DNA from: Clostridium sp. OS1-26
GTDB taxonomy: Bacteria > Bacillota > Clostridia > Clostridiales > Clostridiaceae
Length of the DNA stretch: 64,000 bases
Reading direction: 5' to 3'
Assembly: GCF_030915445.1 (NCBI RefSeq)
Contig: NZ_CP133264.1
Span: 434,001-498,000, forward strand
A model generated the notes under the pieces. That model worked only from the letters and a program-made list of their open reading frames with translations, was not told the DNA's origin and made no database searches. Shown here in pieces: positions 1-64,000 of the stretch (position 1 is its first letter; every line of letters begins with the position of its first letter). Made by a program: the position numbers and the translations under genes.

Positions 1-60
1 CTTTTGCTCTTATCGGTACTTAATATATTCTATATTTTACTCAAATTTCCTTTTAAAAAA

Positions 61-654
61 TTAAAATAATTTAAAACATATTAACTGAAGGTAAAACTTT
101 ATCATGGCTGGAACTTCTCTTAAATAACCTGCTATTTCATGAGATTTGTATTCCGTAACAAAAACCCCTGAATAAGAAGCCTTAATATCATAGTATTTTG
201 CTATTAAGGAAGCTCTTTTTAAATGATATTTATTTGATACCACAACAGCTGTTTTTAGATCTCTCTTTTTCATTATTTCCTTTGAATTTTGTAGATTCTC
301 CATAGTTGTCATAGACTTATCTTCTTCTATGATATTAACCTTATTTACTCCTTTGGATATTAAGTATCTTTTCATAGCCTCAGCTTCAGATATATCTTCC
401 CCGCTTCCACGGCCTCCTGAGACAATAACGTAATTCCCATATCCTTCACTGTATAACTTAACAGCACGATCTAGCCTCCATGCTAAAAAAGGGCTTGGTA
501 TCGTTCCATATACCTTACAACCTAGAACTATTATACAATCTGATTTTTGAGGCTTAGAAATTTGTCCAAAATAAATTACTGTAGATAGTGAAATTAAACC
601 AAACACACCCCCACATATTAATATAATTTGTAAAAATCTAAATATCTTATTCAT
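61..654 (-). CDS. YdcF/SanA-family (DUF218) membrane-anchored protein
   Basis: A 197-residue protein starting at MNKIFRFLQ. I chose this start because a purine-rich stretch (TAAGGGTG) lies just upstream; the frame stays open 21 codons further without a better site. An N-terminal hydrophobic segment (about residues 5-28) should anchor it in the membrane. The DUF218 signature follows: IIVLGCKVYG, then a GGRGSGEDISEAEAM segment, and a late KYHLKRA motif. Members of this family are linked to envelope or vancomycin-resistance phenotypes (SanA) but have no settled reaction. It lies downstream of the purine permease and is separated from it by a terminator, so it is probably its own unit. Confidence 0.8.
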   Translation of the reverse strand: MNKIFRFLQIILICGGVFGLISLSTVIYFGQISKPQKSDCIIVLGCKVYGTIPSPFLAWRLDRAVKLYSEGYGNYVIVSGGRGSGEDISEAEAMKRYLISKGVNKVNIIEEDKSMTTMENLQNSKEIMKKRDLKTAVVVSNKYHLKRASLIAKYYDIKASYSGVFVTEYKSHEIAGYLREVPAMIKFYLQLICFKLF

Positions 655-737
655 ATTGTGATCACCCTTACCCCTAATTAAGCAGTCTATATAAATCATT
701 CTATGACTTATATACAAAAGTTGTCAATGTTGAAATA

Positions 738-773
738 AAAAAACTGCCTGCGGTATATCTCCACAGACAGTTC
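738..773 (-). terminator. Intrinsic terminator of the NCS2 permease gene
   Basis: On the minus strand a stem of the type ACTGTCTGTGG / CCGCAGGCAGT with a short AT loop is followed by a run of seven T. It lies just past the permease stop codon. Confidence 0.8.
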
Positions 774-781
774 TTATACAA

Positions 782-2218
782 CTATTCCGGTAATAGTACA
801 AATCTAATTATAAATAAAAGTGCTAATATATAAACTATTGGATTAACTTCTTTTTGTTTTCCTGTTACTAATTTTACTATTGGATAGAAAATTATTCCTG
901 CTGCGATACCATTTGCTATACTGTAGCTAAATGGCATAATAGCTATTGTAAAGAATGCTGGAAGTGCTTCTGTAAAATCTTCGAAGTTTATCTTCGTAAC
1001 AGCCCCCATCATTAGTACTCCAACAATTACAAGCGCCGGTGCCGTAGCTTCTGCTGGAACTACTCCTACTAACCCTCCAAAGAATAATGCTAGTATGAAT
1101 AGAATTCCTGTTGTGAGGGATGTAAGTCCTGTTCTTCCTCCTTCAGATATACCTGATGTAGATTCTACGTAAGTAACTACTGTACTTGTTCCCATTATAG
1201 AACCAAATGTAGTAGCTAAAGCATCTGATAAAAGAGCCTTATTCATGTTTTTAACTCTTCCATCTTTGTCTAGCATTTTTGCTTTTTGTGCTGTTCCAAC
1301 TAATGTTCCTATAGTGTCAAATAAATCTACTAAGCTAAAGGTTAACACAACCATAACTAAGCTAGTGAAAGCTCCTACCATACCTGCTTTACCAAGTCCT
1401 AAAAGACCTTTAAAATCAAAGGCAAAGAAAGTAGGTGCTAATGATGGCGGTGCACTTATTATTTTTATACCAGCAAGATGAGTTATTCCAAAAGGTATTC
1501 CCACAATAGTAGTTAATATTATTCCTATAAGTATAGATCCTTTAACTCCTCTTGACATTAATATTCCTGTTATAACAATCCCTATAAGTGTTAGAATTGC
1601 ATGGGGATCTGTGAACTTTCCAAATCCAACTAAAGTTGCTGGATTAGCAACTATTATACTTCCACTTTTAAGTCCTATAAGAGCTATAAAGAGTCCTATA
1701 CCACCTGAGATAGCAAGTTTTAGATTATGCGGAAGCGCATCTACTATTTTTTCTCTGATTGACGTTACTGTTATTATTATAAAAAGTATTCCTGATACAA
1801 ATACTGCCGCCAATGCTTGCTGCCATGTATAGCCTAAAGTTAAACATACGCTATAAGTGAAGAATGCGTTAAGTCCCATTCCTGGTGCTTGTGCAAATGG
1901 CAGATTAGCATAAAGTGCCATTACTAAAGTACCTATTGCAGCCGCTATACATGTTGCACCAAAAACCGAAGCAACAACAGGGTCATTTATCGCTGAAATC
2001 CCAGCTTTAACAGCAGCATCTCCCATAAGTCCTTGAGAGTTCATTCCTGCTTGCATCAATATACTTGGATTAACAAAAATAATATAAGCCATTGTAATAA
2101 ATGTGGTTATTCCGGCAACTATTTCTGTTCTTACATTAGTCTTGTTTTCTGATAGTTTAAAAAATGAGTCTAAAAATGATTTTTTTTCGTCTTCATGATT
2201 AGGCTTTTCCATATACAT
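782..2218 (-). CDS. NCS2 family purine (guanine/hypoxanthine-type) permease
   Basis: A 478-residue polytopic membrane protein with about 12-14 hydrophobic segments, of the AzgA/PbuG branch of nucleobase:cation symporters. Visible family signatures include GITTFITMAYIIFVNPSIL near the N-terminus, APGMGLNAFF (about residues 110-120), LVDLFDTIGTLVGTA and STVVTYVESTSGISEGGRTG. The start is the ATG preceded by GGAGGG with a 7-base spacer; a TTG five codons upstream overlaps that ribosome binding site and was rejected. It is headed by a guanine-type purine riboswitch and a sigma-A promoter, so uptake should be shut off when intracellular guanine or hypoxanthine is high. The exact substrate cannot be read from the sequence, but the riboswitch favours guanine/hypoxanthine over uracil or adenine. 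Confidence 0.92.
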   Translation of the reverse strand: MYMEKPNHEDEKKSFLDSFFKLSENKTNVRTEIVAGITTFITMAYIIFVNPSILMQAGMNSQGLMGDAAVKAGISAINDPVVASVFGATCIAAAIGTLVMALYANLPFAQAPGMGLNAFFTYSVCLTLGYTWQQALAAVFVSGILFIIITVTSIREKIVDALPHNLKLAISGGIGLFIALIGLKSGSIIVANPATLVGFGKFTDPHAILTLIGIVITGILMSRGVKGSILIGIILTTIVGIPFGITHLAGIKIISAPPSLAPTFFAFDFKGLLGLGKAGMVGAFTSLVMVVLTFSLVDLFDTIGTLVGTAQKAKMLDKDGRVKNMNKALLSDALATTFGSIMGTSTVVTYVESTSGISEGGRTGLTSLTTGILFILALFFGGLVGVVPAEATAPALVIVGVLMMGAVTKINFEDFTEALPAFFTIAIMPFSYSIANGIAAGIIFYPIVKLVTGKQKEVNPIVYILALLFIIRFVLLPE

Positions 2219-2233
2219 TGTTTTTCCCTCCAA

Positions 2234-2276
2234 TAAAAAAAGCTCCCAATTCGAATCTTGAGTAAATCCGAATTAG
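2234..2276 (-). terminator. Riboswitch expression-platform terminator
   Basis: A minus-strand stem CTAATTCG ... CGAATTGGG followed by AGC and a run of seven T, placed between the purine aptamer and the permease ribosome binding site. This is the layout expected of a transcriptional OFF switch: ligand binding frees this hairpin to form. Confidence 0.85.
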
Positions 2277-2310
2277 AAACTCTAATAATTAGTATAATAG
2301 TTTAAACGGA

Positions 2311-2382
2311 TCCACCCATAGTCAGAGATTTACGGTACTCTGGTAGAGACTCTTGAACCATATTATCAAGATTATACGGACG
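2311..2382 (-). promoter_or_regulatory. Purine riboswitch aptamer (guanine type)
   Basis: Read on the minus strand, the sequence contains the conserved core TATAATC..., ATATGG, TCTCTACC, CCGTAAA and CTGACTATGG of the purine aptamer. P1 forms between TCCGTA and TATGGG, and the two hairpin arms carry the loop-loop kissing sequences. The J3-1 strand reads GACTATG, i.e. C at the position equivalent to xpt C74, which selects guanine/hypoxanthine; the adenine class has GATTATG. It controls the NCS2 permease immediately downstream. Confidence 0.95.
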
Positions 2383-2411
2383 AATTAATTTATTTCATTT
2401 TTACACTTCAT

Positions 2412-2440
2412 ATATTAACATCACATAAATATAAAGTCAA
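2412..2440 (-). promoter_or_regulatory. Sigma-A-type promoter for the riboswitch and permease
   Basis: Minus strand TTGACT, a 17-base spacer, then TAATAT. The predicted start of transcription falls about 25 bases upstream of the aptamer. Confidence 0.6.
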
Positions 2441-3218
2441 TATATTTTATGGATTTTTTAATTATAATGTTCTTAACTGTATTTACCATACAAATATTTT
2501 GGCATTTAATATTCGTTACAATTCGAACATTCAATAATTATTTTTAAAATAAATCCTTCAATTTATCGAAATACATTTGATGTAACGCTGGCATAGAAAT
2601 AAAATTTTCCTTATACTAAGATAATTTAGAGTTTTTAATTTGGTAATCATCGGATAAAGTGAAACTTACTCTAAGTAAGGTCTTAACCCACACCTAAAAT
2701 TTATCGGATAATTATTAGCTATAATATAAATTTAATATTTTATTTTAAAATAATAAATATAATAGCATATTTTTTGCATTTTTCAAAAATTTTATTAGAA
2801 ATTTTCAGAAAACAACATTTTTTTCTTTTTAAATAATTCATTTTTTTATTTCAAATGCTATTTACGGACTGTATTTTTGTCGATTTATGCTGATATCTTT
2901 CATTGTTTTTGTATACTTATGCAGTTATTTTTTTATTCTTTAGTAATAATACTATTTTTTTATTGACTTGCAGTAATTTTTTTGCTATTATTTTAATAAT
3001 AAATAACTTGAATGTAAATTTTTAGTTAAATTTTGTTCTAAAATGGCAACTTATCAGTTTGGTTAAAATATTTTGAAAATTGAATTTTAAAACGTTAAAA
3101 TTTCTCAATTTTGATATATGAGGAAGCTATATATAAAATATAAATTTGTTTCCTCTAATGATACCCCTTTCACTTCCCCTCCACATGTATATCATGTGGA
3201 ATTTTTTTTATTAACTTG
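2441..3218. other. Long AT-rich intergenic region without a gene
   Basis: No convincing coding frame or RNA gene on either strand. Contents: a repeat related to 8740-8822 (listed separately at 2645-2712), long A/T runs between about 2720 and 3060, an imperfect hairpin GAGGAA...TTCCTC near 3120-3158, and a CCACATG/CATGTGG palindrome followed by T8 at 3181-3209 that would terminate plus-strand transcription although no plus-strand gene precedes it. It may hold a small RNA, but I cannot support one. Confidence 0.5.
2645..2712 (+). repeat. Dispersed element with GATAA-GTGAAACTTA head and TATCGGATAA tail (copy 1)
   Basis: Begins CATCGGATAAAGTGAAACTTA and ends TTATCGGATAA, with a small AACTTACT/AGTAAG hairpin inside. 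The same head, internal hairpin position and tail occur inverted at 8740-8822, upstream of the htrA-like gene. A fragment (GTAAGTCATCGGATAA) lies at about 40187-40201. The function is unknown. Confidence 0.5.
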
Positions 3219-3275
3219 AGGCATCTTCAAAGAAATAACTAGTCAGTATACTAGTCTATTTTCTTTCAGATGCCT
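3219..3275. repeat. MITE-like element, short form (copy 1)
   Basis: Terminal inverted repeats AGGCATCTTCAAA...TTTCAGATGCCT enclose AATAACTAGTCAGTATACTAGTCTATT, so the whole unit folds into one hairpin. It belongs to the same family as 41276-41439, 46971-47135, 51798-51871, 61922-61991 and a half copy at 23134-23168. Confidence 0.75.
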
Positions 3276-3281
3276 AACATT

Positions 3282-3325
3282 AAAAGGAGCTATAGAATAT
3301 TATTCTTAATATTCTAGCTCCTTTT
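3282..3325. terminator. Bidirectional hairpin downstream of methyltransferase gene 1
   Basis: A near-perfect stem AAAAGGAGCTATAGAATAT / ATATTCTAGCTCCTTTT with a short loop. It lies 67 bases beyond the stop codon at 3392 and has A- or T-rich flanks on both strands. Confidence 0.65.
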
Positions 3326-3391
3326 GTTTTATATTATTCACCACAACCATACATAAATTTAAAGTTCATCTTCAATATGGTTTTTTAATAT

Positions 3392-5158
3392 CTAAATTTT
3401 ATTGATAATTTTCCTCTCATATGAATTAATATTATACAAATTAAATATTTCCGTATTTAGTTTTTCTTCAATTTTATTAATATGCTCTGTGTCATTATGT
3501 TTGATTGCATCTATTAAGTTATTAACTATTTTTTCTATGTCTTTTTGTTTATCTATACTACATTTTTTAATTGGCATTTTATCTAAATTATACTTTTTAA
3601 TTTGAGGAGTAGAGTTTAAATTCGTTACTAAAAAATTTAAATAATACCATCCCGCTAACTTTGAGTTTAATACAGCCAAAATGTATTTATATAAATATTT
3701 ATTATCTAGCTTCATCAATCCATAGAGCGACTGCTCTACTATATATCCTTTTGTATCTAAAGCAGCTATTATTTTATTTCCAGTCTTTCTAATAATTATC
3801 TTTGCTGCGGAAGATAACTTCGATAAATCCTTTGTTCCACCTTTTATATTCTCTGGCACAAACTCGTAATAATATGCTTTTAATATATTGTATCTAGCTA
3901 TATTTTCTCCTTTTAATATTTCTACCTGTGAATCACTTACCCTTTCTTTAGTTATCTTCTTTGAATCTCCAATGAAGCCAGTAAATGTTGAACCTATCTC
4001 TCCCAAAGATTCGCTTTCTTTTTCAATCTTATTCTTTATAGCTCTGTAATTATTGCCATCTTCATATGAAAGCTCATAGTTTACACTTTTTAGGTATTCC
4101 TTTTGATTAACATAATAGCTTCTCTTATTAAATACATTTATTCTTATCTTATTATCTTCAGAATAATTTTTTTTAGCCACAAAAACCATTGTATCAGTAT
4201 TTATATTGGGAAACTTTATTTCAAAAGTTAGATTTAAAATATTATAATTATTTAATATATTTTTTCTTAATAATTTATATTGTAAGTTCTTCGCAAATCT
4301 ATCTGGTATGATAAATCCGATTGCTCCTTCATCCTTAATCATTTGAAATGATCTCTTAATAAAATACTCATATAAATTAGGCAAATAGAAGTTACCCTTA
4401 TATTTGTCTATATAATAACTTATTAACTTATCTTCTATGTCTCCCTTATGTTTTCTACTTAATGAAACCCAAGGGGGATTTCCAATAATATAATCATACT
4501 TATTGCTCCAAAACTCACATCTATTAGTCAACTCTTTTACTTCATTGCAGTTTAACTCTTTCTTTTTTAAGTTTCCCTCTATATCTGTGTATTCACACAA
4601 AAATACTTCATTATTTATTTCTGTTATGCTTTCTAAATTGTAATCTTCTTCCCATTTTATCAAGCTGTCACAACAAATTACATTAGGTTCAACACAAGTA
4701 CTTCCCTTAGACTTTGAAGATAAGTTTATTTTAGCCAGTTCAACTGCATTAATATCTATATCTGATCCAAATATACAATTTTTAATTATATGGTAATGAA
4801 TATTTTTACTATACCAATAATCTTTGCCTTTAATTTTTAGTGCACCATTATCTGTATACATTACAAATTCATCGTAATAATACTTTTTATTTAACATAGG
4901 GAGATTTTTTGAAAATTTATCCATTAATATATCATATACCTTAATTAAAAAATAGCCACTGCCACAAGAAGGATCTAATATTTTTATAAAAGGATTTTCA
5001 ATTATATCAATGTTATTCATAGTATTTTCTATAATATAAGTAACAATAAATTCTGGAGTGTAGAATCTTCCATAATCTTTACGAATCTTTAAATCTAAAT
5101 GCTTTTCGTATTCTTCTCCCATTACAACTGTATTATCATGTTTGCCATCCATACGCAT
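3392..5158 (-). CDS. Solitary N6-adenine DNA methyltransferase, CamA/Eco57I-like (copy 1)
   Basis: A 588-residue gamma-class DNA adenine methyltransferase. Residues 30-36 (GRFYTPE) form motif X, 61-68 (LDPSCGSG) is the S-adenosylmethionine-binding motif I, DSLIKW (164-169) follows the acidic motif region, and NPPW (227-230) is catalytic motif IV. The C-terminal half has the TaqI/Eco57I-type specificity layout, including IIIRKTGNKIIAALDTKG and VLNSKLAGWYYLNF. Length and N-terminal order match, from memory, C. difficile CamA (577 residues), a solitary methyltransferase linked to sporulation. No restriction endonuclease or specificity subunit lies nearby; the upstream neighbour, a metallophosphoesterase 34 bases away, is on the same strand and may share a transcript. 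The start ATG has AGGAAGG just upstream. NPPW instead of NPPY is a permitted variant. Its recognition sequence is unknown. Confidence 0.88.
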   Translation of the reverse strand: MRMDGKHDNTVVMGEEYEKHLDLKIRKDYGRFYTPEFIVTYIIENTMNNIDIIENPFIKILDPSCGSGYFLIKVYDILMDKFSKNLPMLNKKYYYDEFVMYTDNGALKIKGKDYWYSKNIHYHIIKNCIFGSDIDINAVELAKINLSSKSKGSTCVEPNVICCDSLIKWEEDYNLESITEINNEVFLCEYTDIEGNLKKKELNCNEVKELTNRCEFWSNKYDYIIGNPPWVSLSRKHKGDIEDKLISYYIDKYKGNFYLPNLYEYFIKRSFQMIKDEGAIGFIIPDRFAKNLQYKLLRKNILNNYNILNLTFEIKFPNINTDTMVFVAKKNYSEDNKIRINVFNKRSYYVNQKEYLKSVNYELSYEDGNNYRAIKNKIEKESESLGEIGSTFTGFIGDSKKITKERVSDSQVEILKGENIARYNILKAYYYEFVPENIKGGTKDLSKLSSAAKIIIRKTGNKIIAALDTKGYIVEQSLYGLMKLDNKYLYKYILAVLNSKLAGWYYLNFLVTNLNSTPQIKKYNLDKMPIKKCSIDKQKDIEKIVNNLIDAIKHNDTEHINKIEEKLNTEIFNLYNINSYERKIINKI

Positions 5159-5192
5159 ACCTTCCTGTAATTAAACCTTATTTTACATGTAT

Positions 5193-6344
5193 CTACTGTT
5201 TAAAAGTAACCTCAGTTTTAACAATTTCCGAGCTGCTTCCTACCCTTATAGGCGGACCCCAGGTTCCGAATCCAGAAGTTACAATAATATTAAAATTATT
5301 CTCTTTCATATGTCCCCAATCTATTTTAAAAATTCTCTTTGTAATTAAATCAGTAGGAAAAAACTGTCCTTTATGAGTATGACCTGAAAATTGAAGATCT
5401 ACGCCTGCTTTTTCTGCATCTTCGAGTTTTACTGGCTGATGATCTAGAACTACTATTGGTAACGACTTATCACACTCTTTAATTAACTTAGAAATGTCAC
5501 TTCTAATTTTACCGCTAAACCTCTGAGTTGAAACATCATCTCTGCCAACAATATAAAAACTGTCCTGTATCTTTTCTACATTATCTTTTAAAAGCTTTAT
5601 ACCAGCATCTTTGTATGCTTTTTCTATTTTTTCAATATCTCCGCCTATATATTCGTGATTGCCAAGCACTGCATAAACACCATATCTAGATTTTATTTTT
5701 TTAAAGGATTCCTCCATATGTTCCTCAATAAAAGTGTTTGTATCATCATCTATAATGTCTCCACAAAATAAAACTATATCAGGATTTAGCTCATTAACTT
5801 CCTCTACCATTTTATTCAACCTATTTTTGCCTATTATACTCCCTAGATGAATATCTGATATCGTTACAATATTAAGCTGCTTCAAGTTTCCTGCCTTTTT
5901 ATTTATCGTTATATCATATTCAACTACCTTTGAATGATTTGCATTATAAGTTCCATATATTAAAATTATAGAAATTATAAAAATTGCTGCTACATCTAAA
6001 ATTAATTCTATATCGTAAGTTCCTCTATAATAAGTGCCTGCACCTGTTACTTTAAGTATTAACCTTATTACTATAATAAAGACTGTCATAATTAAAAAAT
6101 AAAGCAATATTGCCAGCCAATAAGAACCGATTAAGTTAAATATTCTATCAATAGATGTAGGTAGAAACCTTCTCCCCATTCTTCCTATGAAGAATGATAG
6201 AACTATTAAAGCGAAGAAGACCCAATATAAATATATATTAACAAAAGGCACTAATTGTTTGACGATTTCCCATCCTCTTAAACCTACAAATATATTTGCT
6301 GCCGCAAAAATGGACAGAAATAAAATTCCTATCAAATATACCAT
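5193..6344 (-). CDS. Membrane-anchored metallophosphoesterase (YkuE-like)
   Basis: A 383-residue protein from the ATG preceded by GAGGGTGG (5-base spacer). Five or so hydrophobic segments fill the first 150 residues; the remaining part is a calcineurin-like phosphoesterase domain with all usual metal motifs: SDIHLGS, CGDIIDDD, LGNHEY, DHQP and SGHTHKGQ. The same domain order occurs in YkuE/YaeI-type enzymes, where some members hydrolyse UDP-sugars or lipid-linked phosphates; the substrate here is not predictable. The catalytic domain should be outside or at the membrane face. Confidence 0.88.
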   Translation of the reverse strand: MVYLIGILFLSIFAAANIFVGLRGWEIVKQLVPFVNIYLYWVFFALIVLSFFIGRMGRRFLPTSIDRIFNLIGSYWLAILLYFLIMTVFIIVIRLILKVTGAGTYYRGTYDIELILDVAAIFIISIILIYGTYNANHSKVVEYDITINKKAGNLKQLNIVTISDIHLGSIIGKNRLNKMVEEVNELNPDIVLFCGDIIDDDTNTFIEEHMEESFKKIKSRYGVYAVLGNHEYIGGDIEKIEKAYKDAGIKLLKDNVEKIQDSFYIVGRDDVSTQRFSGKIRSDISKLIKECDKSLPIVVLDHQPVKLEDAEKAGVDLQFSGHTHKGQFFPTDLITKRIFKIDWGHMKENNFNIIVTSGFGTWGPPIRVGSSSEIVKTEVTFKQ

Positions 6345-6458
6345 TTCGACCACCCTCAATTAATAATTTTGTAATTATTATATTTTAACATAAATTATGG
6401 AAAAGCATAAAAACTTTTTTAAAGGTTACTCTATAAAATATAGAAAGGAGGACTAACT

Positions 6459-6596
6459 ATGACTCATACCGAAAGCAAAAAAGCTACAAAACCGCAAAAC
6501 AAAAGACTTGCAAAACCAGATATAAAATATGAAGAAGAAATGGAAAAAAGACAGCCAAAAAGTGCCTTGGATATTGATAGAATCAGTAATTCTTAA
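6459..6596 (+). CDS. Small basic hypothetical protein (45 aa)
   Basis: ATG at 6459 is preceded by AAAGGAGG with a 7-base spacer, an ideal clostridial ribosome binding site, and the frame runs to TAA followed directly by an intrinsic terminator. The product starts MTHTESKKATKPQNKRLAKP and is rich in lysine, glutamate and glutamine with no hydrophobic segment, so it is probably soluble and disordered. I do not recognise a family. It reads away from the phosphoesterase gene and lies alone on the plus strand. Confidence 0.6.
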   Translation: MTHTESKKATKPQNKRLAKPDIKYEEEMEKRQPKSALDIDRISNS

Positions 6597-6599
6597 AAG

Positions 6600-6627
6600 A
6601 AAAACCCCAGCAAATTCTGGGGTTTTT
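6600..6627. terminator. Bidirectional intrinsic terminator
   Basis: AAAACCCCAG / CTGGGGTTTTT stem with a 6-base loop. It ends the small plus-strand gene and, on the other strand, the MATE transporter gene that stops at 6652. Confidence 0.85.
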
Positions 6628-6651
6628 CATATTAAAATTTCTTCATCTCAA

Positions 6652-8037
6652 TTATTCTATGCATTCTTTAGGTGATTGTGAACCTAATTCAGGTATATCT
6701 TCTAACTTTAATTTCCTTACCTCTAACATCAGAAATATTAAAGTTAAAATTGATGATATAAAATCTGATATCGGACCTGCCATCCATACACCATTTAATT
6801 TAAATATTCCTGGAAGAATTAGCAGCATAGGAATTAAAATTATTACCTGCCTTGAAAGAGCTAAGAACATCGATACTTTTGCTTTTCCTATAGCTTGAAA
6901 AAAGTTTGAACTAACAATTTGGAAACCTACTACAGGAAACATTATCATAAATATTTTCATTCCATGTACTGTTATTTGTGTTAGCGAGACATCTGACTTA
7001 TTAAACATTTGAACTAAAAATTCTGGAAAAATATGAACTAGTAGGATACCAACTGTTGAAATTACCGTAGCAGAAATAGCAGCTAATTTTAGTGCCCTTT
7101 TCACACGTTCATATTTTTTTGCCCCGTAATTGAAACCTATTATAGGCTGAGATCCTTGATTAATACCAAAGATAGGCATCAAAATTATTGTAGCAATACT
7201 ATTTATTATTCCAAAGGCACCTATTGCTAAATCTCCGCCATATATTCCCAATCTTTTATTCAAAATAACATTAACTAAACTAGCGGCAATCTGCATCGCA
7301 AATGGAGACATACCTATAGCAAATATACTTAGAACCACTTCTTTTTCTAGTCTAAAGTTCTTTGCTTTAAGTTTTAGCAAGCTGCTTTTCCCTCTAAAGT
7401 ATGAAATTACCCAAATAGTATTAACAGCTTGTGATATAACAGTTGCAGTAGCAGCTCCTTTTATTCCGAAGTTAAATATATATATGAATATAAAGTCTAA
7501 AATTATATTTAAAATACAACCAATTAGCATAGTTGTCATTGCTTTCCTAGGATTTCCCTCTGCACGAATTATATTATTCAATCCAAAGCCTAAATTCTGA
7601 AGAACTGCACCAGCTAATATTATAGTTATAAATTCTTTTGCATAAACAATGGTGTTACTACTTGCTCCAAAAGATCTTAGCATAGGATCCATAAATACCA
7701 TGCCAAAGAATGTTACTAACACCGAAACTATTATAAGCAATGTAAAAGCATTCCCTAATATCTTTTCCGCCTCATCTTTTCTGTGTTGCCCTAATTTTAT
7801 TGATATATGAGAAGCTGCTCCAATTCCTACAAGCATTCCAAAGCCCATAATTATAATTCCAATAGGAAATGTAATGCTTACACCGGAAATTGCCATAGCG
7901 CCTACTACTCTTCCTATGAATATTCTATCAATTATAATATATAAAGAATTTACTAACATTCCAACTATTGCTGGAATAGAAAATTCAAAAAGTAATTTTC
8001 CTACACCTTCATTTGCCAGTTTTTTTGAACGATCCAT
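6652..8037 (-). CDS. MATE family multidrug/cation efflux protein
   Basis: A 461-residue protein with about 12 transmembrane segments in two related halves. Both MATE repeats start with the usual pattern: PAIVGMLVNSLYIIIDRIFIG near residue 20, and MPIFGINQGSQPIIGFNYGA in the second half. The start ATG has AGAAGGAGG 5 bases upstream. The gene follows a MarR regulator by 111 bases on the same strand, a common arrangement in which the regulator represses an efflux pump. Substrate unknown. Confidence 0.92.
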   Translation of the reverse strand: MDRSKKLANEGVGKLLFEFSIPAIVGMLVNSLYIIIDRIFIGRVVGAMAISGVSITFPIGIIIMGFGMLVGIGAASHISIKLGQHRKDEAEKILGNAFTLLIIVSVLVTFFGMVFMDPMLRSFGASSNTIVYAKEFITIILAGAVLQNLGFGLNNIIRAEGNPRKAMTTMLIGCILNIILDFIFIYIFNFGIKGAATATVISQAVNTIWVISYFRGKSSLLKLKAKNFRLEKEVVLSIFAIGMSPFAMQIAASLVNVILNKRLGIYGGDLAIGAFGIINSIATIILMPIFGINQGSQPIIGFNYGAKKYERVKRALKLAAISATVISTVGILLVHIFPEFLVQMFNKSDVSLTQITVHGMKIFMIMFPVVGFQIVSSNFFQAIGKAKVSMFLALSRQVIILIPMLLILPGIFKLNGVWMAGPISDFISSILTLIFLMLEVRKLKLEDIPELGSQSPKECIE

Positions 8038-8148
8038 ATACTACCTCCTTCTATTTCTATAAAGCCATCTATTTATAATAGTGTTTTTCAACAATTAGGT
8101 TCCTAAACGTTCCTTAAAACTCCAATTTAATATTCACTCAACCTTCAT

Positions 8149-8586
8149 TTAATCTAAATTGGCATATATCTTTTTTATCCAACAGAATAACAACTGCTTC
8201 TCTTCAACTGTGAATCCTTTGCATAATATATCTTCCATTTCCTTTGCAACTTCTAGGCTTTTAAAGCTAAGCTCTCTTCCTTCCGCTGTAACATAAAGCC
8301 TTTTAATTCTTGCGTCTTTTTCATCTTCTTTCCTGAGTACCCATCCCCTAGAGACTAAAGTATCTACTAATCCTGTAAGAGATGGTGGTTTTATTTGAAG
8401 CCTTTCCGCAATTTCCTTCTGAGTTAAGCCATCTTCTCTCCAGAGTTGAGCCAGTACACTTACCTGTGATACAGTAAAGCCATATTTCTCAAGTTTATGA
8501 TTGTGTAAATTTATCATATTTCTATATATTCTTTTCAACCAATAACCTATTAACTTATCTACCTCGCAGGTTGAATTTTCCTTCAT
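8149..8586 (-). CDS. MarR family transcriptional regulator
   Basis: A 145-residue winged-helix protein. The helix-turn-helix region reads LTQKEIAERLQIKPPSLTGLVDTLVSRGW and is followed by the DARIKRLYVTAEG wing typical of MarR. It precedes the MATE efflux gene and likely controls it and itself. A strong promoter containing a perfect inverted repeat lies directly upstream (8618-8646). Ligand unknown. Confidence 0.92.
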   Translation of the reverse strand: MKENSTCEVDKLIGYWLKRIYRNMINLHNHKLEKYGFTVSQVSVLAQLWREDGLTQKEIAERLQIKPPSLTGLVDTLVSRGWVLRKEDEKDARIKRLYVTAEGRELSFKSLEVAKEMEDILCKGFTVEEKQLLFCWIKKIYANLD

Positions 8587-8617
8587 TTATTTAGCCTCCT
8601 AATTAATTACTCAGATC

Positions 8618-8646
8618 ATTATACACGTATAAACTTTATTTGTCAA
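8618..8646 (-). promoter_or_regulatory. marR-MATE promoter with overlapping palindromic operator
   Basis: Minus strand TTGACA, 17 bases, TATAAT: a consensus sigma-A promoter. The palindrome TTATAC-GT-GTATAA (8619-8632) overlaps the -10 box and spacer, where a bound MarR dimer would block RNA polymerase. Autoregulation is an inference from position. Confidence 0.75.
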
Positions 8647-8739
8647 CAGTAACTTATAATTAACAATTAAGTGACAAAATTGTTATATTCATTTAACATT
8701 TTTGTCACTCAACTGTAACAAACTAAAATTAATATTAAT

Positions 8740-8822
8740 TTATCCGATATGGATTTATTCAACTTATTTCAGATATGATCTAAAAAATCCACCCGAAATA
8801 AGTTTCACCTTATCATCATGAT
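8740..8822 (-). repeat. Dispersed GATAA-GTGAAACTTA element (copy 2, inverted)
   Basis: Read on the minus strand it has the head GATAAGGTGAAACTTA, an AACTTATTTC/GAAATAAGTT hairpin, and the tail ATCGGATAA, matching the element at 2645-2712. It sits in the leader region of the plus-strand htrA-like gene, 40 bases before its start codon. Confidence 0.5.
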
Positions 8823-8862
8823 CTAAAATTACATTATTAATGCCTAAAAGGAGGAATATTTT

Positions 8863-10094
8863 ATGGATAACTTTAATAATGAACTTACAAAAATAGAAAA
8901 TACAGATATTGTTGAAAGTACTACTGGGTCTGGAGGTAATAACTTTTATGACTATAAAGCATCTAAAAACTTCAAGCCCAAATTATAAGCGTAAGGGAAA
9001 AGTATTTTCCTATATAATAGTGGGCTTAATTTGCAGTGTAATTGGTGGAACTGCTTCTACTGCTTCTGCATTATACCTTTTGCCTAAATCAGATTTTTTT
9101 AAAAATACTCCCTTATATCAAAGCATAACACAAAGCACTAATACTCAAAGTTTTAGCGCTTCCCCTATGTCTTCATTTAAAGGTTCTCTTTCAGTCCCAG
9201 AGATTGCTAAAAAAGTTGGACCTGCAGTAGTTGGTGTATCAGTTAAAAGTTCTTCTCAAAGAAATATGTTTTCTACTCCTACGGAAGAGGAAGGCATGGG
9301 TTCTGGTATTATAATCAATGAAGATGGATATATTCTAACTAACTACCATGTTATAAATGGTGCCGATGTAGTAAGTGTAATTTTTAATAATAACGAAGAA
9401 GTGCCTGCAAAAATAATAAACTATGATTCAAACCTCGATTTAGCTGTAATACAGGTCACAAAAAAGGTTAAAATGCCTGCTGTAGCAGAACTAGGTAGTT
9501 CTAAAGATATGCAAGTTGGAGATCCAGTAGTTGCTATAGGAAACCCATTAGGAAAGGAATTATTAGGTTCTGTAACAACAGGGGTAATAAGTTCATTAAA
9601 TAGAGGAAATTAGTGTAGGGGATTCAAAACAAACTCTTCTTCAAACAGACGCTGCAATAAACCCTGGGAATAGCGGTGGTGCTCTTGTTAATTCCTTAGG
9701 TCAGGTTATAGGAATTAATAGTGCTAAAATTGGTGGAAATGGTGTTGAAGGCATTGGATTTGCTATACCTATAGATATAGTTAAACCAAAGATAGATAGC
9801 TTGCTAAAGCCAATATTAAAGCTTGGTATTTCAGCTAGGGAAATAACTTCGGATATGGCTAAGCAATATCAAATACCTCAAGGAGTTTATGTAATTGGAG
9901 TCCAAGAATTTAGCGCCGCTGAAAAATCCGGGCTACAAGCTGAAGATATTATTCTAAAATTTGATGGAAAATCTGTTAAATCTGTAGATGACATTAATAA
10001 AATTAAATCTCAACATAAATCTGGTGATGAAGTTAAACTAGATATATACAGAAACGGAAAGAATTCAACTTTAAGTTTAAAGTTAACAGAGTAA
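8863..10094 (+). pseudogene. HtrA/DegP-like S1C serine protease, two frameshifts
   Basis: A good ribosome binding site (AAGGAGG) precedes ATG 8863. The reading frame then changes twice. The first segment (MDNFNNELTKIENTD...) stops at 8988 unless one base is dropped near 8978-8983 (CCCAAATT). The second carries the membrane anchor and the start of the protease with HVINGAD (catalytic His) and DSNLDLAV (catalytic Asp), and stops at 9613 unless one G is dropped at 9605-9606. The third carries INPGNSGGAL with the catalytic Ser and a C-terminal PDZ domain. Corrected, it would be about 409 residues, the normal length for a membrane-anchored HtrA that degrades misfolded envelope proteins. As written, no active enzyme can be made. 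Both changes are single extra bases in short runs, so sequencing error is as likely as decay. Confidence 0.85.
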
Positions 10095-10098
10095 ATCA

Positions 10099-10132
10099 TG
10101 ACACCTTAGCAGCGCACTTTGCTAAGGTGTTT
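10099..10132 (+). terminator. Intrinsic terminator after the htrA-like gene
   Basis: ACACCTTAGC / GCTAAGGTGT stem followed by TTTT. It overlaps the last codons of the convergent methyltransferase gene, whose stop is at 10122. Confidence 0.8.
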
Positions 10133-12437
10133 TCCCATTATTTTCAAACCATGTTTCATGAATATCTTCTTCCCATGAAGCTAAGCCGTATTCATGCCTA
10201 GAGTATTTTACTAAATCTTTCTTATTTATAGCAGTTTTCCTACTTCTCATATACTTATTCCATGTATCAGAATAAGTATTTAACATTTCTTTTACTATAC
10301 ATGAATTACTGTTCTGATATCTATATTTTTTAATTATCGTAATTATATCATAAAAATTTTCTATCCTATCTTTTATGCCCTCTTCTATTTCCTCAACAGA
10401 TAGATATCTTTTATTTTCTTTTAAAAGTTTTATTGTTTGAGATTTTAAAACATTAAAAAGCTCATCTAATAACTCATTATAGTATGTATAACTATCCTTA
10501 TTCAATTGAAAAACTTTATTATACTGCAAAACATCATCAGCGTCTTTATGATTTTTACTTAATTTATCACATATTAAAACTATATCTTTTTGAGTAAACC
10601 TGTAGGCTTCATATAATATACTATTACTTTCTATAATACATTCTTTAAGCTTTTTCTTAAAGTTAAGTTGATGTTCTTTGAATTGATCATAATGATACAT
10701 AATCTTATGATAATCTTTATTTTCGGTTATAAGATTAAATTTCAAGTTTTTAATTTCATTTTTTGCACCTATTATCTTTTTAATAAGTTCTCCATATTGC
10801 TTATCATACATTAATTCTAAATTTATAGGTAGTCTTTCTGCATCATAATGCTGTATATATGGATAAGCCTTTGGATTAGTTATTAAAGCTTCTTTAAAAT
10901 AAAAATTACATACTTCAGATTGAATTTGTCCGAGTAAATTAAAAATATTACAGTTTTCATAAGGTATAATCAAATACACTGATTGCTCTGCAAAGAGTCC
11001 ATACTCATCAATAGCTGCAACTATATTATCTCCAGTTTTTCTTAGCAAAATTTTAGGATAGTATTTATGCTTTTCTACATTTTTAGTTCCACCAAATATC
11101 TCCACACGATTTGCATTAAAGTACCTGTCCTCATTGTCTATTATATATTTATCTAAGTCTCTTCCCACTACTACTCTATCTCTTTTGTTATCATACGGTT
11201 GATCCTCAAAATGATGACTTTTATCTTTAATCATCATCCCAACATGTACACTACTAAAATCCCTCAAGATTTTTGAGTTATCTTTTACTTTTTTAATTAA
11301 ACCTTGGCATTCATTTTTTGTAAGTATATTTACTGCAAATTTATTATTTTTATTTATATCTTTTGGATTAATGCTGCTGCTGTAAAAGTTTTTATCATCA
11401 ATATAATCTAATTTTATCGGTATACTATAATCCTTTTCACAGCTTCCTTTCTCTATAATATATACAACACTATCAACAATAGCATCTTCAAATACTTTAT
11501 TTGAAAAACCAGTTATATTTATTATTTTAGAATTTTTGAATAAACTCTTCCTTGATTCCTCATAGCTATTTGCAAGAAAATATCTGTCAGGTACTATAAA
11601 ACTATGTCTTCCTCCATATTTTAATACATCAATGACTCTTTCCATAAGCAGATAAAATGTATTTTTCTTATAACCAATGGTTTTGTAATTGTTTATAATA
11701 TAATTCCAATAATCTTTTTCTATTTTAGATTGCAACAATACTATATATGGTGGATTGCCTATTATATAATCAAATTTATTACTCCAGAATTTTCTCAAAT
11801 TATCAATTGTTCTGTCAATTTTATTTGTAGTTAAATATTGTTCCCTTCTATTCTCATCTTTGTAATCTTCATATATGATTGATTTTACTATACTAGCTTC
11901 ATTATTTAAATTTATTTTTTCCCATCTTATTAAACTATCCCCTTGAACTATATTCATATCAATTTCTACTTTACTTTGACACCTGTTTAGGAGGTTTCTT
12001 TTAGCAAGTTGTACTGCTACTATATCTAAATCCATTCCATATAGACAGTTCTTTATAATATGATAATCTATATTTTCTTCTATCCAATATTCCCTTCCCC
12101 TAATTTCCTGCATATCGGCACATGTAGATTTCTTATTTTCCATGTAATAGACGTGATTTCCATATTTCTTTTGTAAAGCACTTAAGCTAGAAATAAACTT
12201 CTCTCTCAGTATGTCATAAGATTTAACTAAAAAATACCCACCCCCACAAGTTGGATCAAGAATCTTTATGAAGGGGTTGCTTACTATATCTGCTTCTAAA
12301 ACTGTATACTTTAATATATAATCTACTATGTAGTCTGGAGTGTAGTAAATACCTTTAGATTTTCGAGTATTTTTATCTGTTAATTTTTCATATATGGCTC
12401 CGATAGATTTTTTGTCCTCATTAAAACCCTTAATCAT
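10122..12437 (-). CDS. Solitary N6-adenine DNA methyltransferase, CamA/Eco57I-like, long form (copy 2)
   Basis: A 771-residue relative of the product of 3392-5158. Motif X is GIYYTPDYIVDYI (29-41), motif I LDPTCGGG (60-67), motif IV NPPY (228-231). The specificity half shares ILLRKTGDNIVAAIDEYG with copy 1. Beyond about residue 560 it carries an extra, lysine-rich, helical domain of some 200 residues (EIKNLKF..., a likely coiled coil, ending near GLASWEEDIHETWF) that copy 1 lacks. This extension could be part of target recognition, a dimer contact or an unrecognised effector; it shows no obvious nuclease motif such as PD-(D/E)xK. No restriction gene is adjacent. The protein is probably a nucleoid-acting methyltransferase whose target differs from that of copy 1. 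Confidence 0.86.
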   Translation of the reverse strand: MIKGFNEDKKSIGAIYEKLTDKNTRKSKGIYYTPDYIVDYILKYTVLEADIVSNPFIKILDPTCGGGYFLVKSYDILREKFISSLSALQKKYGNHVYYMENKKSTCADMQEIRGREYWIEENIDYHIIKNCLYGMDLDIVAVQLAKRNLLNRCQSKVEIDMNIVQGDSLIRWEKINLNNEASIVKSIIYEDYKDENRREQYLTTNKIDRTIDNLRKFWSNKFDYIIGNPPYIVLLQSKIEKDYWNYIINNYKTIGYKKNTFYLLMERVIDVLKYGGRHSFIVPDRYFLANSYEESRKSLFKNSKIINITGFSNKVFEDAIVDSVVYIIEKGSCEKDYSIPIKLDYIDDKNFYSSSINPKDINKNNKFAVNILTKNECQGLIKKVKDNSKILRDFSSVHVGMMIKDKSHHFEDQPYDNKRDRVVVGRDLDKYIIDNEDRYFNANRVEIFGGTKNVEKHKYYPKILLRKTGDNIVAAIDEYGLFAEQSVYLIIPYENCNIFNLLGQIQSEVCNFYFKEALITNPKAYPYIQHYDAERLPINLELMYDKQYGELIKKIIGAKNEIKNLKFNLITENKDYHKIMYHYDQFKEHQLNFKKKLKECIIESNSILYEAYRFTQKDIVLICDKLSKNHKDADDVLQYNKVFQLNKDSYTYYNELLDELFNVLKSQTIKLLKENKRYLSVEEIEEGIKDRIENFYDIITIIKKYRYQNSNSCIVKEMLNTYSDTWNKYMRSRKTAINKKDLVKYSRHEYGLASWEEDIHETWFENNGKTP

Positions 12438-12473
12438 AAGCCTACTTCCTCCAAAATAATATGATACATTAAA

Positions 12474-12545
12474 TTCTAAGCTTCAGATAGAGCACTGGGC
12501 AAGTCTGCCAGTTGAACTCCACCTGAGGTCAAGAATTCTGTTTAT
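12474..12545. repeat. TTCTAAGCTTCAGAT...AATTCTGTTTAT hairpin element (copy 1)
   Basis: Starts TTCTAAGCTTCAGATAGAG, ends ACCTGAGGTCAAGAATTCTG plus TTTAT, and abuts the stop codon of lgt. The same two ends, inverted, bound the element at 40016-40069, where it truncates a cytidine deaminase gene. The middle differs in length between the two copies. Confidence 0.65.
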
Positions 12546-13315
12546 TATGATTTTTTATTTTCACTTCTTCTATAAGTAAATATATAAAATCCTATGCAAA
12601 TTATAATTCCTGATAAACTTATTAATTGAGCGACTCTTATAGGACCAAACATTAGGCTGTCAGTTCTCATTCCTTCTATAAAAAATCTCCCTAGGGAATA
12701 TAATCCTATATATGAGAAAATTACAGTACCTCTTCTTAGTTTTCTCCTTAATAGATAAATTAGTATTATACAAACGCAAAAATTCCAAATAGATTCATAT
12801 AAAAAAGTAGGATGATAATATATACCATCTATGTACATACCTTTTTGTATAAATTCAGGAAACTTTTGTATGAACTCATAGGTCACAGGACCACCATGTG
12901 CTTCTCCATTAAAAAAATTTCCCCATCTTCCTATTGCCTGACCTAGTATCATTGAAGGAGCTGCTATATCTGCCATTTCAAGAAAATCCAAATTTTTATG
13001 TTTAGTATATATATAGGCTGAAGCCAGTGCAAATATTACTCCTCCGTGAATTGCAAGTCCTCCCTGTCTTATATTAAAAATATTTATTAAATTATCCCTG
13101 TAATCATTGAACTGAAATATTACATAATATGCTCTAGCACCTATAATAGCAAAAGGAAATGCTATTAAAAATGTATCTATGAGTTTATCATAATCATACT
13201 CTCTCATCTTGCAGTTAAAGCTTGCAAGCAGCAATGCTGCTGTAATTCCAAGTGCTATAATTATTCCATACCATCTAATTTCAAATCCATTTATTGAAAA
13301 TGCTATCGGATTCAT
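12545..13315 (-). CDS. lgt: Prolipoprotein diacylglyceryl transferase
   Basis: A 256-residue, seven-helix membrane enzyme that transfers diacylglycerol from phosphatidylglycerol to the lipobox cysteine of prelipoproteins. Signature residues are present: [10 protein letters not shown] near the N-terminus, [11 protein letters not shown] with the essential His, and the Lgt signature [16 protein letters not shown] 13315 is preceded by AAAGGATG. It is likely monocistronic, with a hairpin upstream at 13377-13414. Confidence 0.96.
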
Positions 13316-13376
13316 AAAATTACATCCTTTCTATTATTACAAAAATTATATCACTATATATAATACTACAAAGATT

Positions 13377-13414
13377 AAAAGACTTCCAGCTTATAGAATT
13401 AAACTGAAAGTCTT
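13377..13414. terminator. Hairpin between the TauE-like gene and lgt
   Basis: AAAGACTT-CAG ... CTG-AAGTCTTT stem. On the minus strand it follows the TauE/SafE-like gene and is trailed by a T-rich stretch. Confidence 0.6.
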
Positions 13415-13430
13415 TGAACTCCATATTATG

Positions 13431-14324
13431 TTAAACTATTTCTTCCGTGCTTGATTTAAAATCTCTATTTGCTTTCGCTGATTTAAACATTACAGATGAT
13501 GTATATATTATTACACAAACAACTACCCATTTTAATATATTTAATGGCAGAGATTTTACTATATATGCAGCTATTAGAACACCTATTGACCCTAATATAG
13601 CCGTAGCCATAGACGCTTTAGTAGAATAAGCACCATTTTTGATAAACTTATATGAAGCAAAAGGCATTAGAATTGCACAAGAGCCCATCATTATTGGAAA
13701 TGCAACCTTAGGTCCCATTCCTAATGCAAATACAAGAGCCATACAAGGGGCGTATAACCCTATCCCTACAGTCATTAATGCTCCAAAAATAAAATTACCT
13801 ATAATTCCTATTATTAATTTTATCCCCGTAAGGCCTACTGCATCTCCTCCGACTGGGAAAAGTTTTAATTGACCTGCAACCATGAGTCCAGCCACCGCAA
13901 TCAGCGCTACTCCCATGCAAATTTGGATGGTTCTTTCTTCAAACTTGGACACAATCTCCGCCCCAACAACTGCACCAGCTATTGCAGCTACTAGCATGCA
14001 AATAAGTGTAATAGGTTCAACTTCGATAACTGTCATAAAAATGATAGCTTCAAGAATTGTTGGAATTGTGTTAGCTACATTTAACGTTCCTGGCAATTTT
14101 ACATCATCAACAAGCTTTAAATTTTTGAAAAATGAGGTTTCAATGGCAAAGCTCCCTATGCCTAAAGTATCAAAGAAGTTTGCTAACATGCCGATAAGCC
14201 CTAACTTTATGAAGCTTCCTTTTTCTAAAGTTCCCTCTTTTTTCTTTTTTAAATAGTCTTTAGTTATAATAACCATGAGCCAAATACTACTTGCAATCAT
14301 AAAACCTAAAATAAACTTTAGCAT
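13431..14324 (-). CDS. TauE/SafE family membrane transporter
   Basis: A 297-residue protein with about eight hydrophobic helices in two repeats. The N-terminal repeat contains GMLANFFDTLGIGSFAIET and the second one GNFIFGALMTVGIGLYAPCM, the glycine-rich pattern of the TauE/SafE family, which exports sulfite, sulfoacetate or other small anions. The start has GGGAGG upstream. No sulfur gene flanks it, so the substrate is open. Confidence 0.85.
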   Translation of the reverse strand: MLKFILGFMIASSIWLMVIITKDYLKKKKEGTLEKGSFIKLGLIGMLANFFDTLGIGSFAIETSFFKNLKLVDDVKLPGTLNVANTIPTILEAIIFMTVIEVEPITLICMLVAAIAGAVVGAEIVSKFEERTIQICMGVALIAVAGLMVAGQLKLFPVGGDAVGLTGIKLIIGIIGNFIFGALMTVGIGLYAPCMALVFALGMGPKVAFPIMMGSCAILMPFASYKFIKNGAYSTKASMATAILGSIGVLIAAYIVKSLPLNILKWVVVCVIIYTSSVMFKSAKANRDFKSSTEEIV

Positions 14325-14597
14325 ATGTTTCCTCCCATTTGGACTTTTTTTGACATATAACTTTAATATTTTGCATTTTTCTACTTTTTATATTATTTTA
14401 TAATATTTCTGACATTTTTTCAATACATCCTATATCATGGTTCCTACTGAAGTTCCTATGAAAAGTCAAAAACATTATTTGGTTTGCAAACGTATAATTT
14501 TTATCTATATTACGAAAAGCTATTATATAATGGTGCTTTGTAATTATATATTAGCTATTAAAATATTGGGAGAATTCCTTTTTAAGAAGGTGAAGCA

Positions 14598-15428
14598 ATG
14601 GATTTAAAAAGAAAAGCAATTAGAGTTGGATTTGCGGCTTCTTTATGCATGCTAATATCAAACTTATTAAATTTAAAATATCCTTTTTTCGTTTTACTAC
14701 CTGCTGTCATGCCAATATCAACTTTCTTTGGAGAGACAATTAAATTTGGACTAAACAGAATTATTGGGAGTTTCATTGGCGCTGTTATTGGCGTTATACT
14801 TGTAACTATTCAATCACAGAATGTACTTTTAGCTGGCGCAGGAGTTATATTAATTATTTATGTGTGTAACTATCTAAAATGGGACAGCACTACATCTATT
14901 GCATGCTTAGTATTTGCATCTATTATAGTGGGAATAAAAGGCTCCTCAGCCCTCATATACAGTGTTCACAGACTTCTTGATACTTTTATAGGTATAGCTA
15001 TCACCACACTCGTAAATCACTATATTTTCAATCCAGATATGAAACAGTTGCTAAAAAAACAAGCAGAAAATATACAAGAAAAACTACTAAATATAGCTAA
15101 CACCAAAGGTTTTTTCGGAAACAAAAATGAGTTGGACAAAATTGAGCAAGAACTAAATGATATGAAAGAAAAGTTGAAAATATGTACTGAAGAATTTAAA
15201 CTTAACCCAAAGTTCCTTCTTGTAAAAAATAAACTAGAGAATATGATCTATACCCTTACTATCATATTGGAACAAATAAAGATAATTAATTACATCAATA
15301 CCAATAAAGATGCTAGTCATAGTACAAAACTTGATGCAAATAATAAGGATTTAGTTATTGGTGTTCATAAAGACATATTTTTTAATGAAATGAAAAACCT
15401 AAATAAAATCGTGGACGATATTACATAA
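14598..15428 (+). CDS. FUSC/aromatic-acid-exporter-like membrane protein
   Basis: A 276-residue protein: six hydrophobic segments up to about residue 155 (start MDLKRKAIRVGFAASLCM, with PAVMPISTFFGET and GSFIGAVIGVILV), then a charged, coiled-coil-like cytoplasmic tail with NKNELDKIEQELNDMKEKLK. This matches the short FUSC (ArAE_1/DUF939) proteins of Firmicutes. The ATG has AGAAGGTG upstream. Function in this organism unknown. Confidence 0.8.
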   Translation: MDLKRKAIRVGFAASLCMLISNLLNLKYPFFVLLPAVMPISTFFGETIKFGLNRIIGSFIGAVIGVILVTIQSQNVLLAGAGVILIIYVCNYLKWDSTTSIACLVFASIIVGIKGSSALIYSVHRLLDTFIGIAITTLVNHYIFNPDMKQLLKKQAENIQEKLLNIANTKGFFGNKNELDKIEQELNDMKEKLKICTEEFKLNPKFLLVKNKLENMIYTLTIILEQIKIINYINTNKDASHSTKLDANNKDLVIGVHKDIFFNEMKNLNKIVDDIT

Positions 15429-15440
15429 ACTTCAAATACT

Positions 15441-15475
15441 AAAAGGAGGTTTACTAATAAGTGAACTTCCTTTTT
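15441..15475 (+). terminator. Intrinsic terminator of the FUSC-like gene
   Basis: AAAAGGAGGTT / AACTTCCTTTTT stem with a trailing T-rich run, 12 bases past the stop codon. Confidence 0.75.
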
Positions 15476-15535
15476 ATTTTCTTCATAAAGAAACTTTCTA
15501 ACTCTCTATATATTAATCTTTCTAAACTGTTAGAT

Positions 15536-16003
15536 TTATTTAGATGACATAACTGATTTGATAGCATTCTTTATCTCCTCATAACCGGTACATCGACAAA
15601 TATTAGATTGTAACCATTGTTCTATTACATGGTCATTTGCATCAGGATGTATATTAGCTAAAGCATGGCAGACCATTAAAAATCCTGAAGTACAATACCC
15701 ACATTGAAACCCCCAATTATCTACAAAAGCCTTTTGTATTGGTGCACTTTCTAAGCCTTCAACAGTAACTATTTTCTTCCCTATTGCCTCAACAGTCAGC
15801 ATTAAACAAGATTTTATAGGCCATCCGTCTATAAGAATGGTGCATGCACCACAATCTCCATTTTCACAACTTGGTTTAGCCCCTGTAAGTCCTAATTCAT
15901 TACGAAGAGTATTTAATAGAATATCTGAGGGCTTTGCAGCAACTTCTTTATCTTCTCCATTAATATTCAAGGTTATTATTGTTTTACCAGAGATCTTCAG
16001 CAC
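15536..16003 (-). CDS. Molybdenum hydroxylase, 2Fe-2S subunit (xanthine dehydrogenase family)
   Basis: A 155-residue iron-sulfur subunit. The first cluster ligands are in CENGDCGAC plus a later Cys (SCLM), the second cluster in CGYCTSG and CRCTG. This is the standard small subunit of xanthine dehydrogenase, nicotinate dehydrogenase and purine hydroxylase complexes; it carries electrons from the molybdenum site to FAD. It is the last gene of a three-gene unit and starts 4 bases after the FAD subunit gene. Confidence 0.93.
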   Translation of the reverse strand: MLKISGKTIITLNINGEDKEVAAKPSDILLNTLRNELGLTGAKPSCENGDCGACTILIDGWPIKSCLMLTVEAIGKKIVTVEGLESAPIQKAFVDNWGFQCGYCTSGFLMVCHALANIHPDANDHVIEQWLQSNICRCTGYEEIKNAIKSVMSSK

Positions 16004-16007
16004 TTAA

Positions 16008-16838
16008 TCATCCCTCCAGTTTCTCTAAAACTTCTATAAGCATTTTTTGTAACATAAATTTTCTAAAGTCAGCAGAGCCAGCTAAATCATTTAATATTAA
16101 ATCTGGTGTATTATCTATTGCATTATTAATCCTTATGTTATTTTGCACACTAATATCATTTAAATAATCTTCAATTAAAGAAGATCTAAATGGATAACTA
16201 CAGACTCCGCTAAAGGCTATGTTTATTCTATTATTGTTCTTAAGTGCTGCAAGAGTAATTAACGGGTAGTCTATCTTATCGCTCTTAGTTCTTTTTACAT
16301 GCAAATATGGTAGAGAGAGAAAATGGCTATCTACTATTACATTTACTATAAACTCTCCATCATTAAGTTGTATTTTTTTATTAAATATATCCTGAAGTAA
16401 AATTTGCTTTCTCCCACTTGAATTTGCTATAACCACTTCGCTATTTGATAATAAAAGAGGCAGCACAGCTTCCCGATATATAATTGTTCCTGCTATGTTT
16501 CCTCCAAGTGTTATTTTATCTTGTATAGTATGGTCTGCAATTCTTTGTACTGTTAAACCAAGTAAAGGAAATGAATTTGTTTCAGCAATTTGTGTAAGTG
16601 TAACAGCAGAACCAATAATAAGTTTATTATCTCTTAATTCCTGAAGATTACATTCAGATATTCCTTTTATATCAATTACGGCTTCAGTATATACATTATG
16701 AGCCCTTGACATACTTATAATCTCGGTTCCGCCGCCATAATATAAAGGCTTCTTTCCTTTGCCAGTTAATTCATTATATACTTGAACAGCTTCCTCAACG
16801 GTTTCAGGTTTATAATATTCAAAATCAAAGGGTATCAT
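16008..16838 (-). CDS. Molybdenum hydroxylase, FAD-binding subunit
   Basis: A 276-residue CO-dehydrogenase-flavoprotein-type subunit. It starts FDFEYYKPETVEEA, with YYGGGTEI as the first FAD-binding loop and TLGGNIAGTI as the second, where T/S and GGN contact the flavin. It overlaps the molybdenum subunit gene by 14 bases, so the two are translationally coupled. It passes electrons from the iron-sulfur subunit to NAD or another acceptor. Confidence 0.92.
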   Translation of the reverse strand: MIPFDFEYYKPETVEEAVQVYNELTGKGKKPLYYGGGTEIISMSRAHNVYTEAVIDIKGISECNLQELRDNKLIIGSAVTLTQIAETNSFPLLGLTVQRIADHTIQDKITLGGNIAGTIIYREAVLPLLLSNSEVVIANSSGRKQILLQDIFNKKIQLNDGEFIVNVIVDSHFLSLPYLHVKRTKSDKIDYPLITLAALKNNNRINIAFSGVCSYPFRSSLIEDYLNDISVQNNIRINNAIDNTPDLILNDLAGSADFRKFMLQKMLIEVLEKLEG

Positions 16839-19170
16839 ATTTTCCTCCAGTCTTAGCCTTCCAAATTACTTCAGACGTGATAGGCAGTTTATCAAATTCA
16901 TAATCAGCTGCATGTGATATAGCATTTGCAAATGCAGCTGGAATTGCTATAATGCCATGTTCAGCAAATCCGCGTGCTCCAAAGGGTGCATCAATTTGAG
17001 GCGTTTCAATAAAATCAACTATATATTCTGGATTTTCACCAAACCTCATAGGCTTATAAGTTCGCAGTGTAGTGGTTTTCAGTCTAGCATCCTCATCATA
17101 TTCAAAAGCCTCTCTGGTAGCTATCCCAAACCCCATATTTACTCCTCCCATTATCAATCCCCTAGAGGTTTTGGGATTGATTACTTTTCCTGCATCTAGA
17201 ACAGTAATTGCTTTTAAAAGTCTATACGTGAACTTAGCAGGATCGTATTCAATTTCGACTGCTTGAGCTCCTACCGTCCATGCCGGTCCAGGTTTACCTT
17301 TTCCTGTTTTTTCGTCCATGTCAGTAATATGGCTCATTATAAAGGTTCCGCGGCCAATTATTTGACCGTCAACTGCAAGACCATTTGAATGTTTATATCC
17401 TCGAGCTAAATCCTTGAATGAAACATATATTTCTGGGTCTTGCTTTAAATACACTTTTTCTTCTGCAACCTCTAAATCTTCTGGTGGAGAATTCATAACA
17501 GTAGCAGCTAGGCTTTTCAGCTGCCTTATAAGATCATCAGCAGCTCTAAGAACTGACCTGCCTGCCATGAATGTTGTCATACTTGCAACAGTTTTCCAAT
17601 GTTCTGGTGAGACTTGAGTATCCACTCCCATAAACACATGAACTCTACTTACATCCATCTTCAGTTTTTCAGCAAGTATTTGAGCTAAAGTAGTCTTTGT
17701 GGCGGGTCCAATTTCAACTGCGCCGTTATTAAGATTTATGCTTCCATCTGTATTAAAAGTGAGAAAGGTTCCAGAAACAGCATCAGTAGGTGAATCAGAT
17801 GTTTTCCAAAAACATCCTATTCCTTTTACCTTTATCACACCATCTTCTGTTTTTATTACCTGACCTTCATCCCATTTAGCTAATTCTTTTAATTTTGTCA
17901 AACATTCTTCCAGTTTGCCTATATTACTTAAAGTTGTTTTGACTTGCGTAGGTGTGTACTGCCCAGGCTTTATAGCATTTTTAACCCTTAATTCTAAGAC
18001 ATCAATTCCAAGCTTTGCTGCTAACTTATCCATCATTCTCTCTATGCAGAAAGTATATTCTGTATGACCAAATCCACGATAGGAAGTAACATAAGTATGA
18101 TTAGTATAAACACTTATTGAATCACACCATATATTTTCAATATTATATGGCCCTGAACAATCTATCGCTATGGCCTTAGCCATACGTGGACCAGTATCTG
18201 CATAGGCCCCATTGTCAACCATATATTTAGCTTCTAGAACTTTAATAATTCCATCCTTTGTTGCTCCTATTTTTAAATTTGCCTCAACTCCAATTCTAGA
18301 TGGCGAAGTTTTAATATCCTCTTCTCTTGAGTTGGCTATCCTAACCGGTCTACCATTAGCAGCCTTCGAGGCAAGGTATGCAATAATCTCCAAATTAACA
18401 GCTGCCTTGCCGCCAAATCCCCCACCTACAAATGGTACTTTAACAATTATATTTCCTTCTGGTATATTATAAATCTTACTTAGACGCTTCTTAACAGAAT
18501 AGGGAGCTTGTGAAGAAGTATAAATTATTATCCTTCCATCAGGCATAATTTGTGCTCTCACATTTCGAGTTTCCATTGCAATATGATCTGACTGTGGAAG
18601 TGAAAAGCTTCCCCCTACTATGACTTCGCTTTCTGACCAGCCCTTTACCACATCGCCTTTTCTTATTTGAATTCTGTCTGAAATGTTAGTATTTAGCTCA
18701 GGATACACATCCTCCACTGCATGTTTGTACTGACCCAGATTTTCATGTATAAGAGTGGCACCTGGCTTTAAGGCGTCACTTATTGAGTTAACAACAGGTA
18801 AAGGCTCATATTCTACATTTATTAGCTTTAAAGCCTTCATTGCTTCCTGCTCACTATTAGCAACAACTACTGCGACAGGTTCACCATTATAACGTACTTT
18901 ATCTCTTGCTATCGGAGGTCTATCCTCTATTACTGATCCAGATAGCACAGGAAAATAATCCCCTGTTATTACTGCCTGAACACCTGGTGATTTCTCAGCT
19001 TCAGATATGTCAATGGATTTAATCTTTGCATGTGCAAAGGGGCTTGTGAGCATTTTGGCGTGTAAAATACCAGGAAGAATTATATCATCAGTATATTTTG
19101 CTGCTCCAGTAACTTTATCAAAGGCCTCTTTTCTTGGTATGCTTACACCAATTCCATTTATATTACTCAA
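16825..19170 (-). CDS. Molybdenum hydroxylase, molybdopterin-binding catalytic subunit
   Basis: A 781-residue catalytic subunit, full length for this family. It starts with a TTG (MSNINGIGVSIPRKEAFDK) preceded by AAGGAGG. Visible features: GAAKYTDDI at the N-terminus, VPFVGGGFGGKAA for the cofactor-binding region, SYRGFGHTE in the substrate region, and FGARGFAEHGI near the C-terminus, which contains the catalytic Glu. It hydroxylates a heterocycle such as xanthine, hypoxanthine or nicotinate. Which one cannot be decided; no cofactor-maturation gene (XdhC-like) lies in the window. Confidence 0.92.
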   Translation of the reverse strand: MSNINGIGVSIPRKEAFDKVTGAAKYTDDIILPGILHAKMLTSPFAHAKIKSIDISEAEKSPGVQAVITGDYFPVLSGSVIEDRPPIARDKVRYNGEPVAVVVANSEQEAMKALKLINVEYEPLPVVNSISDALKPGATLIHENLGQYKHAVEDVYPELNTNISDRIQIRKGDVVKGWSESEVIVGGSFSLPQSDHIAMETRNVRAQIMPDGRIIIYTSSQAPYSVKKRLSKIYNIPEGNIIVKVPFVGGGFGGKAAVNLEIIAYLASKAANGRPVRIANSREEDIKTSPSRIGVEANLKIGATKDGIIKVLEAKYMVDNGAYADTGPRMAKAIAIDCSGPYNIENIWCDSISVYTNHTYVTSYRGFGHTEYTFCIERMMDKLAAKLGIDVLELRVKNAIKPGQYTPTQVKTTLSNIGKLEECLTKLKELAKWDEGQVIKTEDGVIKVKGIGCFWKTSDSPTDAVSGTFLTFNTDGSINLNNGAVEIGPATKTTLAQILAEKLKMDVSRVHVFMGVDTQVSPEHWKTVASMTTFMAGRSVLRAADDLIRQLKSLAATVMNSPPEDLEVAEEKVYLKQDPEIYVSFKDLARGYKHSNGLAVDGQIIGRGTFIMSHITDMDEKTGKGKPGPAWTVGAQAVEIEYDPAKFTYRLLKAITVLDAGKVINPKTSRGLIMGGVNMGFGIATREAFEYDEDARLKTTTLRTYKPMRFGENPEYIVDFIETPQIDAPFGARGFAEHGIIAIPAAFANAISHAADYEFDKLPITSEVIWKAKTGGKYDTL

Positions 19171-19190
19171 GTATCTTACCTCCTTCTAGA

Positions 19191-19448
19191 AAGATATATC
19201 TTAGCAAGTTAATCTACGTATCTAAGAGATAAGCTTATTTTTTCCTAATTTTTTGCACTTTATTCAATGATTACTAAAATTTATATATAACTATCTATGT
19301 AATGAAACAAATATATTTTGATATACTTCTTCTCTTGATTGTTCTGTATTACATATGAAAATTTAGAAAAGCTCTAAATAATATGAATTTTGAAGAGAAT
19401 ATTAAGATTTTATGATTTTAGACATATAGATGACAAAAAAGTAAAAAA
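19191..19448. promoter_or_regulatory. Intergenic leader of the molybdenum hydroxylase operon
   Basis: No coding frame. A possible minus-strand promoter is TTGTTT (19305-19310), 17 bases, TATATA (19282-19287), giving a leader of about 100 bases. No riboswitch fold recognised. Confidence 0.35.
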
Positions 19449-19466
19449 CCCACTCTCAAGTGGGCA
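19449..19466 (-). terminator. RNase P RNA terminator
   Basis: CCCACTTGAGAGTGGG hairpin on the minus strand followed by six T, directly behind rnpB. Confidence 0.85.
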
Positions 19467-19472
19467 TATATA

Positions 19473-19823
19473 ACCTGCGACCAAACCTATAAGCCGAGTT
19501 CTGTATTAGACAATCATCTATCTAGGCCCATTGTTACCAATAGGCTCAAGCGATACTACCCGGAAGCGGAGCGGACCACCCCTTTAATGCTTCTCTATTC
19601 GATCTTGCTCCAGATGGGGTTTACATAGCCGCAAAGTCGCCAATGCGCTGGTGAGCTCTTACCTCGCCTTTCCACCCTTACCGAAACAAAGTTCCGGCGG
19701 TATATCTCTGTTGCACTTTCCTTCAGGTCACCCTGACTGGGTATTACCCAGCACCCTGTCCTATGGAGCTCGGACTTTCCTCTCCTGTGTTATCACAGCA
19801 GCGATTGTCTGGCTTACTCGCAG
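19473..19823 (-). ncRNA. rnpB: RNase P RNA (catalytic RNA for tRNA 5' maturation)
   Basis: Minus-strand RNA of about 350 bases. The conserved core is plain: near the 5' end GAGGAAAGTCCGAGCTCC, then GTGCAACAGAGA, later GGTAAGGGTGGAAAGG and, at the 3' end, ACAGAACTCGGCTTATAGG. The 5' and 3' ends pair (CTGCGA.../...TCGCAGG) to form P1. A promoter lies directly upstream. Ends are set by the P1 pairing and may be off by a few bases. Confidence 0.96.
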
Positions 19824-19828
19824 ATATT

Positions 19829-19857
19829 ATAATATCATATACTATCACAAAATGCAA
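19829..19857 (-). promoter_or_regulatory. rnpB promoter
   Basis: Minus strand TTGCAT, 17-base spacer, TATTAT, with the RNA start 6-7 bases further on. It lies just past the stop codon side of the zinc-ribbon gene. Confidence 0.6.
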
Positions 19858-19875
19858 ATAGTATTTTACTGTAAA

Positions 19876-20592
19876 TTATAACTTATCGTTGTAGTATAGT
19901 ATTCTTCCACAATGATCACAATAAACTATCTTTTTACTTTGTTTTATATCATCTAGAACAATAGAAGATAAATACATCCTACAGCCAGAACATACATTAT
20001 TTTGTACTTCAGCAGCCCCTGTCCCTTTTGTCTTTTTTATATTATTAAAATCGAGTAATAGCTTAGGCGGAATTAATTTTTCTAGATTATGAATATTGAT
20101 TTCCACCTTTTTTATATCTTCCTTAGCTTTATTGATCTTCTTATCTGTATCTTCCTTACAGCTATAGAAGCTATTTTTTAGTTCTCTAAGTTTTATTTTT
20201 GAGTTCTCCTTATCTTTTAGAATCTTTTCTTGACTCTTCATCAACCCTGCTTTCTGATCTTCTAAGTCTTTTATTATACTTTTCCTATATTCCATAGAGT
20301 TTTGTATTGCTTCTAATACGTGATAATTGCTTACACCGTTATTGTACAATTTATAGTCTTCTTTGTTTTGTTCTTCCTTAACACTAGTGAGTTCTATATT
20401 CAGTTCGTTAATCCTGTTGTTTAAATCACTCAGTTCTTTTTCCTTTTTTTTAAAATTTACCTTTTCATTTTCAAATTCTTCTTTAAGCTTTTTCAATACG
20501 TTGATATATGAATCATCTTTTAATACTTTAATGCCTTCTTTTAAAATCTTCTGATTTTCTTGGATTTCTAAAAGTAAATCTAATGAATTCAT
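19876..20592 (-). CDS. Coiled-coil protein with C4 zinc ribbon
   Basis: 238 residues. Residues 15-175 are almost wholly charged and helical (EKEL, NKEDYKL, KKVEINIHNLEKL), predicted to form a long antiparallel coiled coil; the C-terminal 45 residues hold CSGC ... CDHCGR, a four-cysteine zinc ribbon. This is the CT398/DUF164 architecture found next to nif3 and trmK homologues in many bacteria. Role unknown, possibly nucleic-acid or protein binding. Confidence 0.82.
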   Translation of the reverse strand: MNSLDLLLEIQENQKILKEGIKVLKDDSYINVLKKLKEEFENEKVNFKKKEKELSDLNNRINELNIELTSVKEEQNKEDYKLYNNGVSNYHVLEAIQNSMEYRKSIIKDLEDQKAGLMKSQEKILKDKENSKIKLRELKNSFYSCKEDTDKKINKAKEDIKKVEINIHNLEKLIPPKLLLDFNNIKKTKGTGAAEVQNNVCSGCRMYLSSIVLDDIKQSKKIVYCDHCGRILYYNDKL

Positions 20593-20682
20593 TGTTTACT
20601 CCTCCTCATAATCTTTAGCATTAATACTTGCATATAGAATTTATAATAATAAAAAATAGAAATAGGTATATGAAACCCATTT

Positions 20683-21498
20683 CTATTTATATTTATACGG
20701 ACTTCTATTAAATTCAGATATATATACAAAATTACTAAATCCCATAAATTCCAACTTATCCTTTAACCATTTAGTAAAAACCTGCATAGCAGGCCATTCA
20801 GTTCCAAAATGCCCAGCATCGATAACAGCAATGTCTTCCTCATTTAAATCGCTAACATAATGATAAGTTGTATCTCCTGTAATTATACAATCTGCACCTA
20901 ATCTTTTAGCAGCGTTAAAATAGTCTTGACCACTGCCATTTATAACAGCAACCTTCTTAATTTTCATTTCATCTTTTCCACTATATCTAAGCATAGAAAT
21001 ATTTAAATCTTTCTTGATTTTATCACATAGTTCTAATACTGTTATAGGCTCATCTAAAACAGCAATTCTTCCTATTCCTGTACTATAATCATCAACTTTT
21101 CTTTTATCAGAAAGACTTATAGTCTCATATTTTTCAAAACCCAACAACTGCATAACAATATCATTTATTCCACCTTTGATAGAGTCTAAATTAGTATGAC
21201 TTGAATAAACATTAAGGCCACTTCTTATAATTTCAATTATTTTCTTTCCTAATAATGTGTCTGTAGTTATGTTCAAAGGCTTTCTAAATAATAGTGGATG
21301 ATGAGTCAATATAAGGTTGCATTTTTTTTCTTTTGCTTCCTCAATTACATCCAATGTACAATCTAAAGCTACAAGTATTGATGTTACCTCAGCACTTCTT
21401 TCACCAATCATAAGTCCAACATTATCATAGCTTTCTTTAAATTTTGATGGGGCATGTTCTTCCATTATTTTATCAATATCTTTAACTTTTAAAGACAT
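20683..21498 (-). CDS. Nif3-like dinuclear metal-centre protein (YqfO family)
   Basis: 271 residues, the short form without the inserted PII-like domain of B. subtilis YqfO. Metal ligands sit in LTHHPLLF, SSHTNLDS and DAGHFGTEW. It overlaps trmK by 10 bases and is thus coupled to it, as in many Firmicutes. Described family members bind two metal ions; the GTP cyclohydrolase label sometimes given is not supported by the sequence. Confidence 0.92.
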   Translation of the reverse strand: MSLKVKDIDKIMEEHAPSKFKESYDNVGLMIGERSAEVTSILVALDCTLDVIEEAKEKKCNLILTHHPLLFRKPLNITTDTLLGKKIIEIIRSGLNVYSSHTNLDSIKGGINDIVMQLLGFEKYETISLSDKRKVDDYSTGIGRIAVLDEPITVLELCDKIKKDLNISMLRYSGKDEMKIKKVAVINGSGQDYFNAAKRLGADCIITGDTTYHYVSDLNEEDIAVIDAGHFGTEWPAMQVFTKWLKDKLEFMGFSNFVYISEFNRSPYKYK

Positions 21499-22178
21499 TC
21501 TAACAGCTCCTCAAGTTTTGTTATTTTATTTTTTACTTCGACCTTTCTTTTATTGGATGACTCCGACTCTTCTACTATATTATTTAATATTTTTATATAG
21601 CGATCAATTTTTATCTTGATATATTGCTTTGCAAGTGGATGTTTTTTTTCTATTAATCTCTTCCCTACTTCATAGTAAATGCTATCTGTATTTTCAATTT
21701 TATTATCATAAGTTACTTTAATGATTTCATAAAGTCTATTATCATCTATACATAACTCTTCATCAATTATTTTATATCCTTTTTTATAAATATATTCCCT
21801 CAGCACTTCAGGATTTTGAACAGGCTGAAGCACTGCAAATTCTGCCTTTTTAAACTTATCTAAGCCTTCCTCCATAATATCCCTTATTAAGTTTCCACCC
21901 ATTCCAGCAATAACTATTCCTTGTACCTCTCCTGGCTGAATTGTAGTAAGTCCTCCCCCTAATCTGCACTGTATTCTATCCTGCATATTTTCAAGTTTAA
22001 TATTAAATCTTGCTTTTTCTACAGGACCTTTATTTATATCTGATGCTATAGCTTTTTTGCATACCTTATTCTTTACTAAATATATAGGTATATATCCATG
22101 GTCAGTTCCTATATCAGCTACAGCTTCACATTCATCAACCATTCCAGCAATAGTCTTAAGTCTTAAACTAATTTCCAT
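21489..22178 (-). CDS. trmK: tRNA (adenine(22)-N(1))-methyltransferase
   Basis: 229 residues of the TrmK family, which methylates N1 of A22 in tRNA. The S-adenosylmethionine motif reads VADIGTDHGYIP, followed by GGGLTTI, IAGMGGNLI and QPVQNPEVLREYI, then a helical C-terminal domain (residues 160-229). It lies downstream of rpoD and upstream of nif3, the arrangement of B. subtilis sigA-yqfN-yqfO, with a membrane protein gene in between. Confidence 0.94.
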   Translation of the reverse strand: MEISLRLKTIAGMVDECEAVADIGTDHGYIPIYLVKNKVCKKAIASDINKGPVEKARFNIKLENMQDRIQCRLGGGLTTIQPGEVQGIVIAGMGGNLIRDIMEEGLDKFKKAEFAVLQPVQNPEVLREYIYKKGYKIIDEELCIDDNRLYEIIKVTYDNKIENTDSIYYEVGKRLIEKKHPLAKQYIKIKIDRYIKILNNIVEESESSNKRKVEVKNKITKLEELLECL

Positions 22179-22198
22179 TGAATTCTACTCCATTCTAA

Positions 22199-23086
22199 TT
22201 ATCTAAAAGTTAATAATATTCTTACCTGCATAATAAAAAACATCATAGACAAAATTAATGGTATATAAATAAACTTATATGCAGATTTTCTATCGTATTT
22301 TGCACAAAAGTAGGCAGCATAATACATACAGAATAAAATAGCCATATTAAGTATTCCATAAAACATATGTTTAAACGCAAACTGCTTTGCCGTTCCAAAC
22401 TTAATAGCTACAAATTCAGGATTAAAATTTAAAGGCATCATGCTTGGGAGCTTATTATAGAGATACAATATTATAGGTGTTACTGTTATTATAGTTACAA
22501 TTATAGCTACTATAACAAAAGGAACAAAAAATTTTTTATCCTTATAAAGGTTAACATTCTTATTTATTTTATAATCCCAAATTAATTGATTAATGCATTT
22601 TTCGTTTAATTTTTCTTCGAATTTATCAAAGTTTTCCGGAGATAATCCATAATTTATATCCTCTGTTCTTAAGTAAATTATATTTTTTGTAGAGGTTACA
22701 AACATATAAGTGCTTCCTATTTTATCTATTATGGACCTTCCTATAGCAAACTTGCTATTGCCATATCCAGATAGTTTTACACCTCTTATATATCCCTGAG
22801 CTTTTTGATATCCTTGTATTTCACTAAAAGGTATAACTATGTTTTTTAGCCCTAAAGCACTATTAATATATATGTTTTGATTATCTATAGAATATGTTAA
22901 AGAACAGCTGATGATCATATAATAAAATTGGTATATATTAAAAACAATCATAGTCATTTTAATCAGTGTTGAAATTTCATAATAGCTTACCATATATAAG
23001 ATTATAGCTAAAAGAATATCATATGCTGCAGTTATTCCTAGTATAGAATATACACCGGACCCTTTAACTGATTTATAAGTTTTCAC
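22199..23086 (-). CDS. Membrane protein with PH-like and DUF1648-like parts
   Basis: 295 residues. Two N-terminal hydrophobic helices (residues 12-55), a beta-rich segment of about 100 residues (SIDNQNIYINSALGLKN..., FSEIQGYQKAQGYIRG) resembling the bacterial PH fold, and three further helices. Between helices, KLPSMMPLNFNPE resembles the LPxxxPxHFN motif of DUF1648/SdpI-type proteins. No precise function. It sits between rpoD and trmK, with 20 bases to trmK. Confidence 0.6.
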   Translation of the reverse strand: MKTYKSVKGSGVYSILGITAAYDILLAIILYMVSYYEISTLIKMTMIVFNIYQFYYMIISCSLTYSIDNQNIYINSALGLKNIVIPFSEIQGYQKAQGYIRGVKLSGYGNSKFAIGRSIIDKIGSTYMFVTSTKNIIYLRTEDINYGLSPENFDKFEEKLNEKCINQLIWDYKINKNVNLYKDKKFFVPFVIVAIIVTIITVTPIILYLYNKLPSMMPLNFNPEFVAIKFGTAKQFAFKHMFYGILNMAILFCMYYAAYFCAKYDRKSAYKFIYIPLILSMMFFIMQVRILLTFR

Positions 23087-23133
23087 ATCATCACCTTCCT
23101 TTATACATTATAACATAACTGCCATTTAATATT

Positions 23134-23168
23134 AAGGCATCTTCAAAAATAACTAATTAGCATAATAG
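23134..23168. repeat. MITE-like element, half copy (copy 2)
   Basis: AAGGCATCTTCAAAAATAACTAATTAGCATA matches the first half of the 3219-3275 element; the second terminal repeat is absent, its place taken by the rpoD terminator. Confidence 0.55.
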
Positions 23169-23174
23169 TGCATA

Positions 23175-23200
23175 TAAAAAAAGCACCATAATCTGGTGCC
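23175..23200 (-). terminator. rpoD terminator
   Basis: GGCACCAGATTATGGTGC hairpin followed by T7 on the minus strand, directly after the rpoD stop codon. Confidence 0.85.
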
Positions 23201-23201
23201 T

Positions 23202-24266
23202 TTAGTCTAAATAATCCTTTAATTTTTTGCTTCTACTTGGATGTCTAAGCTTCCTTAAAGCTTTGGCTTCTATCTGTCTTATTCTTTCTCTTGTAACATT
23301 AAACTCTTTACCTACTTCTTCAAGAGTTCTAGCTCTTCCATCATCTAATCCAAATCTTAATCTTAGTACTTTCTCTTCTCTTGGTGTTAGTGTATCCAAA
23401 ACGTTTATAAGTTGCTCTTTGAGCATAGTGAAGGCTGCTGCTTCTGCTGGTGCTGGTGCTTCATCATCTGGGATAAAGTCTCCTAAATGACTATCTTCTT
23501 CTTCTCCTATTGGTGTCTCTAAAGATACAGGCTCTTGAGCTATTTTCATTATTTCTCTTACTTTATCTACTGGCATTTCCATAATTTTCGCTACTTCTTC
23601 AGGTTGTGGCTCTCTTCCAAGTTCTTGTAAAAGCTGTCTTGATACTCTTATTAATTTATTAATAGTTTCAACCATATGAACAGGTATTCTTATAGTTCTT
23701 GCCTGATCTGCTATTGCTCTAGTAATTGCCTGTCTAATCCACCATGTAGCATAAGTACTGAACTTGAAGCCTTTTCTATAATCAAACTTCTCAACAGCTT
23801 TTATAAGGCCTAGGTTTCCTTCCTGAATAAGATCAAGGAAGAGCATCCCCCTACCTACATATCTTTTAGCTATGCTTACAACAAGTCTTAGGTTTGCTTC
23901 AGCTAGTTTCTTTTTAGCAGCTTGATCTCCAGCTTCTATTCTATTTGCTAGCTCAATTTCTTCCTCTGAAGAAAGCAGAGGTACTTTACCTATTTCCTTT
24001 AAATACATTCTAACAGGATCATCAATTGCGATACCTTCAGGAATTGATAAGTCTAGATCTTTTTCATCTACTTCTACACCCTGCATATCTCCTATAACTT
24101 CAATTCCCATTGATTCAAGTACTTCATATATCTTTTCTATTTGTTCAGGACTTAAATCAATTTCATCTAATTCATCCATTATTTCTTTATAAGTTAAAGT
24201 GCTAGTTTTTTTACCTTTTTCTATTAGTTTTTTAACTATCTGCATCTTTGCACTTTTATCTTTCAT
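23202..24266 (-). CDS. rpoD: RNA polymerase primary sigma factor RpoD/SigA
   Basis: 354 residues from the ATG preceded by GAAGGAGG (7-base spacer); a seven-codon longer frame starts inside that site and was rejected. Region 1.2 ([16 protein letters not shown]), region 2 ([23 protein letters not shown]..., then [13 protein letters not shown] for -10 recognition), region 3 and region 4.2 ([18 protein letters not shown] for -35 recognition) are all intact. It follows dnaG, whose corrected stop lies 20 bases upstream, forming the classical dnaG-rpoD macromolecular synthesis operon. Confidence 0.97.
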
Positions 24267-24286
24267 GATTTTGCCTCCTTCAGCCA

Positions 24287-26055
24287 TTACTGTATCCCAC
24301 CAATCTTTTTTTGTATTTCAATCAGTTCGTGTGCTAACTTTAGCGATTCTTCAAGCTTTCCCTCTGATTCATAGCGTTTTATTTTATTAATTAGCTCTTT
24401 TTTTCTTCTTCAAGTTTATATTTTTGGATTCCCTTTATAAAATCTTTTATCATATTTTCATAATCATATTCGTCATATACTAAATTAGTTTCTAAAATAT
24501 TTACCCATTCTTTTGAAGTATCTATATCATCACATCTTGACTCTATGCGTTTTTCTCTTTCATTTTCATCAAATTGCATGTTTTCAACAATATAGTCAAA
24601 TATTTTTCTGTGACTATCCATTATTAATTCATCTTTTTTTATAGTGCTTAATGCATATTCTAAAGCATTATTGTCATTTACCATGAGCTTTAATAGACCT
24701 CTCTCAGCCTTTAGATATGCCGGCTCTAAATATAATTTTTGTCCAAAAATGTTATCTGTATTCATATTTTCAGAATTTTTTACATTTTTTTGAATTTTAT
24801 TATTCATTATGTCATATAAAGCCTGATCTCTAATTTTAGTTTCCTCGGATAATCTTTTTATATAGACCTCTTTTTCTAAAGGATCCAACTCTTCTAACAT
24901 TTCTAAAGTTTTTTCCGCATATTTTACAATATCATCAGAATCACTTAAATTCAGTTCATTTTTAAGTACGTTTATTCTATAGTCAATAAGCGGGAGAGCC
25001 TCCTGTATAAGTTTTAAGAATGCTTCCTTTCCATTATTTCTTATAAATTCATCTGGATCTTTACCCTGTGGAACAATTAAAACTCTCACATCTAATCCCG
25101 CTTTTTTTAATATTTCTAATCCCCTCAATGTGGCCATCTGACCTGCACTATCTGCATCATAGGAAATTATAACTTTATCTGCATATTTTTTCATAAGCTT
25201 AGCTTGGTTCATAGTTAAAGCTGTACCAAGAGAAGCTACAGCATTGGTTATACCATGCTGATGAAGAGATATACAATCCATGTACCCCTCTACTATTATA
25301 AACATCCTTGAATTATTACTTTTAATTGCAAAGTTTAATCCATAAAGGTTTATACCCTTCTTAAATAATGATGTTTCAGGTGAGTTTAGATATTTAGGCT
25401 TAGAATCATCTAAAACCCTTCCACCAAAGCCAATAACCTTACCTTTATAATTAAAGACAGGAAATATAATTCTATTTCTAAACCTATCGTAATAGGAGCC
25501 TTTTTGGCTTTTAATTACAAGTCCTGCAGTTAACATGTCTAATTCAGTATATCTCTTGGCTCTCAAATGTCTTATTAATCCATCCCATCTATCAACTGAA
25601 TATCCTAACCCAAATTTTCTTATTGTAGCTTCAGTTATCCCTCTATTGATTAAATATTTTTTGGCAGTGTCGTCTTTCTGTAGACAACTAAAAAAATATC
25701 TAGCAGATTCTACATTTAGTGTATACAACTTTTCAAAACTATTGTTCTTATTATCATTATCATGATCTAACTCTAAATCTATATTTACTCTATCAGCTAA
25801 CAATTTAACCGCTTCTGGAAAACTTAAATTCTTAGTTTTCATAACAAATGTTATAACATTTCCAGCTTCACCACATCCAAAACATTTGTAAATCTGTTTA
25901 TCTACTGAAACACTAAAAGAGGGTGTTTTTTCGTGATGGAATGGGCATAATCCAGAATAATTTCTTCCTGCCCTTTTTAACTTTACAGTTTCTGATATAA
26001 CATCCACTATATCATTTTCCTCTTTAACCCTTTGAATGACATCTTCCGATATCAA
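24287..26055 (-). CDS. dnaG: DNA primase, with a frameshift near the 3' end
   Basis: TTG start with GGGAG upstream. Zinc domain [11 protein letters not shown] ... CFGCG (residues 38-65), TOPRIM core ([18 protein letters not shown]) and the helicase-binding C-terminal domain. The uninterrupted frame gives 554 residues ending in LEEEKKS at 24391. One base is missing in an A7 run (plus-strand T7, 24398-24404): adding one A continues as [15 protein letters not shown] and reaches a stop at 24287, about 589 residues, the usual clostridial length. The same result follows from a -1 ribosomal shift, because the site reads GAA AAA AAG, i.e. the heptamer A AAA AAG. Missing residues would affect only the DnaB-binding tail. 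I list the full extent. Confidence 0.93.
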
Positions 26056-26085
26056 TAAATACTCCCACCTATCTTAATAATTTAA

Positions 26086-26260
26086 ATGAAACTCCTTCTC
26101 CTTTCGTCGAATGAGTACTCACTGAGTAAGTGACTCACTCCAAATCAGAGATTTGGGTTCGCTACTTAACCGATCATCACAAAATCAGCACTCTGTGTAA
26201 GCGATCATCTCAAAATCATAGATTTTGGATGCCTGCTTAAGATTTTGGATTCCTGCTTAA
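26086..26260. repeat. Modular hairpin repeat array (copy 1)
   Basis: Starts ATGAAACTCCTTCTCC, then GTCGAATGAGTACTCACTGAG and several units of about 31-45 bases, each with an AAATC/GATTT hairpin or a decayed one (CAAATCagaGATTTG, CAAAATCagCACTCTGTGTAA, CAAAATCataGATTTTGG, and so on), ending CCTGCTTAA. Related copies lie at 38031-38102, 40213-40399 and 46420-46543. Unit number varies between copies. Confidence 0.75.
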
Positions 26261-26543
26261 TTGTACTCGGATTAATTATATTCGACACCAATCACGACAT
26301 TCCTCCTAATAATATTAAATTTTTTTCTTCTAATCTACTATATATATTCTTTATATATAATAAATATCCTTCAAAAACAATATTATTAATAAACAAATTT
26401 TGCAATAGTGTCTATATCCATTTAAGTTTATACTAGACAACCTATTATACTATTTCATCATTAGGCTAATCAAATGGATAATATTATATAATTAACTTCT
26501 TTTGGCTTTTGTTATTTTACCCATTTAATACTAGAAATTATTC
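26261..26543. other. Leader of dnaG-rpoD / tail of dgt, no gene seen
   Basis: AT-rich, no coding frame. AGGAGG followed six bases later by GTG occurs on the minus strand near 26290-26310, but the frame (MIGVEYN) closes after seven codons. No clear terminator for dgt. Confidence 0.4.
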
Positions 26544-27572
26544 CTAATACACAACAATTTTAGGAACATATATGTTATTAAATAAAAGTAAACAGTAATC
26601 ATCACTCATGCCAGATATATAATCTGCGACACCTCTATATAATCCTTCTTTTTCAACAATATCTATGTAAAATTCAGGCATCTTATCTGGATTCTTAAGA
26701 AAATAATTAAACACTTGCTCTAACACAAACTTTGCCTTATCTCTCTCTGTTTTAAGAACAGTTCCCATATAAACTTTTTGAAACATAAAAGTTCTAAGCT
26801 CTGCTAGAATTTTACCCATTTCATCGCTTAGAGAAACCTTGATTGCACCTTTGCTTATATTGTCTATAGTTGTATATATACAATCTTTAACCAGTGTATC
26901 TATCCTTTGTCCATGCGTATTTCCTAATACTTTTATTAAATTTAATGGAAGTTCTTCCTCACTTAAGAGCTCAGCTCTTATAGAATCATCTATATCATGA
27001 TTCACATAGGCTATTTTATCACTATACCTGACCACTTGCCCTTCTAATGTATGTGCCTTTGAATCAGAATTAGAAAAACCGCTGTGATGCAATATTCCAT
27101 CCAATACTTCTTCAGTGAGATTTAACCCTTTTCCCTGTCTCTCTATTTTTGTTAAAACTCTTATACTATTTTCATTATGTCTAAACCCCTCTGGTAAAAG
27201 TTTGTCCAGAACTTCTTCCCCATTATGAGCAAAAGCTACATGCCCAATATCATGACCTAAAGCAATAGCTTCAATTAAATCCTCATTTAGTCCAATCCCT
27301 TTCCCTATAGTTTTAGCTATTTGAGATACTTCGAGAGTATGGGTAAGTCTTGTTCTATAGTGATCTCCCCAGGTTTTTATATATACTTGCGTTTTATGTT
27401 TAAGTCTTCTAAAAGATTTACTATGTATAATTCTATCTCTGTCAACCATAAATGAGGTTCTAAGTTCATCATTGTTTTCTTCAAAATTTCTTCTCTTTGA
27501 ATTAGAAGAGAACGTTGCCTCTGGAATTAATATAAGTTTTTCGTTTTTTTCTATTCTCTCTCTTAAAATCAT
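26544..27572 (-). CDS. Deoxyguanosinetriphosphate triphosphohydrolase-like HD protein
   Basis: 342 residues from ATG with AGGTG upstream (a GTG three codons earlier is possible). HD-domain metal ligands: [27 protein letters not shown], and a late D in [14 protein letters not shown]. This is the Dgt-type dNTP triphosphohydrolase family, which often sits before dnaG in Clostridia. It cleaves dNTPs to nucleoside and triphosphate; dGTP preference is not certain for this subgroup. Confidence 0.9.
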
Positions 27573-27695
27573 ATAAATCACCTAAATAAATTATTCTATA
27601 TATATATTTAAAACTCCTTTTTTTTAATGAAAATGTATATTGTAAGGATTTTCTTAATATTATTATAAAGAAATAGCTTTTAAGGAGTGTTAATA

Positions 27696-28763
27696 ATGCC
27701 TTATGCGGCTAAAAAATATAATTTAGATTTATTATCTGAAAAAAACGTAAAAAAATACGTACTTCCACACTATAACCTTAATGAAGCAGAAATATCCAGA
27801 ATTAAGTTCAAGGATACGGACAAGCAAAGGGCAGTATATAAAATAGGCTATAATGATAAAAGTTATTGCTTGAAAAAGGTTTACTTTTCAAAGGAGGACC
27901 TACTTTTTGTTTATTCTGCAATAGAGTGGTTATTTAGAAATAATATTAAAGTACCTAAGATACTTTCTACAAATACAAATGACAGATTTGTTAACTATAA
28001 TAATATGTTGTTTATACTCACTCCATGGATAGAAGGTGAAAAATGCAATTATGACCTTAAAGAACATATTTTATTGTCAATAAATAATCTTGCCCGAATG
28101 CATAAGTCATGTAGAAAATTTACGCCTATAGAAGGAAGTACTATGAGAGGAAGCTTTGATAGTATAAATATTTCAATAAGCAAACATTTTCACCAACTGT
28201 TATCTTGTTCTAATTTAGCATTTAGGTATGGAGACAAGTTTTCAAAACTATTTTTACAAAACTTTGAAAACAATCTATTTTTAGCAGAAATAGCTGCGCA
28301 GGTATCATCAACTATAAATAATAATAATCTAAGTAAATCACTGTGCCACTTAGATTATGTAAATAAAAATATAATATTTGATGATAAAAAAAACACCTGG
28401 GTAATTGATTTCGATAAATGCAGCACTGATTATTGCACTCACGATATATCTTATTTTTTAAGAAGACTTTTAAAAAGAGATAGTACTAACTGGGATTTGG
28501 ACCTTACTTTAAACTGCATAAATATTTACGAAAAAATTTGTCCTCTCACTCTAGATGAATACAAATATATTCTAGCATACTTGTCCTTCCCTCAAAAGTT
28601 TTGGAAAATATCAAAAGACTACTACAATAATATAAAGAAATGCAACCATAACTCTTTCTTTTACTTATTAAAGAAGACAGTACAAAGAGATACCGAACAC
28701 TTAAATTTTGTAATAGATTTTGGTAAACATATAGAAAATAAATTTAATACTCGAATAACATAA
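27696..28763 (+). CDS. CotS-family spore coat / kinase-like protein
   Basis: 355 residues from ATG with TAAGGAGTG upstream. Kinase-like fold of the aminoglycoside-phosphotransferase type: a hydrophobic ATP-lobe motif (YCLKKVYF with the Lys), then LCHLDYVNKNIIF as the HxDxxxxN catalytic loop and VIDFDKCSTDY as the metal-binding DFD. This is the CotS/CotI/YutH group of spore coat proteins. It reads divergently from dgt, alone on the plus strand. A sporulation-sigma promoter could not be assigned. Confidence 0.82.
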   Translation: MPYAAKKYNLDLLSEKNVKKYVLPHYNLNEAEISRIKFKDTDKQRAVYKIGYNDKSYCLKKVYFSKEDLLFVYSAIEWLFRNNIKVPKILSTNTNDRFVNYNNMLFILTPWIEGEKCNYDLKEHILLSINNLARMHKSCRKFTPIEGSTMRGSFDSINISISKHFHQLLSCSNLAFRYGDKFSKLFLQNFENNLFLAEIAAQVSSTINNNNLSKSLCHLDYVNKNIIFDDKKNTWVIDFDKCSTDYCTHDISYFLRRLLKRDSTNWDLDLTLNCINIYEKICPLTLDEYKYILAYLSFPQKFWKISKDYYNNIKKCNHNSFFYLLKKTVQRDTEHLNFVIDFGKHIENKFNTRIT

Positions 28764-28767
28764 ACTA

Positions 28768-28798
28768 AAACCCTTGAAAGTTTCAGGGGTTTTTAATT
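28768..28798. terminator. Intrinsic terminator of the CotS-like gene
   Basis: AAAACCCTTGAAA / TTTCAGGGGTTTTT stem, five bases past the stop codon. Confidence 0.85.
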
Positions 28799-28842
28799 TT
28801 TCTTTATTAATATAAATAATTACTATAATTAAATAAAGAATA

Positions 28843-28891
28843 AGAAAGTACAATATAAGTTACTCTTTCTTAATATTGTACTTTCTTTTTA
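28843..28891. terminator. Hairpin between the CotS-like gene and polC
   Basis: 14-bp perfect stem AGAAAGTACAATAT / ATATTGTACTTTCT with a 16-base loop and a T-rich flank. It may end polC transcripts, which come from the other side, in addition to being a backup terminator. Confidence 0.55.
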
Positions 28892-28975
28892 TTATCTAAC
28901 TTTTAGAATAAAGGCCGAAAACTGATAGTCAACCATGTACTTGACGTCATTAACCTATACCAGTACTTTTACTCA

Positions 28976-31900
28976 TTAGATTACATCAAAAAAGCTCATT
29001 TGATCACTTTCAGGAAGACCTTTTAAGCAGCCAAACTTTTTAAGCGAGTCTATAGCAGAATTCCCGATCTTAGCACGTTTTTTTAGATCTTCTATAGAGC
29101 TGATAGGCTTTCCTTCTTGTTCTGCTTCTTGGACCGCATTATATATACCTTCTGCTGCCACGTTTCCCATACCGGCTATACTGCTTATAGGTGGCCTTAT
29201 GCCATCCTCCTCCATTAAGAAGTTTATGGCATGAGATTTATATAAATCAATTGGTAAGAAATTAATGCCCCTCTCATACATTTCTAAAACCAATTCCAAG
29301 TCATCATACATATCCTTATCCTTAGGACCCGCTTGATTACCCATCATTTCAATTTCCTTCATTTTTTCCTTAACTTTCTCTTTGCCGAATATCATAAATT
29401 CTGAATCAAAGGCTTTTGCTCTGATGGAGAAGTATGCTGAATAATATGCCTTAGGTATGTGAACCTTAAACCAAGCTATTCTGAATGCCATCATTACGTA
29501 GGCAGCAGCATGGGCCTTAGGGAACATGTATTTTATCTTTTTACAGGATCCTATGTACCACTCTGGCACCTCGTGCTCCCTCATTAAAGCCTCATATTCC
29601 GGAAATTTTGGGTCTTTTAATGCCTTTCCCTTACGCACCAACTCCATTATCTTAAAGGCTGAATTTGGTGGCAGATTTTGTTTGATAAGATAAACCATGA
29701 TATCATCTCTGGTACATACTGCTTCACTTATGCTGGTAACTATTTTTTGATCGATCAAGTCCTTAGCATTTCCAAGCCACACGTCAGTACCGTGGGAAAG
29801 TCCTGATATACATATTAAATCCATGAAGGTTTTTGGCATTGTATCTAAAAGCATTCCTCTTACGAACTTAGTACCAAATTCAGGAATACCAAAGGTTCCT
29901 ACCTTGGAATTTATCTGCTCTGGCGTTACTCCTAAAGCTTCCGTTGATGAAAATATAGACATAGTAGCCTTATCATCCATCGGTATGGTTTGAGGATCCA
30001 CTCCCGTTAAATCCTGCAGCATTCTTATTACTGTAGGATCGTCGTGGCCCAGTATATCTAGCTTCAATAAGTTCTGATCAATAGAGTGATAGTCAAAATG
30101 TGTTGTTATAATCTCTGAATTTGGGTCATCAGCTGGATGCTGTACAGGGCAAAATTCAAAAATTTCTCTTCCCTTAGGTACAACTATGATTCCACCAGGG
30201 TGTTGCCCTGAAGTTCTTTTTATACCTGTACAGCCCTTTGAAATTCTGAGGACTTCCGCCTTGTTTACTGAAATATTTTTTTCATCATAATACTTTTTCA
30301 CATATCCAAAGGCTGTTTTTTCTGCTATGGTACCTATGGTTCCAGCCTTAAAGGTTGTGCCCTTTCCAAAGATAACCTCTGTGTATTTATGGGCTTTTGC
30401 CTGATACTCTCCTGAAAAGTTTAAGTCTATATCCGGCTCCTTATCTCCATTGAAGCCTAAGAAGGTTTCGAAAGGGATATCTATACCGTCCTTAGCTAAG
30501 TTTTCTCCACAAACAGGGCAAGCCTTATCTGGCAAGTCAAAGCCAAGTTTAATGCCGTAATCCTCAAAGTCTGAATACTTGCATTTTGGACACCTGTAAT
30601 GTGGCGGCAGAGCGTTTACTTCCGTTATACCGGTCATATATGCAACGACAGATGAACCAACAGATCCTCTGGAACCTACCAGATAACCATCCTCATTTGA
30701 TTTCCAAACCAGCTTTTGAGCTATAATGTACATCACGGAGAAACCATTTTTTATAATGGAATCCAGCTCTTTCTCTAGTCTTTTCTGAACAAGTTCAGGA
30801 AGTGTATCTCCATAAAGCTCATGAGCCTTTTCAAAAGTAATATCCTTAATGGTCTGCTCACAGCCATCTATGTGTGGTGTAGCTTTATCTGGCGAAATAG
30901 GACTAATCTGCTCACACATATCTGCTATCAAATTGGTATTTGTTACAACAACCTCATAGGCCTTTTCTGCTCCTAAATATGAAAATTCTCTAAGCATCTC
31001 CTCAGTAGTTCTTAAATATAATGGAGCCTGATTATCTGCATCCTTAAAACCCTGTCCTGCCTCCAGTATACGTCTGTATATCTCATCCTCAGGATCCATG
31101 AAATGAACGTCTCCTGTGGCAACTATAGGTTTATTTAATTTTTCTCCAAGAGCTACAATTTTTTTATTGATTTCCTTTAGATATTCTTTATTAGGAACCT
31201 GCTCTTGCCTTACTAAATAATCATTGTTTCCAAGAGGCTGGATTTCTAAGTAATCATATTCCTCAGCAATAGCTTCAATTTCCTCATCGGATTTTCCAAG
31301 AAGTATTGACTGATACAATTCCCCTTCACTGCAGGCACTTCCAAGAATTAAGCCCTCAGAATATTTTTTTAACATGCTCTTTAATATACGCGGTTTTTTA
31401 TAAAAATAATCTAAATTAGAATAGGATACTAGTCTATATAAATTCTTTAAGCCCTCATAATTCTTTGCGAATATTATTGCATGATAAGTTTTAAGCTTTT
31501 TATAGGCTTCCTTCTTTGCAACTTCATCAGATCCGTATACATCTATATCCTCAAGAGTTTTTGCGCCTCTTTCCTTTAACTTTTCAAGCATTATCTTAAA
31601 GACCTTAACTGTGGTATCCACGTCATCTAAGGCTCTATGTGCAACCTCTACCTTTATACCAAGGTTTTTAGCGATTCTTCCTAATTTATAGGTTTTAAAT
31701 TCAGGGAAGAGTTCCTGAGCTAAGGTCAAGGTATCCAAATATGTGAAGTCGAAGTCATATCCTAAAACTTTTGCATTATGCTTTAAAAAGTTTATATCAA
31801 ATCCAGCATTATGGGCAACCAAGACACTTCCCTCAATAAACTCCAGCATTTTAGGAAATACCTTATCTATGGTTTCTGCATCCTTTACCATATCATTAGT

Positions 31901-33358
31901 TATATTTGTAATCTCTACAACTCTTGGTGGAATAGGCTTTTCAGGATTTACAAAACAGCTAAAGCTGTCTACTACCTTTCCATCCTTAAATTTCATAATT
32001 CCTATTTCAGTAATTTTTTCTGTTACTGGTGAAAAACCTGTGGTTTCTAAGTCTAACACACAATAGGTGGTATCTATACTCTGTCCCTTAGGGTTTGTTA
32101 CAGAAGGTTTTTTATCTGGCGCTAAATAGGCCTCCACTCCATATATAACCTTCATGTCTGGATTATCTCTTCCAAGAAGCTTATGTGCATCAGGAAACGA
32201 CTGCACCACTCCATGATCCGTTATGGCAATGGCTTTCATGCCCCAGCTCATGGCTCTCTTAATCAAATCAGAGGCACCGGTCATAGCATCCATCTGACTC
32301 ATTTGTGTATGCATATGCAGTTCTACTCTCTTAACTTCAGCATTATCCTGCCTCTTAGTCTTCTTTATGCCTTCTGTTTCTATTATAATATTAGCGATCA
32401 TCTCAACTTCACCAGAAAACTGGCTATAGCCTGCATTTCCAGCAATCCTAACACCTTTAGCTTTTTTAAGTCTAGATGTTACCTCACCCTCATCACCAGG
32501 CTTTAAAAAGGACTTACAGGTCATGGAGCTTGATCCGTCATATAAGTCAAAGGAAACTAATGTTTTTCCGCTTCTTAATTCCTTTGCCTCCATATTGGAT
32601 ATTTCACCCTCTAAAACTACCCTACCCTCATCTGGTGTAATATCTGTAATTTTTATTACAGGTTCCTTAATTTTAGAGCTTCTGCCTAATATCAAGAATG
32701 GATCGTCTTTTTTATCGGTGTTTTCTGCTTTTCCTTCTTGTTTCTTTTCCGGTTTCCATTCTTGTTTCTTTTCTGCGGCTTCCTTAGGCAACTTAGGAAT
32801 ATTATTGCTTGGTGCTGCCTTAATTTCCTTTTGAACAATCAGCAGTTCCTTTGCAAATGTTTCATCTTGCATTCTTATAAATTCTTCACAGCTTACATTA
32901 TCAACAAAATTTATTTTATATGCTGTGCCGTACAAGTTTTTTATGGCATCATGAATTTTTTTATCATAGCCCATGGATTTTAAAAATCCTGATGCTGCCA
33001 TATTAAAATTAAAATTTATGATATTTTCAACCACTTCATATTCACTATTATTTAGCACAGCTTTTAAGGCAGGATATTTATCCGCTACTGCAAATACAAT
33101 ATTTTGCAATTCCTCTTCTATGGGCTTTTTATTCGTTCCCTCAGCATATTTTACAGCTATTTTAGAATCTTTTAATACAAACCTTTCTTTTATAAACTTA
33201 TTAAGACCTTCAAATTCTCTTATTTCAATATATTTATCTGAGCTGATTTTCATTTCCAGAGTTTTAGTTTTTTTGCTTAAGACTACCGATTCCACAATGG
33301 CAGTATTTATATTGCCCTCAGCTTCATAATCACTAAAAATTTCATTTATTTTTTTCAT
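28976..33358 (-). CDS. polC: DNA polymerase III alpha subunit, PolC type
   Basis: 1460 residues from ATG with AAAGGG upstream; the frame is open for 40 more codons but the extension is non-homologous in character. Order: N-terminal domain, OB fold (VVLEGEISNMEAKELRSGK), PHP domain (VELHMHTQMSQMDAMTG) split by a DEDD 3'-5' exonuclease (VLDLETTGFSP, AHNAGFD, HRALDD), zinc motif CPKCKYSDFED ... CPVCG, then the polymerase palm with EPDIDLNF and the C-terminal fingers (GQHPGGIIVVP). This is the replicative polymerase of low-GC Gram-positives. It lies after ppdK here and is separated from it by a terminator. Confidence 0.98.
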   Translation of the reverse strand: MKKINEIFSDYEAEGNINTAIVESVVLSKKTKTLEMKISSDKYIEIREFEGLNKFIKERFVLKDSKIAVKYAEGTNKKPIEEELQNIVFAVADKYPALKAVLNNSEYEVVENIINFNFNMAASGFLKSMGYDKKIHDAIKNLYGTAYKINFVDNVSCEEFIRMQDETFAKELLIVQKEIKAAPSNNIPKLPKEAAEKKQEWKPEKKQEGKAENTDKKDDPFLILGRSSKIKEPVIKITDITPDEGRVVLEGEISNMEAKELRSGKTLVSFDLYDGSSSMTCKSFLKPGDEGEVTSRLKKAKGVRIAGNAGYSQFSGEVEMIANIIIETEGIKKTKRQDNAEVKRVELHMHTQMSQMDAMTGASDLIKRAMSWGMKAIAITDHGVVQSFPDAHKLLGRDNPDMKVIYGVEAYLAPDKKPSVTNPKGQSIDTTYCVLDLETTGFSPVTEKITEIGIMKFKDGKVVDSFSCFVNPEKPIPPRVVEITNITNDMVKDAETIDKVFPKMLEFIEGSVLVAHNAGFDINFLKHNAKVLGYDFDFTYLDTLTLAQELFPEFKTYKLGRIAKNLGIKVEVAHRALDDVDTTVKVFKIMLEKLKERGAKTLEDIDVYGSDEVAKKEAYKKLKTYHAIIFAKNYEGLKNLYRLVSYSNLDYFYKKPRILKSMLKKYSEGLILGSACSEGELYQSILLGKSDEEIEAIAEEYDYLEIQPLGNNDYLVRQEQVPNKEYLKEINKKIVALGEKLNKPIVATGDVHFMDPEDEIYRRILEAGQGFKDADNQAPLYLRTTEEMLREFSYLGAEKAYEVVVTNTNLIADMCEQISPISPDKATPHIDGCEQTIKDITFEKAHELYGDTLPELVQKRLEKELDSIIKNGFSVMYIIAQKLVWKSNEDGYLVGSRGSVGSSVVAYMTGITEVNALPPHYRCPKCKYSDFEDYGIKLGFDLPDKACPVCGENLAKDGIDIPFETFLGFNGDKEPDIDLNFSGEYQAKAHKYTEVIFGKGTTFKAGTIGTIAEKTAFGYVKKYYDEKNISVNKAEVLRISKGCTGIKRTSGQHPGGIIVVPKGREIFEFCPVQHPADDPNSEIITTHFDYHSIDQNLLKLDILGHDDPTVIRMLQDLTGVDPQTIPMDDKATMSIFSSTEALGVTPEQINSKVGTFGIPEFGTKFVRGMLLDTMPKTFMDLICISGLSHGTDVWLGNAKDLIDQKIVTSISEAVCTRDDIMVYLIKQNLPPNSAFKIMELVRKGKALKDPKFPEYEALMREHEVPEWYIGSCKKIKYMFPKAHAAAYVMMAFRIAWFKVHIPKAYYSAYFSIRAKAFDSEFMIFGKEKVKEKMKEIEMMGNQAGPKDKDMYDDLELVLEMYERGINFLPIDLYKSHAINFLMEEDGIRPPISSIAGMGNVAAEGIYNAVQEAEQEGKPISSIEDLKKRAKIGNSAIDSLKKFGCLKGLPESDQMSFFDVI

Positions 33359-33453
33359 ACTACCCTTTAACCTTCTCTCAAAAATTTTTAGTACGTTACT
33401 ATTATATAAGATAGGCTTATGCTTTGTCATGTAGGAAAAAAATGTAAATACAT

Positions 33454-33505
33454 AAAAAATCAGGAAAGTTTTCTGCAAATGGAGAAAACTACTTCCTGAC
33501 TTTTT
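33454..33505 (-). terminator. ppdK terminator
   Basis: Minus strand AGTCAGGAA-AGTTTTCT / AGAAAACT-TCCTGA stem followed by T6, 20 bases past the ppdK stop and upstream of polC. Confidence 0.8.
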
Positions 33506-33523
33506 ATCAACTTATTATTGATT

Positions 33524-36166
33524 TTACTTTACAGATTGTCTTGGATTTTTAACCTGTGACTGTGCTGCTGCAAGTCTTGCTACTGGAACTCTAAATGGCG
33601 AACATGATACATAGTCTAATCCTACATTGTGGCAGAATTCAACTGAAGATGGATCTCCACCATGCTCTCCACATATTCCAAGATGGATATCTGGTCTTGC
33701 TTTTCTTCCAAGCTCTGCAGCCATTTTAACAAGTTTACCTACTCCAACTTGATCTAATTTGGCAAATGGATCAGATTCATATATTTTCTTATCATAATAA
33801 TCCTTTAGGAATTTGCCAGCATCATCTCTTGAGAATCCAAATGTCATTTGAGTTAAATCATTTGTTCCAAAAGAGAAGAATTCCGCTTCCTTTGCAATTT
33901 CATCTGCAGTAAGAGCTGCTCTTGGTATTTCTATCATAGTACCTACTAGATACTTCATATTAACGCCTGATCTAGATATAATCTCATCAGCTATTCTTAC
34001 AACTATATCTTTTACAAATTTTAATTCCTTTAATTCACCAACAAGTGGTATCATTATTTCTGGAACAATATCATAACCTTTTCTCTTCTTAACATCTATA
34101 GCAGCTTCTATTATAGCTGTAGACTGCATTTCTGCCATTTCAGGATAAGATACTGGTAAACGACATCCTCTATGCCCCATCATTGGATTAAATTCATGTA
34201 ATGACTCTACAGTTGATTTCAAATCCTCAAAGCTTATACCCATCTCTTTAGCTAAATCCCTTATATCTTCATCTTCCTGAGGTAGGAATTCATGAAGTGG
34301 TGGATCTAAAAGTCTAATAGTCACTGGTCTATCTTCCATAGCCTCATATATGCCAATAAAGTCCTCTTTTTGCATTGGTAACAGTTTATCTAAAGCCTTT
34401 CTTCTTTGCTCTTCTGTTTTAGATAATATCATTTCTCTAACTGCTGGTATTCTATCTTCATCAAAGAACATATGCTCAGTTCTACAAAGACCTATTCCCT
34501 GTGCACCAAATTTAATTGCCTGACTAGCGTCTCTTGGCGTATCAGCGTTAGTTCTAACTTTTAATGCTCTAATTTCATCAGCCCATGCCATATATATTCC
34601 AAAGTATCCGCTTATTTCAGGCTCAACAGTTTTAATTGCTTGACCATATACATTTCCTGTACTGCCATCAAGTGATATATAGTCTCCTTCGTGATATACT
34701 TTTCCAGCAACTTCAAACATTTTTGCATCTTCATTAATTTTTACATCTCCGCAGCCGGCTACACAGCATGTTCCCATTCCTCTAGCAACAACCGCTGCAT
34801 GTGATGTCATTCCACCTCTTGCAGTAAGTATACCTTCAGCAGCTACCATGCCTTCTATATCTTCTGGTGAAGTCTCTAATCTTACCAATACTACTTTTTC
34901 TCCCTGTTCATGATGCATCTTTGCATCTTCAGCAGTGAAATAAACCTTACCACAAGCAGCTCCTGGTGAAGCTGGTAAACCTTTCGCTATCACTTGAGCA
35001 TTCTTAATCTCATCTTGGTCAAAATTTGGGTGCAAAAGTGAATCCAATTGTTTAGGATCTACCTTTAGCATAGCCTCTTCTTTTGTTATAAGTCCTTCTT
35101 CAACCATTTCAACAGCTATTTTTAATGCAGCTTGAGCTGTTCTCTTACCATTTCTAGTTTGTAAGAAGTATAATTTACCTTGTTCTATTGTAAACTCCAT
35201 ATCTTGCATGTCTTTATAATGATTTTCTAATCTATTTGCTATATCCATAAATTGTTTATAGCAATCTGGTAAATCCTCATGTAATTTTGTTATCGGTTGA
35301 GGAGTTCTGATTCCAGCAACTACATCTTCCCCCTGCGCATTTATTAGATACTCTCCAAATATTAGTTTTTCTCCTGTGGCAGGATTTCTTGTAAATGCAA
35401 CTCCAGTTCCTGATGTTTCTCCCATATTACCAAATACCATCGATTGGACGTTTACAGCTGTACCCCAATCACCTGGTATGTCATTTAACCTTCTGTAAAC
35501 TATAGCTCTTGGATTATCCCAAGATCTAAAAACAGCTGTTACAGCTTCTAGTAATTGTTCTTTTGGTTCCTGTGGAAATTCTTTTCCCATTTCTTTTCTA
35601 TATAAAGCTTTATATTTTTTAACTACATCTTTTAAATCTGATGCATTTAAATCTGTATCAAATTTTGCTCCTTTTGATTCCTTTGCTTCATCTAGTATGT
35701 CTTCAAATCTTCTTTTTTCGATTCCCATAACAACATCTGAGAACATTTGTATAAATCTTCTGTAAGAGTCATATGCGAATCTTTCATTGTTAGTAAGCCT
35801 TAGTAATCCTTCTACAGTTTCGTCATTTAATCCTAAATTTAATATTGTATCCATCATACCAGGCATAGAAGCTCTTGCTCCTGATCTTACAGAAACAAGT
35901 AAAGGATTTTCTATATTGCCAAATTTCTTTCCAGTTAACTTTTCTATATTAGACAGTGAAGTATAAATTTGCTCTACAATATCATTAGATAATTTTTTAC
36001 CATCTTCATAATATTTGGTACATGCTTCTGTGGATACTGTAAATCCTTGCGGAACAGTTATCCCTAAATTTGTCATTTCTGCAAGGTTAGCCCCTTTTCC
36101 TCCAAGCAAGTTCTTCATGCTTGCATTCCCTTCGTTAAAAAGGTATACGTATTTTTTACTAGCCAT
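33524..36166 (-). CDS. ppdK: Pyruvate, phosphate dikinase
   Basis: 880 residues, full length. Catalyses pyruvate + ATP + Pi to PEP + AMP + PPi (reversible). ATP-grasp N-terminal domain (LLGGKGANLAEM, SVRSGARASMPGMMDTILN), swivelling phosphohistidine domain (TARGGMTSHAAVVARGMG with the catalytic His) and the PEP-binding TIM barrel (GICGEHGGDP). A GGGG-rich ribosome binding site precedes ATG. Directly downstream of the gene for the CcpN-type repressor, in the same direction, with 74 bases between them. Confidence 0.97.
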   Translation of the reverse strand: MASKKYVYLFNEGNASMKNLLGGKGANLAEMTNLGITVPQGFTVSTEACTKYYEDGKKLSNDIVEQIYTSLSNIEKLTGKKFGNIENPLLVSVRSGARASMPGMMDTILNLGLNDETVEGLLRLTNNERFAYDSYRRFIQMFSDVVMGIEKRRFEDILDEAKESKGAKFDTDLNASDLKDVVKKYKALYRKEMGKEFPQEPKEQLLEAVTAVFRSWDNPRAIVYRRLNDIPGDWGTAVNVQSMVFGNMGETSGTGVAFTRNPATGEKLIFGEYLINAQGEDVVAGIRTPQPITKLHEDLPDCYKQFMDIANRLENHYKDMQDMEFTIEQGKLYFLQTRNGKRTAQAALKIAVEMVEEGLITKEEAMLKVDPKQLDSLLHPNFDQDEIKNAQVIAKGLPASPGAACGKVYFTAEDAKMHHEQGEKVVLVRLETSPEDIEGMVAAEGILTARGGMTSHAAVVARGMGTCCVAGCGDVKINEDAKMFEVAGKVYHEGDYISLDGSTGNVYGQAIKTVEPEISGYFGIYMAWADEIRALKVRTNADTPRDASQAIKFGAQGIGLCRTEHMFFDEDRIPAVREMILSKTEEQRRKALDKLLPMQKEDFIGIYEAMEDRPVTIRLLDPPLHEFLPQEDEDIRDLAKEMGISFEDLKSTVESLHEFNPMMGHRGCRLPVSYPEMAEMQSTAIIEAAIDVKKRKGYDIVPEIMIPLVGELKELKFVKDIVVRIADEIISRSGVNMKYLVGTMIEIPRAALTADEIAKEAEFFSFGTNDLTQMTFGFSRDDAGKFLKDYYDKKIYESDPFAKLDQVGVGKLVKMAAELGRKARPDIHLGICGEHGGDPSSVEFCHNVGLDYVSCSPFRVPVARLAAAQSQVKNPRQSVK

Positions 36167-36239
36167 AAAGTAACATCCCCTCTTTAAAATATTTTTCAGT
36201 GTTTTGTATATATTAACGGATGTTTATCCGTTATTTAAA

Positions 36240-36881
36240 TTAACTATTTTCTCCCATTTTTACAAATAACCTTGTAATATTAGTTTTAGAAACTTTTCCT
36301 ACAATTTTTACAGCTTCCTTTGTACCTATATATGTTTTTTCTACAACTGGAAGACTGTCTACTTCATGCTCCATAATTTTTAGAGCAGCTAAGTATGCAA
36401 TATCTTCTTTTTCAACAAAAACTATGTTAGGCATTCTTGTCATTATTATACCTACTGGTACTTTATGAATATCCGTACCACCCATAGCTATTTTTAAAAA
36501 GTCCTTTCTAGATACGGCTCCAGTAAGTAATCCATTATTTTCAATGAATAATGTACCAACATCATTTAAAAATAAATGTACTATAGCGTCATATACAGTT
36601 GTATTTTCATCAACTACTACTGGCTTTGACATTATATCCTTTACTTTAATATTGCGAATATAATCGTAGATTAAACTATGAGAGGGCTTTTGGGAATATA
36701 CATAACCTACCTTTGGCTTTGCTTCTAAAATGCCTGTCATAGTAAGAATTGCCAAATCTGGTCTTAACGCAGCCCTTGTTACACTAAGTTTAGATGCAAG
36801 CTGTTCGCTTGTAATAGGCTCTGTTTCTTTAACTAACTTTATTATTTGTTCTTGCCTCGGTGATAATTTAATAGTAATCAC
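36240..36881 (-). CDS. ccpN: CcpN-type CBS-domain transcriptional repressor
   Basis: 213 residues. Winged helix-turn-helix at residues 5-60 (SPRQEQIIKLVKE, LSVTRAALRPDLAILTMTG) and two CBS domains (MSKPVVVDENTTVYDAI; MTRMPNIVFVEKEDIAYLAALKIMEHEVDSLPVV). This matches CcpN/YqzB, which in B. subtilis represses gluconeogenic genes and lies beside the PEP-synthetase/dikinase regulatory gene. GTG start; GGAGG lies immediately before it, which is closer than usual, so the start is slightly unsure. It likely controls ppdK. The PPDK regulatory kinase (YqfL-like) gene is not present in this stretch. Confidence 0.88.
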   Translation of the reverse strand: MITIKLSPRQEQIIKLVKETEPITSEQLASKLSVTRAALRPDLAILTMTGILEAKPKVGYVYSQKPSHSLIYDYIRNIKVKDIMSKPVVVDENTTVYDAIVHLFLNDVGTLFIENNGLLTGAVSRKDFLKIAMGGTDIHKVPVGIIMTRMPNIVFVEKEDIAYLAALKIMEHEVDSLPVVEKTYIGTKEAVKIVGKVSKTNITRLFVKMGENS

Positions 36882-37344
36882 CCTCCCTCTTAATAAATAG
36901 CCTAAGGGATTTTTCCAAAGTAAAATAGTCTCCCTTAATTAGCTACACATCTTGTTGATATACTATATATTCGCTTGAAGCTAATTATAACACACATTTA
37001 AGCAAATAGTATAGCACTTTTAAAAATTTAGTTCTTTTTTTGAATTTTTTTTAAATGAATTATGTAATTTTCTGAAAAATATTTTATGGTGGCTAACCCC
37101 TGTAATTAATAATTATATATTAATTATATATTATAACATTATCACTAAATAGTATGTTGTATTATAAAATTTTAATTTTTTAACGCTATAAAAAGTCAGC
37201 AATAGAAATATTGTTAGCTGACTTTTTAATATGTTTTCTTCATTAGTATATTATTTATTTTTATTTAAATTTTCTTAGATTTATTCATGATTAATTTACA
37301 TTTTTTTGTTAAGATTATTATTAAACTTAAAATTAACAGCTATT
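36882..37344. other. Intergenic region with one terminator
   Basis: 463 bases without a convincing gene; the only clear feature is the hairpin at 37190-37227, which ends the DUF4342 gene. The rest is AT-rich and includes palindromic TAATTATATATTAATTATATA (about 37107-37129). Confidence 0.45.
37190..37227. terminator. Intrinsic terminator after the DUF4342 gene
   Basis: AAAAAGTCAGC / GCTGACTTTTT stem with an inner AACAATA/TATTG pairing; symmetrical T-runs allow use from both sides. Confidence 0.8.
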
Positions 37345-38004
37345 CTATATTTCATCATTAGTATTTTTTGCATTTTCAGTATTTGTATCTTCATTACTTA
37401 TAGTTCCATAGGTTACAGTTCCGTAGGTTTTGCTTCCATCTTCTATATCTTCAAATTTTACTGTGTATTGATAAGTGTTTTCTTCTTTATTTTCTTCTTT
37501 ATTTTCATTTTTATGTGTGAATTTCTCTTTCACCGAAGATGCTGCATCAACTACTTTTTCTTTTACATCTTTCATTGTATCTTTTACACTAGTTTTTATA
37601 ATTTTATTTACAACCTCTACAGTTCCATCATCTTTAGTTATTTCTATTGTTACCTTTGTAACTACAGCTGTTAAAATTCCAATAGCAATGAGTGGAGGCC
37701 AAACTAAAACTGTTAGAGTTGCAGCGATTCCCGCATTTACTGGTATATCAACAATAACTTTATCATCTTTTTTAATTTTTATTCTATTAATATTACCCTT
37801 CTTAACTAGGTCTTTTAGCCAATCTAAGAACTCATCTTTCGTAGTATAAATATTATCCATAGTTGTTTTTTTGCTTTGCTCAATATATATTAATGCATCA
37901 ACTACGTTGCCTTGAGAAGCTTCCAAAGCCTCTTTAGCTTCTGTATAGCTAACTCCAGTTCTTTCTCTTATAATGTCAATTTTGTCCAAAGTAATTTCAC
38001 TCAT
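37345..38004 (-). CDS. DUF4342 protein with UBA-like N-terminal domain
   Basis: 219 residues starting MSEITLDKIDIIRERTG. AAGGAG lies 8 bases before this ATG; an in-frame GTG three codons earlier overlaps the ribosome binding site. Residues 1-45 have the EF-Ts/UBA-like look (TGVSYTEAKEALEASQGNVVDALIYI). The middle holds one hydrophobic stretch (AATLTVLVWPPLIAIGILTAVV), and the tail is acidic and Asn/Glu-rich. Function unknown; widespread in Clostridia. Confidence 0.8.
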   Translation of the reverse strand: MSEITLDKIDIIRERTGVSYTEAKEALEASQGNVVDALIYIEQSKKTTMDNIYTTKDEFLDWLKDLVKKGNINRIKIKKDDKVIVDIPVNAGIAATLTVLVWPPLIAIGILTAVVTKVTIEITKDDGTVEVVNKIIKTSVKDTMKDVKEKVVDAASSVKEKFTHKNENKEENKEENTYQYTVKFEDIEDGSKTYGTVTYGTISNEDTNTENAKNTNDEI

Positions 38005-38030
38005 TTTCTTCACTCCTTTTTATTAATTAT

Positions 38031-38102
38031 ATGAAACTCCTTCTCCTGTCGTCGAATGAGTAAGCGATCATATCAAAATCACAGATTTTGTATGTCTGCT
38101 TA
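38031..38102. repeat. Modular hairpin repeat array, short copy (copy 2)
   Basis: ATGAAACTCCTTCTCCTGTCGTCGAATGAG head, then one AAAATC/GATTTT unit and the tail TGTCTGCTTA. It begins about 10 bases upstream of the DUF4342 ribosome binding site. Confidence 0.7.
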
Positions 38103-38150
38103 TATGAAGTTATAGAATTATTAGTTTAGCTTTATTTAGTTTACTTAAAA

Positions 38151-38924
38151 CTACTCTTGGTTATTCTGAAAGTTTAATAGATAATTAAGAGTCTCTAAAC
38201 TTTTTGGTTTTCTAAAATAGTTTTGAGATATAACTAAAGATAATATATTATACATTTCTTGTTTTATCTCTTTGGATAATGAAACTCTATAAACATTTTC
38301 TAATGATATTCTAGACAAATATTTTAGTGCATTATAAGTTCCTTGCTTCACATATATACCATTAGACCTTTCGCACTCTGAACAAACTCCTCCAGAATAC
38401 TGTAAACTTATATAATCGCAGTGATTTAATTTTTTTCTACAGATACAACAATTTTCTAAATTAAATCCATATCCAGTAGCCTCTAAAACTTTTATTTCAT
38501 AGGCTCTTGCCAAGGTTTCTATATCTACTGCTTTATTTTTTATAAGGTAAAAGGCTGTCACTAAATGTCTGAATAACTCTCTATTACTTTCTTCATCTTG
38601 CATACATATATCTATAAGCTCACAAAAATATGAAGCATATGTTAATGTATCTAAGTCGTTAAGTAAATCTTGAAAAGAGTCTATTATTACACTTTCATTT
38701 ATTGTGTAGAGGCTTTTTCCTTTATAAACTACGTAATCACCGTAACAGAATTGCAAAGTAGTTGTAAATAAATTATTTCTACTTTTTTTGGATCCTTTTG
38801 CAATGGTGGATATTTTTCCTAACTTTTCACTGAAAAGCCAAACTAGTTTATCTGACTCTTTTATATCTTGTGTTTTAATGACTACAGCTCTAGTTTTAAA
38901 TATAGACAGAAAATCATCCCCCAA
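38151..38924 (-). CDS. recO: DNA repair protein RecO
   Basis: 257 residues in the widest reading. OB fold at the N-terminus ([23 protein letters not shown]), helical middle, and a C4 zinc site [11 protein letters not shown] ... CSEC. It loads RecA with RecR during recombination repair. The start is uncertain: TTG at 38924 has no ribosome binding site, while GGGGG lies 8 bases before an in-frame CTG at 38909 which would give SIFKTRAVV, the usual N-terminus in Clostridium. Follows era by 67 bases. Confidence 0.93.
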
Positions 38925-38991
38925 ATGCTTTATAGTTACTTTATGTTAAATTATTATTACAAAAAGATAAATAAACTTTCATGTTTTTTCA

Positions 38992-39873
38992 CTACTTATA
39001 TCCTAGTTCTTTCAGTATGTTCATACTGTCTCTCCATTCCTTCTTTACCTTTACCCATAGCTCTAAATAAACCTTACTTACAAGAAACTTTTCAATATCT
39101 TGTCTAGCGTAGGTAGATATTTTCTTTAGCATTGCCCCATTTTTGCCTATAATTATTCCTTTGTGGGAGTCTTTTTCACATAATATAGTTGCCTCAATAT
39201 GATAGATTCCCTTTTCATCTTTTTTCATTGTCATAACATCTACAGCTATACCATGAGGGACCTCCTGTGAAAGAAGTCTTAATGCCTTTTCTCTAATAGT
39301 TTCTGCTACAATAAATCTTTCCTGCTGATCTGTAATCATATCTTCAGGATAATATTTTGGACCTTCTGGAATATACTCTACCATCAGTTTTTTTAACTTA
39401 TCAACATTTTTTCCGTTTAATGCGGATATAGGTATAATCTCTTTGAAGTCAAAGACATCAGAATAATTTTTTAACGTCTCTGCAACTTTTTCTGCAGGGT
39501 TTTCATCAATTTTATTTAGAACTAAAAATACAGGTACATTACAGTCTTTTAACTGCTCAAGTATATATAGATCTCCTTTACCAACTTCTTTTTCAGGGTT
39601 GGTCAAGAAAAGTATTAAATCAACTTCTTTAATAGAATCCTGAGCAATTTTAACCATATATTCTCCAAGTTTATGTTTAGGCTTATGGATTCCTGGTGTA
39701 TCTACAAACACTACTTGAAAATTCTCTTCTGTCAATATTGTTTGTATGTTATTTCTAGTAGTCTGTGGTTTACAGGATACTATTGATAATTTTTCTCCCA
39801 TTATTGTATTCAATAATGTCGATTTTCCTACATTAGGTCTTCCTATAATTGTTACAAATCCAGATTTAAACAT
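38992..39873 (-). CDS. era: GTPase Era
   Basis: 293 residues. GTPase motifs GRPNVGKST (G1), DTPGIHKP (G3), NKID (G4) and SALNG (G5), then the KH RNA-binding domain ([13 protein letters not shown]). Era binds 16S rRNA and helps 30S assembly. The ribosome binding site AAGGAGAG overlaps the end of the cytidine deaminase relic, as expected when era follows cdd in an operon. Confidence 0.97.
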
Positions 39874-39884
39874 ATATTCTCTCC

Positions 39885-40015
39885 TTACTTACCTAAGTCA
39901 CCTTTAGTAAAAGCTCTTGGCAATGCTTCTTCTAATTCTTTTACTATATATTTACCTTTGCTTTAGCAATTATTATTTTTATATCTTCTGATGCAAATTC
40001 AGCTATTACCTGTCT
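39885..40015 (-). pseudogene. cdd: Cytidine deaminase relic (3' end only)
   Basis: The minus strand just upstream of era encodes RQVIAEFASEDIKII, a one-base frameshift, then KYIVKELEEALPRAFTKG and a stop at 39885: the C-terminal 40-odd residues of cytidine deaminase, in its usual place before era. The first two thirds, including the catalytic HAE and PCxxC motifs, are missing, and the homology begins at the edge of a hairpin repeat (40016-40069). No start codon exists. It cannot make an enzyme. Confidence 0.8.
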
Positions 40016-40069
40016 ATAAACAGAATTCTTGGCTTCAGGTGGAGTTTTGACTCCATCTGAAGCTTAGAA
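40016..40069. repeat. TTCTAAGCTTCAGAT...AATTCTGTTTAT hairpin element (copy 2)
   Basis: Inverted relative to the copy at 12474-12545 and shares both ends with it. The centre is a clean hairpin CTTCAGGTGGAGT / ACTCCATCTGAAG. It abuts the surviving part of cdd. Confidence 0.7.
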
Positions 40070-40212
40070 GTCGTTATCCAGGGACATAGCCGCTCTTTAC
40101 TCCCACTTTGAGAAAAGCAGAGAACCAAAATCTATGATTTTGTGTGAATCGCTTTCACAGAGTGCGAGGGAGTATTAGAGCGGGTAAGTCATCGGATAAA
40201 TTTCATATGTAT
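40070..40212. other. Repeat-derived intergenic sequence
   Basis: No gene. Contains GTTATCCAGGGACATAGCCGCTC (unrecognised), an inverted fragment of the modular repeat family (GAGAACCAAAATCtatGATTTTGTGTGAATCGC), and CATCGGATAAATTTCAT, a piece of the 2645-2712 family. The stretch looks like a landing site for several repeats. Confidence 0.5.
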
Positions 40213-40399
40213 ATGAAACTCCTTCTTCTATCGTCGAATGAGTGCTCGCTGAGTAAGCGATTCACTTCAAATCAGAGATTTGAGTTCTCTGCTTAAGCGA
40301 TCATATCAAAATCAACACGCTGTGTAAGTGACTATCACCAAATCAGCACTCTGTGTACGTGATCATCTCAAAATCATAGATTTTGGATGCCTACTTAAG
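40213..40399. repeat. Modular hairpin repeat array, long copy (copy 3)
   Basis: ATGAAACTCCTTCTTC head, GTCGAATGAGTGCTCGCTGAG, then four successive units, each led by a variant of AAGCGATCATCTCAAAATC and varying in the second half (GATTTGAG..., AACACGCTGTGT, AGCACTCTGTGT, GATTTTGG), ending CCTACTTAAGC. The unit length is about 31-43 bases. Confidence 0.75.
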
Positions 40400-40533
40400 C
40401 ATATTTTTACCTGATATAAATAATTATATCCTAGGTGGTGTAAATAAATTATAACATTATTTTCATCTATTGCAATATTTTTATTTAATACAATTATTCC
40501 TGCTTTAAAGCCACAGCTATCCTTAATAATATA

Positions 40534-41244
40534 CTATCCAAACACCCTAAATAGCAGCACTGTAATTAGAATTCCAAAGATTCCACCAGCAATAACTTCT
40601 ATAATAGAATGAATTTCAGAATCCACTCTACTTTGCGCTACTATTAATGCAAGTAAATAACTCAAAATTACTACTGTTAACTGTCCGGTTGTAAGTGCTA
40701 TAGTAGTAGCAATAGAGAAAGCTATAGTACTATGCCCACTAGGCATTCCCCCTTTTAGAGGCGTTCCTTCACCAAAGATTGCTTTTATTACTATAGTAGC
40801 AATGCATACAATCGCAAGTATAATAAATATTATATATGGATTCGAGCTTTTTATTTTTCTAATTAATATAAAATTTATATATTTTAACTTATCCCAAAAT
40901 ACAATATATCCAACAACTATTGCATTTACAGCAGTTACTAATACACCTCCTGCTGCCACATTTTTAGCAAGTTTGGCAAGAGGATGATAATAGTTAGTGG
41001 TGGCATCTACAGCAAATTCTATTGCAGTATTTAAAAGCTCTGCCATAATAACCATTGTTATCGTTATGGTTATAGCTAAAATTTCCATCTTAGTTAAATC
41101 ATAAAAAAAGCAAGCAGTTAGAACAACCAGCGCTGCGATCATATGTATTCTCATATTTCTCTGGGTCCTAACTGCATATATTATTCCTTCTATGGCATAA
41201 TTAAAACTATCTAATAGTTTTCTAACTTTCATTATCATCACCAA
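40534..41244 (-). CDS. dgkA: Diacylglycerol/undecaprenol kinase fused to PAP2 phosphatase
   Basis: 236 residues with two domains. Residues 1-115 are DgkA: FNYAIEGIIYAVRTQRNMRIH and the signature ELLNTAIEFAVDATT. Residues 130-236 are a PAP2 phosphatase: KGGMPSGHST (second motif) and SRVDSEIHSIIEV (third motif), with four helices. The first PAP2 motif (KX6RP) is not obvious. Kinase and phosphatase acting on the same lipid carrier in one chain suggests interconversion of undecaprenol and its phosphate. In B. subtilis only the dgkA part stands at this site. Confidence 0.9.
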   Translation of the reverse strand: MVMIMKVRKLLDSFNYAIEGIIYAVRTQRNMRIHMIAALVVLTACFFYDLTKMEILAITITITMVIMAELLNTAIEFAVDATTNYYHPLAKLAKNVAAGGVLVTAVNAIVVGYIVFWDKLKYINFILIRKIKSSNPYIIFIILAIVCIATIVIKAIFGEGTPLKGGMPSGHSTIAFSIATTIALTTGQLTVVILSYLLALIVAQSRVDSEIHSIIEVIAGGIFGILITVLLFRVFG

Positions 41245-41275
41245 CTTAAATTAAATTTATTAAATAATTACTTGT

Positions 41276-41439
41276 TAAGCATATGAAAATAAATAACAGG
41301 TCAAAGATGATAGTATATTTTGTGTCAGACAAGGAAACAGGTTCCGCTGATAGGTGGCTCCTATCAGTGGGTTCTGTTGACGAAGTATGACGCAAAATAG
41401 ATTTTCATACTGGCTTGTTATTTATTTGAATGTGCCTTA
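41276..41439. repeat. MITE-like element, full-length (copy 3)
   Basis: 164 bases: TAAGCATATGAAAATAAATAAC ... GTTATTTATTTGAATGTGCCTTA as ends, and an inner inverted pair TATTTTGTGTCA / TGACGCAAAATA. It aligns along its whole length with 46971-47135. Its terminal TTA is the stop codon of ybeY on the minus strand. Confidence 0.8.
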
Positions 41440-41946
41440 TCTAGTTAAATGAAATTTATTCAATATTTCCTCTTCTCTTTTTCTCATAACATCTTTCTCT
41501 TCTTCTTCCATATGATCATATCCAAGTAAGTGTAAAACAGAATGCACTGTAAGATATGCTGCTTCTCTTAAAAATGAATGCCCAAATTCCTTTCTCTGCT
41601 CTTCCGCTTTTTCCAACGACAAAACTATATCTCCTAATATCAAATTTCCGTTATCTAAATCACTTATGTGAAATTTATGATTTAAATACACATCTTTAAA
41701 CACAGAGCCTTCAGGATACTCTAGCATTGGGAAAGAAAGAACATCTGTAGCTTTGTCAATATTTCTATTTTCTTTATTTATCTCTCTGATCTCTTCATTA
41801 TCAACAAATATAACACTTACCTCACAAGGTATGTTAACTTCTTCCTCTTTTAATGCATACTCGATTACTGACTCTATAGTTCCTTCTAATTCTTCAGAAA
41901 CACAAATTTTATCTTGCCTATTATCTATAAAAATCATTTTTCGCAC
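41437..41946 (-). CDS. ybeY: Endoribonuclease YbeY (rRNA maturation)
   Basis: 169 residues. The zinc-binding motif [11 protein letters not shown] near the C-terminus and DVLSFPM in the core identify the family. YbeY takes part in 16S rRNA 3' processing and ribosome quality control. It starts 5 bases after the stop of pgpH, so the two are cotranscribed. Confidence 0.96.
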
Positions 41947-41951
41947 CTCTG

Positions 41952-44034
41952 TTATATATTACTGCTTTTAGCTTTATCCTCTGGGTATTCTATTCTCTGA
42001 TGGTATATTCCTGTTAGAACTTTTAAAAAGGCATATTTAATTATGTTAATATCTTTTAAGGTTAAATCACAGTTATCAAGCTGCCCCTCATTTAACCTGT
42101 CTTTTATAATGTTATTTACCATTTCTTCAATTTTAGACTTAGTAGGTTCATTTATAGACCTTACAGCAGCTTCTACACTATCTGCAAGCATTATAATTCC
42201 TGCTTCTTTTGTTTCAGGTGTAGGTCCTGGATATCTAAATTCCTCTTCATTTACATCCTCTGGCTTTTCACTAGAGTTTTTTGCTGTAACATAGAAATAC
42301 TTAACCAGTGTTGTACCGTGATGCTGTTCTATTATATCTCTTATAACTCTAGGAATTTTATATTCTTGAGATAGTTCTACTCCATCTTTAACATGGGATG
42401 TTATTATAAGAGTACTTAAATTAGGAGTAATTTTATCATGTGGATTATCATTTCCCAGTTGATTTTCTTTAAAAAAATATGGTCTCTTTATTTTACCAAC
42501 ATCATGATAATAGGCTGAAACTCTTGCAAGCACTGGATTTCCACCAACTTCTTCTGCAGCAACCTCCGCAAGATTACCAACTAAAATACTGTGATGATAA
42601 CTTCCTGGGGCCTCAATTAGTAACCTCTTTAGCAGTGGGTTATTAGGATTAGATAACTCTAATAACTTCATAGTAGTTACTATATCAAAAGTACTTTCTA
42701 AAAATGGTAGAAAACCTATAGTTAATACGCCAGGATAATATACTGGCTATGCATGAATACATGGCTCTTTTGGTGACATCTACAACGTTATTGCTAAGTA
42801 AAAATCCTAATGAAAAAGTGAAGATAACATTAATCACTGCTATATATAGACAAGAGTATAATATATCATTTCTCTGCTGCATTTTCTTTAAAATTATCGC
42901 ACCTATCACTGCATTTACTACGGCTAAAGCAGTCATTTCTATATTAAAGTCTACTGCTCCACTTATCAAAATACAGTTCAGCACATTTATTGTTAAAGAA
43001 ATTTTATGATTTACTAAAAGAGTAAAAAGCATTGGTATACAAGCAAGTGGAATCAAAAATGGCGATACCACTGAAAAAGTTCTTGCTAAAAGTATAGATA
43101 TACAACTTAATATGTTTATCATTATAAGCTTATTTGTATCACTATATATATCACTGTGATATCGTGATAAATAAAACCATTCTAACCCCATTACTAAAAG
43201 TATTACTATACTCAAACTAATATATACATACCATTGAAAATGAGAATTATCATTTAAAAGTCCTAAGTCTTTAAGCAATTCTATCTGATACTTTGTTATT
43301 GGCTCTCCTTCTTTTACTATTGTTTGATCTTTCTTTATCATAATTGGTGGAACTTTTCTTTTGGCTTCTTCTTTCAGTTCCTCTGTTTTATCTTTGTCAT
43401 AGAAAAAATTAGGAGATATCTGAGAATAAGCTATGGTTATTACCATATCTCTAAGTGATTTTGAAATCTTTGAAGAATTTACTGTAAATAATATATTTTC
43501 CTGAGCTTTTTTTATATCCTCAAGGTTGTCCTTCTGACTATTATCACTTATATTATTATTTTCATAAAGTTCGGCCATAGTTGTATTCAGGAAATTTTGC
43601 ATTGTTTTTAAGTCTTCCTTACTTAATTTTATTAAAGTTAAATAGTCTTCATCAGATAAACTGATTTCAGAACTGCTTTTTAATTTTTGTACTTTGTCTC
43701 GTTCTTCTCCTGCAGAATCTTTTATTTGAAGTAATTTAGTAAAGAAAGTGTTTATCCTATTTATTACTTCTGTTTTCACTTCTGTTTTTTTACTATACTG
43801 AATTGGTACGGAATCAACAGCTTGCTTAATCCTGGCTTCGGTAGATACCTGATCCTTCACCTCTCTTGGAGCCTTAATATCCACTCTAGCAATGTCGCCT
43901 TCTTTTAAGTTGTATCGTTTAGTAACTAAAGTAGTAAACAATACTGAATATATAAAAATAAATGTTAACATAAAGGTCAAAATTCTATTAGTTTTTTCCC
44001 TACCAAAAATTCTCTTTAGTGATAGTTTTTTCAT
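41952..44034 (-). CDS. pgpH: 7TM-HD cyclic-di-AMP phosphodiesterase PgpH/YqfF, frameshifted
   Basis: Two adjoining frames add up to one PgpH of about 693 residues. The 5' frame (to 42685) has an N-terminal helix, the extracellular 7TMR-HDED domain and seven helices; the 3' frame (from 42671) carries the HD domain with [21 protein letters not shown] and EQHHGTTLV. One base too many at 42733-42734 (GG on the plus strand) separates them; removing it restores [17 protein letters not shown], the link expected here. The start is the ATG with AGGTGG upstream. PgpH hydrolyses c-di-AMP. Unless the extra base is an error, the HD domain would need independent translation. Confidence 0.9.
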
Positions 44035-44059
44035 CTTAACCACCTTTTATCCTAATAAA

Positions 44060-45250
44060 TTAGTTCTGTTGCTGCTTTTGTTCCTGCTGTACATCTTGGT
44101 TCTGCTGTTCAGTAATTTTTTCTTCCAAAGCCACATTTTCTTCTGCTACAACTAAGACTCTCACAACATAGGTATCTCCAGCTTCGTAGTTTACTATTTT
44201 ATCTATAATTTTAACAGACTTATCTACATTTGCACATATCTTTGAGTAAAGTTCATTTGCAGTATTATCCACAATTTTTTTAGCATCTCCATGTACTGTA
44301 GTTTCCTTTATCTCATAATAGGTTTCTTTTTTAATAAAAAGTTTGTTATCTTCTATTCTATCATATTTATTGAATTTATTTACAGACTTTTTTAGATATA
44401 TATTCTTCCCTTTTATATTTAAATATATATTTTCAATTTTATTTCCTGTTCTCTCTCTCTTAACAGTATCAATTTTTACTTGTTTGATTTCTTCATAAAA
44501 GGTCCTACATATTACATCTCCAACAGCATGAACTTGATAAGCTGTACCTTCCTTTCCCTGTTCTCCTTTAACTAATACTTGACCTTTTCTTATCATATCA
44601 CCTTTTTTTACTACGGTCGTGCCTGCTTTAGTGTAAACTCTTATAACTTCACCATCTTTTCTAGCTACTAAATTACAAGGGCTGCTTTCTGCAATAATAT
44701 TAGGAGGCGATTGTCTTTCTGCTGCAGAAATTTTTAATTTAGCTCCCTCTACTCTTGCTCTAACCCACATTATATTCTCATTGTTTTTTATAAGTTTTTC
44801 TTCTATATCATAAACATTTATATTTTTTTTATTTATTCCTGGCTTTATACCAAAAGAACTTAGTTGTTGTCTTATTTCATAAGGAGATAAATTATGATCT
44901 ACACTTATCTCAATGTTCCAAACAAAGGTAGATAAGTAATATAATATTCCCATAAATAGTATTATACCTAAAACTAGCGCTATTCTTCTTTTAATTTTAA
45001 TAAGAAAGAATGCAAATCCTCTTCTTTTAATTATTTTAATTTTTGTCTTTGTCTTTTTAGCTATCTCTTCAATTTTATCATAATCTCTTAGATTAACATC
45101 CATAATCATAGTAGTAATATTTTCTTTTCTTAAGTTTTTTATATAAACACCATTCTTCCACATAAGGTTAACAAATTTTTCAGGTATTAGGGATTGAATC
45201 TCTATAGTAATTATACCATTTTTATATTTTTTAAAACTAAATTTACTCAT
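44060..45250 (-). CDS. yqfD: Sporulation protein YqfD
   Basis: About 396 residues (start MSKFSFKKYKNG; two in-frame ATG/TTG codons lie up to five codons upstream). YqfD-family layout: beta-rich N-terminal segment (YDKIEEIAKKTKTK), one transmembrane helix (RIALVLGIILFMGILYYLSTF, about 90-115), a POTRA-like segment (VDHNLSPYEIRQQLSSFGI) and an extracellular part, ending in a Gln-rich tail. B. subtilis yqfD belongs to the sigma-E regulon. The start overlaps the yqfC stop, so translation is coupled. Confidence 0.9.
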   Translation of the reverse strand: MSKFSFKKYKNGIITIEIQSLIPEKFVNLMWKNGVYIKNLRKENITTMIMDVNLRDYDKIEEIAKKTKTKIKIIKRRGFAFFLIKIKRRIALVLGIILFMGILYYLSTFVWNIEISVDHNLSPYEIRQQLSSFGIKPGINKKNINVYDIEEKLIKNNENIMWVRARVEGAKLKISAAERQSPPNIIAESSPCNLVARKDGEVIRVYTKAGTTVVKKGDMIRKGQVLVKGEQGKEGTAYQVHAVGDVICRTFYEEIKQVKIDTVKRERTGNKIENIYLNIKGKNIYLKKSVNKFNKYDRIEDNKLFIKKETYYEIKETTVHGDAKKIVDNTANELYSKICANVDKSVKIIDKIVNYEAGDTYVVRVLVVAEENVALEEKITEQQNQDVQQEQKQQQN

Positions 45251-45527
45251 TTCCTTCATAATCAATAGATTTGAATTTTCCTCCTATTGTTATGGTACTT
45301 CCGCCCATAAACAATATTTCAAATCTCTCTCCATATATTGATATTAACCCTACCCCTGAATTAATTTTAACCTGATTTTCACCAAAGAGTACAACACCTT
45401 TATGATTCTCTATGATTATTTCATTACCACCGGTAACCGTGATTTTAGGCATATTAAGTATTATATCCCTAGGCAAATCTAATTTTTCTGCAATATTTTG
45501 CTTTGTACTATATACTTTGTCCTTCAC
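45243..45527 (-). CDS. yqfC: Sporulation protein YqfC
   Basis: 94 residues, GTG start with GGGGTGG upstream. Central YabP/YqfC signature: KITVTGGNEIIIENHKGVV and GERFEILFMGG. Small soluble sporulation protein acting with YqfD; widespread in endospore formers. The 3' end overlaps yqfD. Confidence 0.92.
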   Translation of the reverse strand: MKDKVYSTKQNIAEKLDLPRDIILNMPKITVTGGNEIIIENHKGVVLFGENQVKINSGVGLISIYGERFEILFMGGSTITIGGKFKSIDYEGNE

Positions 45528-45590
45528 TTTACCACCCCTAAAAATTCTTTCATACTAATTTATGAGGCATAAATTTAATAAATGACAAAA

Positions 45591-45620
45591 TAAAAAAGGT
45601 TGAGAACATCTCAACCTTTT
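45591..45620 (-). terminator. Terminator after yqeY
   Basis: AAGGTTGAGATGTTCTCAACCTT hairpin followed by TTTT on the minus strand, ending the rpsU-yqeY transcript before yqfC. Confidence 0.8.
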
Positions 45621-46064
45621 ATTTATTCAAATATTGCTTTACAATTTGACTTACAAGTTTACCATCAACTCTGCCTTTAATACTAGGCTTAGCTGCAGCC
45701 ATAACTTTATCTATGTCTTTTATGCTATTAGCTCCCACTTCACTAACTGCCTGTCGAACAATTTCGCAAATTTTCTCTTCGCTTAACTGCTGAGGAAGGT
45801 AACTTAACAAGATTTTAATTTTGGCATTTGCCTTATAAACTAAATCCTGCTTATTTCCCTTTTCAAACTCCAGTATAGCTTCGTGTCTTTGCTTAACTTC
45901 CTTTGATATTACTTCATATATCTCTTCATAGTCAAGCTTCTTATTATCAGTTTTTTAACTAATAAAATTGCAGCCTTAGCTATACTTATTGTATCAGCTT
46001 TTAATTTATTTCTAGATTTCAAAGCTTGCTTCCAATCTTCCTGCAGCTCTTCTTTAAGAGACAT
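45619..46064 (-). CDS. yqeY: YqeY/GatB-like protein, frameshifted
   Basis: Start ATG at 46064 (MSLKEELQEDWKQALKSRNKLK). The frame closes early because one A is missing in an A6 run (plus-strand T6, 45951-45956); with one more A it reads VKKTDNKKLDYEEIYEV and joins the C-terminal part that ends ...KQYLNK at 45619. Corrected length 148 residues, the family norm. A -1 ribosomal slip on AAA AAA would have the same effect. YqeY shares the tail domain of amidotransferase subunit GatB; its role is not settled. It follows rpsU, as in B. subtilis. Confidence 0.9.
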
Positions 46065-46091
46065 TATTTAGTACTTTTTTTCAAAAGAATT

Positions 46092-46268
46092 CTATTTAAA
46101 TTTTCTCTTTCTTGCAGCTTCTGATTTCTTTTTTCTCTTTACGCTTGGCTTCTCGTAGTGTTCTCTTTTTCTAACTTCAGAAAGAACACCAGCTCTAGCA
46201 CATTTTCTTTTGAATCTTCTTAATGCACTTTCTATTGTTTCGTTTTCTCCAACTCTTATTTCTGACAT
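46092..46268 (-). CDS. rpsU: Ribosomal protein bS21
   Basis: 58 residues: [39 protein letters not shown], then a basic tail. This is the complete, canonical S21 sequence with GGAGGGAGGGA upstream of ATG. It binds 16S rRNA in the platform of the small subunit. Confidence 0.97.
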
Positions 46269-46419
46269 ATCTTATCCCTCCCTCCGCTAGCTCAATTTAA
46301 TTTTAAAAATTAAATGCAGCCTGTGGGTCACATAGCACATTGTTTATTATACAACATTAGTTTAGAAGCTGTCAACAATTTCATTGCATATTTACAATAT
46401 AACAAACTTGGTATTATTA

Positions 46420-46543
46420 ATGAAACTCCTTCTCCTATTGTCGAATGAGTACTCGCTGAGTAAGCGACTCACTCCAAATCAGAGATTTGGGTTCGCTACT
46501 TAACCGATCATCTCAAAATCAAAGATTTTAGATGTCTGCTTAA
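46420..46543. repeat. Modular hairpin repeat array (copy 4)
   Basis: ATGAAACTCCTTCTCCTATTGTCGAATGAG head, GTACTCGCTGAGTAAGCGACTCACT hairpin, CAAATCagaGATTTGG, then TCAAAATCaaaGATTTTAG and the tail TGTCTGCTTAA. The tail supplies the TAA stop of the HIT gene. Confidence 0.75.
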
Positions 46544-46884
46544 CCTGGAGGCCATTGAAGTGATCTGCCACCTAAAATATGAAAATGAATATGAGATACT
46601 GTTTGCCCTCCATCTTCTCCACAATTAGAAACAATTCTATATCCTGTTTCATCAACACCTAACTTTTTAACAATATCTTTAGCAGTTACAAATATATGTG
46701 CTATAACTTTTGAATCTTCTTCACTAACTTCATTTAAACTACTTATATGCTTTTTAGGTATTATAAGAACATGAACTGGAGCCCCTGGATTTATATCTTT
46801 AAAGCTTAAAACCATATCATCTTCATAAACTTTTTCACATGGTATTTCACCTTTTGCTATCTTACAGAAAATACAATCTTCCAT
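46540..46884 (-). CDS. HIT family nucleotide-binding protein
   Basis: 114 residues of the HinT branch. CIFCKIAKGEIPC at the N-terminus (zinc Cys pair), and the histidine triad HIHFHILGGR near the C-terminus, followed by the usual end LQWPPG. Family members hydrolyse adenosine phosphoramidates. ATG preceded by AAAGGAGG. The stop codon falls at the edge of a dispersed repeat, but the protein end is normal. Confidence 0.95.
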   Translation of the reverse strand: MEDCIFCKIAKGEIPCEKVYEDDMVLSFKDINPGAPVHVLIIPKKHISSLNEVSEEDSKVIAHIFVTAKDIVKKLGVDETGYRIVSNCGEDGGQTVSHIHFHILGGRSLQWPPG

Positions 46885-46970
46885 AATTTCACCTCCTTTG
46901 ACTTTATAATATTCAATATAAATCTAAAATATCCTCCTAAAATCAAACAATAATTTAAAAAAACATGACT

Positions 46971-47135
46971 TAAGGTATCTGAAATAAAATAACAAGTCAA
47001 AGATGCGACGGATATTTTGTATCAGACAAGAAGACAGGTTCCGCAGATAGTCGAACCTATCTAAAGGTTCTGCCGGCGCAGTATGATGCAAAATAGACTA
47101 GCATACTGACTAGTTATTTTTTGAAGATGCCTTAT
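46971..47135. repeat. MITE-like element, full-length (copy 4)
   Basis: 165 bases: TAAGGTATCTGAAATAAAATAAC ... GTTATTTTTTGAAGATGCCTTA ends; inner TATTTTGTATCAGACAAG and TATGATGCAAAATA in inverse orientation. It aligns with 41276-41439 throughout. No open frame inside. Confidence 0.8.
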
Positions 47136-47160
47136 AATGTAATTTAATCAGATATTTCCT

Positions 47161-48462
47161 TTAAATTAGCTCTCCTACTATAAATTCTTTTCTAACTTCA
47201 GTTAACTTAGTTCTTACAATTTTTCCTTCTACATTACAACTACTTTTTGATACTACCTTAATATAATTAGGTGTGTATCCTTCATAGGAGGATTCTTCCC
47301 CATTGTGTTTTTGTTCATACAGAACATCCATAGTCTTTCCAATTAACTTATTCATAAATTGATCTTCCAGTTTCATGTCTAATTCGATAAGCTTACTGCT
47401 TCGTTCATCTTTTATGTTTCCATTTACCTGTTCTTTCATTACAGCAGCTTTTGTGCCTTTTCTTGGGCTATATTTAAACACATGCATTTTTGAAAGCTCT
47501 ATACTCTTTAAAAATTCATATGTGGTATTAAACTCCTCTTCAGTTTCTCCTGGAAAACCAACTATTATATCTGTAGTTATAGAAACATCTTCTATATTTT
47601 TTCTTAGACCTGCAACTATATCTTTATATTCCTTTGTGGTATAGCGTCTATTCATCCTTTTAAGAGTTTCATCACAACCACTTTGTAATGATAAATGAAA
47701 GTGTGGACAGAGTTTCTTTAACTCACTAAGATTATCTATAGTTCCTTCTGTAAAGAATTGTGGGTCAATAGATCCTATTCTTATTCTTTCAATGCCTTCA
47801 ACATTATCTAGTTCTTGAAGTATTTTCACTAAGTTCCAATCTCCTTCTAGGTCTGCACCATATGAAGCTATATGTATACCCGAAAGAATTATTTCTTTAA
47901 ATCCGTGTTCTGCCAGCTCTTTAGCCTCGCTAATAACCTTCTCTGGTTCTTTGCTACACACTGCTCCTCTAGCAAATGGAATTAAGCAATAGGAGCAAAA
48001 TCTATTACAACCATCTTGGATTTTTAAAAACGCTCTCGTCTTATCTTGATATTCGCTTATATTTAAATTCTCAAAAACATTATTTTTAAGTACATCGTTA
48101 ACCTCAATTATCTTTTCTCGTTCTTCCCTTGCTCTATTCACCCAATATACTATATCACCTTTGTTTCTAGTGCCAAGCACTACATCAACACCTTCTATTT
48201 TAGATACTTCCTCTGGGGCAATCTGTGAATAACAGCCAACAACCGCTATTACTGCCTCCTCATTTTTTCTTCTTGCTCTGCTTACCATTTGTCTAGATTT
48301 TTTATCGCCAATATTTGTCACGGTACAGGTATTTATGACATATACATCGGCATACTCTTCGAAAGGTACTAATTCGTATCCTTCTTTTTTAAATTTTTCA
48401 GTCATAGCTTCAGTCTCATACTGATTGACTCTACAACCTAAAGTGGTAAAAGCGACCTTCAT
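47161..48462 (-). CDS. mtaB: tRNA t6A37 methylthiotransferase MtaB
   Basis: 433 residues from ATG (MKVAFTTLGC) with GGAGGAAGA upstream. N-terminal MTTase domain with three cysteines (LGC, NTC, GCYSQ), radical SAM core with CNRFCSYC, and C-terminal TRAM-like domain. It converts t6A37 to ms2t6A in ANN-decoding tRNAs. Placed after prmA and rsmE, the common clostridial order; the spacer holds the paired hairpin repeat described at 48477-48645. Confidence 0.96.
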   Translation of the reverse strand: MKVAFTTLGCRVNQYETEAMTEKFKKEGYELVPFEEYADVYVINTCTVTNIGDKKSRQMVSRARRKNEEAVIAVVGCYSQIAPEEVSKIEGVDVVLGTRNKGDIVYWVNRAREEREKIIEVNDVLKNNVFENLNISEYQDKTRAFLKIQDGCNRFCSYCLIPFARGAVCSKEPEKVISEAKELAEHGFKEIILSGIHIASYGADLEGDWNLVKILQELDNVEGIERIRIGSIDPQFFTEGTIDNLSELKKLCPHFHLSLQSGCDETLKRMNRRYTTKEYKDIVAGLRKNIEDVSITTDIIVGFPGETEEEFNTTYEFLKSIELSKMHVFKYSPRKGTKAAVMKEQVNGNIKDERSSKLIELDMKLEDQFMNKLIGKTMDVLYEQKHNGEESSYEGYTPNYIKVVSKSSCNVEGKIVRTKLTEVRKEFIVGELI

Positions 48463-48476
48463 TAAATTCTTCCTCC

Positions 48477-48560
48477 CTTTAGTCGGAACACTGAGCAATT
48501 AAGATTACTCGCTCCCGCTCGCTAATTGCTCGTTAAAGCCCATTTAGGGCTTTAACCTCC
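48477..48560 (-). repeat. Two-hairpin repeat unit B (adjacent to mtaB)
   Basis: 84 bases on the minus strand: GGAGG, stem 1 GTTAAAGCCC / GGGCTTTAAC with loop TAAAT, stem 2 GAGCAATTA / TAATTGCTC with a 21-base loop containing GCGA and ATCT, then AGTGTTCCGACTAAAG. The next GGAGG is the mtaB ribosome binding site. It is a tandem partner of unit A with compensated stem changes. Confidence 0.8.
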
Positions 48561-48645
48561 TTTTAGTCGGAACACTGGGTAACTTAAGATTTTCGCTTCC
48601 ACATCACAAGTTACCCGTAAAAGTTCATTTAGAACTTTTACCTCC
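48561..48645 (-). repeat. Two-hairpin repeat unit A (overlapping the rsmE 3' end)
   Basis: 85 bases: GGAGG, stem 1 GTAAAAGTTC / GAACTTTTAC with loop TAAAT, stem 2 GGGTAACTT / AAGTTACCC, then AGTGTTCCGACTAAAA. The first 21 bases encode the last residues of RsmE and its stop. Against unit B, stem 1 differs at three base pairs and stem 2 at four, each time with both partners changed. Confidence 0.8.
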
Positions 48646-49383
48646 TAAATCTCCTAGCTCATACATTATTAAGGATGTACATACAAAACCTGCAGTTTCT
48701 GTTCTAAGTATTCTAGGTCCAAGAGTAATTATATAGGCACCTAATTCTTTTAGAACATTTATCTCATCTTCTTCAAATCCACCTTCTGGTCCGATTATTA
48801 TACCGATTTTATTTATACTATTTTGAGCTATATCTCTCACAACCTTTTTTATTCCATATCCTTCCTCATTTTCATAAGGAACCAAAATTAAATCAAGTTC
48901 TTTAAGTTGTGTTAAAAGCTGTTGAAATTCTAAGGGACCATTTATTTTTGGTATTATACTTCTTTTACTTTGTTTACAAGCTTCAAGTGCAATCCTTACC
49001 CATCTATCTAGCTTTTTAAACTCTCCTATTTCATTTTTAACTACAACTCTCTCAGTTATTATAGGAGTTATTTCTTTTACTCCAAGTTCTGTAGCCTTTT
49101 GCACAATTAAATCCATTTTACTGGACTTAGGAAGTCCTTGAAATAGGTAAATCTCTACTGGACTTTCATTATTTAAATCTAATTTTTCTTTTAGGCTTAC
49201 AATAACTTCTTTTTTATCTATTTTCTCTATAATCCCCAAAAATTCTTCGCCTTCACAGTTATTTATGCTAACTTTTTCACCTTCATGAAGTCGTAAAACC
49301 TTATATATATGTTTTACATCATCACCTTCAATATATGCTCTATCGCCAGTTATGTTATTCTTTTCAACAAAGAACTTATGCAT
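48625..49383 (-). CDS. rsmE: 16S rRNA (uracil(1498)-N(3))-methyltransferase
   Basis: 252 residues. N-terminal PUA-like domain (HKFFVEKNNI, HIYKVLRL), C-terminal SPOUT domain with the trefoil-knot motifs IIGPEGGFEEDEI and LGPRILRTETAG. It methylates U1498 of 16S rRNA. ATG lies 21 bases after the prmA stop, so they are one transcript. The C-terminal GGKSSK is encoded by a repeat unit, so the original end may have been slightly different. Confidence 0.95.
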   Translation of the reverse strand: MHKFFVEKNNITGDRAYIEGDDVKHIYKVLRLHEGEKVSINNCEGEEFLGIIEKIDKKEVIVSLKEKLDLNNESPVEIYLFQGLPKSSKMDLIVQKATELGVKEITPIITERVVVKNEIGEFKKLDRWVRIALEACKQSKRSIIPKINGPLEFQQLLTQLKELDLILVPYENEEGYGIKKVVRDIAQNSINKIGIIIGPEGGFEEDEINVLKELGAYIITLGPRILRTETAGFVCTSLIMYELGDLGGKSSK

Positions 49384-49404
49384 AACATTACCAACCTCTT
49401 TCCA

Positions 49405-50340
49405 CTAGTTTTTAGCTACAATACAAACCCATTCTCCATCTACATTTACTTCTTCTATTTTAAATCCACATTCTTCAAGCTTATTTACTACGTCATCTTT
49501 TCTTTCTCTTATAATACCTGAAGATATAAATAGACCTCCGGTCACTATGAATTTTTTAACTTCTTCAGCTAGGAATATTATTACATCTGCAATTATATTA
49601 GCTATAACTATATCTGCTTTTCCATCAACTACTTCCATTAAATTTCCGTGCATTATTTTTATATTGTCTATGTTGTTATATTTAACATTTTCTCCTGCAG
49701 ATTTTACAGCTACTGGATCTAAATCAACTCCTATTGCTTCCTTTGCTTTAAGCTTTGCTGCTGTAATAGCTAGAATTCCTGATCCAGTTCCTATATCAAA
49801 AACTACGGACTCAGGTTTAACATATTTTTCTAAAGCCTTAATACACATTCTTGTAGTTTCATGAGTTCCTGTGCCAAAAGCCATTCCTGGATCAAGTTCT
49901 ACAATAATCTCATCATCTTTAACTTCATAGTTTTCCCAAATAGGTTTTACTACTACTTTTTCTCCTATCTTAGCTGGCTTATAATACTTCTTCCAATTAT
50001 TTTCCCAATCTTCTTCATTTACTTTACATACTGTAATTAATCCTTTGCCTTTATCTATTCCAAACTGCTCTAAATTATTAATACTGTCCTTTATGTATCT
50101 CAAGTATTCATCCATATGTTCATCCTGTTTATAATATCCTTTAACTATTGCACCATCCTTTACAAGTAGCAAAGTTTCATCAAAGTAATCCCAATCTCCG
50201 GGATTTTTTTTCTTAAATTCTATATCCTCTGGGTCCTCTATAGATACCCCTTTGACTCCAGTATTGTAAAGTATACCCGAAACAGCCTCTACAGCTTCGC
50301 TGCTCGTAACTATCGCAACCTCTATCCATTCCTTATCCAT
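49405..50340 (-). CDS. prmA: Ribosomal protein L11 methyltransferase
   Basis: 311 residues. N-terminal substrate-recognition domain ([14 protein letters not shown]), then a class I methyltransferase domain with [28 protein letters not shown] and NIIADVI. It methylates ribosomal protein L11. It follows the dnaJ terminator and probably starts the prmA-rsmE-mtaB unit. Confidence 0.96.
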
Positions 50341-50425
50341 AAGTTACCTCCACAAATTTTAATAATTTACAATTCACATATAAGGATTTTTTCCGTAAGA
50401 AAATAAAATCCTTCCTCATTGTCCA

Positions 50426-50480
50426 TTTATAATTACTAACAAATCTACTTTATAATTACTAACAAATCTACTTTATAATT
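50426..50480. repeat. 23-bp tandem duplication
   Basis: TTTATAATTACTAACAAATC plus TAC is present twice in direct succession with the start of a third copy, in the dnaJ-prmA spacer. Probably a slippage product; it may lie in the prmA promoter region. Confidence 0.8.
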
Positions 50481-50513
50481 ATAACCTGTCTCTGTCAATA
50501 TATAATATTATCA

Positions 50514-50561
50514 TAAAAAAACTTTGTTTCTTCTAAAATAGAATTAAGAAGAAACAAAGTT
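50514..50561 (-). terminator. dnaJ terminator
   Basis: 15-bp stem AACTTTGTTTCTTCT / AGAAGAAACAAAGTT followed by T7 on the minus strand. It closes the heat-shock operon. Confidence 0.9.
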
Positions 50562-50565
50562 CATG

Positions 50566-51696
50566 CTATTTAAAACTATCTTTTATTTTATCTACGAAAG
50601 ATTTTTTATTTCCTTCACCAGTTGGAGTTTCTCCACTAGCTTCCATGAACATTTCTAGAGCTTCTCTTTGCTTTTGGTTTAGATTTTTAGGTATATCTAC
50701 TATTACATTAACATATTGATCTCCTCTACCATGTCCGTTAACCCTTGGAACACCTTTACTCTTTAATCTAAATATAGTTCCTGGTTGAGTACCAGCTGGT
50801 ATCTCATATTTGACATCTCCATCTACTGTAGGGACTTTTATTTCTGTACCTAATGAAGCCTTTGCAAAGCTTATGTGAGTATCGAAGTAGATATCAGTAC
50901 CCTTTCTTTTAAAGGTTGCATGAGGAGCAACTCTAATATTTACATATAAATCTCCTGCTGGACCGCCATTCGTGCCATGTTCTCCCTGACCTCTCATAGG
51001 CATTACATTTCCTGTATCTACACCAGCTGGAACATTTATCTTTATCTTTCTTTGTTTTCTTACTTTTCCTTTGCCCTTACATTCATTACAAGGATCTGTT
51101 ATTATAGTTCCTTTACCTGCGCACTTATCACAAGTACTCATACTTACGAAGCTTCCAAGCGGTGTATTTCTTTGAGTTCTTACTTGGCCAGTTCCACCAC
51201 ATTTATCACAAGTTTTCGGATGACTTCCTGCTTTTGCTCCAGTACCACCGCACTTATCACAACTCTCACTTCTCGTAATATTTATTTGCTTTTCTACTCC
51301 AAAAATCGCTTCTTCAAAAGTTAAGTTTAGAGTATACTCAAGGTCCGCCCCTCTTTCAGGACCATTTTTTCTTCTTCCTCCTCCTGAGAATCCACCACCA
51401 AAGAAGGAATCAAATATATCTCCAAACCCTCCAAAATCTGAGAAGTCAAATCCTCCTTCAAATCCGCCTCCGTTGAAATCAGTTGTTCCAAACTGATCAT
51501 ACTGAGCCTTCTTCTGAGGATCTGACAGTACCTGATAAGCTTCATTTAGTTCCTTAAATTTTTCCTCTGCTTCTTTGTTATCAGGATTTCTATCTGGATG
51601 GTATTTTAGTGCTAATTTTCTAAATGCCTTTTTAATTTCATCGTCGCTTGCGCCTTTTTCCAGCCCAAGTATCTCATAATAATCCTTTTTTGCCAT
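50566..51696 (-). CDS. dnaJ: Chaperone protein DnaJ
   Basis: 376 residues. J domain with HPD (YHPDRNPDN), Gly/Phe-rich linker (about 75-110), four CxxCxGxG zinc repeats ([42 protein letters not shown]) and two C-terminal beta domains. It delivers substrates to DnaK and stimulates its ATPase. Separated from dnaK by 297 bases that hold a MITE-like copy and a hairpin. Confidence 0.98.
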
Positions 51697-51797
51697 CCCT
51701 TATTTTTCACCACCTAATTAATAGATTAAATAAAATTATTTCTTAAATTTCACTAAAGATTGTACCCTTATTACCATAATTGAATTGTAAACTCCCA

Positions 51798-51871
51798 TAA
51801 GACATCTGAAAGAAAATAACAACTCAAAATAGCCCATCATACTGGTTAGTCATTTTTTTCAAGATGCCTAA
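51798..51871. repeat. MITE-like element, short form (copy 5)
   Basis: TAAGACATCTGAAAGAAAATAAC and TTTTTTTCAAGATGCCTAA ends flank CTCAAAATAGCCCATCATACTGG. It looks like a full-length element with an internal deletion, retaining AAAATAG and CATACTGG from the 3' part. Confidence 0.7.
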
Positions 51872-51907
51872 CCTACTGATGTATATCTACAAATTGTTTA
51901 TTACTTA

Positions 51908-51941
51908 AATTAAGGGAGGAGTATGAACTCTTCCCTTAATT
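51908..51941. other. Hairpin between dnaK and dnaJ
   Basis: AATTAAGGGAGGAGT / ACTCTTCCCTTAATT stem with a 4-base loop but without a strong T-run on the minus strand. It could be a partial terminator or an RNA processing site that lowers dnaJ relative to dnaK. Confidence 0.5.
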
Positions 51942-51993
51942 ATTAACAATTTACATTATACACACATATTATTAAAGAGTGAAGAGGAAATAA

Positions 51994-53850
51994 TTATTTA
52001 TCATCTTCTACTTTGAAATCAGCATCTACTACATTATCATCTTGCTTTGTTCCAGCATTAGCTCCACCCATGTTGTTTGGATCAAAGCCTGCGCCTGCAC
52101 CTGCACCCTGTGCATTAGCATCTTGATATAATTTTGATGAAATTCCGTAGAATGTCTGAGTTAACTCTTCAGTAGCTTTCTTTATAGCTTCCAAATCATT
52201 TCCATCTTTAACTGCGTTAACAGCCTTTACTTGATCTTCTATTTTAGCTTTATCTTCTGCTGACACTTTGTCTCCAAGCTCTTTTAATGTCTTTTCAGTT
52301 TGGTAAACAATTTGATCAGCATTATTCTTAACTTCTATTGATTCTTTTCTCTTTTTATCTTCCTCTGCATGCTTTTCAGCTTCTTTAACAGCCTTTTCTA
52401 TTTCGTCATCATTCAAGTTAGTTGAGGCAGTAATTGTTATATTAGCTTCTTTTCCTGTTCCTTTATCTTTAGCAGATACGTTAACTATACCATTAGCATC
52501 AATATCAAATGTAACTTCTATTTGTGGAATTCCTCTTGGAGCTGGAGCTATACCTGAAAGTGTAAATCTTCCAAGAGTCTTATTATCAGCAGCCATTTGT
52601 CTTTCACCTTGAACAACATGTATTTCAACAGATGTTTGACCGTCTGCTGCAGTTGAGAAGACTTGACTCTTTCTTGTTGGTATAGTTGTATTTCTTTCGA
52701 TTAATGAAGTAGAAACTCCTCCTAAAGTCTCAATACCAAGTGTTAGAGGAGTAACATCAAGAAGTAATACATCTTTAACATCTCCAGTTAAAACTCCCGC
52801 TTGGATAGCAGCTCCTACTGCAACACATTCGTCTGGATTAACTCCCTTTGAAGGATCTTTTCCTGTAAAGTCTTTAACAGCATCTTGAACTGCTGGTATT
52901 CTTGTAGAACCTCCAACAAGTATAATCTTATCTATTTGGTCTATTGTAAGTCCAGCGTCATTTAATGCCTTTCTCATTGGTTCGATAGTTCTTTGTACTA
53001 AGTCATGAGTTATTTCATTAAATTTAGCTCTAGTTAAATTCATATCAATATGCTTTGGACCAGTTGCATCTGCTGTTATAAATGGAAGGTTTATGTTTGT
53101 TTGCATTGAAGCAGATAGTTCTATTTTAGCTTTTTCAGCAGCTTCTTTTAATCTTTGAAGTGCCATTTTGTCATTTCTTAAGTCTATTCCATTTTCAGCT
53201 TTAAAAGTGTCAGCTATATAGTCCATAACTTTTTGGTCAAAGTCATCTCCACCAAGCTTCGTATCACCATTTGTAGCTTTAACTTCAAATACACCATCAC
53301 CAAGTTCTAGTATTGATACGTCGAAAGTACCGCCACCAAGGTCATATACAAATATTTTTTGGTTAGTATCCATCTTATCCATACCATAAGCAAGTGATGC
53401 TGCTGTTGGCTCATTTATTATTCTTAATACTTCAAGACCTGCTATTTTACCAGCATCTTTTGTTGCCTGTCTTTGGCTGTCATTAAAGTAAGCTGGAACT
53501 GTTATTACTGCTTGAGTAACAGTTTCACCAAGATAAGCTTCAGCATCAGCCTTTATTTTTTGAAGTACCATAGCTGATATTTCTTGTGGTGTATATTCTT
53601 TTCCATCTATATTTACTTTATGATTTGTTCCCATATGTCTTTTTATTGATATTATTGTTTTGTCTGGATTAGTAATTGATTGTCTTTTTGCAACCTGCCC
53701 TACTAATCTTTCTCCACTTGCTTGAAATGATACTACAGATGGAGTTGTCCTTGCTCCTTCAGCGTTTGGTATAACTACTGGATCTCCACCCTCCATAACA
53801 GCTACACATGAGTTAGTTGTTCCTAAATCAATACCTATTACTTTTGCCAT
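51994..53850 (-). CDS. dnaK: Chaperone protein DnaK (Hsp70)
   Basis: 618 residues. ATPase domain with [31 protein letters not shown] and [13 protein letters not shown]; substrate-binding domain from about 375; acidic disordered tail ending [15 protein letters not shown]-driven folding chaperone working with DnaJ and GrpE. AGGAGG precedes ATG. Part of hrcA-grpE-dnaK-dnaJ under CIRCE control. Confidence 0.99.
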
Positions 53851-53973
53851 ACTAATTTACCTCCTAGTATTAAATGTACTTATCTTTCTAAATTTATATT
53901 TTTAAGAAATTTTCTTTTTTATTGAATATGTTAATATTAGTTAAACACATTGCTTGCGAAATAAGATTTCCCC

Positions 53974-54588
53974 TTAGTTAGCAACCTTAACCATACTATA
54001 TCTTAAAACCTTATCTCCTCTTTTATATCCTTTTTGGAAAACCTCAACTACTTGATTCTTTCCATATTGGTCATCCTCTATGTGCATAACAGCATTGTGG
54101 AAATTTGGATCAAATTCACCTTCATTTGAAATTTCTTCAACACTTAGTTTTTCTAAGGCACTTCCAAACTGCTTTATTGTAATTTCTATACCTTTTTTAA
54201 TATCTTCTGCGCTGCCTTCTACAGATATAGCTCTCTCTAAGTTGTCAAGAACAGGCAGCATTTCCTTTAGTACATCTTCACATGCATCTGTATATATTCC
54301 TTCTTTTTCTTTCGAAGTTCTCTTTCTAAAATTATCATATTCTGCATTTAATCTTGCTAATCTATCCTTAAGAGCTTCATTTTCATTTTCTATTTTATTA
54401 TTTTCATCTAACAGTTTTTGATTTTCTTCTTTTACCCCACTTAGCAAATCATCAAAGTTGGTTTCAACATCTTCGACTTTTTCGCTATTAACCTCTTCTG
54501 CATTATCAACTTCTTGTAAATTTTCTTCTTTTTCTAATGAATCAATACACTCATTTTCTTCTATTTTTTTATCCTCTTCATTAATCAT
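53974..54588 (-). CDS. grpE: Nucleotide exchange factor GrpE
   Basis: 204 residues. A long acidic N-terminal extension (residues 1-60), a coiled-coil helix (residues 60-110), then the GrpE signature NFRKRTSKEKE ... VLPVLDNLERAI and the beta wing with FDPNFHNAVM ... EVFQKGYKRGDKVLRYSMVKVA. It exchanges ADP on DnaK. Lies 45 bases after hrcA. Confidence 0.97.
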   Translation of the reverse strand: MINEEDKKIEENECIDSLEKEENLQEVDNAEEVNSEKVEDVETNFDDLLSGVKEENQKLLDENNKIENENEALKDRLARLNAEYDNFRKRTSKEKEGIYTDACEDVLKEMLPVLDNLERAISVEGSAEDIKKGIEITIKQFGSALEKLSVEEISNEGEFDPNFHNAVMHIEDDQYGKNQVVEVFQKGYKRGDKVLRYSMVKVAN

Positions 54589-54633
54589 TCACACGCCTCC
54601 TCCAATCTAGCATTTTCTTGATTGATATTATCT

Positions 54634-55671
54634 CTATTTATCATCATAATAAATGTTTGTTAGGATAAAGTTTAATTCTCTAACAACATTAGCCAACACT
54701 GAAATCACCTTTGAATAAGGCATTCTTGTAGGACCAATTACCCCTATTTCTCCAACTGGTCTGTCTTTTACATTATATACTGCGGATACAACACTACATT
54801 CTTCTGCACCTTCTATAAAGCTTTCTGTTCCAATTTTAATTGAGATGTTTGAAGAACTGTTAAGTAAGCCGCTAATTTTATCTTTATTATCCAATAATGA
54901 CAGAAATCCACGTGCCTTTTCTATATCTTTGTATTCAGGGTAATTAAAAATATTAGTTGCACCTTCCATATATATTTCGCCATTATCATCACTGCTTAAA
55001 CTTTCATATAAAACTGGAATTATAGCATTAAATATATCTTCATATCCTTCTAAATCTTTTTTCAAGTTATTTATAACTTCTAGATTTATTTGTTCGCAAT
55101 TTAAGTTTTTTAGTCTTGCATTTAATATATTACTTAATGTTGCTAATATATCAGAACTTACGGTTTTTCCCGCTCTTACAACATTATTTTTTATTATACC
55201 GCTATCCGTTATTATTACGAATAATATATTGTTAGAGTCTATATTTAAAAGCTGAACATATTTAATATAGCTCTTACTTACAGATGGTGTTTTTACAATG
55301 GATGTCAGATTAGTAAGCCCAGATAGAAGCGCTGTAGCTTGTTTAATTATCGTATTTACCTCGAATAATGCATTAGCTAAAATTTGATTTTTTATAATGT
55401 ATTCTTCTTCTGGAGTTAACTTAGGAATTTTCATTAACTTATCCACATATAATCTATAACCTTTATTTGATGGTCTTCTTCCCGCTGAACTATGAGGCTG
55501 TTCAAGATACCCCATGTCTTCAAGATCTGCCATTTCATTTCTTATGGTGGCTGAACTTATCCCTAAGTCATACTTTTTAGCTATGGTTCTGGATCCCACA
55601 GGCTCAGCAGTCATTATATAATCATTAATAATAGCCTGAAGTATTTTTATTTTTCTTTCATCCATTTCCAT
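54634..55671 (-). CDS. hrcA: Heat-inducible transcription repressor HrcA
   Basis: 345 residues. N-terminal winged helix (YDLGISSATIRNEMADLEDMGYLEQPHSSAGR), GAF-like domain and dimerisation region (GEIGVIGPTRMPY). It binds CIRCE, which is present 15 bases upstream of its gene, so the operon is autoregulated; GroEL is the usual folding partner. First ATG is used, with AGGTGAT upstream. Confidence 0.97.
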   Translation of the reverse strand: MEMDERKIKILQAIINDYIMTAEPVGSRTIAKKYDLGISSATIRNEMADLEDMGYLEQPHSSAGRRPSNKGYRLYVDKLMKIPKLTPEEEYIIKNQILANALFEVNTIIKQATALLSGLTNLTSIVKTPSVSKSYIKYVQLLNIDSNNILFVIITDSGIIKNNVVRAGKTVSSDILATLSNILNARLKNLNCEQINLEVINNLKKDLEGYEDIFNAIIPVLYESLSSDDNGEIYMEGATNIFNYPEYKDIEKARGFLSLLDNKDKISGLLNSSSNISIKIGTESFIEGAEECSVVSAVYNVKDRPVGEIGVIGPTRMPYSKVISVLANVVRELNFILTNIYYDDK

Positions 55672-55686
55672 AATATCACCTCTTTG

Positions 55687-55713
55687 TTAGCACTCATTAG
55701 TGTTGAGTGCTAA
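55687..55713. promoter_or_regulatory. CIRCE operator
   Basis: TTAGCACTC, nine bases, GAGTGCTAA: a perfect match to the HrcA-binding inverted repeat, between the promoter and the hrcA start codon. Confidence 0.98.
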
Positions 55714-55726
55714 TCACTATGATTAA

Positions 55727-55755
55727 AAAATATCACTCATAATTTTATTTGTCAA
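55727..55755 (-). promoter_or_regulatory. Sigma-A promoter of the hrcA-grpE-dnaK-dnaJ operon
   Basis: Minus strand TTGACA, 17 bases, TATTTT, with CIRCE beginning 13 bases downstream of the -10 box, i.e. at the transcription start. Confidence 0.8.
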
Positions 55756-55926
55756 TGTTGTATAAATTGCATTATATAATCAAATAAAATGATTTATCGA
55801 ATTTTAAATAAATAATTATATAATTTCTCCATTTTGCTCGTGATTTCTAGTCATATTTATATTTTTTGTTGATATATCACAATTTTAGCCTTATTTCTTT
55901 AAAATTAAGGTAGCCTAATACGTTAA

Positions 55927-57056
55927 TTATTGAATAAAGTCACACATTATACTATTAGAAAGCTCAAGACCTCTTTCGCTTAAAAATAATCTGTCATCTT
56001 TCTTAATGAGCATTTGATTATTTATATGCTTCTTTATTATTTCTCCATATACAGAGTAAATATCTTTCTGAAATCTCTCAGAAAAGCCAATTATAGAAAT
56101 TCCATCTATTTTTCTGAGGCCCATAAACATAAATTCCTCCGTTTCATCCTTTAAGGAGTTTTTATGCATATCAAGTTTTAAATTTCTATTCATACGGACA
56201 TCTCTAATATATTCTTCTATATTTTCAGTTTTTCTATACCTCAAACCATCTACATATGAATGAGAAGCCACGCCACAGCCTACGTATTCTTCTAAATTCC
56301 AATAAACTAGATTATGAACACATTCTCTCTTTGGCTTTGAGAAATTAGAAATTTCATACTGATGATATCCTTGTTGTCTTAAGAAGCTTACTATATGCCT
56401 ATACATTTCCCTTTCCAATTCTTCACTTGGAAGATTAAGTTTATCTTCCTCATACATTTTATGAAAAGGTGTATTTTCTTCTATAATAAGACTGTAACAA
56501 GAAACATGTTCCGGATTTAATCTCACAACACTTTCCAATGTGTTTTGTAAGTCATTCATATTCTGATCTGGAAGACCAAACATTAAATCCACATTTATAT
56601 TATTAAAACCCATTTTCCTTGCAAGTTCATATGCTTCTATAAATTCATCAGTACTGTGTATTCTTCCAATCTTTTTTAATATTCTATTTTGCCATGACTG
56701 TAATCCTATACTTAGCCTGTTAACTCCCATTTCCCTTAAAAATTTAAGTTTCTCCTCTGTAAAAGTACCTGGGTTACCCTCCACAGTAAATTCTAAATTC
56801 TCAGCTTTATTAAGCTTATCAATAGCCTTCTTTATATTAGTCCATGCATCTAAAGACAAATAGGTGGGAGTTCCCCCACCTATAAATATTGTCTTTATAA
56901 CTCTATCACTTATGCTATCTATGTCTTTCTCTAAAGCTCTAGAATATTCGATCATAAATTCTTCTTTACCGCAAAAGAGGGAAAATCACAATATAAACAT
57001 TTTTGTTTACAGAAGGGGATGTGAATATATAATGCTATTTCTTTATTCTTTAACAT
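55927..57056 (-). CDS. hemW: Radical SAM heme chaperone HemW, frameshifted
   Basis: Start ATG at 57056 with GGAGGG upstream: MLKNKEIALYIHIPFCKQK, containing the radical SAM CxxxCxxC cluster site (CKQKCLYC). One base is missing at 56969-56971 (GG on the minus strand); adding it gives DFPSFAGKEEFMIEY and joins the 342-residue remainder (IFIGGGTPTYLS, SIGLQSWQ, VGCGVASHSY). Corrected length 376 residues, normal for HemW. Without the N-terminal part the product could not bind its iron-sulfur cluster. HemW is related to HemN but lacks its oxidase activity and inserts heme into target proteins. Confidence 0.92.
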
Positions 57057-57100
57057 TATTAAGTCCCTCCAATATCTTAGATATTTTAAATTTTACACTC

Positions 57101-58909
57101 TTATTCTTCTGTCTTGAGAACCGCCATAAATGCTTCTTGTGGAACTTCTACGCTTCCAACCTGTCTCATTCTCTTCTTTCCTTCTTTTTGTTTCTCAAGA
57201 AGCTTTTTCTTTCTTGATATATCTCCACCATAGCATTTTGCTAAAACGTCTTTTCTCATTGCTTTAACAGTTTCTCTTGCGATAACCTTTCCGCCAACTG
57301 CAGCCTGAATAGGTATTTCAAACATTTGTCTTGGAATAATTTCCTTTAACTTTTCCGCTATAGCTCTTCCTCTTGCATAGGCTCTTTCATCTGGAACTAT
57401 CATAGATAAAGCATCTACTACATCTCCATTTAAAAGTATATCAAGCTTTACAAGTTTAGCTGGTTTATATCCTGCTAATTCATAGTCTAAAGAAGCATAT
57501 CCTCTTGACCTTGACTTTAAAGCATCAAAAAAATCATATATTATTTCATTTAATGGAATTTCATAGTTCAAGCTTACTCTGGTAGTATCTATATACTGCA
57601 TATCCTTGAATATTCCACGTCTATTTTGAGCTAAATCCATAACTGGTCCAACATAATCCGATGGCGTAATTATAGATGCTTTAACAATTGGCTCCTCCAT
57701 GTATTTTATTTCTGTAGTATCTGGAAGATTTGTTGGGTTGGTAAGTTCTATAACAGTACCATCAGTTTTTCCTATCTTGTATATAACAGATGGGGCTGTA
57801 GTTATAATATCTAAATTAAATTCTCTTTCTATTCTCTCTTGAATTACATCCATGTGTAATAGACCTAAAAATCCGCATCTAAATCCAAAACCTAATGCTA
57901 TAGAAGTTTCTGGCTCGAAGGAGAGAGCTGCATCATTTACTTGAAGCTTTTCAAGCGCTTCTTTTAATTCACCATATTTTGCTCCGTCTACTGGATAAAT
58001 ACCACTGTATACCATAGGTATTGCTGGTCTATATCCTGCTAATGCTTCCTTTGCTGGTCTTTTAGCTTCTGTTACTGTATCACCAACACGAGCATCTCTA
58101 ACATTTTTTATAGAAGCAGTGAAATATCCAACATCACCTGCTTTTAACTCTGGAACAGACATATATCTTGGTACAAATATCCCTGTTTCTGTAACCTCAT
58201 ACACTTTGCCCGATGCCATTAGTTTTATTTCTGTTCCTGGTTTTATCGTTCCCTCTTTAACTCTTACATGACATACTACACCCTTATAACTGTCATAGTA
58301 TGAGTCAAAAATAAGAGCTCTTAATGATGCTTCTTCATCACCCTCTGGTGCAGGCACTTTCAATACCACAGCCTCAAGTACATCTTCAATATTAATTCCA
58401 GTTTTAGCTGAAACTAATGGTGCATCATGTGCTTCTAAACCTATTATATCCTCTATTTCCTGTTTTACCTCTTCCGGTCTTGCACTAGGTAGATCTATTT
58501 TATTTATTACTGGCACTACTTCCAAATCATGATCCAATGCTAAATAACAGTTTGCTAAAGTTTGAGCCTGTATCCCCTGAGTAGCATCTACTACCAATAT
58601 CGCACCTTCACAAGCAGCTAAGCTTCTTGAAACTTCATAGTTAAAATCTACATGTCCTGGGGTATCTATTAGGTTTAGAATATACTCTTCACCATTAGGT
58701 CTTTTATAAACAAGTCTTACTGCCTGTGATTTTATTGTTATTCCTCTTTCTTTTTCAAGATCCATATTATCAAGTACCTGCTCATCCATCTCTCTTTCAG
58801 TAAGGGTACCTGTTTTCTGTATTAATCTATCTGCAAGTGTTGACTTTCCGTGATCTATGTGAGCAACAATAGAAAAATTTCTTATACGCTTTTGTCTTTC
58901 GCTCTGCAT
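57101..58909 (-). CDS. lepA: Elongation factor 4 (LepA)
   Basis: 602 residues, full length. GTPase domain with [13 protein letters not shown] (G1), DTPGHVDF (G3) and NKIDLPSA (G4), EF-G-like domains II-V and the LepA-specific C-terminal domain ([24 protein letters not shown]). It back-translocates or remodels stalled ribosomes. It is followed by hemW after 44 bases. Confidence 0.98.
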
Positions 58910-59039
58910 ACCGTTTTACCCTCCATTACTAGTTAACAATTTAAAAGATTTGCACTTTTATGCAAATCTTTCTCATACTTTTAGTAGTATAAATAATCAT
59001 AGTAAATTATAACACAAGGTTAGTATGGAGAAAAGTATA

Positions 59040-59390
59040 TTACCTGACTTTATTTTGTAAAGCGCCATTTATTTTTTCCTCTACACTTTTAAATACCTCA
59101 GAAGTTCTATTTATGATACCAGAGGTGCTATTATAAACCTTGCTCTCTATATTATTTAATAATTCTACAGAGCCCTTTTTTATATTAGCAGCTACTTTAT
59201 TATTTATGTAAAAGGAGTATTCACTAATATCCATTCTAAAATCAAAAGGCGACATATTATAGCTTATTTTAAAAGTAGATCTATCTTTTATAAACTTAGG
59301 TAAGCTATCACTTATTACTATGAAGCCATAAAGTACTATAACTAGAGATATTGATAATACTAATATAATATTTCTAACTCTAGTTTTCAT
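59040..59390 (-). CDS. Small membrane-anchored hypothetical protein
   Basis: 116 residues from ATG (MKTRVRNIILVLSI). AAGGGGGTG lies 9-11 bases upstream; a GTG four codons earlier overlaps it. One N-terminal hydrophobic helix (residues 6-30), then a soluble part of about 85 residues outside the cell, with a charged helical end. Located between spoIIP and lepA, where many Clostridia have a short unnamed protein. Function unknown. Confidence 0.65.
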   Translation of the reverse strand: MKTRVRNIILVLSISLVIVLYGFIVISDSLPKFIKDRSTFKISYNMSPFDFRMDISEYSFYINNKVAANIKKGSVELLNNIESKVYNSTSGIINRTSEVFKSVEEKINGALQNKVR

Positions 59391-59671
59391 AAAAAAATAC
59401 ACCCCCTTATAACAATTTATACCTCGTTATCTTAAGGATGTACCATTTTAATACTTTTATTCACTTTTTAAAAAATATGCGACATAGTTTTTATAGGAAA
59501 AGTAACTAGATCGTTAGCTTATACAGAGGGATATGTTTTCAAAGCTGAAGTAGATTTAAAAACTTTGTGCCAGTCTTAGTGAAGGGTTTTAAGAGAACCT
59601 TAGAACTTTAAGTTGGTCCGAGTGAGCATAGTGACTTATGTAGCGAAATTTTTATATTACAAATCAAAGTA
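59391..59671. other. Intergenic region between spoIIP and the small membrane protein gene
   Basis: 281 bases, no gene. On the minus strand it includes TTCGCTACATAAGTCACTAT and ACTTAAAGTTCTAAGG, which recall the repeat families elsewhere, but no second copy could be aligned with confidence. No clear terminator. Confidence 0.35.
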
Positions 59672-60799
59672 CTACTTATTTAGAGCTTCAGCTATTGCTC
59701 TAGCTAAATATTTTGTGGAGGCCTTTGCTTCGTTAGTGGTATTAATATCCGCTCCCACCTCTATTAAAATAGCGTTATTACTTCTATCTTGATTAAAGTA
59801 TCTAGTTCCATAGTTGTAATAAACCGTATCTTTGTAAAAACCAGGAAAATTTTTATTGCAACTTTCTATTATTTTATTAGCTAGTACCATATTTTTGTCA
59901 AAGTGAGGATTCTTTTTTGCCATTACAAGACTTATTTTAGCTACATTTTCTCCGTTCATTTTAGTGGTAACAGCCTTCTTATTATCACCTACAGAATCCC
60001 TATGCAAGTCTATTATTAGCTTAAAGTCCTTATACTTTTTCAAATACTTATCTAGAGTTACTACTGATCTCGCATAACTTTGGGTATAGGCTTCAGCATC
60101 ATGAACGGTTGTGTCATTAATTGCCGATATTCCGTAATTTGACTGTAACTCACTCACTAAAGCATCACCAACAGCACAAACATTTTGACTATTATCAGAA
60201 CTAATAGCATCTCCTGGTTTATAACTTTCAGTGGTATGAGTATGATATATTAAAACTTCAGGTTTATCGGTATTTAAAGTCTTCTTAAGTTTTGGATCAT
60301 ATACACTAACTGATTTATTTTCTAGGTTCAAATCGCTATTTGCATCTGGGTTTGCTTTTTCGTTATCTCTTGCAATTTGTTTATCATCTAACTTAAAATG
60401 ATTAAAATCTACATTTAGCTTATCTTTTCCTCCAGAGTTATCTATATTTATAAATGATAACTCTTTGCCTAGTACCGACATAGGATTATTTAAATTTAAG
60501 CCAACCATACCTAATACCGATTGTTCAATTGTAAAACCATTTTCAGCCATATCTTCTTCACTAAAGGAGGTAGCCTTAACAACTGGCATAGTATAGTTTA
60601 GTATTTGAACAAAAAACATATTTCTATTAATACTGCTACCATAAGAATTGGCTTTTACCACACAGGGCAAAATAATAACCATAATTGTCGTTACCATTAA
60701 TATAAATGTCCTAAGTTTGAAATCCTTTTTGCTACTCATTCTTTTGTAATTCACTTCTTCACTGCTATGAAAAAACTCAAAGCAGTTCCCCCCTCTCAT
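59672..60799 (-). CDS. spoIIP: Stage II sporulation protein P
   Basis: About 375 residues. One transmembrane helix (TFILMVTTIMVIILPCVV), then the SpoIIP amidase/endopeptidase domain with IYHTHTTESY, DLHRDSVGD and a late Glu (AILIEVGAD). It degrades peptidoglycan with SpoIID during engulfment. The start is unclear: GTG 60817 and ATG 60799 have no ribosome binding site, while GAGGGGGG lies upstream of a TTG that is out of frame by one base at a T6 run, so a further homopolymer error is possible; M27 of the longest reading is another candidate. Confidence 0.88.
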   Translation of the reverse strand: MRGGNCFEFFHSSEEVNYKRMSSKKDFKLRTFILMVTTIMVIILPCVVKANSYGSSINRNMFFVQILNYTMPVVKATSFSEEDMAENGFTIEQSVLGMVGLNLNNPMSVLGKELSFINIDNSGGKDKLNVDFNHFKLDDKQIARDNEKANPDANSDLNLENKSVSVYDPKLKKTLNTDKPEVLIYHTHTTESYKPGDAISSDNSQNVCAVGDALVSELQSNYGISAINDTTVHDAEAYTQSYARSVVTLDKYLKKYKDFKLIIDLHRDSVGDNKKAVTTKMNGENVAKISLVMAKKNPHFDKNMVLANKIIESCNKNFPGFYKDTVYYNYGTRYFNQDRSNNAILIEVGADINTTNEAKASTKYLARAIAEALNK

Positions 60800-60863
60800 G
60801 TAGTCTAAGTTTTTCACGCTTTCGTGATATTAAATTATATGAGAAGGGACTATAATTTATAAC

Positions 60864-61838
60864 TTAAGTTAAAAATCTGTTTATGTCTTCTAGATCTAAA
60901 GCTGGTTGAAGAGCTATGTTTATCCCATTAGCTATTACTTTTGAAACAGAATCTATAACCAAATCAACTTCTTTTGGAGTAACCATAAGATTTCCAACAT
61001 AAGGGTCTAGTATCTCCTTAATCATTGCATACTTTTCTTCCTTGCCTAAAGACTTTAACATATTATAGAATTCTCCACCCTTTTCTGCTTGCTTTATCAT
61101 TTGATCTAAAACCATATCTATCGTGTCATTAGCCATAGTAGCAGCATCTACAACAGTTGGCACTCCTATAGCTATAACTGGTATACCTAAAGTTTGCTCA
61201 CTTAATTCCATTCTTCTATTACCTACTCCTGAGCCAGGTGATATTCCAGTATTTCCAACCTGTATAGTTGAATTTACCCTTTCTATTTTTCTTGAAGCTA
61301 AGGCGTCTATACATATTATTAAATTAGGCTTTATTTTATCTACAACCCCCTTTATAATCTCTCCTGTTTCAATTCCTGTAAGTCCTAAAACTCCTGGTGC
61401 TATGGCGCACACTGGTCTTATATCTTCATCTATTTGATCTGGTATAAGCTGCTTTAAGTGTCTTGTTACCATAAGCTTTGAAATAACTTTAGGACCTAAA
61501 GCATCAGGTGTTATATTCCAATTTCCTAGACCAACTACAAGTGCAGTCATGCTATCATCAAGTTTAACCATATTTGATAAGCTCTCTCCAAGAACTCTAC
61601 TTACTTCGTCCATTGTATCAGCATCATAATGAGTAAATCTAGGCATATCTATAGTTATGTATGTACCTTTAGGCTTTCTCATCATTCTTTCACCAATATC
61701 ATTTATTATCTTAACACTAGTTATTTTTATTTCCCCTTCTTTGCGCTCATCTACTTCCACTCCTGATATATCTTCACTATTCTGCTTCTCATATATCTCC
61801 TTTGCTTCAACAGCTAAATCTGTCCTAATACTAAACAT
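60864..61838 (-). CDS. gpr: Germination protease (GPR, peptidase family A25)
   Basis: 324 residues. Starts FSIRTDLAVEAKE, the propeptide region removed during activation, then DMPRFTHYDADT, VGLGNWNITPDALGP and GSGVGNRRMELSEQTLGIPVIAIGVPTVVDA. It degrades small acid-soluble proteins at the start of spore germination. AAAGGGATG precedes ATG. spoIIP follows 46 bases later. Confidence 0.96.
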   Translation of the reverse strand: MFSIRTDLAVEAKEIYEKQNSEDISGVEVDERKEGEIKITSVKIINDIGERMMRKPKGTYITIDMPRFTHYDADTMDEVSRVLGESLSNMVKLDDSMTALVVGLGNWNITPDALGPKVISKLMVTRHLKQLIPDQIDEDIRPVCAIAPGVLGLTGIETGEIIKGVVDKIKPNLIICIDALASRKIERVNSTIQVGNTGISPGSGVGNRRMELSEQTLGIPVIAIGVPTVVDAATMANDTIDMVLDQMIKQAEKGGEFYNMLKSLGKEEKYAMIKEILDPYVGNLMVTPKEVDLVIDSVSKVIANGINIALQPALDLEDINRFLT

Positions 61839-61921
61839 AATTTCACATCCCTTTAACTCATTTTTTAATTCTCCATTATTAGTTTTTCCTTATTTTTCGT
61901 TCATATTCTTATTTCTGAATT

Positions 61922-61991
61922 CAGGCATATGAAAAGAAATAATAGACCAAAGATTCGAGAATACTGGTCTATTATTTCTTTGATTATGCCT
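61922..61991. repeat. MITE-like element, short form (copy 6)
   Basis: AGGCATATGAAAAGAAATAATAGACC ... GGTCTATTATTTCTTTGATTATGCCT. Both ends pair along nearly the full length; the central region is reduced to about 18 bases. It lies between the divergent gpr and rpsT genes. Confidence 0.75.
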
Positions 61992-62026
61992 CATAGTGAA
62001 TGTTGTCAATTATGCTCTAAAAAACA

Positions 62027-62056
62027 CTTGAAGTACTGAAAAATTAATGATATAAT
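62027..62056 (+). promoter_or_regulatory. rpsT promoter
   Basis: TTGAAG, 18 bases, TATAAT; the start would lie about 75 bases upstream of the rpsT ATG, leaving a leader with no obvious fold. Confidence 0.6.
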
Positions 62057-62137
62057 ATCATTTGTTGAATAAACGAGACTCATTAGCAAATTTCCCCAAG
62101 CTGTTGAGGCCCTATAAAATTATAAGGGGGTGAAAAT

Positions 62138-62404
62138 ATGGCAAATATAAAATCAGCAAAGAAGAGAATAAGAGTTACAGAAACTAAAACTCTTAGAAAC
62201 AAAATGATTAAATCAGCATTAAAAACTGCTATAAAGAAATACTTAGCTGCTGTAGGAAGTGGAAACGCTGAGCAAGCAAAAACTACTTTTGTAGCTGCTG
62301 TTAAATCTCTAGATATGGCTGCATCAAAAGGAATCATACATAAAAATAAGGCAGCAAGAAGTAAGTCAAGATTAGCAGCAAAATTAAATAGCATAACTGC
62401 TTAA
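62138..62404 (+). CDS. rpsT: Ribosomal protein bS20
   Basis: 88 residues, canonical S20: [20 protein letters not shown] at the start and [21 protein letters not shown] near the end, almost entirely helical and basic. AAGGGGGTG precedes ATG. It binds 16S rRNA helices at the bottom of the small subunit. It is the only plus-strand gene in this part of the window, facing away from gpr. Confidence 0.98.
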
Positions 62405-62447
62405 TAAATAAACCGGTTTTTTACAACCGGTTATTTATTTTTGTTTT
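62404..62447 (+). terminator. rpsT terminator
   Basis: AAATAAACCGGTT / AACCGGTTATTT stem followed by TTTTTG and further T. It also faces holA. Confidence 0.8.
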
Positions 62448-62467
62448 TTATTGTTTAATTATATAAG

Positions 62468-63510
62468 TTATCCTGCTATAGCATTTACGATTAATAATTC
62501 CAACTCTGTTTTTTCATCAACTGTTGAGGTCTTCATCTTCTGCTCAGCATTTATACAAAGCTCAATAGCATGTTGAAGCTGTCTTAAAGTGAACTTTTTC
62601 CCTTGAGATAAAAGCATATCAAAAGCATAATCTGATCTTACATTGACCTCTTTCATAATAGTTTCTTTACTTTTTTTAGCATTAACCCCCAGTTTTACTT
62701 TAAATAGCAAAGTAAATTGTCTCTCAATCATATTCAGTATGTGATTTGTTTTTTCACCCCTGTATATAAGCTCATTTAGTACTTCAAGAGCTTCTTTCAA
62801 TTTTTTATTTGAAATTGGATTCACTAAATCAAAAATGTCATCATCACTACTTTTTAGAAATAAAGCTTTGATATCTTCCTTAGTTATATCTCTCCCGTCT
62901 GTAAAGCAGCAGAGTTTCTCAACTTCATTTTCAACTACACTCAAATTATTTTCGTCCATTATGCTGCAAAAAGCTTTTAATTCAATACGCCCTATTTGTT
63001 TATCTCTATTTTCAAAAAAACTTTTATCTTATTCTCTAACTGTTGACCTTTTAGTTTGTCAACTTTTACTGTGCAAGCACTCTTGCTAAGTTTATTTATT
63101 CGCTTTCCCGGCTTATCTCTTTTTCCCTTAAACACATCATAAATTATAAGTATGCAATGATCTGGTATTGTGCCTATATACTCACAAAAACTGTTAAAAG
63201 CTTTATCTGCGGAAATCTTACTGTTTTCTCCCTTATCATCCTCTATGAAAGAGGCTCTATATACTAAAACGACCTTTTTGTCGCTCATGAAAGGAAGTGT
63301 TTGACATGCATTTATCACAGGCTCAAAGCTTTCTAAAGAATTACCATCAAACTCCATGTAGTTTAAATCCATAAAATCTTTATCTACAAACTTACTTACT
63401 AGAGACTTAACACATTCTTTTATAGTCTGTTCATCATTACCACATAATACATAACAATTATTCATAATATTTTTCTTTATATTTTGATGAAAAGTAGCTA
63501 CATCTATCAC
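62468..63510 (-). CDS. holA: DNA polymerase III delta subunit, frameshifted
   Basis: Two frames together give one HolA of about 347 residues: 63510-62992 (MIDVATFHQNIKKN, YVLCGNDEQTI, the P-loop-like region, KPGKRINKLSKSA) and 62959-62468 (TDGRDITKEDIKALF, the sensor region; LRQLQHAIELCINAEQKMKTS near the end). They are split by one missing T in a T7 run (plus A7, 63014-63020). With one more base the sequence reads VFFENRDKQIGRIELKAF across the join. HolA is the clamp-loader subunit that opens the beta clamp, and is essential, so a real loss is unlikely. Confidence 0.9.
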
Positions 63511-63527
63511 TTAAATACACCTCATTA

Positions 63528-64000
63528 TTAATACACTCTAACTATTCTATTGAATATTATAACATATAAAGATATGTTGTCTTCACTAATGTCCACTTTA
63601 TTATTTTGAGAATTATTTTCTAATGACCTTTGTGGCAATTTTATAGCATCATAGCTTCTAAATACACTTAAAGCTTCTTTTTTCATATTATTGTTGATAA
63701 AAACGAACTTTTTATTTTTATTACTTATAATCGTATTAAAAGTGTTATCTTCACCATAGCACATCGCCTCTAGTTGAAAACTTCCGTCAATAGCAATTTT
63801 AAAATTTCGCTTAGGGTTAGTAAAAATTTTCTCTACATTCATTTTTTCCTTTATATTAATTACCTCCTTAACTGAAGATTGGCTATAGCTGCATACCATA
63901 GCTTTAGTAGTTTTGTACTTTATAACTACTCCTTCCCCTTCAGAAAAGCTAATGTGATATATTTGAGGTACAAAACTGTAACTTTGAAATAATATTAATA
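63528..64000 (-). CDS. 3' part of an unidentified gene (5' end outside window)
   Basis: Open from the right edge to the stop at 63528; about 156 residues are visible. They include YHISFSEGEGVVIKYKTTKA and FRSYDAIKLPQRSLENNSQN. No hydrophobic segment lies in this part. Position next to holA is where comEC stands in many Firmicutes, and SEGEG could be a decayed DVGQGD of its lactamase-like domain, but I cannot confirm it. A shorter start at MVCSYSQ is probably internal. Confidence 0.45.
   Translation of the reverse strand, partial: LILFQSYSFVPQIYHISFSEGEGVVIKYKTTKAMVCSYSQSSVKEVINIKEKMNVEKIFTNPKRNFKIAIDGSFQLEAMCYGEDNTFNTIISNKNKKFVFINNNMKKEALSVFRSYDAIKLPQRSLENNSQNNKVDISEDNISLYVIIFNRIVRVY

Follow-up and report, generated by a model that had tools for sequence, protein, structure and literature searches.

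Two tandem double-hairpin units upstream of an mtaB-like gene in Clostridium sp. OS1-26 belong to a family of very small sequences (~80-150 nt) that are probably non-autonomous mobile DNA elements, which would insert at the GGAGG of a Shine-Dalgarno (SD) sequence, restore that SD sequence and, probably, pass through a folded single-stranded DNA form. The units lie in a window of 64,000 nt, i.e. bases 434001-498000 of the 5.88 Mb single-contig genome of this organism (G000). A sequence-only reading of the window had taken the complementary differences between their stems as strong covariation, and had suggested that the array modulates mtaB or is a REP-like element spread by a transposase.

The tandem array upstream of mtaB

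Both units exist exactly with the sequence claimed in that reading, on the minus strand (48472-48645), i.e. the strand of the rsmE-like and mtaB-like ORFs (sequence and ORF list), and the GGAGG after the second unit was rightly taken to be the mtaB SD (Table 1). Read 5' to 3', the array consists of GGAGG, 80 nt, GGAGG, 79 nt, GGAGG, 9 nt and the ATG of mtaB, where unit 1 comprises the first GGAGG plus 80 nt (48561-48640) and unit 2 the second GGAGG plus 79 nt (48477-48555). The units share one plan: a hairpin 1 of 10 bp with loop TAAAT, the first base of which is the last G of GGAGG; a hairpin 2 with a 9-bp base, an inner part and a GGAA or GGGA tip; and a tail AGTGTTCCGACTAAA(A/G). This tail 15-mer occurs twice in the window as compared to 0.06 expected (allowing up to 2 mismatches), and a 186-nt stretch of the minus strand folds at -66.9 kcal/mol, versus -41.7 +/- 3.8 for shuffled sequences (z -6.6). 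The location "between rsmE and mtaB" holds on one side only: the array is indeed 5' of mtaB, but the rsmE-like frame reaches into it: the 3' end of this frame includes the left GGAGG, takes its stop codon from hairpin 1 of unit 1 and thereby acquires the altered C-terminus GGKSSK*. In relatives with an empty site the rsmE frame runs on to a stop that overlaps the mtaB ATG.

Table 1. Features of the array and its neighbouring genes (window positions)
Feature	Position	Strand	Description and basis
left GGAGG	48641..48645	-	original SD/target, within the rsmE 3' end; its last G opens hairpin 1 (sequence; empty sites)
unit 1 hairpin 1	48617..48641	-	GTAAAAGTTC-TAAAT-GAACTTTTAC (fold; 43-copy covariation)
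unit 1 hairpin 2	48577..48616	-	9-bp base GGGTAACTT/AAGTTACCC, GGAA tip (sequence, fold, covariation)
unit 1 right end	48561..48576	-	AGTGTTCCGACTAAAA, conserved family tail
GGAGG common to unit 1 right end and unit 2 left end	48556..48560	-	sequence; model matches span 48556-48645 and 48472-48560
unit 2 hairpin 1	48532..48556	-	GTTAAAGCCC-TAAAT-GGGCTTTAAC (fold, covariation)
unit 2 hairpin 2	48493..48531	-	GAGCAATTA/TAATTGCTC, GGGA tip (sequence, fold)
unit 2 right end	48477..48492	-	AGTGTTCCGACTAAAG (sequence)
GGAGG now acting as mtaB SD	48472..48476	-	9 nt 5' of ATG (sequence)
mtaB (tRNA methylthiotransferase-like)	47161..48462	-	ATG at 48462; ORF list starts at TTG 48498; name from sequence reading alone
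rsmE-like ORF	48625..49383	-	C-terminus ...GDLGGKSSK* contributed by unit 1; name from sequence reading alone

The compensated differences are real: stem 1 differs between the units at three pairs and stem 2 at four, and 7/7 are compensated. Yet both units have perfect hairpins, so that any difference necessarily looks compensated and two units alone prove little; the wider family was therefore examined, as the actual evidence has to come from many copies. The mtaB site is also filled in four other genomes of the genus, i.e. G001 (where an arm has been lost), G002 (where the insertion is partly duplicated), G004 and G006. Their insertions have similarities of 0.84, 0.73, 0.90 and 0.89, respectively, to unit 2, and of 0.68, 0.63, 0.72 and 0.74 to unit 1, with the two units being 0.76 alike, and the best score of unit 1 is with another copy of G000 (2782884). 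Because the orthologous insertions are closer to unit 2, this unit should be the old one, common to the four species, and unit 1 a later arrival in the left GGAGG of unit 2. To judge from these similarities, the tandem is the product of two successive insertions of different subfamilies, unit 2 first and unit 1 later in Clostridium sp. OS1-26, with the seven compensated changes distinguishing those subfamilies. The changes did not evolve within the array, as had been supposed.

Copies, empty sites and distribution

A covariance model built from six copies of G000 was used to search genome, genus and family, and the search recovered further copies both in the genome and in other Clostridia. The tail 15-mer alone has 17 exact copies in G000, as compared to none for its reversed control. 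The model yielded at least 83 matches at E<=10 (a lower bound, since 150 of 1736 first-look candidates were scored) and 47 at E<=1e-6. The places of 72 of the 83 matches were fetched, read and classified, and include 46 strong copies at 43 sites. Although 44 of these 46 had been called as directly followed by an SD and start codon, the call at 482556 (unit 1 of the mtaB array) is false because another unit follows, and each of the two uncalled copies has a further unit behind it in a three-unit array, so that after correction 43/46 end at an SD plus start and 3/46 precede another unit. The background rate of an SD plus start is 101 in 4000 random places of the same DNA. The start codon opens a frame of at least 60 codons in 40/46 cases; behind copies 2782884, 2216230 and 5285997 the frames have only 4, 41 and 19 codons, respectively. 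The last of these (5285997-5286060) may mark a frameshifted gene or a sequencing error, the encoded protein beginning like what we take to be DNA polymerase IV. Strong copies run in the direction of the gene (sense) with GGAGG or a near variant at both sides, and the translations of the genes behind them are mutually unrelated. The abundance of GGAGG as such does not account for this placement, because only 21 of the 82 GGAGG on both strands of the window look like the SD of a frame of at least 60 codons. The SD preference may partly reflect selection, however, as insertions inside genes would be purged. Among the 26 weaker places an SD follows at 2, and most others represent a different, non-SD subfamily. 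Members of that subfamily (...CTTCAGATGGAG[GTTAAATGCCTAAATGGCATTTAACGGGCAG...]CTCCATCTGAAG...) are nested in larger intergenic palindromes of G000, e.g. at 2920492-2920555, 5497174-5497232 and 3975807-3975870.

For 14 of 47 sites, picked because the upstream gene is near, pieces of the downstream genes were searched in the genus and the orthologous leaders were read. With the exception of 3727909, for which the search gave no orthologue, all gave orthologues, and the 63 checks at these 13 sites comprise 53 empty and 10 filled cases, as called with a score threshold of 28 of our own choosing. With its score of 26, G004 at 3207489 counts as empty but has the look of a decayed remnant; it is one of three cases among the 53 where an SD was not recognised at that position. 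Six sites (1504733, 2277437, 5699468, 1511105, 4331633 and 547803) have five or six orthologues each, all of them empty. At clean sites the native left flank remains on the left and the native right flank on the right, with GGAGG on both sides of the element and a single GGAGG in the empty site; for instance, G003 has TTTCAACTTTAGGAGGAAGCTATGG where G000 has TTTCAACTTTAGGAGG-element-GGAGGAAGCTATGG. The rsmE/mtaB junction of G003 and G005 likewise reads ...TTTAGGAGGAAT...ATG, with the element absent: the empty site TTTAGGAGGAATA...ATG stands against the left GGAGG of the filled site in G000, and the leader GATTTAGGAGGAAT...ATG gives a clean comparison with the filled one. The site at 145214 shows the same pattern as mtaB, i.e. 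G003 and G005 are empty and the other four filled. The sequence that flanks the element on both sides at clean sites is nearly always GGAGG, and may equally be a target duplication or the end of the element.

Within the genus the element was found in 6/7 genomes, including G000; the seventh, G005, has none at E<=1e-6. There are 47 model matches in G000 as compared to 6-14 in the other bearers, where the model was built from G000 copies. At the family level, at least 27/206 genomes, in 12/46 genera, carry the element at E<=1e-8 (a lower bound, as stricter filters were used), with 20 model matches in G113, and the right end CGACTAAAA(A)GGAGG was seen in copies from nine of the 12 element-bearing genera. 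In five further genomes 30/56 right ends were read and all 30 precede an SD plus start or another unit; some copies in these genomes lack the 5' part and have their 3' end at the SD, and one copy of G003 (L135) lacks the right GGAGG. Among the matches listed, the hairpin-1 pattern was found in C. rhizosphaerae, C. oryzae, C. carboxidivorans, C. drakei, C. magnum, C. thailandense, C. lacusfryxellense and C. intestinale (some of non-SD types); of the 71 hairpin-1 stretches among them, C. rhizosphaerae accounts for 38 and C. oryzae for 17, and many of the C. oryzae ones lie away from SDs. Plasmid and phage records gave no match at E<=0.01, and viral contigs gave one exact pattern match, of a non-SD type.

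Two further observations concern individual hosts. In five genomes of another genus (G080, G083, G084, G086 and G087; loci L145, L143, L148, L144 and L146) a copy has been kept before one and the same gene, presumably encoding a hydrolase-like protein. A second hairpin family, which starts with TTCACTCTATATCTCCGTTGGTTAAAGG... and has several repeats, is found away from SDs in C. oryzae (L171, L186, L194, L203, L204 and L225) and on a viral-labelled contig (L364, 8030-8140).

Folding, arrays and composites

In a full unit, GGAGG (or something close to it) is followed by hairpin 1 with its TAAAT loop, by hairpin 2, the tip of which is mostly GNNA, by AGTG...CGACTAAAA and by GGAGG; the head is GGAG or sometimes AGAG, GGGG, GGAA or GAAG. 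In an alignment of 43 copies from many genomes 96.2% of the cells are paired, versus 87.4% after shuffling and 27-51% when slid, 12/19 pairs show double changes, and the covariation score is 0.313 versus 0.143 for shuffled alignments, none of 500 shuffles reaching it. Since this alignment had been made to fit the structure and contains related sequences, copies were also selected without regard to pairing, by a GGAG-like head and the TAAAT spacing only. Among the 192 places thus obtained 138 have at least 7/10 pairs and 109 have 10/10, the mean being 7.70 pairs as compared to 5.71 with shuffled partners. One copy set was drawn from 42 chosen sources, most of them unnested copies. Hairpin-2 statistics refer to the 88/138 copies with the boundary motif; 15 of these have four or fewer hairpin-2 pairs, either because the stem has been lost or because the motif put the boundary in the wrong place, and of the other 73, 61 have a GNNA tip according to our own finder and 12 do not. 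Judged by the covariation in these sequences, there is structural selection at the family level. The earlier claim of selection on structure thus stands for the family, although the two perfect units from which it was drawn prove little.

The character of the mismatches and the fate of single copies add to this picture. Non-Watson-Crick stem cells number 13/12, 4/9 and 14/11 for G-T/A-C in three overlapping sets (small numbers); G-T being about as frequent as A-C fits decay after insertion, and not an RNA under selection, in which G-U would be favoured. G001 and G002 have broken structures at the mtaB site. Relative to G000, a pair of G001 at 145214 is compensated in place, and this pair, together with the long retention at mtaB and at the hydrolase-like gene, could mean selection there. 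A search of Rfam at gathering score and at E<=10 found no family that reaches its cut-off at the element, with four weak matches far below theirs. Elsewhere in the window the Rfam search identified, on the minus strand, a class A RNase P RNA (19474-19820) and a purine riboswitch (2299-2399).

Units occur side by side, as arrays, and inside the hairpin-2 loop of another unit, as composites. G004 has three units in a row at a gene where G002 has one, and in G000 three tandem units with differing linkers (GGGCGAAGCC, GGTCGCAAGA) precede one gene (5457596-5457833). One composite accounts for 13/46 of the strongest G000 copies, and since these 13 share their inner junctions, the composite itself has been copied. 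In 2339220, 5603397, 2216230 and 4456643 the left end of the inner unit is joined to the right end of the outer unit; inner deletions exist among the G000 copies, 569345 has an inverted inner hairpin, and G003 and C. rhizosphaerae contain nested copies with other units. The linkers of nested and non-SD copies include 32 GNA triloops closed by C-G (a count without control), a type of loop that is unusually stable in DNA.

Mobilisation, competing explanations and known systems

We propose that insertion at the GGAGG of an SD would regenerate the SD at the right spacing, such that downstream translation would survive and the element would be tolerated, and that stop codons in hairpin 1 would terminate the upstream frame; in 121/138 copies each of the three frames meets a stop of hairpin 1 within 45 nt, a number for which shared ancestry precludes a statistic. 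To judge from the sequence, the SD after insertion is at an ordinary distance from the start codon. An effect of insertion on translation is possible. What maintains the two hairpins would be the mobilisation step, not a function in the individual mRNAs, and the probable route would be a folded single-stranded DNA that is cut and joined at GGAGG by a trans-acting enzyme. Indirect signs of such a single-stranded step, which we regard as probable, are the GNA triloops in the 32 linkers (again, without control) and the lack of a G-U excess. More tentatively, and with the odds in our own estimate somewhat against it, the SD may be both the attachment site and the end of the element, with insertions that heal themselves, a folded strand that spreads without a DDE transposase, a RAYT or a reverse transcriptase, and hairpin-in-hairpin composites that move as new units.

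The reading of the array as a regulator of mtaB can be generalised to a cis-acting regulatory RNA that controls translation or the stability of the mRNA and that, after duplication, selection would have retained in every 5' UTR concerned. The sense orientation immediately 5' of start codons, the stable fold, the covariation, the long retention at mtaB and at the hydrolase-like gene and the one in-place compensated pair at 145214 all agree with it. However, the downstream genes are unrelated, 53/63 orthologous sites are empty, the mtaB structures of G001 and G002 are broken, nested insertions alter the fold, G-U is not clearly preferred over A-C and no Rfam family reaches its cut-off, which together make a regulatory RNA very unlikely; private insertions before unrelated genes and decayed orthologous structures likewise leave a regulation of mtaB by the array unsupported. 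As genes, structure and occupancy vary freely and a clear G-U excess is lacking, mobility is a better explanation of the structure than gene regulation. The main rival to enzymatic joining of a folded single strand is copying without a dedicated transposase, in which the hairpins would stall replication and microhomology at GGAGG would let the nascent strand change template. Apart from GGAGG, no sequence was seen that both ends and the target have in common, recombinant copies (inner left, outer right) and inner deletions occur, and no enzyme was found in the parts searched. Moreover, at one locus of G002, compared with G001 and G004, the left end is at an upstream AAGAG and the right end at the SD, with ~10 nt missing relative to G001, as expected if the two ends had been joined independently, each at a GAG-type sequence, or if a deletion had followed, which would look identical. 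We nevertheless consider template switching unlikely, as five bases are little homology for some 40 accurate events and the same right end was seen in copies from nine of the 12 genera.

The suggestion of a REP-like element spread by a transposase was borne out as far as a mobile repeat is concerned, given the empty sites, but not with respect to a RAYT as mobiliser. A REP-type element moved by a RAYT (Y1) transposase, with GGAG as the equivalent of the REP head GT(A/G)G, would be in line with GGAG at the hairpin foot, with the presence of long RAYTs (E<=1e-90) in 17/27 element-bearing family genomes versus 43/179 others, an association that is confounded by phylogeny, and with G000, which has a RAYT, having the most matches of its genus (with the model's origin in G000 as above). 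The RAYT genes of G000, G005, G112, G113 and G121, however, adjoin GGGGACGGTTAACA-type palindromes (on one or both sides, 220-260 nt read), which look like the RAYTs' own cognate repeat. In addition, no copy of the element, and no TAAAT hairpin with the GGAG signature, was seen at the 15 Y1 gene loci (up to 1.5 kb on each side), where the five hairpin-like matches listed lack GGAG, the element-bearing G002 and G128 gave no Y1 match at E<=0.01, and G005 has a RAYT and no element at E<=1e-6. Given the weak genome association, the different palindrome at five loci and two bearers without Y1, a RAYT/Y1 mobiliser was not accepted and we consider it quite unlikely. An RNA-mediated, SINE-like element, with a reverse transcriptase primed at the SD, seems highly improbable: targets are on the sense strand, some copies are 5'-cut with their 3' end at the SD, and RVT_1 is present in G000, G112 and, weakly, G121, but 5' loss is also expected from plain decay because 3' loss would remove the SD, G-U is not clearly preferred, and the element-bearing G113, G128, G002 and G006 have no RVT_1 match, which leaves a reverse transcriptase unsupported as mobiliser. 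In G105 there are 27 RVT_1 matches, many with identical scores, which suggests a recent burst of one reverse-transcriptase element.

Under the preferred reading of a non-autonomous element moved as a folded strand, the enzyme would be encoded elsewhere, and the units read carry no gene. No autonomous copy was found among 17 right ends of G000 (130 nt upstream of each), among 30/56 right ends in five other genomes (21 with a left end, 9 decayed or 5'-cut), or among 95 hairpin-1 places (L137-L229). At 57 of these 95 an AAAGGAG(G/A) tail follows within 200 nt, and the other 38, inspected by eye over 150 nt, represent variant tails, arrays, locus ends or non-SD types. No intact short TnpA was found in G112, G113 or G121, with one 39-residue fragment match in G112. 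Separately, ~305-aa clostridial RAYT-like proteins lie by GGGGACGGTTAACA/TGTTAACCGTCCCC palindromes in G000 (1899295-1900200, L353), with orthologous or similar genes in G005, G112, G113 and G121, and these genes and palindromes are possibly an undescribed REP/RAYT pair of Firmicutes. An earlier study reports RAYTs that satisfy its criteria from gammaproteobacteria only (PMC2817692).

By kind the element belongs with the small palindromic, non-autonomous repeats. BOX and RUP of the pneumococcus and bcr1 of Bacillus cereus are structured repeats, some of them before genes, with signs of mobility; they have other sequences and targets, and are not known to insert exactly at SDs. Single-strand transposons of the IS200/IS605 type, which have subterminal hairpins, would likewise leave their target on the left and a fixed element end on the right, whereas the present element has no internal gene, its target and right end would both be GGAGG, and no intact short TnpA is common to the copy-rich genomes. 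REP/BIME sequences are short palindromes, located outside genes, that have a conserved tetranucleotide at the foot of a hairpin and are thought to be dispersed by an enzyme in trans (PMC2817692, PMC3686654), and the element resembles them in its variable complementary stems, its many copies and its tetranucleotide. It differs in its head (GGAG instead of GT(A/G)G), in having typically two unlike hairpins in direct order, tandem or nested, where REPs form inverted doublets, in sitting in SDs and in not adjoining the RAYT genes read. With bacterial MITEs it has in common that it is small, non-coding, non-autonomous, dispersed and flanked by a short repeat (PMC10969869), but it lacks terminal inverted repeats (with GTTAAAG/GTAAAAG at its start and CGACTAAAAGGAGG at its end), has a fixed target GGAGG and regenerates a functional target. 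Mitochondrial double-hairpin elements, GC clusters and sponge hairpin elements, too, are hairpins, some double or tandem and potentially mobile, with types that differ by complementary substitutions (PMC2800124), but they are organellar and are not known to target SDs. Exact SD targeting and regeneration and the hairpin-in-hairpin composites set the element apart, as far as the comparison goes, from REP, MITE, BOX and bcr. No description of it was found in the open-licence literature searched, including passages of PMC2817692, PMC3686654, PMC2267715, PMC2800124 and PMC10969869, and it is apparently undescribed.

Mobile DNA usually damages its landing site or hides between genes, whereas this element appears to rebuild its target, a site that many genes have before them, and a rebuilt SD would allow a gene to receive a structured 5' leader and still be expressed. 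With its 46 strong copies, G000 offers a countable system for asking how hairpin DNA spreads without an enzyme of its own and how the 5' UTRs of Clostridia acquire structure, and the copy kept before the hydrolase-like gene in five genomes is a place to test whether the element has been put to use. A warning follows as well: where a 5' UTR shows strong covariation, the cause can be selection for mobility, and a regulatory RNA need not be involved. If the tentative reading of the SD as both attachment site and element end is true, every ribosome-binding site of the host would be a docking site, and each insertion would heal itself.
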